Origin: Cordilura impudica
Lineage: Eukaryota > Arthropoda > Insecta > Diptera > Scathophagidae
DNA length: 64,000 bases
Assembly (NCBI GenBank): GCA_963682025.1
Contig: OY821521.1
Location: 49,564,807 to 49,628,806, forward strand
Direction: 5' to 3'
Within the stretch, counting starts at the first letter, position 1; every line of letters begins with the position of its first letter. Position numbers and translations under genes: made by a program. The notes below the pieces were generated by a model. That model had not been told where the DNA came from. It made no database searches and saw only the letters and a program-made list of their open reading frames with translations. This document shows positions 1 to 64,000 of the stretch, piece by piece.

Positions 1-460
1 TTAAATTACACGATGTTGTTGTTTGTTGTGTATTTTAGTTTTAAAATTTTTTGTTGTGCTTCATTTCAAGTGTAAATAAATTTACAAAAAAAAAAAATTA
101 AAAAATAAGTTTTCAAATAAAAATATTTATACATGTTTATGATTTCATTTGTATAAAACAAAATTAATCATGGTGTTAAAAAATAAAATATGTATTTCTT
201 AACTTTATAGACATTTATTAGATTTGAAAAATAAGTTTGTCGTAAAAAATGTTCCAAGTTTTTTTTGCAGAGACTTTCAAAGTAAATTATAAAATTATTA
301 ATTTTTTTTTTTAATAATCGGATAATATTAAAAAAAAATAATTAAATCTTGCTGGCATTGAAAGTTGAAAATATTTGCGTGTACAAATAAAAACTTTGTA
401 GCCAAAAATGGGTGTGAAAAAAAACTGTTTTCCAAAAAAAAAAAAAAAAAAAAAAAAAAA
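1..460. other. AT-rich DNA, no gene seen
   Basis: Low-complexity AT-rich sequence with several A and T runs, the longest a pure A tract at about 434-460. I see no coding potential, RNA gene or recognisable repeat family. The A tract directly abuts the start of the mini-me-type element that follows. Confidence 0.6.
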
Positions 461-1031
461 CAAGTCAAAAAATTATAGTCGGTCTAGACCCTATACCATG
501 GTTTGGAGACCCTATCTCTTCCGTCCAACTAATTGGATATAGAAAATAAACATAAACCAACCATTGTTATTTATTTTGTTTCCTGCAAATCTGAAAAAGT
601 TCATATCGGATGCTATTTTTATATGGGGACTAGGTCGAAAAATGAGCCGCTCCTGACCATATTTGGTAAAGTCACTTATATTTTGAAAAATATATATAAA
701 CCAAATTTGAGAAAAATCTGTGCAATATTTTTGTTTTTTTGATAGATTTAAGTGAAGATCGGGAAGCAACTCTATATGGGGCTTATGACTAAGAATTGTC
801 CTATAGGGATTTTGTTGGACTACAGAATAATGGAATATATTCATATTTGCGACCTGTTGTTTGATTACAAGGATTACAGTCGGACAGACGGACGGACATC
901 GCTAAATCGACTCAGAAAGTAATTCTGAGTCGATCAGTATATAAAAGATGGGTCTATGTCAAATATTTTTGGTAGTTACAAACAGCAGCACAAAGTCATT
1001 ATACCCAAACCACATAGTGCTATAGGGTATA
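461..1031 (+). mobile_element. mini-me / DINE-like element, internally deleted (family M)
   Basis: First of eleven copies of a non-coding dispersed family, called M here. The 5' end has the CAAGT(A/C)A(A/G)AAAATTATAG start and the GGTCTAGACC core. The 3' part has GACGGACGGACATCG, a short CGACTCAG...CTGAGTCG inverted repeat, and a terminal hairpin around CCACATAGTG before TATAGGGTATA. Full copies here are about 800 bp; this one is 571 bp, so it is internally deleted. The (GTCY)n block and conserved core are the established layout of dipteran mini-me / DINE-1 / Helentron-associated elements; that assignment is by pattern only. Confidence 0.75.
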
Positions 1032-1287
1032 AAAACATCTAAGAGTGTTAAATTCGGATGTGTCGAATCTTTGATATCCTCTACCTGTGTCTTAAACTCA
1101 ATAGTACAACCAATGTTGGGTACGGCTTCCACTTCAAAACTGATGCCGATACTGAAAGTTTAAATTCGATTACCAATAATATTTTAAGTTAATTGCGTTT
1201 CTTCTTGGCCAGTTTTTATATAATTTCTTGTTATAAAAAATAATGATCGTGTCTTCTATAGAAAGAATTAATTACTATTTTATATAG

Positions 1288-1845
1288 GAGATATAGGAGA
1301 TTTATCCCAAAGTAGAAACTGGCTTGATATCACACTCATTAACAAAGCGAACAAAGTAATATCTCAGATTATAAACAAAAGGCTTTCGAGTGCATTCGAT
1401 CCCGATCTTCGCAAGGAGCAAGCTGGTTTTCGGCTCCAAAAATTGTGCATAGACCAACTGAACAGTCTCCGGATTATAATAGAATAGTCTGTTGAATGGA
1501 GATCTCCTTTGTACCTAGCCTTCATAGACTTCGAGAAGGTTTTTGGTACCCTCTAATACTCGGCTATTTGGAATGCCCTTGCTTGTAAAGGTACATCTAT
1601 CAAGATAATATCATTAACTCAAGCCCTTTACGTTAATGTAAGTTGTAGGGTGATGCATGAAGAGGCAGGGTTGCATTCAATCACCCCTGCTTTTCAACGT
1701 AATTTTAGACATTATCATGAATAGAGCAACCCGAGAGGAAAGAGGAATTTCGTGTGGTTTTCATGGAAGGCTAGAGAATCTCGGCTACGCTGATGACATC
1801 TATCTACTCTCACATAACACAGGTAACGCGGGTATGGGGATAAAC
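1288..1845 (+). pseudogene. LINE reverse transcriptase fragment, 5' part
   Basis: Degenerate non-LTR retrotransposon reverse transcriptase. In translation one sees NWLDITLINKANKVISQIIN, LRKEQAGFR, FIDFEKVF, GCIQSPLLFN and the catalytic YADDIYLLS box near 1,786-1,812, in the order expected for RT motifs, but with frameshifts and stops. The wording resembles RTE-type LINEs, though clade is not certain from fragments. The frame is cut at 1,845 by a hAT-like element and resumes at 2,513 with INTARTKI, so the two halves are one gene piece. It is dead: it lacks the endonuclease and has several disabling changes. Confidence 0.85.
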
Positions 1846-2504
1846 CAGAGTTCAGAAAAAAACACACACTGAATAAAAAGATCGTACATATATGTAAACA
1901 AACATAACTTAGACCAACACACACATATTTTTATTTTCATATCAATTATGTTTGTTTTTAAATTTTCTTCGGTGCCCAACACAATCATGACTGTGTTCGT
2001 TTCAATATTTCGTTATTTACACGAACATTTTTGTATCACGAACTTTTTGTTTCAATCACACATAAACCACACATTTTTGAGTGTTGCTTTATTTGAAGTT
2101 CATGTTCTGGTACGTGTACTGAAAAAAAAAATAGAACATGTACAATAAACAGGTTCGAGTTCAGTTATATTTTAAAGACGAGCCACAACACGACTTAAAA
2201 TATAACTGAACTCGAACCTGTTTATTGTACATGTTCTGTTTTTTTTTTCAGTACACGTACCAGAACATGAACTTCAAATAAAGCAACACTCAAAAATGTG
2301 TGATTTATGTGTGATTGAAACAAAAAGTACGTGATACAAAAATGTTCGTGTAAATAACGAAATATTAAAACGAACACAGTCATGGTTGTGTTGGGCACCG
2401 TAGAAAATTTAGAAACGCACGTAATTGATATGAAAATAAAGATATGTGTTGGCTGCTTTTGAACAGAACATTGTGTGTTTCATGTGTGTATTTTCTGAAC
2501 CTTG
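1846..2504. mobile_element. hAT-like non-autonomous inverted-repeat element with 8-bp TSD
   Basis: A 659-bp element made of two arms of about 320 bp in inverted orientation around a loop of about 19 bp near 2,176-2,194. The ends are CAGAGTTCAG on the left and its inverted partner CAAGGTTCAG on the right. An exact 8-bp direct repeat, GGATAAAC, flanks it at 1,838-1,845 and 2,505-2,512. An 8-bp duplication and a YARNG-type terminus are known hAT hallmarks. It has no transposase. Two relatives occur here, at 34,856 (truncated) and 60,354 (complete). Reading frames inside the arms are coincidental. Confidence 0.88.
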
Positions 2505-2512
2505 GGATAAAC

Positions 2513-2640
2513 ACAGCAAGAACCAAGATAATACGTATAAACTCCCCAACAACAACAAAACGTTCTTCATAAATGGTGAGGAATTTGAAGATGTCTCCAA
2601 ACTCTGCTACTTAAGCGGATGGTTCTAGTAATTTTTTTTA
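2513..2640 (+). pseudogene. LINE reverse transcriptase fragment, 3' part
   Basis: Continues the RT interrupted at 1,845. Removing the hAT-like element and one copy of its 8-bp duplication restores an unbroken reading across the junction (GMGIN then TARTK). Downstream the expected INGEEFEDVSKLCYLSG thumb region appears in another frame, so the piece carries at least one frameshift. Similarity fades near 2,640. Confidence 0.75.
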
Positions 2641-2880
2641 ACGACCGAACCCCGCCTCACACTTACCCACACCATCCAACCGAGGGGGCATGCCTCCTCA
2701 ACGTATGGACCGCGTACACACCATGGTCCGAACCCTGGCGGATTCCAAGAGCTGGCAAGTAGATTGCGTGGTCATAAATCAGCTACAGACTATATCGCCA
2801 GCTGATATTAGGAACAGACAAACTTAAAAAACATAAAAAACAAAACATTAAAATTGAAATCAACTACATTATGAAATACA
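2641..2880. other. GC-richer patch, unassigned
   Basis: A short stretch clearly richer in C and G than its surroundings, with a look of eroded coding sequence or LINE 3' end, ending in an A-rich run near 2,826-2,860. No domain could be read from it. Confidence 0.3.
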
Positions 2881-4135
2881 TTTTAATCATGACAAATTCT
2901 GAGGAAAGGATAAGAATTAGCGTAATTAGTCCTAAAATAGCCCAAATGAAGCGGATTAAAATGTCTTGTGAATTGTGGATTGTGAAAACTCAAATTTGAT
3001 AAAAGAACCTCCGAGTCAACGTCACCATTCGCAAGGTTGAAAAAAAAGGTAACACCCAACATGATCCTCCTACTCTCAAATGTTGGAAGCCTGATAAGCT
3101 TTAGTCTATTAGTATATGATGGTAAGTCATCATAACTCGAATCTAAACCACGTAGACAGAATAGCAAAAACTTTCTCTGCACAGACTGCATTGGCATGAA
3201 CTTGATAATATAGATTCCATATTATTGATGAATATTCCAAAATTGGTCTTACAAGTGCTGTATAAAGCTGTTTAGTAACGTATGGTTCTGAAAAAACTCT
3301 TTAGCCCATCTTTTAGCGAAACCAAGAGTAGATCTTGTCTTATTAACAATCATACTAATATGACCAATGAAGTCAAGTTTCCTATCCATACGTACACCAA
3401 GATCCAGAAATGTTTGAACAGTATCCAATAATATTCCATTAATGCAATACTCGTTAGAAATTATCCCCTTTCTGTGAAATACTACATGTTTACATTTCTT
3501 AAGATTCAGTTCCATCAAGTTCACATTACACCATTCAACTAATAAATCAAGCGCACGCTAAAAGGTAATATGACCATTTATGTCATTGAAACTGTGAAAT
3601 AACTTAACACCATCTGCATACATAAGGATGTTGCAATTCAAAATTACAGTTGTAAGATCATTTAGGAATAGTAAAAACAAAAACGGACCCAAATGACTGC
3701 CTTGGGGAACGCCAGAAGTAACTCTTATAATTTTAGATTCAATATTGCGAATCTTGACCCTTTGGGATCTAAACGTAAGATACGATTCAATCCACAGAAC
3801 GTTTAAAGCAAAATGATTTACTTATCGCAGTATTTAGCCCCGTTATAGGCTCTTCTTGGCCAATATTAAGCATTATACCAAGAGTAGGTTGATATCGATC
3901 TTCAGGTAAGGATATTGGATCAATGCAATTCACTACAAAACTGCCAACATTATCCACAAATAATAAATCCAACATATTTTTGTTCATGTTCAAAACGCAA
4001 TTTTTCTGAAATACCCCCAAAACAGATATACTCTCAAGAAGTGTACCGTAAAAGCGAAATGTCGTAGATGCATCAAATCAGACGAATAATGCCATAATAC
4101 GTTAGGTTAATTGAAATAATCAAGTATGAGAAGTG
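2880..4135 (-). pseudogene. Jockey/CR1-type LINE fragment (endonuclease end joined to RT)
   Basis: Read on the minus strand, an endonuclease C-terminus comes first (about 4,135-3,820; QKNCVLNMNKNMLDLLFV then a Hp-x-LGI motif). Then come RT motifs SGVPQGSHLGPFLF (about 3,700), YADG in place of the catalytic YADD (about 3,625), and a thumb region with LNLKKCKHVVFHRK and LDLGVRMDRKLDFIGHIS (3,524-3,249), followed by the post-RT segment to 2,883. The N-terminal half of the RT is missing, so the endonuclease is fused to mid-RT by deletion. Jockey/CR1-like non-LTR elements have this EN-RT order. Stops, frameshifts and the D-to-G change in the active site make it non-functional. Confidence 0.85.
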
Positions 4136-4159
4136 AGCCATGTTTCCGACAATTACTTA

Positions 4160-5000
4160 CAGAGGAAATTGCATTAAGATGAGTACATGATGATGTACAG
4201 AAGCATGCGAAGGTCACTTAACGATACGACTCGAAATGCTATTGATTGGAATCCCCAAGGCAGCTGCCAAATTAAGATAGAAGCTGCCAGAATCAGCAAG
4301 AGCTGAAACGATATTAAAGCACTCCTTATGAAGCTTTTAAGCTTTGAGAGATCACGAAGTAGCAACGATCCCAATGCCCATAGTGTAACTCTGACGAGTA
4401 CCGGATAATATCAGAGAAAAAAAATTCGATATTCTTCATCTAAGTTACTACAACAGAAAGCATTTGACGAGACCCAAAGGCATTCGGCATGTTCCTCTAT
4501 AAAGCAGTGTTCTGTTATAGCTGCCAGTATCATAAAAAATACCGGGGAGTAAAGCTAATGCATTTGAGCGTTCTCGGCTGAGAGATAACCAAATCAATCT
4601 TATAATCGTCCATGTTAATCCATTGACTCCACAACGATGTGTTATGCCAGTGGTGCAAATTACCAGAATTCCACTACCATATTCCAATTCCGCTGGAACC
4701 TGTAAGGTAGTTGCCTATCTTGCCAGCTCATAGCTTTGTAGTTTCCTGGGATATCCATGTACCCTAGTAACAACATGAGTTTAATATCACACTTCTTGGC
4801 CATCTCATTTAAGGATGGTTATTTCTTTCAGGAACCATGATTCCTTGCCATCACCTCTATCTGATATACATACATCAAACCAGGCTCCTTTGAATATCCT
4901 GTAATTTCGATCTATCAGTGTATTAATTTATTTAATATCTGCTACCTGGGTCTTTCCAGACCAAGATTCTCTGCTTTGGGTATTATGGTGTTGCCATGTC
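4160..5000 (-). pseudogene. LINE RNase H and C-terminal fragment
   Basis: On the minus strand the sequence runs from an RNase H end near 4,810-4,690, with GYMDIPGN and SWQ..LPYRFQR, into a C-terminal zinc-motif region (4,687-4,448; WLSLSRERSNALALLPG and CRMPLGL) and the tail at 4,374-4,174. Non-LTR elements of the I/R1 group carry RNase H after RT. The GY-x-DIP...SW...PY.FQR string recurs at 45,000-45,090, so both belong to one LINE family. Frameshifts are frequent. Confidence 0.65.
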
Positions 5001-5099
5001 GTTTAAATAAACTCCTTGAAGTAGAGTGATAATTGAAGATCACACTATGGGGCGGTCCCGGAACAACCCGATCTGACAAAGATAACACAACAAATCTGG

Positions 5100-5345
5100 A
5101 AAAAGTTTTCTTTATTACTCAACATAATCTCCTTTTAATAAGAACTTTATAATAAGAACTTTTTACCCTTTGATATCCTGCTTATTGTAAGAACTGTCCG
5201 ATTCCTTAAAATAACCATCAACCGCAACTCCACCTCTTCATTATTGGCAAATCTTTAACCACCGCTCCATTTTTTCAGATTTGGAAATAGAAAATAATCC
5301 GAGGGAGCTAATTATGGTAAATAAGGTGCGTGATGAGAAGCAATT
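5100..5345 (-). pseudogene. mariner transposase C-terminal remnant
   Basis: Minus-strand reading gives pieces of the mariner C-terminal domain: a PSDYFLFPNLKKW string carrying the third catalytic aspartate region, then RFANNEEVE and a following VDGYF-like segment. These are landmarks of the DD34D mariner transposase. The fragment has in-frame stops and shifts and lacks the N-terminal two thirds. It appears unrelated to the long-TIR element just downstream. Confidence 0.7.
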
Positions 5346-5379
5346 TCATGGATAGTGCATGTGTAAACTGGTGCATTGA

Positions 5380-5655
5380 TCATATAATGCGGCCTGTTTC
5401 CTTAATTTCATCACTGTTTTCAGTGGTATTTTTGCAATCGTGGTCTTCTTCGCCTACTTCGCTACATTGAGTCTGAAGTTCAGTTTCCTGTCTTGGAATA
5501 CCCCAAGGTATTTTGATTTGTCTTATGTAGAGAAGGCGATCTAAGTAGCGTCGCGAGATATAGGATCGAAAGCAGGCATCTTAACTTCCTTGGTCGGATT
5601 AACTTCACGACCGCAGACTACTCGACCATTATTGTAGCTGCACAAGAGTTCTTTG
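5380..5655 (+). pseudogene. possible LINE-like coding debris
   Basis: A short moderately GC-rich stretch whose plus-strand reading contains a weak resemblance to the thumb/connection region of non-LTR reverse transcriptases (LKFSFLSWNTPRYFDLSYVEKA). I cannot place it in a family with confidence. It lies between a mariner remnant and the long-TIR element. Confidence 0.25.
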
Positions 5656-5657
5656 TA

Positions 5658-6470
5658 AAGGCTGTTTTTTTTTAGACTTGTGGTTTTCAAGAAGAAATAA
5701 AATGCATATATTTTAATGTTATGGCCAAGAATTTAGCTTTATTATAAAGAAAAGGGTTTGCCATTATGGTTTAAAAATGATTTGAGGCAAGCGGCCGTGG
5801 CGGCTGGCTTGAATAAATTCCAGCCGAGAGGCCCAATTTTCGGGCTTATCTGCATAAACAAGCGACTTCACATAACCCCACAAAAATAAGTCCAGCGGTG
5901 TTAAATCGCACGATCTTGGAGGCCACGGCACAGGCCCACGACGAGATAATGCGCTCACCAAAACTTTCCATCAATGAATTGTTTGCTTCGTTGGCTGTAT
6001 GGAACCAAAGGTCGTCCACATCAACATCCTCCAATTCAGGCACGAAAAAGTCATCAATCATGGATCTATAGCGTTCCCCAGTGACTGTTGCATTATGGCC
6101 GGCTTTATTTCTGAAGAAATATGATCCCCTCTGCCCATAGAGCACACCAAACAGTGATTTTTTGAGGATATAACGGAGTCTCAGCAATGGCTTGTAAATT
6201 ATCGCCACTCCAAATGTGACAATATTGTTTATTAACGTATCTATTTAATCAAAAGTGGGATTCATCGCTTATCAAAATTTTCTTGGGAAAATCGGGATCG
6301 GTGGCCATCTCGTTTTGGGCCCAGCCGCGGCGGCCACTTGCCCCAAACCATTTTTAAAACATAATGGCAAACCCTTATCTTTATAATAAAGCTTAATTTT
6401 TGGCCATAACGTTAAATTATATGCATTTTATTTCTTCCTGAAAACCACAAGTCTAAAAAAAACACCAACG
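5658..6470. mobile_element. DNA transposon with about 155-bp inverted repeats
   Basis: The ends are inverted copies of one another over roughly 150 bp: left 5,658-5,808, right 6,312-6,470 (shared blocks TTTAGACTTGTGGTTTTC, AGAAATAAAATGCATAT, GGGTTTGCCATTATG). Between them lies a broken DDE transposase on the minus strand. The inverted repeats reach into coding sequence, so an internal deletion or duplication has probably remodelled the element. No clean target duplication could be defined. Confidence 0.75.
5764..6310 (-). pseudogene. DDE transposase fragment (IS630/Tc1-mariner type), second Asp motif lost
   Basis: The minus strand reads KKILISDESHF (first catalytic Asp), YVNKQYCHIWSG, VTGERYRSMIDDFFVPEL, then WFHTANEA, then WPPRSCDLTPLDLFLWGYVK with the third acidic site. 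In the arthropod DDE family this resembles, the second Asp sits in a WFQ-x-DGA-x-x-H string. Here WF is followed directly by HTANEA, so about seven residues including that Asp are missing. The frame also shifts between the 120-residue and 65-residue blocks. The same family, judging by its N-terminal part, is seen at 62,984-63,211. Confidence 0.8.
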
Positions 6471-6809
6471 CTAAGCAAAACATTGCAGCCATTATTCCTC
6501 CAGGGAAATATCATTGAGTTTAGCGCTGTGATCCAAAGATGTTGGGAGGCAACATCTGTTTGTCGTGTTTTCCTGTTAATTAATCTGGATATATCAGAAG
6601 TTACGAACTTAAATGTTATCGTAACTTTTTGTATTAATGAAATGGACACAGAACTTGTTCGACTACTATGCCACTATTATCGGGGCAGTATAATGTAGAA
6701 GCCATTAAAAGGATGGTACCCACAAGCTCGTGAAGAATGGTTTGCGTTTGCAACGATAATTGATACAGTTAATGATTTATATCCTTTATATGCAAAGTTT
6801 AAATTAATA
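6471..6809. other. unassigned AT-rich sequence
   Basis: Single-copy-looking AT-rich sequence between the long-TIR element and the next M copy. A 71-residue plus frame at 6,483-6,698 has no recognisable motif and is best treated as chance. Confidence 0.4.
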
Positions 6810-7401
6810 ACAAGTAAGAAAATTATAGTCGGTCTAGACCGACCATATGATATCCTATATCATGGTTAAGAGACCCTATCTTTCGGTCCAACCAAATTTG
6901 AGAAAAATCTGTGCAATATTTTTGTTTTCTGATAGATTTAAGTGAAGATCGGGAAGCAGCTTATATGGGACCTATGACTAAGAATTGTCCTATAGGGATT
7001 ATTTTTGGACTACTGATTAATGGATATAATAAACACATACAAACCCAATTTAACTGAGATCTATATTATAATTTGGATTTTATGGCACTTCATGTCAGTT
7101 TCATAGGGGTCATTTGTATGGGGGCTAGGTCTGAACATGAACAGAATTTCACCAATTTCAATACCGTTCATCCTATAGCCGATAAAAGCTTACATACCAA
7201 ATTTCATCAAAATATATTCATTTTTGCGACCTGTAGTTTGATTACAAGCTTTACATGGACACACAGACGGACGGACATTGCTAAAGTGATTCTGAGTCGA
7301 TCGGTATAATAAAAGATGGGTCTAGGTAAAATATTTTTGGTAGTTACAAACAGCACCACAAAGTCATTATACCCAAACCACATAGTGTGGTATAGGGTAT
7401 A
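6810..7401 (+). mobile_element. mini-me / DINE-like element (family M), internally deleted
   Basis: Starts ACAAGTAAGAAAATTATAG with the GTCTAGAC palindrome core and ends with CCACATAGTG...TATAGGGTATA. Contains the GACGGACGGACATTGC block. It lacks the 5' internal segment present in full copies (592 bp against about 800). Confidence 0.8.
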
Positions 7402-9430
7402 AAAAGTTAATTATGACATCCAAAGCAAATGATTAGAATGTATTCGTACTTCATGGAATCGATAAAAACATCAAGATTTCACTTCCTTGTATGCCATTTT
7501 GGATGCTGGTTTCTATTTAAAAATTTTGAGGTTGTTTCAAAACGCTATGGCAAGCCAGTAACAAGGTCTACAAGTCACACTAGTTCAGTTGTCAGGTATA
7601 TGGGCCCAAATGGACTGTAGTGTACCAAGTAATTGCCCATTAGATTGAATACCAATTTATATTATAAATATTTCTAGATTGTACCCATTTTGTAGTTTAA
7701 GAAAATATGTCTTTTCAAAGTCATTTGGAATTTCTATTGAATACATTTCCTAACCAAACGAGTAACATTGATAACGACAAAAATAAAACTTTATTTGGAA
7801 TCAATACTTTAGTCAACAGACCATTTAAATGCTACCAGTTTTTTTTCCAGCAAAATTATATAAATTTTATTTTATTATCGTTATTTTATCAAAATTAACA
7901 AAGCAACATTTTTATTGGTTATTAATAAATTGATAGGTTTAACATTAAAAATATAATAAATTATAAAAATATATAAAAAAAAAATCCAGTATTTTTATGT
8001 TGAGATGAAAAAAAAAAATCAAATTATTCACATTCAATTAAAATAAAACCAAAACTTGACATTTTTTAAACAACAAAATATATCAACTCAGCTAAAGCAT
8101 TTCGGAATCACTGTTTTCTTCTTCGACCAAGACTTAGCACTAATACAGCTTGTATCATCCTAAGTTTTATGGCTTTTTATTTTACTCGTATACTTATTAT
8201 ATAGTCTAAATTATGATCAGTTAGTTATAACACATTGATATGTATGAAACTATTAAGTTATCAAATCATACTTCCAAATATATTCAGGCATGTAATATTG
8301 ATTTCATCAATATTGAGTTTAAGAAAATATATTTTTATATATAAAAAAACCATAAAAACAATCAAACTAATCAAGATTTGGCTCCATGTAATAAAAAAAA
8401 AGTCGTAAAATTTTGGGGAACTTTATTAACCACTAAGTATTTTAATGGCACATTTACATATTTTATATTAAGTTGTTAGAGAAAGACAATGTCAGAATAT
8501 TCCCATGTTCAATGGAAAAAGGCCAACTCCATTTCCAATTTTGTTTCAGAAAAAATTTCAATAATAAATTAGAGTGTTACATTTTTTGTAAAAGGAAAAA
8601 CAGAAAATAAGTGGAGAAAGCTGTAAATCGTTAACATTTTGGCTCCGCATATAGGCCAAATAAAGTTAAGGGAGATATAAATCCCCATTACTAGTTTAAA
8701 AAGAGCAGATTCATGAACAACGATTATTTCATAGGCATGAAACTTCGATATGTTATAGTAATAGAAAAAAATAAGAATAAAATCTCATATTAAGGGATAA
8801 AAAGCTACAAAAATGGCCGTTTTTTTTTGTTTTTTGCATACATTTTACATTTGCTGCAAAGTAACCATATACAAATTGGACATCATATGAAAGGTATTTG
8901 CAAGGCTCATTCAATAGATTTGAAGACATAAATGATCGTGCATACCTGCTTGTGTTCGTTTCTAATTTTAAATCAAATCTCACACATATTACTCGCAGTT
9001 CTGTTTAAGTGAGAACTTATTCCATTTTTTTTTAATATAGTGGCTTTAGTTGATTTTTCCTAAAGATATGCTGGCAACTCTGTGCACAATAAATAAGTTA
9101 TATGGGTATCAATAATTTTACTTTTGTGAGCACACAACCAATGTGTATAAAAAGATTTTATTATCAAAAATTTGACACATAATCCCATAACAAAGTTATT
9201 GAAAACAAAGTTATTGAAGACAATACATTGTAAACTTTTACAAAATTCAAAATTTGCAAATTATATATATTTTTCTGGCGTAATCACAAATTTGTTACGA
9301 AAAATACAATTTAGAAAAAAAAAAATAGATAAACGAAACTTTAAAACTTCTATACCAAGGTCGATTAAAACAATAAAAATGGATGATGGTATGAAAGAAA
9401 ATATATAAAATCTTAACAGTTACTTACATA
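7402..9430. other. long AT-rich stretch, no feature recognised
   Basis: About 2 kb of AT-rich sequence with short poly-A and poly-T runs. Frames of 60-80 residues at 7,429, 7,707, 8,753 and 9,172 show no conserved motif and have low-complexity composition. I see no inverted-repeat ends or tandem array. Confidence 0.5.
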
Positions 9431-9706
9431 TTCATCCAATTAATCTGAAACTTCGCCCATAGTATTTTTGTGACTATAGATTAATTTTGGGGTAGTCATG
9501 CACAGTCACACACAGTCACGGAGTGATTAAAAACCCATTTCCCCTTATCCGATCGATATGAAACTTGGTCGATAGACTTGCTGTAAAAAAATATTTACTT
9601 CGACATAGTCACGCACAGTCGCGCACAGTCACGGAGTGATTCACAACTCATATTCATAAGGAAAGAAAGAATTTTAATAAAAACTTTGTTTTTATGGGTT
9701 AGATTA
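9430..9706 (+). repeat. short copy of the 123-bp satellite-bearing repeat
   Basis: About two units of the AGTCACGCACAGTCACGGAG-type repeat (with CCGATCGAT...AAACTTGGTC) followed by a unique 3' segment with GGAAAGAAAGAATTTTAAT and TTTTATGGGTTAGATTA. The same 3' segment ends the long array at 20,690-21,706. Homology stops exactly at TTA 9,704-9,706, where the next element begins. Confidence 0.85.
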
Positions 9707-10464
9707 CACCAGGCAACAAGGCTTTGGACTGGAGCAACCAAATATATTTCCTAGGGTGGTTTGGTTGGCTCAATTCGAATCTGTAATAGGTTTTTCTCTA
9801 TCACGTCAGGTTTTCGAGATACAAAAAAATGTCTTTCTTCGATTTTTACATAAAAAATCAAGGAATTTTCAAAAGTGAATGGCGTTATTTGAACGTCGTT
9901 TGTATTTTGTTTGTTCGGTTTCACGTATTAGAGTCCAGCATGCTCTTGTCCCAAAAGCTTTGATAATTTCTTCAAATTTTCATTAAATCTTGGTGAGCAC
10001 GCTCCCGTGTTCGTCGCTCACCGCACCTCGGTTTTGTGGAAAAAAATCTAAATGCGAATGAAGAAAATGCATTTTGAGTAACATTCGTGCACCTTATTCG
10101 TGATAATTTTTCAATAAATCAGCAACAATTTGTCTGTAGTTTTCACTTTTATTGTTTCCAAGAAAACTGTCCACGATGCTCTTGAAAGATTTGTAGGCTG
10201 CATTTTCTTCTGCCTTCTTTGATTTAAGTCCAGAGCCTTGAGAAAATTCTTAGAAAGGGCCAATTTTATGTGTAGCGGCGGAAGAAGAACGTTATTTGGA
10301 TCAATTAATGGTTTATTTGAAATATTTTGTTTTCCTGGAGAATACTCAGTTCTTTTTGGCCTCTCTGTTCTGACGTAATGACATGTAGCGCGACTATCCA
10401 ATAGTCAAAGGAAACAACAATATTTTGTGAAACTTCCTTGCATACCAACCAACAAATCAATGAC

Positions 10465-10849
10465 CTGAAACAGATTAATTTACAGTTATTTACGATGGTC
10501 TATACTATACTAGCAGATTCCAGCGCTCGAAATTTGAGTGAAATTTCTAGGCGGCTTTATTTTTCAACTTAGCCAACTCATTAACAAACTCATTAACAAA
10601 TTTAATAAAACACACATAGCATATGTATAATTTTATATATGTGTTAGTGGCAACTTTAAATGCAGTTTATTCATAACAAAGATAAAAATTTAAAAATCTG
10701 TAAATCTGCAAAACGGCTAAAAAGAAATAACTTTCAAATAATATACGTTTGGTCAAAATCGGGACAAAACGGTAGAACAAAACATCGGTCACAAGAAATC
10801 GCCTAGCCTATTAATATTAGAGATAAACAAAGAAATTTAAATCACACAC
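10465..10849 (-). other. intron within copy A, with splice sites
   Basis: On the minus strand the donor is CTTAAG|GTGTGT at 10,850/10,849 and the acceptor is CTGTTTCAG|GTCATT at 10,465/10,464. Splicing joins CGDLK to VIDLL in phase 0, matching the continuous CGDLKVI string I know from relatives. A Helitron lies inside it. Confidence 0.7.
10510..10823 (-). mobile_element. non-autonomous Helitron (family H), inside the intron
   Basis: Minus-oriented: starts TCTCTAATATTAATAGGC and ends ...CTAG, with plus-strand A at 10,509 and T at 10,824. This is Helitron-like insertion between A and T without target duplication. It is 314 bp long, against about 376 bp for the fullest copies, and contains the family landmarks CATCGGTCACAAGAAATC and CAGCGCTCGAAATT. 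Confidence 0.88.
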
Positions 10850-12574
10850 CTTAAGGTCACCACAGATCTTCCATTTATGATCGTTGTATTTGAGTAATGT
10901 CAAAATTTCAGTCATTGATTCGTAATTTTCCTTTGTATTAATGGCATGAGCAATTGGTATGGATGGTTCTTCATTCCCATTATGCAAAAGAAGGGCCTTT
11001 GAACTATATTTAGAGCCATTAATAAATAATCTTCATTCATTTTTATCATATGGCTGGTTAATTTTTTTAAATAAACCATCAACATCAGTACAGTAAAGAA
11101 TAGAATGTTTCTTTTCAAAATATGCAGCCAATTCCAAGCTTCTATCTCTATAGATTGTAACTTTTGTCCCAACTGAAAGATGTTTCCACTGCTGCATGCG
11201 TGAAGCTAGAAATTCCGCATCTTGCTTCGTAAATGTAAATCCCAAATTAGATCATTCAGCTCAGCTTGAGTCACTAAATGGCGTTCATCATCAGCCTCAT
11301 ACAAACTACCACTGCTCGTAGCACTGGGCATGACTGGTAATGGATCATTTGGTGGACGTTGAACTGGTTTGGAAACCGATGGGACATTCGCGTAAGTAAT
11401 ATTTTTTCGATTTTTCATATTGAATCCAGTAACTTTTGTTAAACAGAAATTACAATCGGTTGGGTGCTTATTTGACTCTCTCAAAAGTACTGGAATTGAA
11501 AAATCGAAATAGATCTTCTTGAAATTTGACCACTTGTATAAAGCAGTTCTTGAAAACCAAAATAAATCAAATATGCATATTTTAATGATTCTGATATTGC
11601 ATATCCTTTTTTTCCAACCAAATATTCACCACACAAAAAGCAAAAATAGCTTGAAGCAGTAACACTCGATCTCCCTGACATGCTTAAACACTACTATTCG
11701 GAAGATTTTAAATGAATGTGGGCTTCTGTCAAATTAATAATTGTGAATTGTGACTGTTTAACAGTATTGCCAGCATGCGATAAAAAATGAACAAGACACG
11801 ATAGCCCAGATTCGAATTCAGCGCACCCAGATTAGTTAAAAAACATGCTTCGTTTCTGCAGTCAATATTTCTTTTTAAATTTGTAGACCAGTGTTACACT
11901 GTGGAACAAATTCAGGTTAGCAAAAGTTAGGTCGATTCTTAGAGTGAGGGGTGAAAATTGAGGCTAAATTAGAAGACCCGTATCGTGGCGTTTGTTTATG
12001 TTAGTTGGAATTTTTTTGTTAATCGACCTTCGAACTTTGCAGTCAAATGCCGATTTTCAGCATTTTGTTTATATGGTTTTTTGGCTATAACTCGTCGACT
12101 AATTGCTATTTTTTCAATCTGTAAAAGCCAAATTATTGCTAGAGACCTGTGCAACAATTACAATTTTTAAAAAAATTGATTTAGAAAATTTTTGTGGTGC
12201 TTATGAAGCAAAATGTTGGAAAAATTATTTTTTTCATGCTTTTTGAAAATATTTTCCATAAAACTAAGTCTTGTTTGCTTTCTGTTTGATCTATAATATG
12301 CTTCTCAGTTTCTTCAATAAATTTCATTTGAAAAGAAAACAATCATAATACAAAACTTGCGTATTCCAGCTTAATATTAATTTACTTCTCATTTTTTATG
12401 TACCAATTTTGTTCAGTGTTGGTTTTGAAGAAACATTGAAAAAGAAATTATAAAAATATGGAAAAAATATATTTTTTTAAATGTTAGTTATGAAAAGTTT
12501 TAAGTAAAAAAATTAATTTTATTATTTTTTATAAAAATAAAAAATCTTATTTTCGATCTTTATCAATTTAATGA

Positions 12575-13288
12575 TTGAGTTTGAAATTGTTCAGGCTCAA
12601 GATCAAATGTTTTTACTTCAAATAAAGCAAAAGCATTAGCACATTTGTTTCAAAAATTGATCTATGTATATTCTGCATGACAGATTATACAGCTGTTTCG
12701 GGAAGAGTCACCAACCCTCATCAGTAACCAAAAGCAGTAGATAGTTTGTTTGGTAAAAAGTTAAATTCATATATATTTGCTGAAAACAACCAAATGAGAA
12801 TTCAAGCAAAAGTTATACTATTTAAGCCTCTTCCAATATAACAAACTAAAAATAGAACAACTTTGAAACAAATATGATTGTATACGAGTACACAGTAGTA
12901 TGCAGTAGTATGCAATGTATACAAATATGATTGTATACGAGTACACAGTAGTATGCAGTAGTATGTAATGTGTACTCGTATACAATCATATTTGTTTCAA
13001 AGTTGTTCTATTTTTAGTTTGTTATATTGGAAGAGGCTTAAATAGTATAACTTTTGCTTGAATTCTCATTTGGTTGTTTTCAGCAAATATATATGAATTT
13101 AACTTTTTACCAAACAAACTATCTACTGCTTTTGGTTACTGATGAGGGTTGGTGACTCTTCCCGAAACAGCTGTATAACCTGTCATGCAGAATATACATA
13201 GATCAATTTTTGAAACAAATGTGCTAATGCTTTTGCTTTATTTGAAGTAAAAACATTTGATCTTGAGCCTGATCAATTTCAAACTCAA
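12575..13288. repeat. nearly perfect long palindrome inside element B
   Basis: Two inverted arms of about 320 bp (left 12,575-12,894; right from about 12,966 to 13,288). By eye they differ at only about two sites (GTTCAGG/GATCAGG and CAGATT/CAGGTT). The apex holds a direct duplication of about 52 bp containing GTATACGAGTACACAGTAG. No protein is encoded. A transcript would form a long hairpin. Confidence 0.9.
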
Positions 13289-13309
13289 AAAAATTAAATA
13301 AATTAAATT

Positions 13310-14486
13310 AATGATTTGGCCAGTTGCCGTTTAGCAGGCGGCTGTGATCAACATCACTGCTCTCTCTAATATCTTGGTCATCGTCATCATCATCAGAAAG
13401 GTCGATAATTTCGTCCAACAGATATTCTGGAATTTCATCTATGTGTTCCCCTTCTTCCTCTTTTTCCTCGTCTTCCTCTTCTTCAAAGGTGTTTTTATAC
13501 CACCAACAAATTTCAGCGAGTATTGCATCTGGAGATTTCTTTCCTCTGTACTTGAAACGAAAATAGTTTTCCATCGTTAACATGTTTAAATTGTGCACTC
13601 TGACAAAGATATTAGAAAAATTTAGGAATTCGAAATTTTCACTAGTGTCAGTGCTATACGCAATCGGAACTGAAGGCATTCTATTTGTCTTGTGCAAAAG
13701 CACAACTTTTAAGCTGATTAGTGAACTATCGATGAATAAACGCCAATCATCTTTTTTATAGGTTAACCCTATCGTCTCCATTAACTTTTCAATATCGTGG
13801 CAATAAGCGAAATTTTTTGCATCATTCACATTGAAGAACTTTTCTAACTCTTTTTGGCGTTTTCGATATGCTGTTACTTTGGTACCTTTCGCCAGCAAAT
13901 TATATCCTTTCAAAAATGAAGCCAGTAGTTCTGATTTTTTCTGAGTCAAACACAAATTTGCAATAATTCCATCCAATTGGTTTTGTGTGACTAGGATTGT
14001 GTCCTTGATGTTTCATAGAATGTACCTTCACCAGGGTCGTATTCTGAGATGGATGTAGCAGCGGCGGTTGTAGTACTGATATCTGTTTGAAGATCAATAC
14101 TTCGGTATGTTGGTACTGGAACGAATTCTGAGTGCGGTAATGGTAAGTTTTATTCTTTGCTTTCCTTCTATTCAAAGTTTTATGGTAGTTGATACATCCA
14201 TAGCAATTTTCTTCTTGATGCGGGCTGTTGTCTAACCACATCATTGGTATACCAAAAGGCATAGCCTTCTTCTTTTCACTTTTTCATTGCATAAGAGTTG
14301 AAAAGCAATTAAAGCAAACTTTTTTAAGGGCATAATTTACGTCAGTGATAAACTCTTAAGAGAAATATTGTTTATAGGCTTCCAAAAAAAAAAAACAATC
14401 ACTCGCATTGCCACATTTTTCATCGCTTGCTATGAAACGTCCACAAACATTACAATAATGGTCCATTTTACATTTTGGTTCCGACA
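13310..14486 (-). pseudogene. putative transposase of the same family, copy B, with acidic tail
   Basis: Starts at an ATG at 14,484-14,486 (MSEPKCKMDHYCNVCGRFI). It continues through two stops and a frameshift to MPFGIPMMWLDNSPHQEENC with a second Cys pair (CYGC), then shifts frame near 14,005. From there a 222-residue open frame begins (13,976), including ILVTQ..LDGI, LTQKKSELLASFLKGY, GTKVTAYRKRQKEL, DWRLFIDSSLISLKVVLLH and VPIAYSTDTSENFEFL. The central CGDLK/CCFLC region and the HIKLGL region are absent. Instead there is an unfamiliar C-terminus with an Asp/Glu-rich tract (EEEEDEEKEEEGE; LSDDDDDDQD). It looks like an internally deleted element whose 3' end differs from copy A. Confidence 0.7.
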
Positions 14487-15374
14487 TTTTTAATACAATG
14501 TTTTTTTTTTTTTGTTAATTTTATAAAACCGATGCACTTAACTTAAATCACTCACAAAATGAAATAAGTTCCAAAATAATTAATAGCGAATTTTATCACG
14601 ACCGAGCGAAAATTAAAAGACATCAGCTTCGGCTGATTTTCGAGTCTTAACTGATTCTTCATTTTTGAGATTAGTTTGCTTGTACGAAATAAAAAAAAAT
14701 CGGTACCTGTGCGGTGGTTGAAAACATAAAAGTTGTTTTACTAATTCCTAATTCTTGGAACTTCCCTTTTTAATTACTTCTACCTAAATTGCTATTTATT
14801 TAATGGTTTTGGGATTTTTAACGCAAATTATCGACTAAGGCCATTTTCTTTTCAAATGAAATTTATTGAAGAAACTGAGAAACATATTATAGATCAAACA
14901 GAAAGCAAAAAAACTTAGTTTTGTGGAAAATATTTTCAAAAAGCATGAAAAAAAATAATTTTTCCAACATTTTGCTTCATAAGCACCACAAAAATTTTCT
15001 AAATCAATTTTTTTAATTCCAATTGTTGCACGCACAGGTCTGTAGCAATAATTTGGATTTCACAGATTGAAAAAATTTCAATTAGTCGACGAGTTATAGC
15101 CAAAAAACCATATAAACAATATGCTGAAAATGGCATGACTGCAAAGTTCGAAGGTCGATTAAAAAAAATTCGAACTAACATAAACAAACGCCACGATACG
15201 GGTCTTCTAATTTAGCCTCTATTTTCACCCCTCACTCTCAGAATCGACCTAACTTTTGTTAACCTGAATTTGTTCCATAGTGTTATTAGAGACATGTGTT
15301 TTGAATTTAAACAGTTAGCTGTCAATTTCACATTAAAATTTTCATAAAGCCGAAAGTGGGATAAAGCGAATAGG

Positions 15375-16150
15375 GTTGATTTTAATGCGTTGAAGACTCA
15401 ATGTTGTATGTTGACCCATAGGGCCATGGATTCAACAATGTCATCTGCATATATGTGTGGTATAGCTATTGAGGAGTCGGATACTCTTGATGTTCTAGGC
15501 ATGAGAATTCAATGTGATGTTCGTTGGAACGAGCATGCTTTTCAAATGTCGAAAGCAGCATTCAAGTGTCTTGGTTTTCTAAAACGGTGCAAAAATTACT
15601 TCACTCCCTCTGATCTCCTTAAAGTTTGTACCACTTACATCCGACCGAAAATGGAATACAACTCCCATATATGGGCAGGAGCTTCAAAGTCTATTTTGGA
15701 GCTACTGGGTTGTGCAAAGGAGGGCGTTGACAGTAGGGTATCCAACTCTATTGACTCATTGGAACATCATCGGAATGTGGGTTGTGTATCACTGTACTAT
15801 AGATACTACCATGGGAAATGTTCTTCTGAGTTTTACAAACTTATTCCAAGTGCCCGAGTTTCGGTTCGCTCTACCCGCTTCTCTAGTAGATCACAGCCGT
15901 TTGTAGTCTATTGTCCAGTTGACCGCTCAACGCATTACAGAGAGAATAAGTTTATCAGTAGAACTAGCTGTATGTGGAATAAATTCCCCGCAGTGGTCTT
16001 TCCTGACAGTCATAATCTAATAAAATTTAAGTCAGATATCCACAAACACTAGTCCCTCTTTCCTCCTTCCCATAACCTGTTTTCCTGAGATCAACACAAT
16101 GCACTGCATCTGTAGGGGGCATCTCCTGAGTGTTGGTTAATAAAAAAAAA
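15375..16150 (+). pseudogene. 5'-truncated LINE, RT C-terminal end plus tail
   Basis: An open frame of 220 codons (15,390-16,052; readable from about 15,375 as VDFNALKTQ) matches the end of a Jockey-group RT ORF: LDVLGMRIQCDVRWNEHAF, SKAAFKCLGFLKRCKNYFT, YIRPKMEYNSHIWAG, and a C-terminal WNKFP..VFPDSHNLIKFKSDI. A plausible 3' UTR of about 90 bp and an A-tract at 16,141-16,150 follow. Reverse transcription started at the RNA 3' end normally yields such 5'-truncated copies. The frame is unusually intact, so the insertion is fairly recent, but catalytic RT motifs are missing. Confidence 0.85.
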
Positions 16151-16315
16151 AGTTGAGTTATTCGATTTGGCAAGTAAGGCATCCATATGCAAATATGTAA
16201 TTTAAAATTTATGTGTACCCCTATTCGAAATCCACAAAAATTTCATTTGATGTGTGGAACAAATGTATAAAACCTGAAAAAAACAGAAAACTGACGTTTT
16301 TTTGGTATCTTTTTA

Positions 16316-17400
16316 TGCCCTATACCACTTTGTGGTCGGGTCAGTGGTGATGTTTGTAACTATCAAAATTATTGGAAGTAGACCCATCAATATCGATGAA
16401 CTCTAAATCATTTACTGAGTCGATTTGGGAATGTCGGCCTGTCCGTCTGTCTGTCAGGCCGCAGGTATGAATATATATTGTGTAGAAACTTTTTATATAA
16501 GCTTTTGTCAGCGACAAGACGATCGCTATTGAAATTGGTGAAAATCGGTACATGTTCAGGTCTATCTTCCATAGTAATCACACCTAAAAGATCGGCTTAA
16601 ATTGCCATAAGATGCAGATTATCATATAGAGATCGATCATATTTTGTCCATGAGTGGTTTTTATATCCATCTACAATATTAATATGCTAGGTGATTCCTT
16701 GTGAACGATGTTTTGTTCCACCATTTTATCCCGATTTTGACCAAACATATATTATTTGAAAGGTATTTTTTTTAGCCTATTTCCGGATTTACAGATTTTC
16801 AAATTTTTTCCTTTATTTTGAGTAAATTGCATTTAAAGTTGCTACTAACACAAACATAAAATTTTACAATGCTATGTGTGTGTTTATAAAATTTGTTAAT
16901 AGGTTTGTAATAAAAATGAGTTTGTTTTTTGTGTTGATTTTTGAATTGGCTATAATTGATTATCATACCTAAAAGGTCTTTATTTAATGAAAAAGTAAAA
17001 TTTCCTAGAATTTGTACTCCAATTTCGAGGGCTGGAATCTGCTAGTTAACAATAAATACAAATATAAACCCTGTACGAGCATTTTCAGGCATAGTCCACA
17101 TATAAAGCTGCTTCCCAATTTTCACTTAAATCTGTCACAAAATAAAAAAATATTTTTCTCAAATCTGATTTGTATATGTTTTTGCGAAAAATAATTAATT
17201 TTGCCAAATATGATCATGTTCAGTCTTTTTTTCGACTTGGCCCCTATATAAAAATAGCATCCGACGTGATTGGCGAGCAGCAACATTATAACAGTGCCAT
17301 TCAAATTTGGTTTAGTTCATTTTCAAATATCGAAATAATTGGATCTGAGACCCCTCTCTAAACGCATGATGTAGGGAATCATATAGTCGGTCTAGACCTA
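16316..17400 (-). mobile_element. mini-me / DINE-like element (family M) split by a Helitron
   Basis: Minus-oriented M copy: begins with CCCTATACCACTTTGTGG at 16,316, has TGTCCGTCTGTCTGTC, and ends with AGTCGGTCTAGACC near 17,397. A Helitron occupies 16,670-17,045. Diverged from the other copies. Confidence 0.8.
16670..17045 (+). mobile_element. non-autonomous Helitron (family H), exact ends
   Basis: Starts TCTACAATATTAATATGC, ends GGAATCTGCTAG, with A at 16,669 and T at 17,046. Joining the flanks restores TTATATCCA|TTAA, the wording of uninterrupted M copies (ATCCATTAAT), so both boundaries are fixed to the base. The 5' TC, 3' CTAG and A^T insertion without duplication are the known Helitron signature. 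It is 376 bp long and non-coding. Confidence 0.92.
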
Positions 17401-17824
17401 CCCTGTAACTATGTGATTGGGCAGCTAGAAAAATATATGGCTAACTTATTTTTCATGTTCTATAACAAATCCAAGTTTCTTCGTATTCTACGGGTGGCCC
17501 CCGAGACATGCTCCTTGTTAGAGGCATGTCAGAATCAGAGCTTACATCTCGTAACTTTTCACATTTTTAGTTATGAAAAGACGTCTTAAATCGAAAATAG
17601 TCGAAATATTTGTGGAGAAATAACCTCATCTCAACGACTTAGAATAGTCATGACCGTTTTGATTCATTTGCTGATCTGAAGAAGTTTGTTATGGCTTTCC
17701 GTTACTAAAGGCATACATTCCTTGTTCCACTTAAAATGTCTCTTTTCTTTACTTCAAAACACAATTTTTCCGGCATCAAAGATCAAATTATATTTACCTT
17801 ATTTCAATTAATTTTGGAAAATTA
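17401..17824. other. unassigned sequence
   Basis: Mixed-composition sequence with no readable domain, repeat relationship or RNA gene. It ends at the TTA that flanks the next transposon. Confidence 0.4.
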
Positions 17825-19440
17825 AGGTACGGTCACATTAGGCAAATATTTGACGCAAACTTGTTTTCTCGTATTTGCCAAAAATTTTGTGAAACAAATA
17901 CAGAGTTGATTTTGTGGTCACACTAGACACATTTATTTGCCTCTTTTTGTTTGATCAAACTGCTGCCAAATAGTGGCAAATAAAAACAAGGAAAACATAT
18001 TTGCCGTGCGGTCACACTTGAACAAATATTTGACTAAAAAAATTATTTGATCAAACTGTCGAAAATTAAAAATATATTTGATCAGAAATTTCCAAATGTT
18101 GCACGAGGAGGAAAGTTTTCTTATTGTGTGCTGTGGAGCGCATTGGTGTTAGTTTTGGAAGTTTACTGTTATATTATATTTAAATATTATTTTTAACTAT
18201 AATTATTTTTTTCTTTGTTTACAAAATAAACAGCTGTTTATTTTAAGTAATGTAACAGTGTGGCAAATTCTGTGTTTTTAAAATGATAAATACGCTAAAG
18301 TTAAAAATAAATTTGGCTAAGTGGAGTTTAGAGGCAATGCCCCGATCGGTATCAAATTTTCACCACTTATAAAGCATTTTATTGCGGTTCTAGGAAAATA
18401 TTTTTTTTTCGGCGATCGAGCCTATTTTCCGAGTTATGGACTTCGAAACTTTTGCCATATACTTGGATATAATTTTGTTATTTAGTATCGTATTTCAGCA
18501 CAATATATATATTTTAAAAACTTACTTGAATGTCTTTCACTCGATATTTTTAAATTTGAAATCCATTAACCCATTATGAACCTATTTAAAATTTTGTTTC
18601 TTTGTAATAGGGCTTTTTCTTTAATATGAAATTGTATCGTAAGAAGACATATGTATATCATGAATAAACTGAATAAAAACTAGGTCCACTAGCTTTATTT
18701 CTATGTATACTTTGACCTCTTAAACCTTTCAGGACAGGATGTATATAGTCATTTGTAAGTTAGTACAATAGAAAATCAAGTATCTTATTTTTTTAGGGAA
18801 ATTAACCCATTAATAACCATATTTGAAATTATCCCATTATTTATTATGCTATAGAAACAGAAATAACAACATATTTAAAAAAAACCTTAAAATTGAAGGT
18901 AAAATTTCTAATATATCCGATCCTTAAGTGTTTAAGAGGTCAAAATATACATTGAAATGAAGCTAGTGGATCCAGCATACATTCAGTTGTAAAATCAAAC
19001 ATTATATAGGTCATTTTATGAGATAATGCCACGTTTTCCCAAAATAACTTTAAAAAATCCAAATAGGTTCATAACGGGTTAATTGATTTTTTTTGTGATA
19101 ACAGTTTCCTTTAAAGCCAATTTTTAATGAATATTAACAAGTTGCACACAAAAACTGAATTAAATTTTAAAAGTTGACATCACTGCTGAAACAACTGTTG
19201 TTTGCCACTGTTTGCTCTTACAAATGTTTTGTAAGGTCAAATAATTATTTGCCCAAAATTGAGGAAAATATTTGGTCGTGAGTGGTCACATTAGGCAAAT
19301 ATTTTTTTGCAGGCAAATAATTTTGTTTGCCTAAAATCAGCTGTTTTGTTGTTTGACGGCAAATAATATTTTGTGGTCAGACTGAGGCAAACAAATATTT
19401 GGCGTTTTTTGTCAAATATTTGCCTAATGTGACCGTACCT
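17825..19440. mobile_element. TTA-flanked DNA transposon with iterated subterminal motifs
   Basis: A 1,616-bp non-coding element. The ends are AGGTACGGTCACATTAGG with a perfect inverted partner at 19,411-19,440 (about 30 bp identical), flanked by TTA at 17,822-17,824 and 19,441-19,443. The motif GGTCACA-TTAGGCAAATATTTG recurs in degenerate form near 17,919 and 18,009 on the left and near 19,281 and 19,373 on the right, in addition to the two termini. A TTA duplication fits PIF/Harbinger-like insertion, but with no transposase this is only suggestive. A piggyBac-like MITE is nested inside. Confidence 0.88.
18570..19078. mobile_element. piggyBac-like MITE at TTAA
   Basis: A 509-bp element flanked by TTAA (18,566-18,569 and 19,079-19,082). 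The left end is CCCATTATGAACCTATTT and the right end is its inverse with one mismatch. TTAA duplication and CCC...GGG ends are the known piggyBac signature. The subterminal blocks around TAGGTCCACTAGCTT and GAAGCTAGTGGATCC are also inverted relatives. A third end-like CCCATTAATAACCATATTT follows TTAA at about 18,803. Confidence 0.85.
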
Positions 19441-19443
19441 TTA

Positions 19444-19962
19444 CAAATGCGAGACCTTCATAGAATGTGGTACGGTTAAGTTGGAAAAGAAAACTTTACT
19501 AATTATTTATTATTTATTATTTAAATGCATCTGTTTTACGGGCTAATAATGTTTTTTTATGGCATTTAGTAGCAAGAGACGATACTCTTCTCTTATTTTA
19601 TTTTGATAACTTTTATACCATACAACTTGTAAAACATATTTAATTTAAATATCCGTCCTTCTCCTCCAATTTTATAAAAACAAATAATTTCTTATGATCA
19701 AAATCTTCATTACTGTTAAGTACACATACACTCTACTTATTTGTTTATTTATGAATTTATAAATTATGGCGAAACAATAATAAAAACAAAACAAAACATT
19801 AACATGGAATTGTTTTAAAAATAAACAAATAAATGAGACAAATGTGTACAAAAACAGTTACTCTAAGAATATGTCGTACACTTTGTTATTTTATATTATC
19901 GTATAATAAGCCGAAAACAATCAAGACTGTAAAATTTGCTCTCAGGAATTGGTTTAACTTTG
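19444..19962. other. AT-rich sequence, nothing recognised
   Basis: AT-rich, with several T and A runs. No conserved frame, repeat or RNA feature was found between the TTA-flanked transposon and the next M copy. Confidence 0.45.
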
Positions 19963-20628
19963 GGTATACCCTAAGTATAATGACTTTGTGCTGATGTTTG
20001 TAACTACCAAAAATATTTGATCTAAACCCATCTTTTATTATACCGATCGAATCAGAATCACTTTCTGAGTCGATTTAGCGATGTCCGTCTGTCCGTCCGC
20101 ATGTGTGTCCATGCAAACCTCGCAAATATGAATATATTTTAATGAAATGTGGTATATAAGCTTTTTTCGGCTATACGACAAATGAAGTTATCATATATAA
20201 ATTATCATATAGATCTCGTTAAAATTGGGTTTGTGTAAACTTTTTTATCCATTAATCATTAGTTAATAATAAACTCTATAGGAAAATTCTTTGTCATAGC
20301 CCCCTCCCGATCTTCACTTAAACCTCTCAAAAACACAAATATGGCACAGATTTTTCTTAAATTTGGTTTGTATATGTTTTTGCAAAAAGGAAATGACTTT
20401 ACCAAATAAGGTCAGGATCGGCCCATTTTTCGACCTAGTCCCCATATAAATATAGCATGCGATATGAACTTATTCAAATCTGCAGGCAAATAAATTTAAA
20501 AAAATTCCACTGAGATTTCCGTTATACTTTTTTTATACCCAATTCTGTGGACCTGAGACCAATTCTCCAAGCGCATGGTATAGAGTAACGCACAGTCGGT
20601 CTAGACCGACTATAATTTTCTTACTTGT
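19963..20628 (-). mobile_element. mini-me / DINE-like element (family M)
   Basis: Minus-oriented, 666 bp. Contains ACCGATCGAATCAGAATCA, TGTCCGTCTGTCCGTCC and ends AGACCGACTATAATTTTCTT. The 3' hairpin (first 20 bp here) is eroded. Confidence 0.8.
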
Positions 20629-20655
20629 TTTTAAACTCTTTCTTTTAACTCATAT

Positions 20656-20680
20656 CTCTGTCTGTCTGTCTGTCTGTCTG
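20656..20680. repeat. (TCTG)n microsatellite
   Basis: About six consecutive TCTG units immediately before the 123-bp satellite array. Confidence 0.9.
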
Positions 20681-20689
20681 CCATGGGTG

Positions 20690-21706
20690 GACCCCATTCC
20701 CCCTTATCCAATTGATCTGACACTTGGCCCATAGTCTTGTCGTGACTACAGATTAATTTTGGGGTAGTCACGCACAGTCACGCGTGGTCACGCACAGTCA
20801 CGAAGTGATCTAAATGTCATTTCCCCTCATCCGATCGATCTCAAACTTGGTCCATACACTTGCTGTGAAAAAAAGGTTAACTTTGACTTAGTCACGCGCA
20901 GTCACGCATGGTCACGCACAGTCACGGAGTGATCTAAATGTCATTTCCTCTCTTCCGATCGATCTCAAACTTGGTCCATACACTTGCTGTGAAAAAAGAT
21001 TAACTTTGACTTAGTCACGCGCAGTCACGCATGGTCACGCACAGTCACGGAGTGATATAAATGTCATTTACCCTCATTCGGCCGATCTGAAACTTGGTCG
21101 ATATACTTGCTGTAAAGAAAGATCAAATTCGACATAGTCACTTGCAGTCACGCATAGTCACGTACAGTCACGGAGTGATCTAAATGTCATTTCCCCTCAT
21201 CCGATCGATCTGAAACTTGGTCCATACACTTGCTGTGAAAAAAGATTAACTTTCACTTAGTCACGCACAGTCACGCATGGTCACGCACAGTCACAGAGTG
21301 ATCTAAATGTCATTTACCCTCATCCGACCGATCTGAAACTTGGTCGATATACTTGCTGTAAAGAAAGATCAACTTCGGCATAGTCACGCGCAGTCACGGA
21401 GTGATTTAAACCCCATTTTCCCTTATCCGATCGATCTAAAACTTGGTCGATAGACTTGCTGTGAAAAAAGATTAACTTTGACATAGTCACGCACAGTCAC
21501 GCTTAGTCACGCATAGCCGCGGATTGATTTAAACCTCATTTCCCCTCATCCGATCGATCTGAAGCTTTGTCCATAGACTTGTTGTGCCCACACATTAATA
21601 TTAAGATAGACACACTCTCACGCGCAGTCATGGAGATATTCAAACCTCATATGCATAAGGAAAGAAAGAGTTTTAATAAAAACTTTGTTTTTTATGGGTT
21701 AGATTA
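20690..21706 (+). repeat. 123-bp satellite array with unique 3' segment
   Basis: Seven to eight tandem units. The landmark CCCYTCATCCGATCGATCT occurs near 20,699, 20,823, 20,946, 21,070, 21,193, 21,315, 21,419 and 21,542, giving 122-125 bp spacing with one short 104-bp unit. Each unit contains two to four copies of a 10-11 bp sub-repeat (AGTCACGCAC). The array ends in a unique segment (GGAAAGAAAGAGTTTTAAT...GGGTTAGATTA) shared with the two-unit locus at 9,430-9,706. A 63-residue frame here is a by-product. Confidence 0.92.
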
Positions 21707-22857
21707 TTTTAAGTTTTATTCAGACTTTTTTTCATTAAACTCTATATTTTGTTTATAACTTATCCTTTCGGCAAATTCACTTATTTTCGGTACCGAATTC
21801 TTAGTAACAATATTTTTTTATTATTTTTAAGGTCGTAATCCGGATTTTCTCTGATTATCTCTTACAACTCTTAAAAAAAATATAAATTAAAAAATTAATT
21901 TATTAAAATTATATTTTAATTCCAACTCCTTAAATAATTTTCAAATTTTCATTCTAAAATTTCATTGCGCTACATTCACGCCTGTTTTATTCACAGTGCT
22001 GCTCTACATCAAAACACTCCTTTCTAATGACCATAAAGAACCATCAATAAAATAGTTAATAAATGTTCTGCAAACAATATAAAAAAAAACCAACAAGTAA
22101 TGAAAATAAAAGCTGAACAATTAAACATTAAATTATTAAAAACAATAAACAAAAGTCATAACAACAAAACAAAAAAATACCCCCAACTATATAAGCTCCA
22201 TCTCTGTTGTTCCCAGCCGAAACAATATTACGTAGTCGTATCTGTTCAGCATTACTTTGTACTACTCTACTAACACCACTTTAACTATGTACTTTAACTA
22301 CAACAACTACTTACTGTCTTACTAAACTTCATTGAGGTTATGGAATGAAGCTCTAAAACTTGAAAACTATTTACTGATACTGATACCAACCAACCAACTT
22401 ATGTATTCAATATGTAGTACAATACTTTAAGTAAATACGAATATAAAGTAATAAACATATGTACCAAAGTATGAATATACATGTCTATATACTGCATATT
22501 AAAATATGTGTTTTGAGTTTATATATAACAAATAAAAAAAAAATAAAAAAATGTCTTCACTGCAAGTACGCGCGCGAAAAGTGCAGCAACCTCTTTTTCT
22601 TTTAGTTGATTTTTTTCAACATTCGCTACTTATTGTAGACTTTATGTCACCATCCAGACACTCCACCACCATTATTTACTAGCAAAAATGAAATAAGGAA
22701 AAAATAACAAAAATCAAACCAAAATAACCACAAAATACAGAGAAGAGATATTTATTGTGGCTCCAACGAAGTCTGTATACCCTGCAACAGTACATTTTCT
22801 TTACAGAGCGGAAAAATTTGCGCTTTACACGCCAGTAATTATACAATTATACTTAAT
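21707..22857. other. gene-poor AT-rich region with a candidate core promoter
   Basis: AT-rich sequence with CAA/ACA-rich stretches and fewer repeats than its surroundings. A TATATAAG box at 22,188-22,195 is the most promoter-like feature. A 43-codon frame (22,551-22,682) follows a poly-A run but has no recognisable motif. Confidence 0.4.
22188..22195 (+). promoter_or_regulatory. candidate TATA box
   Basis: TATATAAG followed about 25-50 bp downstream by less AT-rich sequence (TTGTTCCCAGCCGAAAC). A TCAGCATT initiator-like string lies at about 22,245, which is too far for a standard TATA-Inr pair. Weak evidence. Confidence 0.25.
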
Positions 22858-25800
22858 GGAAAAAGTAATTTTTTTGCCAAAAAGGATCTTTTCTTGAAAA
22901 GTACAGTTTATTGAAAAGTACCTATTTTTTAAAAAGGTTCCAATTTTTTTTAATGGTACCTTTTTTCAAAAAATTCAATTTTTCAAAAAGTTCCTTTTTT
23001 AATTGTTCCTTTAGCACAAATAAAATAAAGCAATTTTTCTTAAAAAGTGCTTTTTCTTGAAAAAGTGATTTTTCTTAAAAAGTACCTGTTCTTAAAAAAA
23101 GTACAATTTCTTAATAAAGTATACTTTCTTCAAGAAGTACTTTACTAAAAAAATATGTTTTCTGAAAAAAGTACCTTTTTTAAAACAATTACATTTTGTT
23201 AAAAATTTACATTTTGTAAAAAAAGTTTATTTTTTTTAAAGTAGATTTCCATAAAAAAATAAATTTTCTTAAAAAAGTACTTTAAAAAAGTACTTTTTCT
23301 TAAAATAATACCTTTTCTTTAATCAGTAGCCTTTTCTTTAAAAAAATTATTTTTCTTAAAAAAAACTTTTCGCAAAAAATACATATTCTTAAAAAGGTAC
23401 CATTACTTAAAAAAGTACTTTTTCTAAAAAAAGTACCTCTTCTTAATAGTCTTTTCTTTAAAAAGTGCCTTTTTAAAAAGTAATTTCCTTTTCTTAAAAA
23501 GTTAATTTTCTTAAAAAGTGCCTTTTGCTGAAACAGTACATTTTCTTAAAAAGCACATCTTCTTAATAAAGTGCTTTTTCTTAAAAAGTGCTTTTTCTTG
23601 AAAAAGTGATTTCTCTTAAAAAAGTACGTTTTCTTAAAAAAGTAAAATTTCTTATTAAAGTATACTTTCCTCAAGAAGTACTTTACTAAAAAAAATATGT
23701 TTTCTGAAAAAAGTACCTTTTTTAAAACAAGTACATTTTGTTAAAAATTTACGTTTTCATAAAAAAGTTTATTTATGTTAAAAAGTAGACTTTCTTAAAA
23801 AAATACCTAAAAAAAAGTACTTTTTCCTAGAAAATACCTTTTCTTAAAACAGTACCATTATTAAAAAAAAAACTTTTCGCAAAAATTACCTTTTCTGAAA
23901 AAAGGTACCATTTCTTAAAAAAGTAATTTTTCTAAGAAAAAGTACCTTTTCTTAAAAAAGTGCCTTTTCTTAAAAAAGTACCTTCTTAAAAAGCAATTTC
24001 CTTTTCTTAAAAAAGTTAATTTTCTTAAAAAAGTGCCTTTTGCTGAAACAGTACATTTTCTTAAAAAGCACATCTTAATAAAGTGCTTTTTCTTAAAAAG
24101 TGCTTTTTCTTGAAAAAGTGATTTGTCTTAAAAAGTACCTTTTCTTAAAAAAGTACAATTTCTTATTAAAGAGTACTTCCAAGGAGTACTTTACTAATAA
24201 TATATTTTGTTAAAAATTTACGTTTTCTTAAAAAAGTTAATTTTTTTAAAAAGTAGATTTACTAAAAAAATAAATTTTCTTAAAAAAGTACTTTAAAAAA
24301 AGTATTTTTCATAAAAAATACCTTTTCTTAAAATAGTAGCCTTTTCTTTAAAAAAATTATTTTTCTTAAAAAAAAAACTTTTGCAAAAAATGCATTTTCT
24401 TAAAACAGCACTTTTTCGTAAAAATTACCTTTTCTTAATAAGGTACAATTTCTTAAAAAAGTACTTTTTCTAAAAAAAAGTACATTTTCTTAATAAAGTG
24501 TATTTTCTTTAAAAAAGTGCCTTTTTAAAAAGCAATTTCCTTTTCTTAAAAAAGTAAATTTTATTAAAAAAGTGCCTTTTGCTGAAACTGTACATTTTCT
24601 TAAAAAGCACATCTTAATAAATTGCTTTTTCTTAAAAAGTGATTTCTCTTAAAAAAGTACCTTTGCTTAAAAAAGTACAATTTCTTATTAAAGTACACTT
24701 TCTTCAAGGAGTACTTTGCTAAAAAAATACGTTTTCTTAAAAAAGTATCTTTTTTAAAACAAGTACATTTTGTTAAAAATTTATGTTTTCTTAAAAAAGT
24801 TTATTTATTAAAAAAAGTGGATTTTTCTTAAATAAAAAAAATTTTCTTAAAAAAGTACTTCAAAAGAAGTACTTTTTCCTAAAAATACCTTTTCTTAAAA
24901 TAGTAGCCTTTTCTTTAAAAAAATTATTTTTCTTAAAAAAAAACTCTTCGCAAAAAATACATTTTCTTAAAACAGTACTTTTTTGTAAAAATTACCTTTT
25001 CTTAAAAAGGTACCATTTCCTAAAAAAGTACGTTTTCTCAAAAAAAGTACCTTTTCTTAATAAAGTATTTTTTCTTTAAAAAGTGCCTTTTTAAAAAGCA
25101 ATTTCCTTTTCTTAAAAAAGTTAATTTTCTTAGAAAAGTACCCTTTGCTGAAACAGAACATTTTATTAATAAAGTGATTTTTCTTAAAAGTGCTTTTTCT
25201 TGAAAAAGCGATTTCTCTTAAAAAAGTAATTTTTCTTAAAAAAGTACAATTTCTTATTACAGTATACTTTTTTCAAGGAGTACTTTACTAAAAAAATATG
25301 TTTTCTTTAAAAAGTACCTTTTTTAAAACAAGTACATTTTGTTAAAAATTTATGTTTTCTTAAGAAAGTTTATTTATTTAAAAAAGTGGATTTTTCTTAA
25401 ATAAAAAAAATTTTCTTAAAAAAGTACTTTAAAAAAAGTACTTTTTCCTAAAAATACCTTTTCTTAAAATAGTAGCCTTTTCTTTAAAAAAATTATTTTT
25501 CTTAAAAAAAAAAACTCTTCACAAAAAATACATTTTCTTAAAACAGTACTTTTTTGTAAAAATTACCTTTTCTTAAAAAGGTACATTTCTTAAAAAAGTA
25601 CGTTTTCTCAAAAAAAGTACCTTTTCTTAATAAAGTATTTTTTCTATAAAAAGTGCCTTTTTAAAAAGCAATTTCCTTTTCTTAAAAAAATTAATTTTCT
25701 TAGAAAAGTACCCTTTGCTGAAACAGAACATTTTATTAAAAAGCACATCTTAATAAAGTGATTTTTCTTAAAAGTGCTTTTTCTTGAAAAAGCGATTTCT

Positions 25801-28800
25801 CTTAAAAAAGTAATTTTTCTTAAAAAAGTACAATTTCTTATTACAGTATACTTTTTTCAAGGAGTACTTTACTAAAAAAATATGTTTTCTTTAAAAAGTA
25901 CCTTTTTTAAAACAAGTACAATTTGTTAAAAATTTATGTTTTCTTAAAAAAGTTTATTTATTTAAAAAAGTGGATTTTTCTTAAAATAATAAATTTTCTT
26001 AAAAAAGTACTTTAAAAAAAAGTACTTTTTCCTAAAACAATAAATACAATTTCTTAAAACAGTGGCCTTTTCATTAAAAAAAAAATATTTTTCTTAAAAA
26101 AAAATTTTCGCAAAAATTACCTTTTCTTAATAAGGTACAATTTCTTAAAAAAGTATTTTTTTTAAAAAAAAGTACATTTTCTTAATAAAGTGTCTTTTCT
26201 TTAAAAAGTGCCTTTTTAAAAAGCAATTTCCTTTTCTTAAAAAGTTAATTTTCTTAAAAAAGTGCCTTTTGCTGAAACAGTACATTTTCTTAAAAAGCAC
26301 ATCTTAATAAAGTGCTTTTTCTTAAAAAGTGCTTTTTCTTGAAAAAGTACCTTTTCTTGAAAAAGTAAAATTTCTTATTAAAGTATACTTTCTTCAAAGA
26401 GTACTTTACTAAAAGAATATGTTTTCTTAAAAAGTACCTTTTTTAAAACAAGTCCATTTTGTTAAAAAAGTGCCTTTTGCTGAAACAGTACATTTTCTTA
26501 AAAAGCACATCTTCTTAATAAAGTGCTTTTTCTTAAAAAGTGCATTTTCTTGAAAAAGTGATTTCTCTTAAAAAAGTACGTTTTCTTAAAAAAGTAAAAT
26601 TTCTTATTTAAGTATACTTTCTTCAAGGAGTACTTTACGAAAAAAATATGTTTTCTTAAAAAAGTACCTTTTTTAAAACAAGTACAATTTGCTAAAAATT
26701 TATGTTTTCTTAAAAAAGTTTATTTATTTAAAAAAGTGGATTTTTCTTAAAATAATAAATTTTCTTAAAAAAGTACTTTAAAAAAAAGTACTTTTTCCTA
26801 AAACAATAAATACAATTTCTTAAAACAGTGGCCTTTTCATTAAAAAAAAAATATTTTTCTTAAAAAAAAATTTTCGCAAAAATTACCTTTTCTTAATGAG
26901 GTACAATTTCTTAAAAAAGTATTTTTTTTTAAAAAAAGTACATTTTCTTAATAAAGTGTCTTTTCTTTAAAAAGTGCCTTTTTAAAAAGCAATTTCCTTT
27001 TCTTAAAAAGTTAATTTTCTTAAAAAAGTGCCTTTTGCTGAAACAGTACATTTTCTTAAAAAGCACATCTTAATAAAGTGCTTTTTCTTAAAAAGTGCTT
27101 TTTCTTGAAAAAGTACCTTTTCTTGAAAAAGTAAAATTTCTTATTAAAGTATACTTTCTTCAAAGAGTACTTTACTAAAAGAATATGTTTTCTTAAAAAG
27201 TACCTTTTTAAAACAAGTATATTTTGTTAAAAATTTATATTTTCTGAAAAAAGTTTATTTATCTAAAAAAGTGGATTTTCTTAAATAAAAAAATTTTCTT
27301 AAAAAAGTACCTTTAAAAAGTCCTTTTTCCTAGAAAATACCTTTTCTTAAAACAGTAGGCTTTTCTTTAAAAGTTATTTTTTTTTAAAAAAATCTTTTCG
27401 GAAAATTACATTTTCTTAAAACAGTACTTTTTCGTAAAAATTACCTTCTCTGAAAAAAAGTACCATTTCTTAAAAAAGCACATTTTCTAAAAAGTACCTG
27501 TTCTTAAAAAAGTGTATTTTCTTTTAAAAGTATCTTAAAAACTTATCTTTTCTTAAAATAGTACCTTTTCTTAAAAAATTCCCTTTTTGTAAAAACGTGT
27601 CTATTCTAAAAACGTTTTTTTCTTAAAAAGTGCCTTTAGTTGAAAAGTATCTTTCTGTTGAGAAAAGGACCTATTTCTTGAAAAAATAACCTTTTTTAAA
27701 TGTATCTTAAAAAAACTTTTCTTAAAAAACTAAATTTTCTTTAATAAAAACTTTTTGTAAAAAAGTACCTTATTCTAAAAAGGAACTTATTCTTAAAAAA
27801 TAACTCTTCTTAATAAAGTGCTTTTCTCAAAAAAGCGTAGTTTTTAAAAAAGGATGATTTCTTCAAATACTTCCGTCATTTAAAAAGTTTATTTTTTTAA
27901 AAAGTACTTTTTATTAAAAAAGTACCTTTAAAAAAGTACTTTTTTCTAAAAAAAAAATAGCTTTCCTTAAAACAGTAGTAAAAAAGTACCTTTTCTTAAT
28001 AAAGTGTCTTTTCTTTAAAGAATAAATTTTTTAAAAACAAATTTCCTTAACTTAAAAGAGTACATTTTCTTAAAAAATTCCCTTTTTTTAAAAAAGTGTC
28101 TATACCAAAAAGTACATGTTCTAAAAAAGTACATATTCTTAAAAAAGTACCTTTAAAAAAAAGTACTTTTTCCTAAAAAAATACCTTTTCTTAAAATAGT
28201 AGCCTTTCCTTAAAAAAATTATTGTTCTTAAAAAACACATTTCCTTAAAAAAAAACTTTTCATAAAAATTACCTCTTTTTAAAAAAAAGTACAATATCTT
28301 AAAAAAATACTTTTTCTAAAAAAAGGACATTTTCTTAGTAAATTGTCTTTTGTTTAAAAAATACATTTTTTAAAAACAAATTTCCTTAAAAACTTACCTT
28401 TTCTTAAAAAATTACCTATTCTTAAAAAATTTCCTTTATTTAAAAAAATGTCTATTCTAAAAAAGTATCTTTTCTTAAAAAGTGCCTTTTGTTGAAAAGT
28501 ACCTTTTTGTTGGAAAAAGTACCTGTTTATTCAAAAAATAATCATTTTTAATATGTATCTTGAAAAAAACTTTTCTTAAAAAAGTAAATTTTCTTAAAAA
28601 AAAACTTTTACTAAAAAAGTACATTTTCCTAAAAAGGAACCTATTCTTCAAATAATAAAGTACTTTTCTCAAGAAAGCGTAGTTTTTTAAAAAATATATT
28701 TTTTAAAAAAAGTATATTTTCTTAAAAAGTACCTTTGAAAAAAAGTACTTTTTCCTAAAAAATATGTTCTCTTAAAATAGAAGCTTTTCCTTAAAAAAAA

Positions 28801-29868
28801 TATATTTTTCTTTAAAAAAAACTTTTCGGAAAAAATAGATTTTCTTAAAACAGAACTTTTTGTAAAATTACTTTTTCAAAAAAAAAAAAAAAAAATACAA
28901 TTTCGTAAACAAGTACTTTTTCTAAAAAAAAGTACCTCTTATTAATAAAGTGTCTTTTTTTTCAAAAGTAAATTTTTTTAAATAGAAATTTCCTTAAAAA
29001 CTAATCTTTTCTTAAAAAGTACCTTTTTTAAAAAAATTGCCTTTTTTAAAAAAGTGTCTATTCTAAAAATGTACCTTTTCTTAAAAAGTGCCTTTTGTTG
29101 TATCTTTCTGTTGAAAAAAGTACCTACTTATTGAAAAAATAACCTCTTTTTTTAACTTTTCTTAAAAAAGTAAATTTTCTTTAAAAAATATTTGTTAAAA
29201 AAGTACCTTTTCTTAAAAAGGAAATAATTCTTAAAGAAAATAACTCTTCTTCAAAAAGTGATTTTCTAAAAAAAATTTTTTTTTAAAAAGGATGCTTTCT
29301 TCAAATACTTCCCTTATTTAAAAAAAAGTTTAATTTGTTAAAAAAAAAGTACCTTGCCTTAACAGAGAGCTTTTTCTTAAACTAATATCTTTCGTTAAAG
29401 TACGATATCTTCGCAAAGGAGGCCCTTTTGTGAGAAAAGTACTTCTTGTTAAAAAAAACCTTTTATGAAAAAATAACTTTGCTACCATTTGTGGAAAAAG
29501 TACCCTTTGTAAAAATACCTTTTGTTAAAAAATGCCTTTTATTAAAGAAGTACCATTTGTTAAAAAAGTGCTTATTAAGTAGTGAAAAGTACCTTTGGTT
29601 GAAAAAGTACCTTTTGGTAAAAAATTTACATTTTCTTAAAAGAGGACCGTTTCTAAAAAAAGTACCATTACTTAAAAACGTTTATTTTCTTAAAAAAATA
29701 CTTTTTCTTAAAAAATTACTTTTTCCTAAAAAAATACCTTTTCTAAAAAAGTACCATTTCTGAAGGAAGGTTTTTTTTCTTAAAAAGAAATTTTTTTTAA
29801 AAAACCACATATTCTTAAAATTTACCTTTTCCTAAAAAAGTACTTTTTCCTAAAGAGTACATATCCCA
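22858..29868. repeat. 7-kb degenerate satellite with higher-order repeats
   Basis: A continuous array built from an approximately 18-bp quasi-palindromic unit, roughly GTACCTTTTCTTAAAAAA. A marker variant, TTTTGCTGAAAC, recurs with its GCTG at 23,527, 24,042, 24,581, 25,147, 25,717, 26,271, 26,479 and 27,037. That gives a higher-order period of about 515-570 bp with one short 208-bp step. Blocks near 26,040-26,470 and 26,806-27,237 are almost identical (about 766 bp apart), showing recent duplication. The right part after about 27,300 is more degenerate. Frames such as 28,475-28,672 and 29,446-29,763 (KKYHLLKK-type) are translations of the repeat, not genes. Confidence 0.95.
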
Positions 29869-30439
29869 AAGTTTTATTTTTCAAGTTATAATTATTTATT
29901 TATAATTTTAAATTGCAGAATCTCCATTTCTATTTGATATTGTGAATAAAGTGTTGTTTATGTATATTAACAGCTTTTGAAGATGTTTAATACCACATCC
30001 AATGAAGTAAAGCAAAGAACAAGTAATTATTTTAGATTGACTTTCCCAGGATGCATTAATTTGTTTGAAAGTGTTAGAGCTTTCTGAACATTTTAATTCA
30101 CACCCAATTATTCTTTGTATCGCTCAAAATTACACAATTGCAATACTTTTCAAATATATAATTATAATAAATTATAAAAATAATAAAAATAATAAAAATA
30201 GATAAATAATACATTTTCAATATTATACAATTTTTTATTTATAAATTGTTTAAATTTTATTTTATTATTTTTCCTGATTTTTATATGATTTTTTTAGAAC
30301 AATATTCCAATGAAGTTATATAGTCTAAATTTAGTATCAAGAATTTAGTAGAGTAGGCTACACCCCCTTTTAAAATTTTTTAATTTATATTTTGTACAGA
30401 TTATACAACTATAATTTTTTTGTTATAATTTTGTTTATA
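29869..30439. other. AT-rich sequence, nothing recognised
   Basis: AT-rich flank of the satellite. It contains several ATAATAAA-type stretches near 30,165-30,210. No coding or RNA feature seen. Confidence 0.45.
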
Positions 30440-30652
30440 TTAAAGTTTTTTTATTTCAATGCTTGTTGATATACAATATTTTTTTGTTTTTTCACTTGGT
30501 GCAAAAATTATAAAATTTTTCGGCGTTCCTACTCTGGAGCAAGCTACATATAGCTGCCCATGAGAAAAATAAGGATTCTTTAAATTAAATCCGGCAGCAG
30601 TTGGCATTGAATTTAGAACATCATTTGTCAATTTTTTTATATTAACGAGCAT
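30440..30652 (-). pseudogene. Helitron PIF1-type helicase C-terminal scrap
   Basis: The minus-strand frame reads GFNLKNPYFSHGQLYVACSRVGTPKNFIIFAPSEKTKKYC. The FSHGQLYVA-x-SRV string is the conserved motif VI region of PIF1-family helicases as found in Helitron Rep/Hel proteins. The residues upstream do not match the usual NKSQGQT motif, so the piece is only the last 50 or so residues joined to other sequence. It shows that autonomous Helitrons have been present in this genome. It lies about 120 bp from a non-autonomous Helitron. Confidence 0.75.
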
Positions 30653-30659
30653 TGCATTT

Positions 30660-30755
30660 GAAGATTTTTGTTTCTGGCGATTTTAGTTTTTCGCGATTTT
30701 CGGTTTTGGTGATTTTCGACTTTGGCGATTCATGAATTTGGCGATTCCGCACATA
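30660..30755 (+). repeat. short tandem repeat of a GCGATTTT-type unit
   Basis: Six or so imperfect copies of a 14-16 bp unit (TTTGGCGATTTTCG and variants). Confidence 0.6.
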
Positions 30756-30775
30756 CTTTCCATAACTACCCACAT

Positions 30776-31160
30776 TTATGATATTAATAGACTAGGCGAT
30801 TTCTTGTGACCGATGTTTTGTTCCACCAATTTATCCCGATTTTAACCAAACGTATATTATTTGAAAGGTATTTCTTTTTAACCGTTTAGCCGTTTTGCAG
30901 ATTTACAGATTTTTCAATTTTTGTCCTTTATTTTGAGTCAATTGCATTTAAAGTTGCTACTAACACATACATAAAATTATACAATGCTATGTGTGCGTTT
31001 ACTAAATTTGTTATTGTGTTTGTAATAAAAATGAGTTAGTTTTTTGTGTTGATTTGTAAATTGGCTATAATTGATTAGCATACTTTTAGGGTCTTTATTT
31101 AATGAACAAATAAAATTTCCTAGAATTTGCGCTCGAATTTCGAGGGCTGGAAGCTGCTAG
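30776..31160 (+). mobile_element. non-autonomous Helitron (family H)
   Basis: Contains GATATTAATAGACTAGGCGA near the 5' end and ends GGAAGCTGCTAG with T at 31,161. The 5' TC terminus is mutated or trimmed. About 385 bp; otherwise colinear with the copies at 16,670 and 41,327. Confidence 0.85.
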
Positions 31161-31999
31161 TTGATAATTAATGTACTTATTAAAAGTTTCAAGCCTGTCG
31201 CTTTCATAGTACTTCGTAATACTTTTTGTATGGGACAGCCACACCCACTAGTCCTATTCTATTTTATTGACTTAATTAATTAGGGACTTAAAATAATGAA
31301 TTATATTTAAGGAATCTGCTCAATGAATTGCAACTAAATCATGGAATTTTTAATTGAAACCATAGAGATAAAGTAACTCCTTATGCCAAGATTTACTTAG
31401 TCAGTATCAAAAATTGTAGATTTCATGAATTTCAGAAATTCAATTAACTCTTTATTAAAATAAATCATAAATAAAAAAAAAAAATGTATTCGAGAAGGGA
31501 ATGAATTATGCAAGAAGGCAACGATAGGGAATTTTATGTTATTATTATCTATAAAAACCAACAGTGAAGGGCATCAAAAGGCCGGTATTGATTATGACCC
31601 ACACTCTTCTTACTTAATACATTTATAATTTATAATTGATGTAGTTTCAACAATAACACTTGAGCTTATAGTAGAAAAAACGTAGTAAAATAAGTCGTGA
31701 TAATGAATTGAAATATCGTAGTGAAAATTAAAAAAAAAAAAACAGAAACAAAAACAAAAACTTTTTTTTAAATGAATTTGAAATAAACACTTGTCAAAAT
31801 AAGAATGAAATGTATTTCATAGATGTGTACGTACGTACTTACAAACAATGGAAGTATTAAAACAATTTAGCAATAAAATTTACACCCAGAAAAATTAGTT
31901 CAACAAAAAAGAAAAAAAAAATAAAATAAATAAATAATAAACTCACAAAATCGCGATTATATAAAATTTTTTTTAATAAAATTATAAATGCTGAAAGTA
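31161..31999. other. AT-rich sequence, nothing recognised
   Basis: Includes A-rich stretches at about 31,725-31,760 and 31,905-31,945. No domain, RNA or terminal repeat detected. Confidence 0.45.
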
Positions 32000-32235
32000 A
32001 CAAAATATATTTAGTCCAACGTTTTTCCAATTTTTATATTTCTTCACAAATATTAGGTTTTCTTAACGTTCTCAAAATAGCCGTCTGGTTCAGTGATGAA
32101 CTTTTTCCTTTTCCAATCCTCTTACTGCTGAACCATTTCTTTAGGTTTGAGAACAGGAAAGTCTCATAGGCTGCCAAATCTGGGAATTATGCTAAATGCG
32201 TCAGCATTTTGTGTCCAACTTATGAATCTTTGCGG
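32000..32235 (-). pseudogene. mariner transposase C-terminal remnant
   Basis: The minus strand reads pieces equivalent to the mariner end: DLAAYETFLFSNLKKWFSSKR, then a NVKKT and a KLEKRWTKY-like stretch in other frames. In active mariners the first string carries the third catalytic Asp (SPDLAP.D); here the position is altered. Stops and shifts throughout. Only the last third of the protein is present. Confidence 0.7.
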
Positions 32236-32271
32236 TTGGCGTCTGCACATATGTGCGAAGGCGGCCAAAAA

Positions 32272-32627
32272 TCATTTTGATGTGTAAACATCTATGCGCG
32301 CAGGGGGGTAAATTTCTATATCGGTGTGAGCTGAAGCAGATAACGCTGTGTGACTTATGATTGTATTGGTGAAAAAATTATGATATAACATTGTTTTTTA
32401 TGCAACTTTTTTAAAAGCGTCATCTATGTATCACTTATATACGTTTATATTGGGATATTTTTAACGTTTTACAGCAAATGGTTGTTGAATTAGCTGAAAC
32501 AGTTTTTGCTATAAGTGATACATAGATGACGCTTTCTGTTTGATTTTAAAAAATGACATAAAAAATCTTTAATTACTAGATGTTTACACATCTTCCCTGT
32601 GATCGGACTCACATGATTTTTTTTTAT
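32272..32627 (+). mobile_element. inverted-repeat element C, short copy
   Basis: About 356 bp. It opens with GATGTGTAAACATCTATGCG and closes with an inverted relative (TAGATGTTTACACATC) followed by TGATCGGACTCACATGA. An inner inverted pair AAGCGTCATCTATGTATCAC / GTGATACATAGATGACGC occupies 32,415-32,535. A second copy at 45,611-47,135 lies in opposite orientation and contains a large heptamer array. No coding capacity; superfamily unknown. Confidence 0.75.
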
Positions 32628-33137
32628 GGTTACCGATTTTAAAATTATGTGATTCATTTGAAAGTAAGTACCAGGGAACCTCGGGAGCCAAAACATTGCG
32701 ACTATATTTCAACTATATCACAGCGAACACGGTCTTCGAAAATGGACTTTCTCAGAATTTTGCTAAAAATAAAAATTTCTTTGTAAATTTTATTTTTTAA
32801 ATGCCTGTCACTTTTTTGTTTTAAAAGATTTTAAAGTAAAATAAATTTTGTTTAATTTTGTAACATCTAAGCTCTTAATGTTAGAAATATAAAGTCACTG
32901 AGTCTTTTAGAAATTAAAAAAAAAATTCAAAAAGCTCCTAATTTCCCGAAAATCTCCTACTTAATAGAGCATAACTCCTGCCCATCAAAAAGATTTTGCA
33001 CCCTTCTGCAGTCCGAACCCTCCCCTACACTCCTATATCCCACTGTATACCCGCCAGTTTCCGCCCGTGTGAACCAGAATAATTTTTCTGACCTAAGCTC
33101 AGATATTTTGTGCAAAATTTATGAATACAAAATTTTT
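32628..33137. other. unassigned sequence
   Basis: AT-rich with a C-rich patch around 33,000-33,060. No motif, repeat family or RNA was recognised. Confidence 0.4.
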
Positions 33138-33297
33138 CCACTATGTGGTTGGGGTATAATGAGTTTGCCCTGATGTTTGTAACTGCCAAAAATATTGGAC
33201 CTATACCCATCTTATATTATACGGATCGACTCAAAATCACCTGCTGAGTCGATTTAACGATGTCCGTCCGTCCGTCCGTCTGTGTGTTATGAATGCA
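33138..33297 (-). mobile_element. mini-me / DINE-like fragment (family M, 3' end only)
   Basis: Carries the terminal hairpin (CCACTATGTGG), GACTCAAAATCACCTGCTGA, and TGTCCGTCCGTCCGTCTG. Only the last 160 bp of the family consensus remain. Confidence 0.8.
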
Positions 33298-33439
33298 ACA
33301 GTTGGTAGTACCGGTGTATTTTTTTATACTGACAGAAAAAGGAAACGGTAGAGTTGACACGAGTTGTTATATACTTAAAAAAAAGTGTTGAGACATGGTA
33401 TTTCGGGCCGTCAACTAGTAGAGCAACAGAAACTGATGT

Positions 33440-34697
33440 ATGGAAAATTTAAATTCCTTCTTCAGCAAAGTATTGCAGACCAATAAAAATTGCATTTAAA
33501 AAGGAAACCAAAGATGTCATAACTGAAGAAGTTCAAAAAATAAAAGAGCAAATTAAAGAACTTCAACCAGTTATATTTAAATTTGATGACCAACCCATTG
33601 AAGAAAATTTTAAAATGTGTCTCACAATGATTGATGGAAAAGTTGCACAAGCTTTAACTGCATTATTTGCCAAAAGACATTAAGTCAATTAAGCCAACCC
33701 CCACCACAAGACGATAGTTTTAAGGAAGCCTACGAATTTGGAATGGGACATTCTAGAACACGTTTTATGGAGCATATGCTTAAATTGGGTTATGATTTGG
33801 AATTGGTCCGTTAGGCGAAACGGTCAGAAAAACAAAGAAAATGAAGAAACAAGAAAGCAAAAAAAAAAAAACAAAGTCAAGAAAAATATCTAAAGCTAGG
33901 CATCATAATCGATCAACAAAAACATAGAGAAGGAAACTCAAATGATGAAAATACTGCAAGGAGATTTTTTTTCGATCCAGAAACTGCAGGATCTATCACA
34001 GGTGTAGATCATGAATTAAAAAGACGATTCAAAATCATATTACAAGTTTTAGCATGCAGCTGAAAGATAAATGCAAAAATATTTGGATAGTACGCCAATA
34101 AAACAGCTGTACTTTATAATGAAAAATACTCTTGGAAATATATCGTCGTTCGTAAATTATTGTGTTCTATATGCTTTTTGTTAAAGTTTAGTTGCTAAAG
34201 TTTAGTTGCTAATTAAAAAAAACTGAACCGATAAAATTATTGCGACCTTCCTACCAAGGAAAGTACTATAATTTGTGGTTTTTTCTGTCTAAAAAAACTC
34301 CTCTTTGAAAATGCCTTTAAGCGTAAGAACTATTAGAACTTAAACATGAATTAATCAGAAAAAATCATATAGAACACAATAACTTACGAACGACGATATG
34401 CCATCCGCAGTTCTTAAAATTTTGTATTACGGGGAACAAATAATTCAAAACAATATGCTACCAATAGGAGATCTCTCTTAAGAAGCACAAGAAAAAAGGA
34501 ACAAAGACTACAGATTCTTTCGAGAGCACAACACAAGAAAAATGTCCAGATGTTCCACTAATGACGACCTTATCACTATTTTGTTGTGCAGTTCAGAGCC
34601 ATATATGTCCAAAATTCGACAAAACTGGAAAACTATCTCTATTGAATTAGACGAAGAAGCTAAACAACTTCTAGAAGATGAAAATCAAGGCTGTTGA
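33440..34697 (+). pseudogene. RAG1/Transib-like transposase-family pseudogene
   Basis: Another multi-copy arthropod family that I recognise by wording. Plus-strand blocks in order: YCRPIKIAFKKETKDVI, a MCLTMIDGKVAQALT block, FGMGHSRTRFMEHMLKLGYD, GNSNDENTARRFFFDPE with AGSITGVDHELKRRFKIILQ, and after an inserted MITE, LPIGDLS(stop)EAQEKRNKD, FREHNTRKMSR and LLCSSEP. The PIG-x-LSEEA-x-E-x-RNK...ARK/SR pattern resembles the C-terminal catalytic-Glu region of RAG1/Transib proteins; that link is inference. Several frameshifts and stops, plus the MITE, make it non-functional. The N-terminal part is absent. Confidence 0.7.
34140..34399. mobile_element. 260-bp MITE with about 34-bp TIRs inside the pseudogene
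   Basis: Left end ATATCGTCGTTCGTAAATTA, right end its inverse with about one mismatch, continuing to TTGTGTTCTATATG on both arms. It splits the coding blocks YSW and MPS of the surrounding pseudogene. The target duplication is ambiguous because the junction is AT-repeat-like. No coding capacity. Confidence 0.85.
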
Positions 34698-34855
34698 AAA
34701 GAAATATTTACTAAAATTCTTTGATTTAAAGTAGTTTTTCAGTACACTAACAATAAGTTGTACTCTTTTTTATACAGTTAACAATTTTTCCTGATTTAGA
34801 AATGTATGTATTTTATAAATTTACAATAAAAATGGACAGAGAAATATTTAAAAAG

Positions 34856-35393
34856 CAAGGTTCAGAAAATACACAGATGAAACACACAATGTTTTGTTAT
34901 AAAGCAGCCAACACGTATTTTTATTTTCATAAAAATTATGTGTGTTTTTAAATTTTGTACGGTGCCCAACACAATCATGACTGTGTTTCGTTTTAATATT
35001 TCGTTACCTACCTGAACAATTTTCTATCACGTATTTTTTTTTTCGAACACACATATACCACACAGATTCGAGTGTAGTTTTATTTTAAGTTCGTTTTCTT
35101 GCATGTGTACTGCTAAAAAATAGAACATGTTCTTTAACGCGTACATCTAAAAATTAAAACATTATCCACTCGATATCGAAAAAAAAAACGAAATTAAGTT
35201 GTAAACAACATATAAAATTTCTCTATTTTCTAGTTTATTACTGTCTTTTTATTTTTATTTTTTATTTTTATTATTCGCTTTTGATTTTTATTTTTTTTAT
35301 AGCTGCTAATAAATTATTTTAAATTTTTTTAATAAATTTGGTTGAAACAATTGTTGTCGTTATTATAGGGGTGTTTCAGATTTTTCCGATCGC
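34856..35393 (+). mobile_element. hAT-like inverted-repeat element, right arm lost
   Basis: Left end CAAGGTTCAGAAAATACAC. The left arm and the AT-rich interior match the complete copy at 60,354-61,370 up to GATTTTTCCGATCGCGA. The right arm is missing and the sequence passes directly into a mariner fragment. Confidence 0.85.
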
Positions 35394-35398
35394 GACCT

Positions 35399-35640
35399 AG
35401 TTGGCCGATAGACCTACCTTGGCCTTCTTTGGTGCATCTTCACCCGGAGAAGTCCGGTGCTTTGACTGTTCCTTGGTCTGTGGTGCGTTGTTATAGATTC
35501 ATGTTTCGTCCGCGGTTACGAAATGGTGGAAAACTTCTTCGGCTTGCGGTTGATCATCGCCAAAAAAAACTCTTTAGAAGTGGTCGTATGTGGTCGAGTG
35601 TGAGCAATCGCAACACCCATCGCGCGGCTAGCTTTTTCAA
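35399..35640 (-). pseudogene. mariner transposase, middle portion
   Basis: Minus-strand reading: LKKLAARWVLRLLTLDH, then after a frame change HHFVTADET(stop)IYNNAPQTKEQSK and GEDAPKKAKVGLSAN. TADETW carries the first catalytic Asp of DD34D mariners; here the Trp codon is a stop. Its N-terminal partner lies on the other side of a Helitron at 37,655-37,990, and the two readings are consecutive in the mariner protein. The 3' third is lost at the junction with the hAT-like element. Confidence 0.85.
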
Positions 35641-35839
35641 GGCCAAATCTATAATATTAATAGGCTAGGCGATTTTTTGTTGCCGATGTTTTGTTCTACC
35701 GTTTTATCTCGATTTTGACCAAACGTTTATTATTTGAAAGGTATTTCCTTTTAGCTATTCGCCAGATTTACAGATTTTTAAATTTTTTCCTTTATTTTCA
35801 GTAAATTGCATTTAAAGTTGCTACTAACACATACATAAA

Positions 35840-36650
35840 ACAAGTAAGAAAATTATAGTCGGTCTAGACCGACTATACGATACCCTATACCATGCTTTTA
35901 GAGACCCTATCTCTCAGGCCCAACTAACTGGATATAGAAAATAAGCAGAAACCAAATTTGAGTGGGATTTTTATTAATTTTTTCGGCTGCAGATATGAAA
36001 AAGTTCATATCGGATGCTAAATCTATATGGGGACTAGGCCCAAAAATGGACCGATCCTGACCATGTTTGGTAAAGTCTCTTGTATTTTGCAAAAATATAT
36101 ACAAACAAAATTTGAGAAGAATCAGTGCAATATTTTTGTTTTTTGACAGATTTAAGTGAAGATCGGGAAGCAGCTCTATATGGGGCCTATGACTAAGAGT
36201 TGTCCAATAGGGATCATTTTTGGACTACTGATTAATGGATGTAATGTATACATACAAACCCAATTTGACTAAGATTTGTATGATAATTTGGATCTTATGG
36301 CAATATATGTTGATTTCATAGGGGTCATTTGTATGGGGGCTAGGTCTGAACATGGACCGATTCTCACCAGTTTCAATAGCGTTTATCCCATGGCCGATAA
36401 AAGATCAAATACCAAATTTCGTCAAAATATATTCATATTTGCGACCTGCAGTTTGATTACAAGCTTTACATGGACACACAGATGGACGGACATCGTTAAA
36501 TCGAATCAGATAGTGATTCTGATTCTGAATCAGATAGTGATTCTGATTCGATCGGTATAATTAAAGATGGGTGTAGGTCAAATATTTTTTGTTGTTACAA
36601 ACAGCAGCACAAAGTCATTATACCCAAACCACATAGTGGTATAGGGTATA
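35840..36650 (+). mobile_element. mini-me / DINE-like element (family M), full length
   Basis: An 811-bp copy from ACAAGTAAGAAAATTATAG through a 24-bp palindrome centred on TCTAGA to the hairpin CCACATAGTGG and TATAGGGTATA. It carries a local duplication of GATAGTGATTCTGATTC compared with its tandem twin at 38,229. Shared private variants (GTCCAATAGGG, GACTAAGATTTGTATG) show the two are duplicates. Confidence 0.9.
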
Positions 36651-36678
36651 GTTATACGTTGCTATGTGTGTGTTTATT

Positions 36679-37478
36679 ATACCCTATACCACTATGTGGT
36701 TTGGGTATAATGACTTTGTGCTGCTGTTTATAACAACCAAAAATATTTGACCTAGACCCATCTTTAATTATACCGATCGAATCAGAATCACTTTCTGAGT
36801 TGATTTAACAATGTCCGTCCGTCCGTCCGTCCGTCCGTCCGTCCGTCCGTCCGTCTGTGTTTCCATATAAAGCTTGTAATCAAACTGCAGGTCGCAAATA
36901 TGAATATATTTTGATGAAATTTGGTTTATAAGCTTTTATCGGCCATGGGATGAACGCTATTGAAATTGGTGAGAATCGGCCCATGTTCAGACCTAGCCCC
37001 CATACAAATTACCCATATGAAATCGACATAAATTGCCATAAGATCCAAATTGTCATATAGATCTTACTCAAATTGGGTTTGTATGCGTTCATTACATCCA
37101 CTAATGAGTAGTCCAAAAATGATCCCTTAGACCCCATATAGAGCTACTTCCCGATCTTCACTTAAATCTATTAAAAAACAAAAATATTGCACTGATTCTT
37201 CTCAAATTTTGTTTGTACATATTTTTGCAAAATACAAGAGACTTTACCAAACATGATCAGGATCTGTCCATTTTTGGACCTAGTCCCTTTATAAATATAG
37301 CATCCGATATGAACTTTTTCATATCTGCAGCCAAAAAAATTAATAAAAATCCCACTCAAATTTGGTTTTTGCTTATTTTCAATGTCCAGTTAGTTGGGCC
37401 TAAGAGATAGGGTTTCTAAACGCATGGTATAGGGTATCGTATAGTCGGTCTAGACCGACTATAATTTTCTTACTTGTT
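36679..37478 (-). mobile_element. mini-me / DINE-like element (family M), full length, inverted
   Basis: An 800-bp minus-oriented copy inserted in the Helitron remnant between TGTTTATT and AAAT. It has an expanded (GTCC)n tract of ten or so units at about 36,813-36,855. It is absent from the equivalent site of the second tandem unit (39,027-39,201). Confidence 0.9.
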
Positions 37479-37654
37479 AAATATGTTGATGTGTTTGTTA
37501 ACGAGTTTGTTATCTTAACTCTCAATAATAATAAAACAAAAAGGTGTTGGTTTGTGAATTGGCTAAGTTGAGATATAAAGTTGCTTACAAATTGCACGCG
37601 GATTTCGAGCGCTGGAATCTGCTAGTATACTATATATATATATATAATATCTAA

Positions 37655-37990
37655 CTTGTCTGTTTAGTTGAGATGCCTATAGCCTCAGCCATCTCACGCA
37701 TACTCAATCTCCAATCATGCAAAAACAATCCATGCATTTTATCGACCATTACTGACGTGACGATGACCTCTTTTAAGTGACCTGAACGTTCGGAGTCACT
37801 TTTGCAGTCACGACCGCAACGGATTTCAGTGAAACACTTCTTAATCATTGGAGTTTATGATGCAAAAAGGCCCCATAATATTTATCAAGACTTTCTTTGG
37901 TTTCGTTGATGGTTTTTTCGCGCAAGAAATAATGTTCTATGAGCAATCGATACTCTTTTTCTGAATGTTTGCAAAATTTGTCGAACCAAC
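37655..37990 (-). pseudogene. mariner transposase, N-terminal portion (unit 1)
   Basis: Minus-strand blocks: FDKFCKHSEKEYRLLIEHYF, INETKESLDKYYG, then MIKKCFTEIRCGRD, SERSGHLKEVIVT, MVDKMHGLFLHDWRLSMREM and AEAIGISTKQTS. These match the two helix-turn-helix DNA-binding segments of mariner transposases, in order. A frame change separates the first two blocks from the rest. The reading stops where the Helitron is inserted and resumes at 35,640. Confidence 0.85.
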
Positions 37991-38228
37991 AAATATAATT
38001 AATTGTTCGCCCTTTTAAGGAACAAGATATTAAAATGATTTTTGATTTATAAGACAGCTAAATTAGGGAAGAATAACATTGAGGTAGAATGAAACTGGAG
38101 TTTCGGGCGGGATAGGTTGGTAACAAGACTCGAAATTCGGAGTAATTTAAAAACCTGTAACCATGAGCCATAGTCGAAAATACCGTGAAATTGGAAAAAC
38201 TCTAAATGACACAAAAACGCCATCAAAA

Positions 38229-39026
38229 ACAAGTAAGAAAATTATGTCGGTCGAGACCGACTATATGATACCCTATACCATGCGTTTAGAGACCCTATCT
38301 CTCAGGCCCAACTAACTTGATATAGAAAATAAGCATAAACCAAATTTGAGTGGGATTTTTATTAATTTTTTCGGCTGCAGATATGAAAAAGTTCATATCG
38401 GATGCTAAATCTATATGGGGACTAGGCCCAAAAATGGACCGATCCTGACCATGTTTGGTAAAGTCTCTTGTATTTTGCAAAAATATATACAAACAAAATT
38501 TGAGAAGAATCAGTGCAATATTTTTGTTTTTTGACAGATTTAAGTGAAGATCGGGAAGCAGCTCTATATGGGGCCTATGACTAAGAGTTGTCCAATAGGG
38601 ATCATTTTTGGACTACTGATTAATGGATGTAATGTATACATACAAACCCAATTTGACTAAGATTTGTATGATAATTTGGATCTTATGGCAATATATGTTG
38701 ATTTCATAGGGGTCATTTGTATGGGGGCTAGGTCTGAACATTGATCGATTCTCACCAGTTTCAATAGCGTTCATCCCATGGCCGATAAAAGATCAAATAC
38801 CAAATTTCGTCAAAATATATTCATATTTGCGATCTGCAGTTTGATTACAAGCTTTACATGGACACACAGACGGACGGACGGACGGACGGACATCGTTAAA
38901 TCGAATCAGATAGTGATTCTGATTCGATCGGTATAATTAAAGATGGGTGTAGGTCAAATATTTTTGGTTGTTACAAACAGCAGCACAAAGTCATTATACC
39001 CAAACCACATAGTGGTATAGGGTATA
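38229..39026 (+). mobile_element. mini-me / DINE-like element (family M), full length (unit 2)
   Basis: A 798-bp copy, nearly identical to 35,840-36,650. The palindrome core is mutated (GGTCGAGACC) and a (GGAC)n stretch lies near 38,870. Confidence 0.9.
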
Positions 39027-39201
39027 ATTATACGTTGCTATGTGTGTGTTTATTAAATTTGTTGATGTGTTTGTTAACGAGTTTGTTATCTTAACTCTCA
39101 ATAATAATAAAACAAAAAGGTGTTGGTTTGTGAATTGGCTAAGTTGAGAAATAAAGTTGCTTAGAAATTGCACGCGAATTTCGAGCGCTGGAATCTGCTA
39201 G
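39027..39201 (+). mobile_element. Helitron (family H) 3' part, uninterrupted twin
   Basis: Duplicate of the Helitron 3' portion in unit 1 without the inverted M insertion. Ends GGAATCTGCTAG with T at 39,202. Confidence 0.88.
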
Positions 39202-39231
39202 TATACTATATATACATATATATAATATCTG

Positions 39232-39530
39232 ACTTGTCTGTTTAGTTGAGATGCCTATAGCCTCAGCCATCTCACGCATACTCAATCTCCAATCATGCAA
39301 AAACAATCCATGCATTCTATCGACCATTACTGACGTGACGATGACCTCTTTTAAGTAACCTGAACGTTCGGAGTCACGACCGCAACGGATTTCATTGCGA
39401 GTTTATGATGTAAAAAGACCCATAGCAGTTATCAAGACTTTCTTTGGTTTCTTTTATGGTTTTTTCGCGCAAGAAATAAAGTGGTATTCACTTTTTCAAT
39501 GATTGCAAAATTTGTCGAACCAAGAAATAC
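39232..39530 (-). pseudogene. mariner transposase, N-terminal portion (unit 2)
   Basis: Duplicate of 37,655-37,990 with the same HTH blocks (MVDRMHGLFLHDWRLSMREM). It has lost about 40 bp around the GRD/SERSG region and has further small deletions upstream. Confidence 0.85.
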
Positions 39531-39727
39531 AATTGTTCGCCTTTTAACAAGATATTAAAAGGATTTTTGATTTATAAGACAGCTAAATTAGGGAAGAATA
39601 ACATTGAGATAGAATGAAACTGGGGTTTCGGGCGAGATCGGTTGTTAACAAGACCATGAGCCATGAGTCGAAATTAGTACCGTGAAATTGGAAAAAATCT
39701 AAATGACACAAAAACGCCGTCAAAAAA

Positions 39728-40214
39728 TATACCGTGGCTCCATAAAATATTATAAATTTCTCATTCATAAATTTCTTTCATTTAAAGAAAAAATAATAAA
39801 AAATATTTTTTGTTTAACATTATGAAATTCGTTGACTCAGGAAAAATTTCGTAATAGCAGCTCATTGATTTTTCCATTACCAATAATGACCTACCCCTGC
39901 CCACTGCATTACTTCGAAAGTGAAAATTAGGCGTTACTAATAATGTGTTATACAGCTACTTGTATTTCATGCCAGCTCTTTGCATACTGCATTACGTTCA
40001 AAGTCAAAATAATGAGTTCCTAGGCAACTAGCTACCTCCAATGACATCCCCGCGTTAAAATAATGAGCTTATCAGGCAAACTTCAATCAGTTACTTCTCC
40101 TTCTAAAACCTATTATTTGGTAATGTTTTTTTCCTGGGGAAGCGCTTCATTAAAGTGTAATGGCACTGAACCCACAAAATTTTGTGTGATATTTGTTTAA
40201 ATTTTGTTTCACTA
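39728..40214. other. unassigned sequence
   Basis: A less repetitive stretch with repeated TAATGA/TAATGAG words and a C-rich patch near 39,890. No domain, terminal repeat or RNA recognised. Confidence 0.35.
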
Positions 40215-40790
40215 TGAGACACCTTCAGGCCTGTTGTTAATTTTACTTCTTCTTATATTTTTCTAAAAAAGACTCCTTAAGTTTTCAATGGGATTGATAT
40301 CAAGTGATTTTGAACCACTATGATATGCCATAATTTAGTATATTTGGCATCATTAACTTGACTAAAAATATTATCATTGTGCAATCCCACTTTTTTTCGC
40401 TACTTGAAAATTTTCGTTTGAAGTCTTAACGTATTTTCCATAATTTTTTGGCCGTCATACAGATCCTTACAAGTATAGAACCTCTCGCATGCTTAACAGT
40501 TGTCATGAGATTCTTTCTTACAACTATATAGTTTTCGCGTCCGTCTGATCGAAAGATATTAAATAGATTCTCATCACAGAATACTAATTTCAAATCTCAG
40601 TGAGATTATTTTTAAAAGTCTTGGCAAAAAGTTTACGTTTTTCTATGTTGATTTTATTTATGAATGATTGTTTTGTGCTAATCTGCCATGGAAACCAGCT
40701 TCATTGAGCATATTTCGCAAGGTATGATTATCTGTTCGTACCCAAACCCATGAATCAGATAGTCAATTTAGTCAACATCATTACTTGAAG
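40215..40790 (-). pseudogene. Tc1-like transposase relic
   Basis: On the minus strand: a LNEAGFHGRLAQ-like string (second HTH end, about 40,740-40,670), a VFCDENLFNIFRSDGR block around the first catalytic Asp (about 40,590-40,540), a TVKHARGS block, an HNDN-like second site (about 40,380), and LDINPIENL (about 40,290), the SPDLNPIE region of Tc1-like DD34E proteins. All blocks are in order but spread over several frames. Confidence 0.75.
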
Positions 40791-41326
40791 AATGTCTGTC
40801 TGTTATGCCTTTATAAAAAATTACTTCTCCGCTTCCTGTCAGTTTAAATGTGTGATGGATGACAAGTTTTACTTAACAAGTGAAGACAACGACTGGCAGT
40901 GAAAACAATATTTAGAGTCTTCCTATCAGAAAGCAACCTAAAATTCCAAATATATTAATAAGTCGCAGTTCCCCTCAAGCGTTTATTGTGGTTGGTCTAT
41001 CTGAACATGATGTCAGTGATCTTATATTTTCTAATGAAGATTATTTTCCTCTCTTCCAATTTTTATAGAAAAACAGCTTCGAGGAGGAGTTAAGGCTACA
41101 ATTGTTAAGCTTAAAAAAATCGAATTTGTTTCAACAAAAACAAACCACAATTAAATCTTTTTGGGCATATTTATTTTGGAGGGTATATAAAAAAAACACC
41201 TTCCGTGCAAATAATGAATTAAAAAGTCCATCGCTGAAGTTTCGAAACAAAACAAAAATTATAACCAATGCATATGGTCCTTATATTACTACATTTACCA
41301 TTAAGTTCTAGCACCATTCAAATATA
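40791..41326. other. unassigned sequence with short open frame
   Basis: Contains a Lys/Asn-rich 69-residue frame (41,102-41,311) with no recognised motif. No repeat relationship seen within the window. Confidence 0.35.
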
Positions 41327-41704
41327 TCTATAATATTAATACGCTAGGCGATTTCTTATGACCGATGTTTTGTTCTACCATTTTATCCCGATTTTGACCA
41401 AGCGTATATTATTTGAAAGGTATTTCTTTTTAGCTGTTCACCAGATTTATAGATTTTTAAATTTTTTCCTTTATTTTGAGTAAATTGAATTTAAAGTTGC
41501 TACTAACACATATATAAAATTATACATATGCTATGTGTGTGTTTCTTAAATTTGTTAATGTGTTTGTAATAAAAATGAGTTTGCTTTTTGTGTTGATTTG
41601 TGAATTGGCTATAATTGATTAGCATACCTTTAGGGTCTTTATTTAGTGAAAAAATAAAATTTCCTAGAATTTGCACTCAAATTTCGAGGGCTGGAATCTG
41701 CTAG
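41327..41704 (+). mobile_element. non-autonomous Helitron (family H), complete
   Basis: A 378-bp copy, TCTATAATATTAATACGC to GGAATCTGCTAG, between A 41,326 and T 41,705. The best reference copy of the family in this window. Confidence 0.92.
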
Positions 41705-41710
41705 TATTAT

Positions 41711-42010
41711 TGTTCTACCGTTTTATCCCGATTTCCATCAAACGATAATCTTTTTAGCTGTTTACCAGATTTACAGATTTTTAAATTTTTCCTTTATTTT
41801 GAGTAAATTGCATTTAAAGTTGCACTAACACATAGATAAAATTATACATGTGCGCTGTGTGTGTTTATTAAATTTGTAAATGTGTTTGTTAATGAGTTTG
41901 TTATCTTCATTCACAACAATAATATACCAAAAAAGTGTTGGTTTGTGAATTGGCTAAGTTGAAAAATAAAATTGCATAGAAATTGCACTCGAATTTCGAG
42001 CGCTGGAATA
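41711..42010 (+). mobile_element. second Helitron (family H) copy, 5'- and 3'-truncated
   Basis: Lies directly after the complete copy in the same orientation. It begins inside the family consensus (TTGTTCTACCGTTTTATCCC) and stops within the 3' terminus (CGAGCGCTGGAAT). It belongs to a different subtype, like the copy at 37,480-37,625 (GTTAATGAGTTTGTTATCTT). Confidence 0.8.
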
Positions 42011-42311
42011 TTCTTTTTGACCAGAATTTATTATAATATCTTATTATTTTTTTATAGAGACAATGATGGTTCTCTCATAGAAAGAATTAACTTCTATCTG
42101 AAAAATTTCATTATTTTTCTGTCATTCGAGTAGTATTTTCATTGCTGTGTCATGCGTAAACAAGAAAAGAAATTGGCTAAACCTTAGTACAATTCAAAAA
42201 CCGATATTCGTTCATGACAATTTTAATAGATTTTTTTATAACGCTGGGGGCGGCGTTAAACCGGCTTTAAGGCACACGACTTGGACATCTTGACACGTGG
42301 AGTACAATTAA
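42011..42311. other. unassigned sequence
   Basis: AT-rich sequence with a small GC patch (GCTGGGGGCGGCGTTAAACC) near 42,243. Nothing recognised. Confidence 0.35.
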
Positions 42312-42640
42312 ACATACAGACTAATGAACATTAATGATACAAACACAACGACTACAATAACAAGAACAATTACACACAAGAAACAAAATTTAAAATAACA
42401 AGAACAACAAAAAAATTCATTTTCATTAAGCCCTTAGAACCTATAGAACCAATTTGGACGATTTTAGACAGAGACCTGCTAAGAATGTCAGTGAATCGTT
42501 TTCACTAAAAATTAACAACCCAGCCGACGTATTGAGTTCGTAATGGTGATATCCATAGACGGACAGACGGACGTAGCTCCATCAACTCCACTTGTTATAA
42601 CAATCAAAAATATATGTACATATGTTTAATGAATAACTTT
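42312..42640 (+). mobile_element. second mini-me-like family (family N)
   Basis: Shares with 54,758-55,105 and 63,330-63,585 the strings CAACCCAGC-GAC-TATTGAG, CACAG(A/G)CGGACAGACGGAC, and CAACT-C-CTTGTTATA. It contains the GACGGAC block typical of mini-me-type elements but has little similarity to family M elsewhere. Non-coding. Confidence 0.7.
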
Positions 42641-43139
42641 TTAAAATTTTTCATATATTTTTATGCCCGCTTAAGTTATTCAGTTTTAGTTTTTTCCGCA
42701 GAATTTTTTTCGAGTGTATTTTATGATGCTCGTTATATCAGTATTTTGGCTTTATCATTTTATTAGAAACTACCCTTTGCAAGGGCAGGGAACAGTTGCT
42801 ATACAAAAAGTAAAAACCCCAGTGTGGTGAGGGCATTAATCGCAAGATTTGTTTGCACATGTTGTATAACGAAACAGGATTTTCGTCAGATTGGATAGCT
42901 GGCGGCGATAAGCTGAAAGGAAATGTCAATGAATATTGTTTTGTAACAAGTTCATTGTCATTTGACTAATTGTGCAATTTTTCAATTATATTTTAGAAGG
43001 TCTATAAATAACACTCCAAAAGTACTAAACAGAATAAAAAGAATTTACTGTTGGTAAAAAGCTTGAGTTCTCTTCTTTATTTATCCAAATTTTAGCAGTT
43101 CAAAATATATCTAAACAGTCTTTTTTATATTAATGAAAC
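42641..43139. other. unassigned sequence
   Basis: No repeat family or coding domain. A 63-residue minus frame (42,738-42,929) has no motif I recognise. Confidence 0.35.
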
Positions 43140-43390
43140 ATAGTACGGCGTTCTTAAAAAAAATCTTTATTTATTCTTCCAACCTAATTCCATTACCTTT
43201 AATACTCCTCTGTAATACTCTCATGCCAACGTATTTTCCAATCATCGAAATAGTTGTTATAGAAGATTTCCGGAATGGCCTTCTTCTCAATCGATACAAA
43301 AGGAGAATTTCCTTAGAGTGATTTCTTGAATTTACGGAAGAGCCAAAAGTTACACGGTGGTAATCAACTCAGGAATGATATGACTTGAAT
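43140..43390 (-). pseudogene. mariner-family transposase C-terminal remnant
   Basis: Minus-strand blocks: VTFGSFRKFKKSL (equivalent to CDFWLFRKFKKSL after the third catalytic Asp), FVSIEKKAIPEIFYNNYFDDW, and KIRWHESITEEY. These match the end of mariner-like transposases that finish with a W-x-x-RW-H-C-I block. Several shifts and stops. A relative lies at 63,660-63,830. Confidence 0.65.
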
Positions 43391-43639
43391 TTTGTGCGAA
43401 ATTGTCTCGAGGAATGAATGCAGTGCGAAACGATGCATTCTAATTGCTTCTTTTGCAAGTTGATTCAAATGACATTAAAATAATATTCGTGATTTTATAG
43501 TTTGGCCCGGCGTAAAAATTTCATTATACACGGCACTACGATAGTCGAATAAAACTCTTAACGTGACCTTTATTTTTGCATGAATATGGCGTGACATTTT
43601 CGGTCTTGTTTTGGTTCGCAACCCTTATATATAATGGCA

Positions 43640-44580
43640 ACCTCTGCTAGTAGTCAATCGCTCTGGCAGCTACAAGTTCATAGAAAGTCAGAACATATGG
43701 AGAGGCTAGGCTTTTAGATCGATTATCACACAATTTAAGGCTAGAATGTAACTATTTTACACCTGACTGGATTTCGAAACATCGTTTCAGATCAAGTTTC
43801 CTTCAAGAAAGGACTTAGGTAGGGTTAATGCAATGGCAGCGTACAAAACTCGCGTACTCACTGAAGGCTGAAAAATAAGTTGTGGTGTGCTTGCAGGTGA
43901 TATCTCCTGTGGTCTCGATGCTATATGTTTATATTTGTCAGGCGGAGATTCTGGTCAGAGAAGTTTTTAAGATTTTATGCGCCCATAAGGTCAAGGGATA
44001 TGTAGGCATCTTTGTCGACAGTCGGGCGGCACTTTCCCCCCTCAATTCTCATATTACTCCTTCAATTGTGGTAGAACCGTGAAAGGAGGAACTGCGAATG
44101 CTAAGCCGGGATTACTCTTGTATTTTTCCTCATCCATACGGTAATGAACGGACAGACGAACAGGTTCTGCTCTTGATGCTTTTTCTGCGGTAACAGTCGC
44201 AACATCACTGTGTATAGTTAAGGGACTACAAGGAAGACAGGGCCTAAATATAGCTAAATCTCTCTTCAGCAGGAGTAGAAGGCCTTACGGCAGCATCGAA
44301 GGGTCATGGGCTGATCGGTAAACACACAGGAAGACGCGGAATTTAGCGCAATGATAATTGCCTCAGCTGCAGAACACCTGGAGAAGGGAAGACTGTTTAT
44401 TATCTCTACGAGTGTGCAAATTGGGGTAGTATTCGTATCAGAACACTTACTGCACGACCTATCTGGGATATTGGACTTAAATCTGACTGATTTTATGCGC
44501 TATCTTAATGTTACTAGTTTGGATCGAGTAGTTTTAAACTACTTTCATCCATAGTGTTGGCTTACACTGCGTTCTGATAG
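43640..44580 (+). pseudogene. LINE RNase H and C-terminal region
   Basis: Plus-strand readings in several frames: PDWISKHRFRSSF, a GVLAGDISCGL block, GYVGIFVDSRAALSPLNSH with the RNase H Asp-Ser-x-x-Ala box (43,996-44,050), ELRMLSRDY, YGNERTDE (equivalent of GNE.AD), and KGHGLIGKHTGRRGI with DNCLSC and YECANW (C-terminal Cys motif, 44,300-44,430). This order is that of I/R1-type LINEs downstream of RT. Heavily frameshifted. Confidence 0.65.
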
Positions 44581-44599
44581 TCAGAGAACATTATTTCGG

Positions 44600-45104
44600 A
44601 GGTATTAATGTGACAACCTTTGGCAAAGAAAATTAAATGTATCCAAATCTTTTAAAATGGCGTTCTTTGTCAATGTTAAGTCATTAATAGTGCTTGTTTT
44701 GTGTCACTTAAAATTATTTGGTTTGTGGCTTTGCTAAGTATTTATAAACATCCAAGAGTAAAAGAAATCTCCAAATCGTATTTTTTTAAACTCCAAGAAA
44801 AAGTTATCAAAAATTGTACAAATTGGTTTAGGAGTCTACAGAGATGTCCACAGATTATCGGAGATGGGCTAGAATTTTACCAGGAGCGTCGAATTATTCT
44901 ATTTACACAGTTAACATTTACTCTGATACGCAAGTGGTGGTAAGTTCCATGGGAAAAAGGCCTACTCTCAACTGCCACACATCCTTAAATGAGGTAGCCA
45001 AGGAGTTTGGTATTAGCCTCATATGGTTAGCAGGGTACCAGGATATCCCGAGATATCCGGAAACAAAGCTGTTGAGCTGGCAAGTTCCTTACAAATTCCA
45101 GCGG
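44600..45104 (+). pseudogene. second LINE RNase H fragment
   Basis: Blocks SIYTVNIYSDTQVVVSSM, LNEVAKEFGISLIWLAGYQD and a following IPRYPETKLLSWQVPYKFQR (44,840-45,090) represent the RNase H tail (SDSQ; WVPGH-x-DIPGN positions degenerate). The string GY-x-DIP...SW..PY.FQR is shared with 4,690-4,810. A SINE abuts it on the right. Confidence 0.65.
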
Positions 45105-45296
45105 CATTTTCTTTTTTTTTAAAAGCCTAGTTCCGCGAAGCCAAGTGGCTTGTCTGCAGATTTTTAATTTTTAGGTCCAGAGCTAAGCTGGATTTGGCTT
45201 GTTTTTGCAGCGACAGACCAAGGCCTCTGGTGGAAATCGAACCCACGACCCCTGCATGATAGGCGAGTACGCTACCTACTCACCTACCGGGGCGCT
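45105..45296 (-). mobile_element. tRNA-derived SINE
   Basis: On the minus strand the 5' part (45,293-45,223) folds like a tRNA. The acceptor pairs GCCCCGG with CAGAGGC (5 of 7). An A-box-like TAGGTGAGTAGG is present. A 7-nt anticodon loop ATCATGC puts CAT at the anticodon, but on a weak 3-bp stem. The T arm is intact (GTGGG/TCCAC around TTCGATT), and the B box is GGTTCGATTTCC. About 105 bp of unrelated body and an A-rich tail (45,120-45,105) follow. A tRNA-related head, a body and an A-tail are the standard SINE plan. Confidence 0.85.
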
Positions 45297-45610
45297 CAGC
45301 TTCGCAATGTTGGCTTAAAAAATCTTAGATGGCCTAATGAATTAACATAAGATTTCAAGATAAATATGGTCATCTCTCAGTCGAAAACTTTCGACTACAT
45401 TTCTGTCACATCTTCGTACGGAGATTTTTACTGTAGTGACGGTTGCCTCCTCAAGGACTCCTCAAATGATTTCTGTCACAGCTACATAGATGCTGAGCAC
45501 AGTCCGATTCAAATAAAATTTAAGACTGATATTGCTGGTACATGTGCGATTCCACTAATTTATATTTAATATACCGAGTACTTATATTTATCTTTTTACA
45601 TGCTTTCATG
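45297..45610. other. unassigned sequence
   Basis: No recognised element. A 67-residue plus frame at 45,366-45,569 has no motif I know and may be coding debris. Confidence 0.35.
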
Positions 45611-47135
45611 AATAAAAAAAATCATGTGAGTCCGATCGCAGGGCAGATGTGTAAACATCTAGTAATTAATGATTTTTTTATAGCACTTTCTTAAAATCAA
45701 ACAGAAAGCGTATCACTTATAGCAATCAACTGCAGGGACTCTGTTAATATAAAAATATTTATCATTATTTATTATTTTAACCGGTTATTTTTCGTTTTTT
45801 ATTTTTTATTTTTAATTCTTCGTTTTTCATTTTTAATTTTTTATTAATTTTTTTTTAATTTTTTAGTTCTAATTTTTAATTTTTAATTTTTTATTTTTAA
45901 TTTTTAATTTTTTTTTAATTTTTAATTTTCCAATTTTTATTTTTCATTTTTCATTTCTTATTTTTAATTTTTTATTTTTCAATTTTCATTTTTCATTTTT
46001 TATTTTTCATTTTTTATATTTATTTTTTTATTTTTTATTTTTTATTTTTTATTTTTCATTATTCATTTTTAATTTTAGTTTTTCATTTTTCATTTCTTAT
46101 TTTTCATGTTTCATTTTTTATTTTTAATTTTTTAGTTTTAAATTTTTATTATTAATTTTTTATTTTTCCTTTTTATTTTTTTTTAAATTTTTTATTTTTT
46201 ATTTTTTATTTTTCATTTTTTATTTTTCATTTTTCGTTTTTCATTTTTCGTTTTTCATTCTTTATTTTTCATTTTTCGTTTTTCATTTTTCATTTTTCGT
46301 TTTAAAATTTTTTTTTTTAATTTTTAATTTTTCATTTTTCGTTTTAAAATTTTTTTTTTAATTTCTAATTTTTCATTTTTCGTTTTTCATTTTTCATTTT
46401 TCATTCTTTATTTTTAATTTTTCGTTTTTAATTTTTCATTTTTTATTTTACATGTTTCATTTATTATTTTTCATTTTTTATTTTTCATATATCATTTTTC
46501 ATTTTTTATTTCCCATTTTTCATTTTAATTTATTTTTCATTTTTTATTTTTCATTTTTCATTTTGTATTTTGTATTTTTCATTTTTCATTTTTCTTTTTT
46601 CGTTTTCCATTTTTCATTCTTTATTTTTCATTTTTCATTTTTCATTTTTTATTTTTCATTTTTCATATTTCATTTTTCATTTTTCATTTTTTATTTTTCA
46701 TTTTAATTTATTTTTCATTTTTTATTTTTCATTTTTAATTTTTAATTTTTCATTTTTTATTTTTCATTATTCATTTTTAATTTTTCATTTTTCATTTTTT
46801 GTTTTTCATGTTTCATTTTTTATTTTTTATTTTTCATTTTTTTTTTTTTATTTTTCATTTTTCATTTTTAATTTTTTATTTTTCGTTTTTCGTTTTTAAT
46901 TTTTTATTTTCATTTTTTTTTTTTAATTTTTCATCTTTTTTTTTTATTTTTAATTTTTTTTTTCATTTTTCATTTTTGATTTTTCATTTTTAATTTTCAA
47001 ACAGGTTATCGTAATATCATAATTTTTTTTACCAGTACAATCACATTTTGTCTTACCACTCACATGTTACGCTCACATGTTACGCTGTTTTTGAAATTTA
47101 CCCCCTTGCGCGTATAGATGTTTACACATCAAAAA
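45611..47135 (-). mobile_element. inverted-repeat element C, copy expanded by a heptamer array
   Basis: Minus-oriented relative of 32,272-32,627. The left part (45,611-45,740) carries ATCATGTGAGTCCGATCG, GATGTGTAAACATCTAG, and AAACAGAAAGCG...TATCACTTATAG. The right end (47,085-47,135) carries TACCCCCTTGCGCGTATAG and ATGTTTACACATC. The interior is replaced by about 1.2 kb of TTTTTCA-type repeats. Confidence 0.75.
45781..46995 (+). repeat. degenerate heptamer array (TTTTTCA / TTTTTTA / TTTTTAA)n
   Basis: About 1.2 kb of a 7-bp repeat with variants TTTTTCA, TTTTTTA, TTTTTAA and TTTTTCG. Because 7 is not a multiple of 3, all frames read long F/H/I/S-rich peptides (46,452-46,993) that are not genes. 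Confidence 0.92.
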
Positions 47136-47735
47136 TGTTAGTTTTCGTTCGGCCCGATTAGGTAATTTACTAATGGAGCAGTTCGAGCTTCGAGTAGCTC
47201 GATTATCGAGCTTGACCGTAGGCTCCAATCTACAGAATTAGATTTCCGACATTATGGTCGTAGCTACTCTATGATCTCTCTGAACTTTAGAGCTTCGTAA
47301 GGAGCTCAAATTGGCCTTATGGTGGGAACTGAGCGGAAAGCCTTCTCGTTCCATGGTTGAACAGCTGACCCCAGGGCTTTCACTTCTAAGAGCTGTAATA
47401 AATTCCATTGTACAATGCAATTTTACAGTTCAAATGCTCATTTACAGATTTTATAATTTTTTTTTATCTAATTGGTACGATGACAGGTATTTTAATACAA
47501 ATTACAAAATTTATAATATGTAAGATACATTCGCCACAATTATGTGGTCAATCTTATAGCCTGAAAATATAAATTTAGCAAATTAATCCTTTGCCCAGGT
47601 AATATTTACGTCTTCGCAAAATCCTAAATCTAATTCTAATTGCAACAAATTGTATACATAAATTTTTTTGTTTGTTTGAAATTCTCAGCTACAATAAAAA
47701 TCATAGAAATTATAAACAAAAATCTCTATCTTTCT
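47136..47735. other. unassigned sequence
   Basis: More even base composition at 47,150-47,400 (CTCGATTATCGAGC palindrome at about 47,198), then AT-rich. No coding domain or repeat recognised. Confidence 0.4.
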
Positions 47736-49543
47736 CAACAGATCAATAACAACAAGATCAATTTCACATATTAACGCAAACGTGAACATTCGTCAGTCGT
47801 TCTCTCTTGCGTTGCCTCGCTGGCCAAGCATTTGTTATGCTACCTATTAAACGAAACAACCTGTCGTAGTTTAAATGCAGAAATCTTTAATAAAAACATT
47901 GCAACAACATGGTTTTTTAGTTTATGACCACAACAACAAATAATAACAACAGCGGCAGCGACTTGGAGAGACACAACACTTGGAAAAGTAGTTGTAATTA
48001 TATTATCACGAGCCAAAGTCACAGACACTCAAGAAAAAAAAAAAGAAAACAAAAAAAAAAAAAACAAAAAACACAAACGAAATACACTTGTTGCAAAGCA
48101 TACGAGCGGAAAAGTAGTCGCTACATAGACAACATCGAGTGTACCCACCAACCAAACAACACAGGTAGTGTTTAAACAACAAACAGGTGGCTTAATAAAT
48201 TTAATGGACACAAAACAAAACGAAACGATGAAAATATTTAGTCGAGCTATTTGTGTGTAAGAGAGTTTTTAGCTCTATAAAACTAAAACAAACCCAGAAG
48301 AAAATAGCAACAACTGAAATGAAAGGCAGCCATGTGATGCAGCAGCAGACAAAAACCGAATCAGGTCTGAAATGAAAACGTCATATACTTGTTTATGAGG
48401 TTTTGTGTTTTATATATATTTAGTTGTTTTGAGAACAAGAAGACGACAAACAACAAAGAGACTAGAAGCAGCAGCACCAAGTCAAAATTGAGCTGAGTTT
48501 TAAAAAATTAAACTTCTAGTTTTAAATTTAATCTAACAAGAGATTTTAAAATAACAACAACAGAGAACGCTACAAATAATATTATTCAGAAATCTTGTGC
48601 ACAAGAGTCTGTCTGAAAAAAGAGAAAAAAAAATTATTAAAAAAAAAAAATACTCTTGTTGAAATTTTAAGAGTTAAATAAATAAAAACAAAAATATTAA
48701 AAAAGTTTGTGTTAATTTGTTAAAAAAAAAAAACACACCAACGCTTTAACATACAAAAAGAAAAAAAAAACAGAAAAAATGTCTTAAAGATCAATGATCA
48801 TCATTTATTTAAAATCGATCACTTAACACATCTATAAAAAAGAACAATTAAAATATAAAAAAAAAATTGTTTAACGTAAAAAAATTAAAAGAAAATGCGC
48901 GTGCTGTAAATTAAACAAAACAAATTAAATACACGTAAATAATTAAGATCAGTGACATCTACTAAAACAACAACAAAAATTTATATTAAAAAAAAAAATA
49001 AATAAATTAAACAGCAGAAATTTTGAATACCCTGATATACCCACCTGCGAGTTTGATTTTCCTTTTCATATAATATATATACATATATATCCTACAACAA
49101 AAAAATCTTATCGTTACTATGTATTAAGACAACATAAAAGAAAATAAACCACAACATATTCTTTTAAGAAACAACAACAGCAACAACAAAAAAAAATTAA
49201 ATAAATGTCTTATTGAAATTGTTAACAAATCAATCAAAGATCCTCAAAATATACTCGTCGTCTAAAATAAAAAAAAAAATCGTGAAATTTTAAACAAAAC
49301 AAAAATTTCACAAATTGTTTAAATAATTTACAAGTGAATCACCATTTAAATAGTCCATAGAATTACACAACATGACAACATAAAATGTTTAAACAAAAAT
49401 CGATTCAATAGAAATCTGTGCAAAAAAATTATAAAAATCCCTAATGATCTAAGAAAAAGAATAATTTTACAAAATGTTGCTGATTTGTTATGATTACACA
49501 TCGTTTTGAAAGAAGGGAACCGGAACTTAAGCACTGATTCAAG
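47736..49543 (+). other. candidate host 5' leader exon ending in a strong splice donor
   Basis: About 1.8 kb nearly free of the dispersed repeats seen elsewhere. It has A-rich, CAA/ACA/CAG-rich composition as in long dipteran 5' UTRs (ACAACAACAAA, AGCAGCAGCACC). It ends at ATTCAAG|GTGAGT (donor after 49,543). Its left part holds an initiator-like TCAGTC at 47,793-47,798, a CTATAAAA string at about 48,274, and, just upstream, a possible acceptor TCTTTCTCAACAG at about 47,741. No convincing coding sequence was seen, so if real it is untranslated. Transcription is not proven. Confidence 0.4.
47793..47798 (+). promoter_or_regulatory. candidate initiator (Inr)
   Basis: TCAGTC fits the insect initiator TCAKTY. 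At +28 from its A lies GGCCA, a partial match to the downstream promoter element. There is no TATA box at -30. Confidence 0.25.
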
Positions 49544-49851
49544 GTGAGTTTTTTGTTGTAATGATTAATTTTGTATAGGAATCTCTAATCCGTTGACATT
49601 AATTGAAAGAAAATCATGAACATCTTAAACAGAAATAGACAAAATTTGGATAATATGTAATGAGGGAACAAAAACCGGAATTAAATTTAAAAGATTCAAT
49701 AGCCGAATTATTTATTCTAATAGAACCAATCCTAAACTTATTTAACAGTGGAGCTAGCAAAACCCCATGCATTTAAATTTATTGAAAACTTTCAAATAAT
49801 TTACCGGTAATTCGGTAAAATTTTACAGATTCTCTGAATATATTATTATAC
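49544..49851. other. AT-rich sequence, possibly intronic
   Basis: Follows the splice donor. No repeat or coding feature recognised. Confidence 0.4.
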
Positions 49852-50180
49852 CCTCCACACCTCAGTGGCAGAGGATATATATATATAGGTTTGTCATTCC
49901 ATTTCTAATGCATCAAAATAAATTCCGAAGATCCCAAACCGAATATTTTCTTGATCAAACCAAGGGACGTTGATCTACCGATGTCCGTCTGTCCGTCTGT
50001 CTGTGAAAATCCACGATCACGCCGTCAATATCTAAGCTAGACCATTCGTTTTGGTATAAAATCGTTTACTAACATCCCAAAGGAGTTGCTATTTAAAATC
50101 GTCAAAATCGGTTAAAGGGGTCACGAGTTATGAATGAATCTTTAAAAAAACTCTTGAAAAAATGAAATTTTTCAGAGTTT
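49852..50180 (-). mobile_element. mini-me-like element of a third subtype
   Basis: Minus-oriented. A TATACCCTCCAC...GTGG hairpin-like terminus is followed by (TA)n at 49,876-49,886, then GATGTCCGTCTGTCCGTC at about 49,979. The pairing of a (TA)n and a (GTCY)n block around a core is the mini-me plan. The interior does not match family M. Confidence 0.7.
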
Positions 50181-50299
50181 TTGTTGTTTTTCTCAACATA
50201 TGATTTATATGTTGTAATTCTTCTTAGTTTGAAGTCATTGCAGTTTTGCACGTGTCACTTGGCCTAAGCAAGTATTACCACATATGTTTTTAACGTTGA

Positions 50300-51484
50300 A
50301 ATAAAATTTAAAAATTAATAAAAATTTTAAATAAAATTAAATATTAAAAATTAACAATTAACAATTAAAAATTAAAAATTAAAAATTAAAAACTAAAAAT
50401 TAAAAATTAAAAATTAAAATTAAAAATTAAAAATTAAAAATTAAAAATTAAAAATTAAAAATTAAAAATTAAAAATTAAAAATTAAAAATTAAAAATTTA
50501 AAATTAAAAATTAAAAATTAAAAATTAAAAATTAAAAATTAAAAATTAAAAATTAAAAATTAAAAATTAAAAATTAAAAATTAAAAATTAAAAATTAAAA
50601 ATTAAAAATTAAAAATTAAAAATTAAAAATTAAAAATTAAAAATTAAAAATTAAAAATTAAAAATTAAAAATTAAAAATTAAAAATTAAAAATTAAAAAT
50701 TAAAATTTAAAAATTAAAAATTAAAAATTAGAAATTAAAAGTTAAAAATTAAAAATTAAAACTTAAAAATTAAAAATTAAAAATTTAAAATTAAAAATTA
50801 AAAATTAAAAAATAAAAATAAAAATTAAAAATTAAAAATTAAAAATTAAAAATTAAAAATTAAAAATTAAAAATTAAAAATTAAAAATTAAAAATTAAAA
50901 ATTAAAAATTAAAAATTAAAAATTAAAAATTAAAAATTAAAAATTAAAAATTAAAAATTAAAAATTAAAAATTAAAAATTAAAAATTAAAAATTAAAAAT
51001 TAAAAATTAAAAATTAAAAATTAAAAATTAAAAATTAAAAATTAAAAATTAAAAATTAAAAATTAAAATTTAAAAATTAAAAATTAAAATTTAAAAATTA
51101 AAAATTAAAAATTAAAAATTAAAAATTAAAAATTAAAAATTAAAAATTAAAAATTAAAAATTAAAAATTAAAAATTAAATATTAAAAATTAAAAATTAAA
51201 AATTAAAAATTAAAAATTAAAAATTAAAAATTACAAATTAAAAATTAAAAATTAAAAATTAAAGATTAAAAATTAAAGATTAAAAATTAAAAATTAAAAA
51301 TTAAAAATTAAAAATTAAAAATTAAAAATTAAAAATTAAAAATTAAAAATTAAAAATTAAAAATTAAAAATTAAAAATTAAAAATTAAAAATTAAAAATT
51401 AAAAATTAAAAATTAAAAATTAAAAATTAAAAATTAAAAATTAAAAATTAAAAATTAAAAATTAAAAATTAAAAATTAAAAATT
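50300..51484 (+). repeat. heptamer satellite (AAAAATT)n
   Basis: About 1.2 kb (roughly 165 units) of a very regular 7-bp repeat with scattered single-base variants and a few phase slips (for example near 50,417 and 50,807). It ends exactly where the Penelope-like element's 3' region begins at 51,485. Confidence 0.97.
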
Positions 51485-52985
51485 CAACGTAAATTTAAAG
51501 TGTGTTTTTGTTGTTGTGACCAATTGTTAATATTTAAATTAGATTTAAAAAGAGGGGTTACCTTACGGGCTATTTTGGTCAATAATCTGTTTTTATGTGT
51601 AAATAAAAATCAATTAGATATCATGTTTCTGCTCAACGTTTCGTTTGCTTTATTCAAACTTCCTCAGGAGCGTAAATTTATTATAAAATCTGGCGACATA
51701 TACAAATTAACATTATTAATAATTTCTAATTAAATATCTTAAATACTACATCACAGTTTAACTTACGATTCTTTGTTACATCGTCAGGGAATATAATTTG
51801 TAAATAAAAAACTGGACATTACTACACAGAATTTTAAAAAATATAAATAAATTTAATAAATATTGACAACACAGTACACGCAAAATCACAGGTCTAACTT
51901 AATATAGTATCACAGAACTTTAATTTCTAAAATATTGCAACGGAGTATTGGAGCTTTGTGTTATCCTTATCTTCTCTCGTGTTCATTGCATGATGAATTC
52001 ACTCTTGTATTCGTAGGCTTTCTAATGTATAGCGTTTGTTTACTCTTTTTTCCTTATCTAATATCTTAATGTTATCAAAATTCATATTATGGTTGCATTC
52101 TTTTACATGTTGTGCTAATGCAGTTGTTTCTTTTTCCTTCTTAATATCGGCTTTGTGCTCCAATACTCTCGTCTCTAACCTTCGTTTTGTTGTACCAACA
52201 TAAACTTTGTTACATTGCTCCCTTTCATTGCCATCACATTTTATTTCGTAAACAACGTTGTCAATTTTAAGTATATCTTGTTTTGTTTTGTTCTGCGTAA
52301 ACAGTTGCCTAAGGGTTTGGTTTGACTTGTGTGCTATTCTTGTGTTTTCATCGTTGATCATATGTTTCATTGTTTTTGTCTCCGTTAATTTTGGGATAAA
52401 TGGTACACTGCAAAAAACCAAATCTTCTTTACGGTCATCATTTTTGTGTTTTGTATTATTTAGTGTTTTGTTGATTAAGTTGTTTATTATAAATATTGGG
52501 TAATTGTTCATAGTTAATATGTTTCGTATTTTGTTTATATTATTTTTCTTAAATCTTTCGTCGCTTATATGTAGTACCTTTTCAATGAGATTTGTCGCCG
52601 TGTTGATCTTCATTTTTATCGGTTGGGTGGAGTTATAGTTGATCATCCTTCCTGAGGATGTCTCCTTTGTGTACCAATTAGTTATAAGTTTATTATCGTC
52701 TTTTATTATTTTTATATCAAGGTAAGGAATTTCTCCGTTGATCTCTCGTTCTATTGTAAATTGCAGTTTGTTGTGATACGAATTAAGTGTTCTTAAAATC
52801 TTAGTTTCATCTGATTTCTTTATTATAGCAAATAAATCGTCGACATATTTAGTAATTAGTTTGATTTTTACATTTTTCTCCTTAAGTTCTTTGATTACAT
52901 CGTCCAAAAGGGTGTCCAGAACAATATCAGCAATTGTTGGCGACAAAGGGTTGCCCATGGGCATACCATACGTTTGGTGATCAAT
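51485..52985 (-). mobile_element. Penelope-like retroelement, 5'-truncated
   Basis: Minus-oriented, with a 3' region of about 510 bp downstream of the ORF. That region carries CCTGACGATGTAAC and a CTGAGGAAGTTTGAATAAAG...AACGAAACGTTGAGC block, the kind of sequence seen at Penelope 3' ends. The 5' end is lost at about 52,985, where readable protein stops. On its 3' side it abuts the AAAAATT array. Confidence 0.85.
51999..52964 (-). CDS. Penelope-like RT plus GIY-YIG endonuclease (partial)
   Basis: The longest frame in the window (321 codons from an internal Met; conserved reading starts slightly upstream at DHQTYGMPMGNPLSP). Residues 1-17 hold the PMGNPLSPTIAD motif; YVDD (residues 40-43) carries the catalytic aspartates of the reverse transcriptase; VPFIPKL near 187 marks the thumb region typical of the family. 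Residues 238-321 form the endonuclease: VVYEIKC, C-x-KVYVGTTKRRLETRVLEHK, TALAQHV and LESLRI. RT followed by GIY-YIG is diagnostic of EN+ Penelope-like elements. The frame is intact but the N-terminal half of the RT is missing, so it cannot be a working element. Confidence 0.92.
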   Translation of the reverse strand: MPMGNPLSPTIADIVLDTLLDDVIKELKEKNVKIKLITKYVDDLFAIIKKSDETKILRTLNSYHNKLQFTIEREINGEIPYLDIKIIKDDNKLITNWYTKETSSGRMINYNSTQPIKMKINTATNLIEKVLHISDERFKKNNINKIRNILTMNNYPIFIINNLINKTLNNTKHKNDDRKEDLVFCSVPFIPKLTETKTMKHMINDENTRIAHKSNQTLRQLFTQNKTKQDILKIDNVVYEIKCDGNEREQCNKVYVGTTKRRLETRVLEHKADIKKEKETTALAQHVKECNHNMNFDNIKILDKEKRVNKRYTLESLRIQE

Positions 52986-53280
52986 TTAAATTATTTGTCA
53001 CTTATTGTTTTAATACGCCAATGTTATTTCAACCATTTTTTTTTTTCGTTATTAAAATCATACCAATTGATTCTTTTATATTAAATTATGTCATTTATTT
53101 ATTTAGTTGTTTATTTTATTTTTTTTATTTTACTTTATATGATTACATAATTTATTTAAATATTTTTGTATACTGTAACGTGTTTTTCTTTAAAAATTCC
53201 CATGCTATAATATAAAAGATGTAAATCTTGTTGTATGGATAGAATAAATAAAAAAAATATAAATAAAATATATGTATAAA

Positions 53281-53662
53281 GTACATTTTCTTAAAAAGTA
53301 CCATTTGTTTAGAAGTACCTTTTCTTAAAGAGTTCTTTTTTGAAGTACCTTTTCTTAAAAAAGTACAATTTCTTAAAAGAATATCTTATCTTGAAATGTA
53401 CATTTTCTTTAACATGTACATTTTCTTAAAAAATACCTTTTCTTAAAAAAGTATCTTTTTTTGAAAAAGTATATTTCATAAAAAGTATTTTTTTTTATAG
53501 TAACTTATCTTAAAAAAGATTATATTCGTTAAAAAGTTTTTTAAAAGTACATTTTCTTAAAAAAGTACATTTTCTTGAATAAGTACCTTTCCTAAAAAAG
53601 TACATTTCTTAAAAATGACCTTTTCTAAAAAAGTACATTTCTTAAGAAAAGTACCTTTTCAA
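53281..53662. repeat. small outlier of the 7-kb satellite
   Basis: About 380 bp of the same GTACCTTTTCTTAAAAAA-type unit as the array at 22,858-29,868, some 23 kb away. Confidence 0.9.
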
Positions 53663-54094
53663 TATGCAATATTGTAATTTTTTGCAGTTACTACTACTAA
53701 TTTTTTTTATAAATTAATCAAAATGCCAGAGATGGTCCATAATCATACCATATCACACAGTCTTGAATTTTTCTAAAATCCAAGCGTTGGAGCTAGGGCA
53801 ATTGTTGTGAGTCAATGTTTTAAAATTGGTACGAAAATTATGCCTTCTGGAGGATATTACAAATAACGACAAATCTGAATTTATCACTCTAACTTATTCA
53901 AAAATTGAATTTTGTTACATATATGAATTTCGGTACCACTGTGCTACTACATTTTGGTATATCAACTGTTCGAACAATTTAACTGGATATATGTCCCATT
54001 TCCTAGAGTTAAGTTTTTATACCGTATTCCTTAAAATTTGGCGTTTTACTGTTTACTAAAGTTTATTTAAATTTTTGCTTTGGCCGATCCAGGA
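53663..54094. other. unassigned sequence
   Basis: A 77-residue plus frame (53,826-54,059) has no recognised motif. No repeat relationship seen. Confidence 0.35.
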
Positions 54095-54376
54095 GAATAT
54101 GAAATTTGGTTTATGAGACCTAGGTCTCAACTTGCATCGATTTTCACCGATTTCAATGGTGTTCGTCCTATGATCGATAGAAGCTCACATACCAAACTTC
54201 GGCGATATATATTCATAGTTGCGGCCGTAGTTTGATTACAAGGACTATATGGACACACAGATGGACGGACATCGCAAAATCAGCTCAGAAAATGATTCTG
54301 ATGTGTCTATGTCAAATATATCTGGTGGTTACAAACATCAGCACAAATCTCATTATACCCTGACCACATAGTGGTT
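54095..54376 (+). mobile_element. mini-me / DINE-like fragment (family M, 3' half)
   Basis: Matches the 3' half of family M, diverged: TTCACCGATTTCAATGG, GATGGACGGACATCG and the end hairpin region CCACATAGTGG. Confidence 0.75.
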
Positions 54377-54389
54377 ATCCACTAAATAA

Positions 54390-54741
54390 TCTATAATATT
54401 AATAGAGAAGACGATTTCTTGTGACCGATGTAAGTTTCACAGTTTTACCCCGATTTTGACAAAAAAATTATCATTTGAAAGGTATTTCTTTTTAGCTGTT
54501 TTCCAGACTTACAAATTTTCATCGTTTGAAATATTTTTTTGGAGTTATGATCATTTAATATTATACAATGCTATGTGTGTGTTTATTTAATTTGTTTATG
54601 GGTTTGTGTTAATAAGTTGAGTTTGTTTTCTTCATTTAAAATGAGTTGAATTGTGAAGCATACCTTTAGGGTCTTCATTAAATTAAAAAATAAAATTTCC
54701 TAGAATTTGCACTCGAATTTCGAGCGCTGATATGCCACGAG
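54390..54741 (+). mobile_element. non-autonomous Helitron (family H), diverged
   Basis: Starts TCTATAATATTAATAGAG after A 54,389 and ends at a mutated CGAG (consensus CTAG) before T 54,742. 352 bp, one of the older copies. Confidence 0.85.
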
Positions 54742-54757
54742 TGTAGTATAACCATAC

Positions 54758-55105
54758 ATACATACTAATAGTGCAAATGCTACCAACACAATGACCACAA
54801 AAAACAACAACCATTACAACTACGACACAAAATCAAAAAATTTAGAATAACATCAATAACAATATCAACATAGAAATATCAAATTTTTTCAAACCTTTTT
54901 AACTTTTTCATTGATATCTCAGAACTTATTGAAACAATTTCAGTGATTTTAAATAGAAACCTTCTCAGGACGTCAATGAATCATTTTCGATAAAAATTAC
55001 CAACCCAGCTGACCTATTGAGGGTGTGATCGTGTTTTCCACAGGCGGACAGACGGACATCTCGATATCAACTTTGCTTGTTATAGGGATCACGAATATAT
55101 GTATG
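54758..55105 (+). mobile_element. family N mini-me-like element
   Basis: Colinear with 42,312-42,640: CATACTAATAGTGCAAATG start region, CCAACCCAGCTGACCTATTG, CAGGCGGACAGACGGACATC, and CTTGCTTGTTATA-like end. Confidence 0.7.
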
Positions 55106-55411
55106 TATTTGATTTTTTCCTCATTATTACAAAACAATTATGGCAGTAAATAAAAATCACTATGAATATCAACTAAAGTCGATCATTATGTTTGGCTTAA
55201 AAAATTAAATTTTCCATTTTAAAACATTGCTTAGTCGCTTTAAATTCCATTAAAATTCATTTCAATTTCATTTAAAGTTTTATTTCCACAACAGCCAACA
55301 ACACTATTTTATTAATTGTTAATTTCAATGAAATTTATCTGTTGTTGTTTAACAACAATTAGTATGAATTTTCATTCATTCAAAGTCATTTAGAAAATAT
55401 TATTTTCATAT
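55106..55411. other. AT-rich sequence, nothing recognised
   Basis: Contains repeated ATTTAAA/ATTCATT words. No element or gene seen. Confidence 0.4.
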
Positions 55412-56378
55412 ATATACCCTACACCACTATGTGGTCTGGGTCTAATGACTTTGTGCTGATGTTTGCAACTACTAAAAATATTTGACAGATCGACTCAGAA
55501 TCACACTCTGAGTTGATGTAGCGATGTCCATCTGTCCGCCCGTCTGTAGTGAATGCATTTTGATGAAATTTTGTATATAAACTTTTATATGCCATAGGAA
55601 ATTTGTAAACATCTGAGCATTTTCTGATCTAGTTCCTACACATATGATCCGTATGAGCTCGACTTAAATTGCCATAAGATCCAAATTAACCTATAGATAT
55701 CAGTCATATTTGATTTTGAAAGGTTTATTACATCCATTAATTAGTACTAGCAGATTCCAGCGCTCGAAATTCGAGTGCTATTTCTAGGCAATTTTATTTC
55801 TCAACTTAGCCAATTCACAAACCTTGTTGGTTTATTATTATTGTGAATGAAGATAACAAACACGTAGCATACGTTTAATTTTACGTATATGTTAGAAGCA
55901 ACTTTAAATGCAATTTACTCAAAATAAAGGAAAAAATTAAAAAATCTGTAAATCTGGTGAACACCTCAAAAGAAATACCTTCCAAATAATATACATTTTG
56001 TCCAAATCGGGATAAAACGGTAGAACAAAACATCGGTTACAAGAAATCACCTAGCCTATTAATATTATAGATTTTAAAAATAAACTTTGTAGGCGATTTT
56101 TTGAAAATAAAATAAAAACATATTTTTCTAAAATTTGGTTTGTATACGTATTTTGCAAAAATATATGACTTTACCAAATACGGCCAGAATCGGTCTATTT
56201 TTCGACCTAGTCCGCATTTAAATACAGCACGTGATAGTCATCTTTTCATGGCACTCAAATTTATTTTATGCTTACTTTTTTCTTTATTAAATTAGTTGAA
56301 CCCAAAAAGTTTTCTCTAAACGCATGATATAGGGTATCGTATAGCAGGTCTAGATCGACTATAATTTTCTTACTTGTT
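55412..56378 (-). mobile_element. mini-me / DINE-like element (family M) split by a Helitron
   Basis: Minus-oriented: begins ACCCTACACCACTATGTGG, has TGTCCGCCCGTCTG, and ends ATAATTTTCTTACTTGT. A Helitron occupies 55,747-56,071. Confidence 0.85.
55747..56071 (-). mobile_element. non-autonomous Helitron (family H) inside an M element
   Basis: Minus-oriented; on the plus strand CTAGCAGATTCCAGCGCTCG to CCTATTAATATTATAGA, with A 55,746 and T 56,072 outside. The flanks read as M-family sequence (ATCCATTAAT upstream). Confidence 0.88.
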
Positions 56379-56598
56379 TTGTTTTTGATTTTCAAATGCA
56401 TTCAATGATACGGGTATTTTTTATTTTCAAATAATGAACGTAACGTGAGTTGAAATTTATTAATAACCGCAATCATTTAGAAAATAAAAAGAAAAACTAA
56501 AAATAACATTATAAACAAAAAATTTGGGAGAAAGAATATGTACTATGATTTAACCATTTAACGTTATTTCTCTTAAGGATAAAAAGAAGGAAGGTGTA

Positions 56599-57735
56599 CA
56601 GTAGGGTGGCCCTTCATTCTATGGAGGGTAAAAAAAGTGTTCGAATTTAAAGTCTAACCACCTAGAAATATGCGAATAGCAAAAATACTGAGAAATACAA
56701 AGATTAAGTCAAAAAATTAAAATATTTTGCAAGTACGGCTGAATTTTGGATCATTTTAACCCTATGAGCACATAAGGGTAAGTTTTCATAATATATAGCA
56801 CAAATTTATTTCCCAACCCTTAGTAAGGGTTTCATCTAGTCAAAATCTATCGGCAAGGAATGGGGTAATGTTGTTCGATTTATTTGAAATTTTTTGCATG
56901 GAAGACTTGCACATTTGGTTATTATATTTTAAGCGCCACATCTAAAAATTCAATAGCACTTACAAAATATTTGATTTTTTTGAATAAATTGTCTTGCATT
57001 AGTTGGGGTCATATGTGACCCCAAGTCCAAAATGGTTAATGGGGTCATATTTTTTTTTTCAGAAACCCTAGGCTATTAAGATAAACTATAACATTTAAAA
57101 GTAGCAAACTGATAATTTTTTGATACAAAGTATTTAGAAAGAGTACATTTACTGAATATTTCACAAAAAACTAATTTTTCTCAAAATCCGCAAACAAAAT
57201 TCATTGTAAAAAAATTCTAACAGAGGAATTTACTCAAAACTTCACTCAGTTAATCTCTAATATAAAGTTAACCAAACTTTAAAGTGCCAGATCCATTTTT
57301 GGAAATTTTGTTTAAGAAAATTTTCGTAAACTTAAAAAAGGAATTTTCAAAATTTAAAAAAAAAAAAATTTTCCATCTTTGGTCTCATTTTGCAATAGGT
57401 TAAAAACGTGGTAATAAAACAATACTTCAAAGCTGAGTACTTATAGGTATAGAGACCAAAAAAAGTAACGGCTTTAATCAATTTGTTAAAGTTGACCTAG
57501 AGTTTTTTAGCTTTTTGAAAAGATAATTTAGTAGTGTCAACGACTCAACGATAAAAACTTGTCGAAAAATTAAAAGTATAGAACGAAATTTTTGTAAAAT
57601 CTCAAAAAGGTCATATTTTGCCTATATAAACACACTTGAAATTTTCAGTCGCGTGGAGGCACCTCTAAATTTTTTTTTTTGATGACCCAAAACTTTGAAT
57701 TTCTCAATTTTTTGCTATTCTCATATTTCTAAAAA
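56599..57735. mobile_element. non-coding dispersed-looking element with inverted subterminal blocks
   Basis: Left end CAGTAGGGTGGCCCTTC. A block TAGAAATATGCGAATAGC with GAGAAATACAAAG (about 56,664-56,702) recurs inverted at about 57,695-57,735 (TTTGAATTTCTCAA...GCTATTCTCATATTTCTA). The CAGTAGGG terminus is not matched on the right, so the element is incomplete or its end has decayed. No coding frame. Confidence 0.5.
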
Positions 57736-58254
57736 TTACAACTATAACAATTGAAATTAATAAAAATATAATTGTTAAATTTTATATGATAAAATATTAA
57801 AACAAAATAAATATAATTGTTTGAAAGTTATAAAAAAATATCTAAAAAAATTAATTGTATTAAAAACACGCCATAAATTTAAATTAAAATAATTTGTAGT
57901 TTATAATAGTGATTGAAATGGTTGGAATATAATTTTCACAAGGTTCCATTCCAATTAATATAACCAGTAGTAATAAAATTAATGATTTTATGGCAATTTT
58001 AAATGAAATTTCCGTGTTAGCAAACTAGAGATTTTAAAATTCTATTTAAAATAATGAAAATCTGTAAGTTTTCTTTTATGGGCCACGGAGGCAAAACGGA
58101 GTCAAACTGTAGCATTTTTGGTACAACTAACTCTGATGGTGCCGTATTTTTTTTTTGGTTTTGAAAATTTGTAGAAGTGCATTAAAATCGGTTAATGAGA
58201 ATTATGTATAGAATTATGTATAGAAATAGTCGTACAGTGCATACTCTTTCTCCA
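57736..58254. other. AT-rich sequence, nothing recognised
   Basis: AT-rich between the previous element and the coding relic at 58,255. No domain or repeat seen. Confidence 0.4.
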
Positions 58255-58752
58255 ATAAACATTGTGAAAAATTGTCATCATTCAATAGCTTCCTGATCTG
58301 AGGGCCAACAAATATGCCTTCTTTGATTTTAGCATATGAAATTTTAGGGAAAACCGCTAACAAATATTTAAATGCTGCACCATCAGAGTCATTGATTCGT
58401 AATTTTCCTTTGTATTAATGGCATGAGCAATTGGTATGGATGGTTTTTCATTCCCAATATTCAAAAGAAGAGCCTGTAAACCGTACTTAGAGCCATCAAT
58501 AAATAATTTCAATTCAGTTTTATCATATGGCTGGTTCATTTTTTGAAATAAACCATCAACATCAGTACAGTATGGAATAGAGTGTTTCTTTTCAAAATAT
58601 GCAGCCAATTCCAAGCTTCTATCTCTATAGATTGTTACTTTTGTCCCAACTACAAAATGTTTCCACTGCTGCATGCGTGAAGCTAGTAATTCTGCGTCTT
58701 GCTTCGTTAAATGTAAATCCCGAATTAGATCAATCAGCTTAGCTTGAGTCAC
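58255..58752 (-). pseudogene. third copy of the CAC/TTA-element protein family, internally deleted
   Basis: Minus-strand frame of 131 codons: TQAKLIDLIRDLHLTKQDAE, LLASRMQQWKHF, GTKVTIYRDRSLELAAYF, TELKLFIDGSKYGLQALLL and IPIAHAINTKENYESMT, nearly the wording of copy A (9,890-11,681). It then jumps in another frame to DGAAFKYL, FPKISYAKIKEGIFVGPQIR and KLLNDDNFSQ, which lie well downstream in full-length relatives. So a deletion removed the CGDLK to HIKLGL region. The N-terminus ends at GGCGTT, just before a CACTATG terminus-like string. Confidence 0.85.
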
Positions 58753-58765
58753 TAAATGGCGTTAC

Positions 58766-59276
58766 ACTATGCGACATATTCAGACTTTTTGCTTTGGGCA
58801 CGCAAATCTCTATCACCGATTAAAAGTACTTGGTAAGTATGTAAATATGTGATATAACATTTGGGGCTCCGAGGCAGATATTTCGCGAAATCGCGGTTTG
58901 AAATTTTTTTTTCGAGAAAAGTTTGTTTCATAAAAATTAAAATAAATGACTAATGACTTCTCTGATTAAAATTTTACATTGACATTTGTTCAATAAAATT
59001 GGTCGGTGAATATTTTTTTTAGAACAAATTAACCCTCCAGCTCCCAAGGAAGTGGGCCTTTTAGTCCCTTAATTCCAAAATGCCAAAAATTAAAACATAA
59101 CTACGTACATTTTTGATATAATATATTCAAGAAAACTGTAGAGCGAACAATTTCAGTAGGGGTCTTCATAGACACGAAAAAAATTCCAAGTTGGGTTTCT
59201 CCACCAGACGCAAAAAAGAATTTCATACAAAATTTTCAATACGAATAAGAAATAAAAAAAAAAATAAAAAATATAT
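58766..59276. other. unassigned sequence starting with a CACTATG terminus-like string
   Basis: Begins TTA|CACTATGCGACATATTCAG, similar to the ends of element B (CACTATGGAACAAATTCAG). No partner end was found. A CCCTCCAGCTCCC stretch after TTAA at about 59,029 is not matched by an inverted end. Otherwise AT-rich. Confidence 0.4.
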
Positions 59277-59966
59277 ACCATGCGTTTAGAGACCCTATCT
59301 CATAGGCCCAACTAACTGGACATAGAAAATAAGCATAAACCAAATTTGAGTGGGATTTTTATTAATTTTTTTGGCTGCAGATATGAAAAAGTTCATATCG
59401 AATGCTATATCTATATGGGGAATAGGCCCAAAAATGGACCGATCCTGACTATGTTTGGTACAGCCTCTTGTGTTTTGCAAAAATATATACAAACAAAATT
59501 TGAGAAGAATCAGTGCAATATTTTTGTTTTTTGATAGATTTAAGTGAAGATCGGGAAGCAGCTCTATATGGGGCCTATGACTAAGAGTTGTCCCATAGGG
59601 TTCATTTTTGGACTACTCATTAATGGATGTAATAAACGCCTACAAACCCAATTTGAGTAAGATCTATATGACAATTTGGATCTTATGGCAATTTATGTCG
59701 ATTTCATAGGGGTCATTTGTATGGGGGCGAGGTCTGAACATGGACCGCTTCTCACCAATTTCAATAGCGTTCATCCTATGGCCGGTGGAAGGTTATATAG
59801 GGACGGGCGGATGGACGGACGGACGGACGGACATCGTTAAATCGAATCAGTTAGTGATTCTGGTTCGATTGGTATAATAAAAGATGGGTCTAGGTCAAAT
59901 ATTTTTGGTAGTTACAAACAGCAGCACAAAGTCATTATACCCACACCACATAGTGGTATAGGGTAC
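59277..59966 (+). mobile_element. mini-me / DINE-like element (family M), 5' end missing
   Basis: Starts after the 5' palindrome at TACCATGCGTTTAGAGACC and runs to CCACATAGTGGTATAGGG. It has a (GGAC)n tract near 59,815-59,832. 690 bp. Confidence 0.85.
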
Positions 59967-60353
59967 ATATATCAAAATTAAATATATGAAATTTCTAAGT
60001 TTCGCGCTAAGCGTTTAAACAAAGGAACAAACTACTTTCCCATTCTTCATCCCATATGATTATTTTATTTTATTAAAAATCTATTTATAAAATATAAGCT
60101 TTAATAAAACAAAAAAAAAATTTGGGTTGCTACAAATATTCTCTGTGTACCTATTAAAAAAACAATGTAAGCAGTTCATAAGGCAATGCGAAACAGATCT
60201 GCTTTGTTCAAAAGCTTTCATAAAACTGAATGAAATTATTGTTTACTTGTACTCTTTGGTGAGTATTTTTGTTTTCGTTCGGCTGTATACATATAAGAAG
60301 AGGATTAGAGTTCGGCTCGCTGGTGCCGATATGGCCGATATTGGTATATTAAG
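59967..60353. other. unassigned sequence
   Basis: Contains part of a 128-residue plus frame (60,127-60,513) that runs on into the hAT-like element; it has no recognised domain. Ends with the 8-bp target duplication ATATTAAG. Confidence 0.35.
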
Positions 60354-61370
60354 CATGGTTCAGAAAATTCACACATCAAACACACAATATTCTGTTCTAA
60401 AGCAGCCAACACATATTTTTATTTTCATATCAGTTATGTGTGTTTCTAAATTTTGTACGGTGCCGAACACAATCATGACAGTGTTTCGTTTTAATATTTC
60501 GTTATGTACATGAACATGTTTCTATCACATATTTTTTGTTTCGAACACACATAAACCACACAGATTCAAGTGTAGCTTTATTTTAAGTTCGTAGCTTTAT
60601 TTTAAGTTTATATTTAGTCCTTACTGCTAAAAAAAATAGAACATGTTCTTGAACGCGTACATCTAAATTTTAAAATATTATCCACACGCAATCGGAAAAA
60701 TCTTATACAACCGTATAATAACGACAACAATTGTTTCAACCAAATTCATTTCAAAAATCTAAACTAATTCATTATCAGTTATAAAAAAAATAAAAATAAA
60801 AATAAAAAGATGATAATAAAAATAAAAATAAATAAAAATAAAAAGATGGTAATAAAATAGAAAACAGAGAAATTTTATATGTGGTTGTTAATTTCGTTTT
60901 TTTATTTTTCTAATTTTTATATTTTTTAATTTTTATTATTATCTTTATTATTATTATTTTTGTTTTTTTTTATAACTGCTAATGAATTATTTTAGATTTT
61001 TTAAATAAATTTGGTTGAAACAATTGTAGTCGTTTTTATAGGGGTGTATCAGATTTTTCCTATCGCGATCAAGAACATGTTCTGTTTTTTAACAGTACAC
61101 GTGCAAGAATACGAACTTAAAATAGAGCTATGTTCGAACCTGTGTGGTTTATGTGTGTTCGAAACAAAAAATACGTGATAGAAACATGTTTTTGTACATA
61201 ACGAAATATTAAAATGAAACACTGTCATGATTGTGTTCGGCACTGTAAAAAATTTAGAAACACACATAATTGATATCAAAATAAAAATACGTGTTTGTTG
61301 GTCTGAGCTATGTTTGTTTACATATATATACGAGTTTTTTATTTAGTGTGTGTGTTTTTTCTGAACTCTG
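60354..61370. mobile_element. hAT-like inverted-repeat element, complete
   Basis: 1,017 bp. Ends CATGGTTCAGAAAA and, inverted, CAGAGTTCAGAAAA. The arms are about 300 bp and the interior is AT-rich, about 400 bp, including (AAAAT)n-type runs near 60,790-60,850. Flanked by ATATTAAG (60,346-60,353) and AAATTAAG (61,371-61,378), 7 of 8 identical, consistent with an 8-bp duplication. Same family as 1,846-2,504. Confidence 0.88.
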
Positions 61371-62320
61371 AAATTAAGTTTAAAAAAATATTTATTCAGC
61401 TACTTACAGGTAAATATAAAAAAGTAACAAATATCATATTTTGAATGGATCTATCAAATTGTTTTAAACTATGATCAATTGAAAAATACTCGGTGGTTGT
61501 AAAAATATTAGAAAAAGAGAGAAAAGAGTTTAAATGTTATCAAAAATGAAAACTCAGGTAACACGTAAACTTCAGAAGATAAAATCAATGATGTGCAGTT
61601 TGTGTGCAAACTGCAAATTTCTATTTTTCTACAGCTGATTAAATACTGTTTTAAATTTGTGATAAACATTTTAATTGAAAAATTTTGGTATTCAAAGTGT
61701 GTTGCAATTTAAGTTATCCGTTATTTTTTAATTGTTTTTTTTTCTTTTTGTTTGCTAAGAAAATATAAATTCTTAAAAATATAAATTTTTTCGATATAAT
61801 TTATTGGCTATCAACAAAATATCTTTTAATTTCTGATAATTAAAGCGAAAATAACAATAACAATAACATGAAATCGAATAACTAAACCGGATTGAAATAC
61901 CGTTGAACGATAACCACCTTTTAGGAGGGGTTTTTTTCACAAAAACAAATTAAAAACACACAAAAATATTTTTTTTTTTTTGTAAAAAAAGATGGGAATT
62001 CCGCAAAAATGACGCCAGAAAATATTTTTAATTAGTTTTAAAAATAATATCAACTTGTTTATTTTAAATCTATACATACGACATTTCACACTTAATATTT
62101 TGTTTGACAAATTAAAGATTCAGTACATTAAATATACATATTTATATTTATTAACGAAATTCAAGTCTTTCTAAAAATATATTAAAATTTTTTAAATTGT
62201 AAATAAACTGAAATTTATGGACCAGTAAAAAAAATATTTCAGCAAATCGATTTCAATCACTTATTTAAAGTGCTAAATATTAAAAAAAAATCTTTTAAAG
62301 TTGAGTAGAGAGAATTATGC
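61371..62320. other. AT-rich sequence, nothing recognised
   Basis: AT-rich, poly-T and poly-A runs, no conserved frame, no tandem array. Contains the target duplication of the hAT-like element at its left edge. Confidence 0.45.
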
Positions 62321-62321
62321 A

Positions 62322-63270
62322 GGGTGTTTCGCCAGATTAGAATTAAACAAAAAATTCCGTTTTTTTCCTTAACAATGATATTTTTTTATTGGATCACAAA
62401 GTACACAGCATAGGGTTATGTATGGAGTAACACATCGATCAAATGGCTTCCAGGGTATTACCGGCACACACGCACTTTTAGTTTGGCGAAATATTCCATC
62501 ACCATTTTGCATAAAGGTGGCTCAATTTCCTTGATACATCAATGAATTTCCTCCTTCAATGCCCGGGTGGTTGTGGTGTTAAATTACAAGCTATTGAGGG
62601 CCAATTCTGATCATCGAACCCAGCAACAGGCACAGCTTTCTTTCCGAAGAATTATGGTCCAATAATCGCTTCAGCCCAAAATCGCACCAAACGTTGACAT
62701 TAGTTTTCCGACAAATACATGTGGATTCTCTGAACCACAAATGAAGCAACTCGGACGATATGCTTAGGATGATTTTGTTCTAAGGGCCAACATTCACCTG
62801 GTAATATTCATTCCTTGGACTTCAGCTCTGTTCTTGTTTCAACTTTATAAGACTGGAGACTCAGATCTTCAGTGCGTATTTACTGCAACGAGCTTCTGGA
62901 AATTTGAAATTCCTTCTCACAACGCCGGATTTATGTCCCTGGTCTTTCATCAATACTTTTACGCACTGCTTCGATAATGATATTTAAAAGCTTGTTTTTG
63001 GACGACTAATGTGTTTTTTATTACCAATTGATCCATTCTGCGTAAATTTTTCTATTATTCTCTTTACAGTTGACGAATTGAGATCAATATTTCGACAATA
63101 TTTTTTGTGAAATTTTTGAATTGCTGCCGACAAATTTTCATTATTTTTGAAATATAGTTTAACAATGAGACTAAATATAAGCATCTCCCTGAATCCTAGT
63201 TCAGGAACCATATGTAATCGCTAGGTCTCACTCCGACTAATACTGCATTACCTATAGTCACTTCACGAAA
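62322..63270 (-). mobile_element. DDE transposon relic with N-terminal HTH (DUF4817-like)
   Basis: The ends GGGTGTTTCGCCAGATTAG (left) and, inverted, TTGTGTTTCGTGAAGTGAC (right) are weak inverted repeats about 950 bp apart. Inside, a 75-codon minus frame (63,211-62,984) reads LIVKLYFKNNENLSAAIQKF, HKKYCRNIDLNSSTVKRIIE, KFTQNGSIGNKKHISRPK. This is the N-terminal HTH domain that precedes the DDE domain in the family whose catalytic part is seen at 5,764-6,310. The catalytic region here (62,430-62,980) is too eroded to read reliably. Confidence 0.7.
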
Positions 63271-63329
63271 CACAATAGGTATAAAAATCATATTGTCTCA
63301 AGAGTTTTTCTTTTACATTTTTATTGAAA

Positions 63330-63585
63330 TCTCGGTACATATTCAACTGATGTTGATCATTTTAAACATTAATCTGCCAAGGATGTCAGTGAATAATTTT
63401 TACTGAAAATGAAGAACCCCGCTGACCTATTGAGGGCATGATCGTGATTTCCACAGACGGACAGACGGACATTGCTAGCTCAACTCCGCTTGTTATAAGG
63501 AGAGCAGATTTTTGTATTTCTAATTATTGCAAAGGGTATGGCAGACTTATTTATAACCTCTACATAGTGGTATGGAGGGCACAAA
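63330..63585 (+). mobile_element. family N mini-me-like element
   Basis: Shares CCCCGCTGACCTATTGAGGG, CCACAGACGGACAGACGGAC and CAACTCCGCTTGTTATA with 42,312 and 54,758. It ends in a CATAGTGGTATGGAGGG hairpin-like terminus that resembles, inverted, the terminus at 49,852. Confidence 0.75.
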
Positions 63586-63659
63586 AAGAGGCAGGAACTA
63601 AGTGCAGCAACTCTTGATTTTTAGACCATGATAATTCACGGTCTCCTGTTTAATAAGTT

Positions 63660-63830
63660 AATCGAGATTATTTTGCGGCGTGTGACTTCTGACTATTCAA
63701 TAATCTCAAAAGAAGAGATAAACACCGAAGCGCTGCACGCTTTGAATTTCATTCCGGAAATCGCCCTTAACAATTGTTTTGAGCATTGATTAAGAAACAT
63801 TGGTACGAGTGTATTTTATATGAGGTAAAT
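63660..63830 (+). pseudogene. mariner-family transposase C-terminal remnant
   Basis: Plus-strand reading ALNFIPEIALNNCFEHWLRN resembles the K-x-IPE...NCF-x-W-x-x-RWHKC end of mariner-like transposases, as at 43,140-43,390 on the other strand. Short and without catalytic motifs. Confidence 0.5.
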
Positions 63831-64000
63831 TAGTTTGATGGCGATTGGAAGAATAACGAAAGATATTACATTTTATAAAAAAAGACAATTTTTATTTTGA
63901 ATGCAGTGGTACATTAGTATCAAGAAATCGAAGGAAACCTTCAACAATTATATTTTTTCAAAATAATTTATTATTGAAACTTTTTTAAAAACATTCTTTA

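What the first reader, a model, noticed from the sequence alone, without database searches (positions are those of the whole stretch)
9707..15282. Two adjacent CAC...GTG elements flanked by TTA carry one uncharacterised arthropod protein family
Seen: element A (9,707-11,893) and element B (11,897-15,282) both begin CAC and end GTG and share the TTA between them. Each has TTA on its outer side (9,704-9,706; 15,283-15,285). B has about 450-bp inverted repeats. Both carry, on the minus strand, members of the same protein family with Cys pairs, LTQ..ELLAS, GTKVT.YR, DWRLFIDSS/LFINGS and, in A, CGDLK...C..C...HIKL...SDEHG. Inference: the family is a DDE transposase and these are its elements, possibly CMC/Chapaev3-like (CAC termini, 3-bp TWA-type duplication, from memory) or an undescribed lineage.
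Basis: partly seen in the sequence, partly recalled or inferred. Interest (0 to 1): 0.82.

Follow-up and report, generated by a model that had tools for sequence, protein, structure and literature searches.

The report
Two neighbouring Chapaev3 jumping genes
Two different, now broken, jumping genes of a known cut-and-paste kind (Chapaev3) sit side by side in a fly chromosome, and their enzyme is predicted to look in outline like RAG1, the enzyme that builds our antibody genes.

The parts
9704..9706 (.). outer TTA target-site copy, left of element A; the base before it is A
   Evidence: sequence; A-family copies show the same register
9707..11893 (-). element A, Chapaev3-type transposon, 2,187 bp (1,981-2,090 bp in the seven two-ended copies), gene on minus strand
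   Evidence: ends match those of family copies; 6 of 7 two-ended copies with identical 3-bp flanks
9890..10213 (-). A: C-terminal piece of the transposase (H(4)H and SDEHG), with stops and a frameshift
   Evidence: tblastn P0100 residues 440-552
10198..10467 (-). A: second-exon start, VIDLLVGMQ..CCFL..LPPLHIKL; the second Cys of C(2)C is a stop
   Evidence: tblastn P0100 residues 314-404; splice sites by eye
10510..10822 (.). 313-bp repeat inserted in A's intron, not at this place in the other A-family loci whose match crosses it
   Evidence: loci jump from about 10,509 to 10,823; repeat matches elsewhere in window
10847..11233 (-). A: first-Asp region; D1 reads Asn (LFINGS) and a stop precedes it; second Asp (CGDLK) kept
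   Evidence: tblastn P0100 residues 187-315
11221..11681 (-). A: N-terminal Cys-pair (ZAD/Chapa-like) region
   Evidence: tblastn P0100 residues 1-43 and 62-191
11894..11896 (.). TTA shared by A (right copy) and B (left copy)
   Evidence: sequence
11897..15282 (-). element B, Chapaev3-type transposon of another family, internally deleted, gene on minus strand
   Evidence: blocks 95%, 96% and 92% identical to L015 and similar to four other copies; family TSDs
11897..12362 (+). B left terminal inverted repeat
12525..13287 (.). foldback insertion (323-bp arms, 99% complementary) nested in B; no match in L011-L030
13308..13622 (-). B: C-terminal coding tail (RYRGKKSPDAILAEICWWYK-type and acidic tail)
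   Evidence: ORF; second-exon frames in L013, L015, L016
13629..13643 (.). junction of a deletion of about 730 bp (relative to L015) that removes second Asp, C(2)C, LH, H(4)H and Glu
13623..14012 (-). B: LTQ..ELLAS / GTKVTAYR / DWRLFIDSS with intact first Asp
   Evidence: tblastn P0045 residues 171-298, 92%
14143..14487 (-). B: N-terminal Cys-pair (ZAD/Chapa-like) domain, frame broken
   Evidence: tblastn P0045 residues 1-113, 88%; ORF list
14821..15282 (-). B right terminal inverted repeat
15283..15285 (.). outer TTA target-site copy, right of B; next base is T (joint target reads A-TTA-T)
   Evidence: sequence

Best explanation
Two Chapaev3 cut-and-paste DNA transposons of different families inserted one beside the other, the second using the first one's TTA target copy (order not known). 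Shown: termini, 3-bp target duplication, empty sites for one B-family member, repeat-family membership, predicted RAG1-like fold, invariant D..D..C(2)C..LH..H(4)H..E residues. Inferred: a transposase dimer binds the CAC ends (the N-terminal ZAD-like zinc domain probably helps dimerise or bind DNA), cuts with metal ions held by D263, D317 and E518 (numbers of P0045), and joins the ends 3 bp apart at A-TWA-T. Element B lacks most of the catalytic core and was, or its parent was, moved in trans by enzyme from complete relatives; A was probably autonomous once and is now dead.
Against: 7 of 17 B copies and 1 of 7 A copies do not have identical 3-bp flanks (six of the seven B cases differ by one letter, one by two), and chance agreement is high because targets are alike. 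In 2 of 7 A copies the flanks agree over 6 bp as two like triplets, and the shifted control for A is not clean (3 of 7 at offset 3), so A's 3-bp register rests on few copies. Foldseek alone gave no PDB match at E 0.001 or below; its best was the P element. The model is of P0045, a 93% relative, not of the window's own broken genes. No Repbase sequence was available. Of 29 loci checked for B's deletion, only L002 matches the junction exactly; L003-L007 span it with other breakpoints, and L002's right flank (AAT) does not repeat its left TAA.
Confidence: 0.95

Rival explanations
1. Members of another CAC-ended superfamily of the same clade (CACTA/EnSpm, Chapaev with 4-bp duplications, Transib) or an undescribed lineage.
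For: EnSpm also has CAC..GTG ends and 3-bp duplications, and the whole clade shares C(2)C and H(3-4)H motifs (PMC12730594, passages).
Against: No copy of 24 is identical at 4 or 5 bp; TWA between A and T is the reported Chapaev3 signature; protein length and motifs are like those of Garfield_BM, 556 aa with C(2)C, LH, H(4)H; a Chapa-type N-terminus is reported for Chapaev, Chapaev3, TransibSU and RAG1.
Confidence: 0.04
2. A conserved host gene family, or a domesticated transposase, that merely lies next to repeats.
For: Where a source names the proteins, most names say uncharacterized or hypothetical arthropod protein.
Against: 150 or more matches per family scattered over the large contigs, with own ends and target duplications in the copies examined; many copies carry stops or deletions.
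Confidence: 0.01

Closest known systems
Chapaev3 transposons (Garfield, Merrow, Conan; PMC4079192, passages and section 14)
   Same: CAC/GTG termini; 3-bp TWA duplication between A and T; about 550-aa transposase with C(2)C, LH, H(4)H; two exons in Garfield/Merrow and a two-part gene here; element A about 2.1 kb versus 2,289 bp for Garfield_BM
   Different: Sequences not compared directly (no Repbase letters held); B is about 3.3 kb with inverted repeats of about 465 bp; the intron lies after FEIR in B (inferred from frames) and after the DLK of the second Asp in A (by eye)
Transib / ProtoRAG / RAG1
   Different: 13% identity to RAG1; 3-bp duplication (5 bp for Transib is recalled); RAG2, RING and recombination-signal-like ends were not looked for
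Chapaev3-1_CV and Chapaev3-2_CV of the blowfly Calliphora vicina (PMC3630058, one passage)
   Same: Chapaev3 elements in a higher fly
   Different: only fragment counts and lengths seen; sequences not compared

Membership tests
Chapaev3 | 5'-CAC ... GTG-3' termini | tested here: met
   window A and B; B family: left CAC 17 of 17, right GTG 15 of 17 two-ended copies; A family: left CAC 6 of 7, right GTG 5 of 7. Starts were moved to a CAC within 2-3 bp where there was one
Chapaev3 | 3-bp target duplication, TWA | tested here: met
   identical 3-bp flanks in 10 of 17 (B) and 6 of 7 (A); 14 of these 16 are TWA; empty sites for one B-family copy
Chapaev3 | insertion between A (5') and T (3') | tested here: met
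   A before in 24 of 24; T after in 19 of 24 two-ended copies, where the paper says always; window joint site A-TTA-T
Chapaev3 | transposase motifs C(2)C, LH, H(4)H | tested here: met
   C337/C340, H391, H499/H504 in 83 of 83; L390 in 82 of 83. In the window's own copies the motifs are deleted in B and partly broken in A
Chapaev3 | DDE catalytic triad in an RNase H-type fold | tested here: met
   D263, D317, E518 (and E521) in 83 of 83; fold match to RAG1 and other DDE enzymes. Which Glu is catalytic is inferred; activity not tested
Chapaev3 | Chapa-type N-terminal zinc domain | tested here: inconclusive
   profile match to RAG1 N-terminal region E 0.012 in two stretches that are weak on their own; RAG1_imp_bd in 3 of 83 members, best 0.0064; no Chapa domain model was available
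Chapaev3 | groups with Chapaev3 transposases in a tree | not testable with these tools
   no Repbase sequences held
Chapaev (first group, 4-bp duplication) | 4-bp target duplication | tested here: not met
   0 of 24 two-ended copies identical at 4 bp
Transib | 5-bp target duplication (recalled) | tested here: not met
   0 of 24 identical at 5 bp
P element | 8-bp target duplication (recalled) | tested here: not met

The most novel reading that the evidence does not exclude
The N-terminal zinc domain of Chapaev3 transposases, the ZAD domain of insect C2H2 transcription factors and the N-terminal (importin-binding) region of RAG1 are one domain family, so that the ZAD of a whole class of insect transcription factors and RAG1's non-core region trace to the same transposon-borne module (direction of transfer open).
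Probability: 0.4. Interest if true: 0.6.

Novelty: new member of a known kind. Interest (0 to 1): 0.3.

Why it matters
It gives a mobility-based identity (ends, duplication, empty sites) to a set of 'uncharacterized' arthropod proteins, which could be masked as Chapaev3 transposases in gene annotation. The predicted likeness to RAG1 makes these elements useful outgroups for the origin of V(D)J recombination, and the ZAD-like N-terminus suggests a testable link between transposases and an insect transcription-factor family. As a find in itself it is ordinary: one survey lists Chapaev among the superfamilies present in all arthropod species it examined (PMC6327564, passage).

Full report
What is there. 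The window lies in an unnamed 1.486-Gb genome of 855 contigs. Among the named proteins hit, the most similar are from tephritid flies (Rhagoletis zephyria 91% over 36% of the query, Eurosta solidaginis 83% over 31%), so the host is probably such a fly (inference). The sequence shows TTA | CAC...GTG | TTA | CAC...GTG | TTA at exactly the coordinates given. B has inverted repeats of about 465 bp; A has only short imperfect ones.

Are the elements real? For B, a protein search of the host genome reported 162 matches; only 150 of 13,275 first-look candidates were scored, so this is a lower bound. Twenty long loci were fetched, and ten further copies as end pairs. Of these 30, 17 had both ends recognisable; the other 13 lack one or both ends in the fetched stretch. 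In 10 of 17 the 3 bases on either side are identical, in none 4. The base before the triplet is A in 17 of 17 and the base after it T in 14 of 17. Pairing left and right flanks of different copies gives agreement in 77 of 272, so part of the agreement is due to a uniform target; the excess is still unlikely by chance (binomial 0.008), and the same test shifted outward by 1-5 bases gives 0 of 17 each time. Of the seven failures six differ by one letter and one by two. For one copy (L013) the element sits in a repeat that is also present without it: 11 places in the fetched DNA span the joined flanks, and the six printed (five in this window, one in L019) each have one triplet, TAA in four, AAA and CAA in the other two. 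This shows insertion with a 3-bp duplication. The 14 joined queries gave one further, weak spanning match (L024, 64%), and none for the window's own A+B pair.

For A, a search with its 72-aa piece reported 150 matches (6,486 candidates, 150 scored). Among the 20 loci returned one is the window itself; of the other 19, 7 were two-ended: 6 have identical 3-bp flanks (TTA four times, TAA, ATA), none is identical at 4 or 5 bp, A before in 7 of 7, T after in 5 of 7. The seventh (L052) has a foreign right end. Two of the six agree over 6 bp because the triplet is repeated, and the shifted control for A gives 3 of 7 at offset 3 and 1 of 7 at offset 4, so for A the length of the duplication rests on few copies. 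The match to the window's A begins at 9,703 (ATTA before CAC) in ten of the 19, at 9,702 and 9,699 in one each, and runs to 11,894-11,896 in nine. So A's ends, only guessable from the window, are confirmed.

State of the two copies. A: the gene runs on the minus strand from about 11,681 to 9,890; compared with P0100 it has a stop just before the first catalytic Asp position, Asn in place of that Asp, a stop for the second Cys of C(2)C, further stops and a frameshift near the C-terminus. A 313-bp repeat (10,510-10,822), found at nine other places in the window in whole or part, has inserted in what reads as an intron after DLK. B: the N-terminal and first-Asp parts are 88-92% identical to P0045, but relative to the full copy L015 it lacks about 730 bp (junction about 13,630) with the second Asp, C(2)C, LH, H(4)H and Glu, and a foldback of about 760 bp is nested at 12,525-13,287. 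Of 29 other loci checked, L002 has exactly the same deletion junction; its flanking DNA is different and it lacks the foldback. L003-L007 span the site with other breakpoints. So a deleted form has probably moved at least once after the deletion, which needs enzyme in trans (inference; L002's right flank does not repeat its left TAA).

Comparison with the known. PMC4079192 (passages and section 14) describes Chapaev3 by CAC/GTG ends, TWA duplication between A and T, empty sites, and C(2)C, LH, H(4)H, with a 556-aa transposase in Garfield_BM. These were tested and met, within the error rates above. PMC12730594 (passages) treats Chapaev3 as a sublineage of Chapaev inside a CACTA-Mirage-Chapaev-Transib clade. 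A tree with Repbase entries could not be made. Verdict: two new members of a known kind, sitting side by side by a second insertion into the TTA of the first. The order is unknown; the outer flanks read A-TTA-T when brought together.

Noticed in passing
window 12,525-13,287: Foldback element with 323-bp arms 99% complementary and 68 bp between them, nested in B; no match to it in L011-L030.
   Followed up: partly
window 10,510-10,822; also near 16.7, 30.8, 35.6, 41.3, 41.7, 54.4, 55.8 kb and pieces at 37.5 and 39.1 kb: A dispersed repeat of up to about 390 bp, many copies in the window; one copy elsewhere is the target of a B-family insertion and so supplies its empty sites.
   Followed up: partly
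window 58,229-58,763 and 58,765: A third, truncated A-family fragment (377 bp 92% identical to A), followed directly by TTA and another Chapaev3-like end CACTATGCGACATATTCAG with no partner recognised.
   Followed up: partly
N-terminal domain of the transposases (P ids), PDB 21wb, Pfam zf-AD: Chapaev3 N-terminus, ZAD domain and RAG1 N-terminal region match each other weakly in each pairing.
   Followed up: partly
G000:C5:186896361-186896561: An A-family match lying in an open frame of 1,743 aa, possibly a fusion or a repeat array; the DNA could not be fetched.
   Followed up: no
window 15,348-16,052 (+): A 234-aa open frame that looks (by eye) like the end of a LINE reverse transcriptase; no Pfam match.
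   Followed up: no
window 9,434-9,651; L069 2,548-3,207: Two 105-bp units (73% alike) next to A's left end; sequence there also gives a run of repeated matches in L069.
   Followed up: no
window 22-30 kb and 46-52 kb: Very low G+C (down to 12% at 50-52 kb) with strong strand skews.
   Followed up: no
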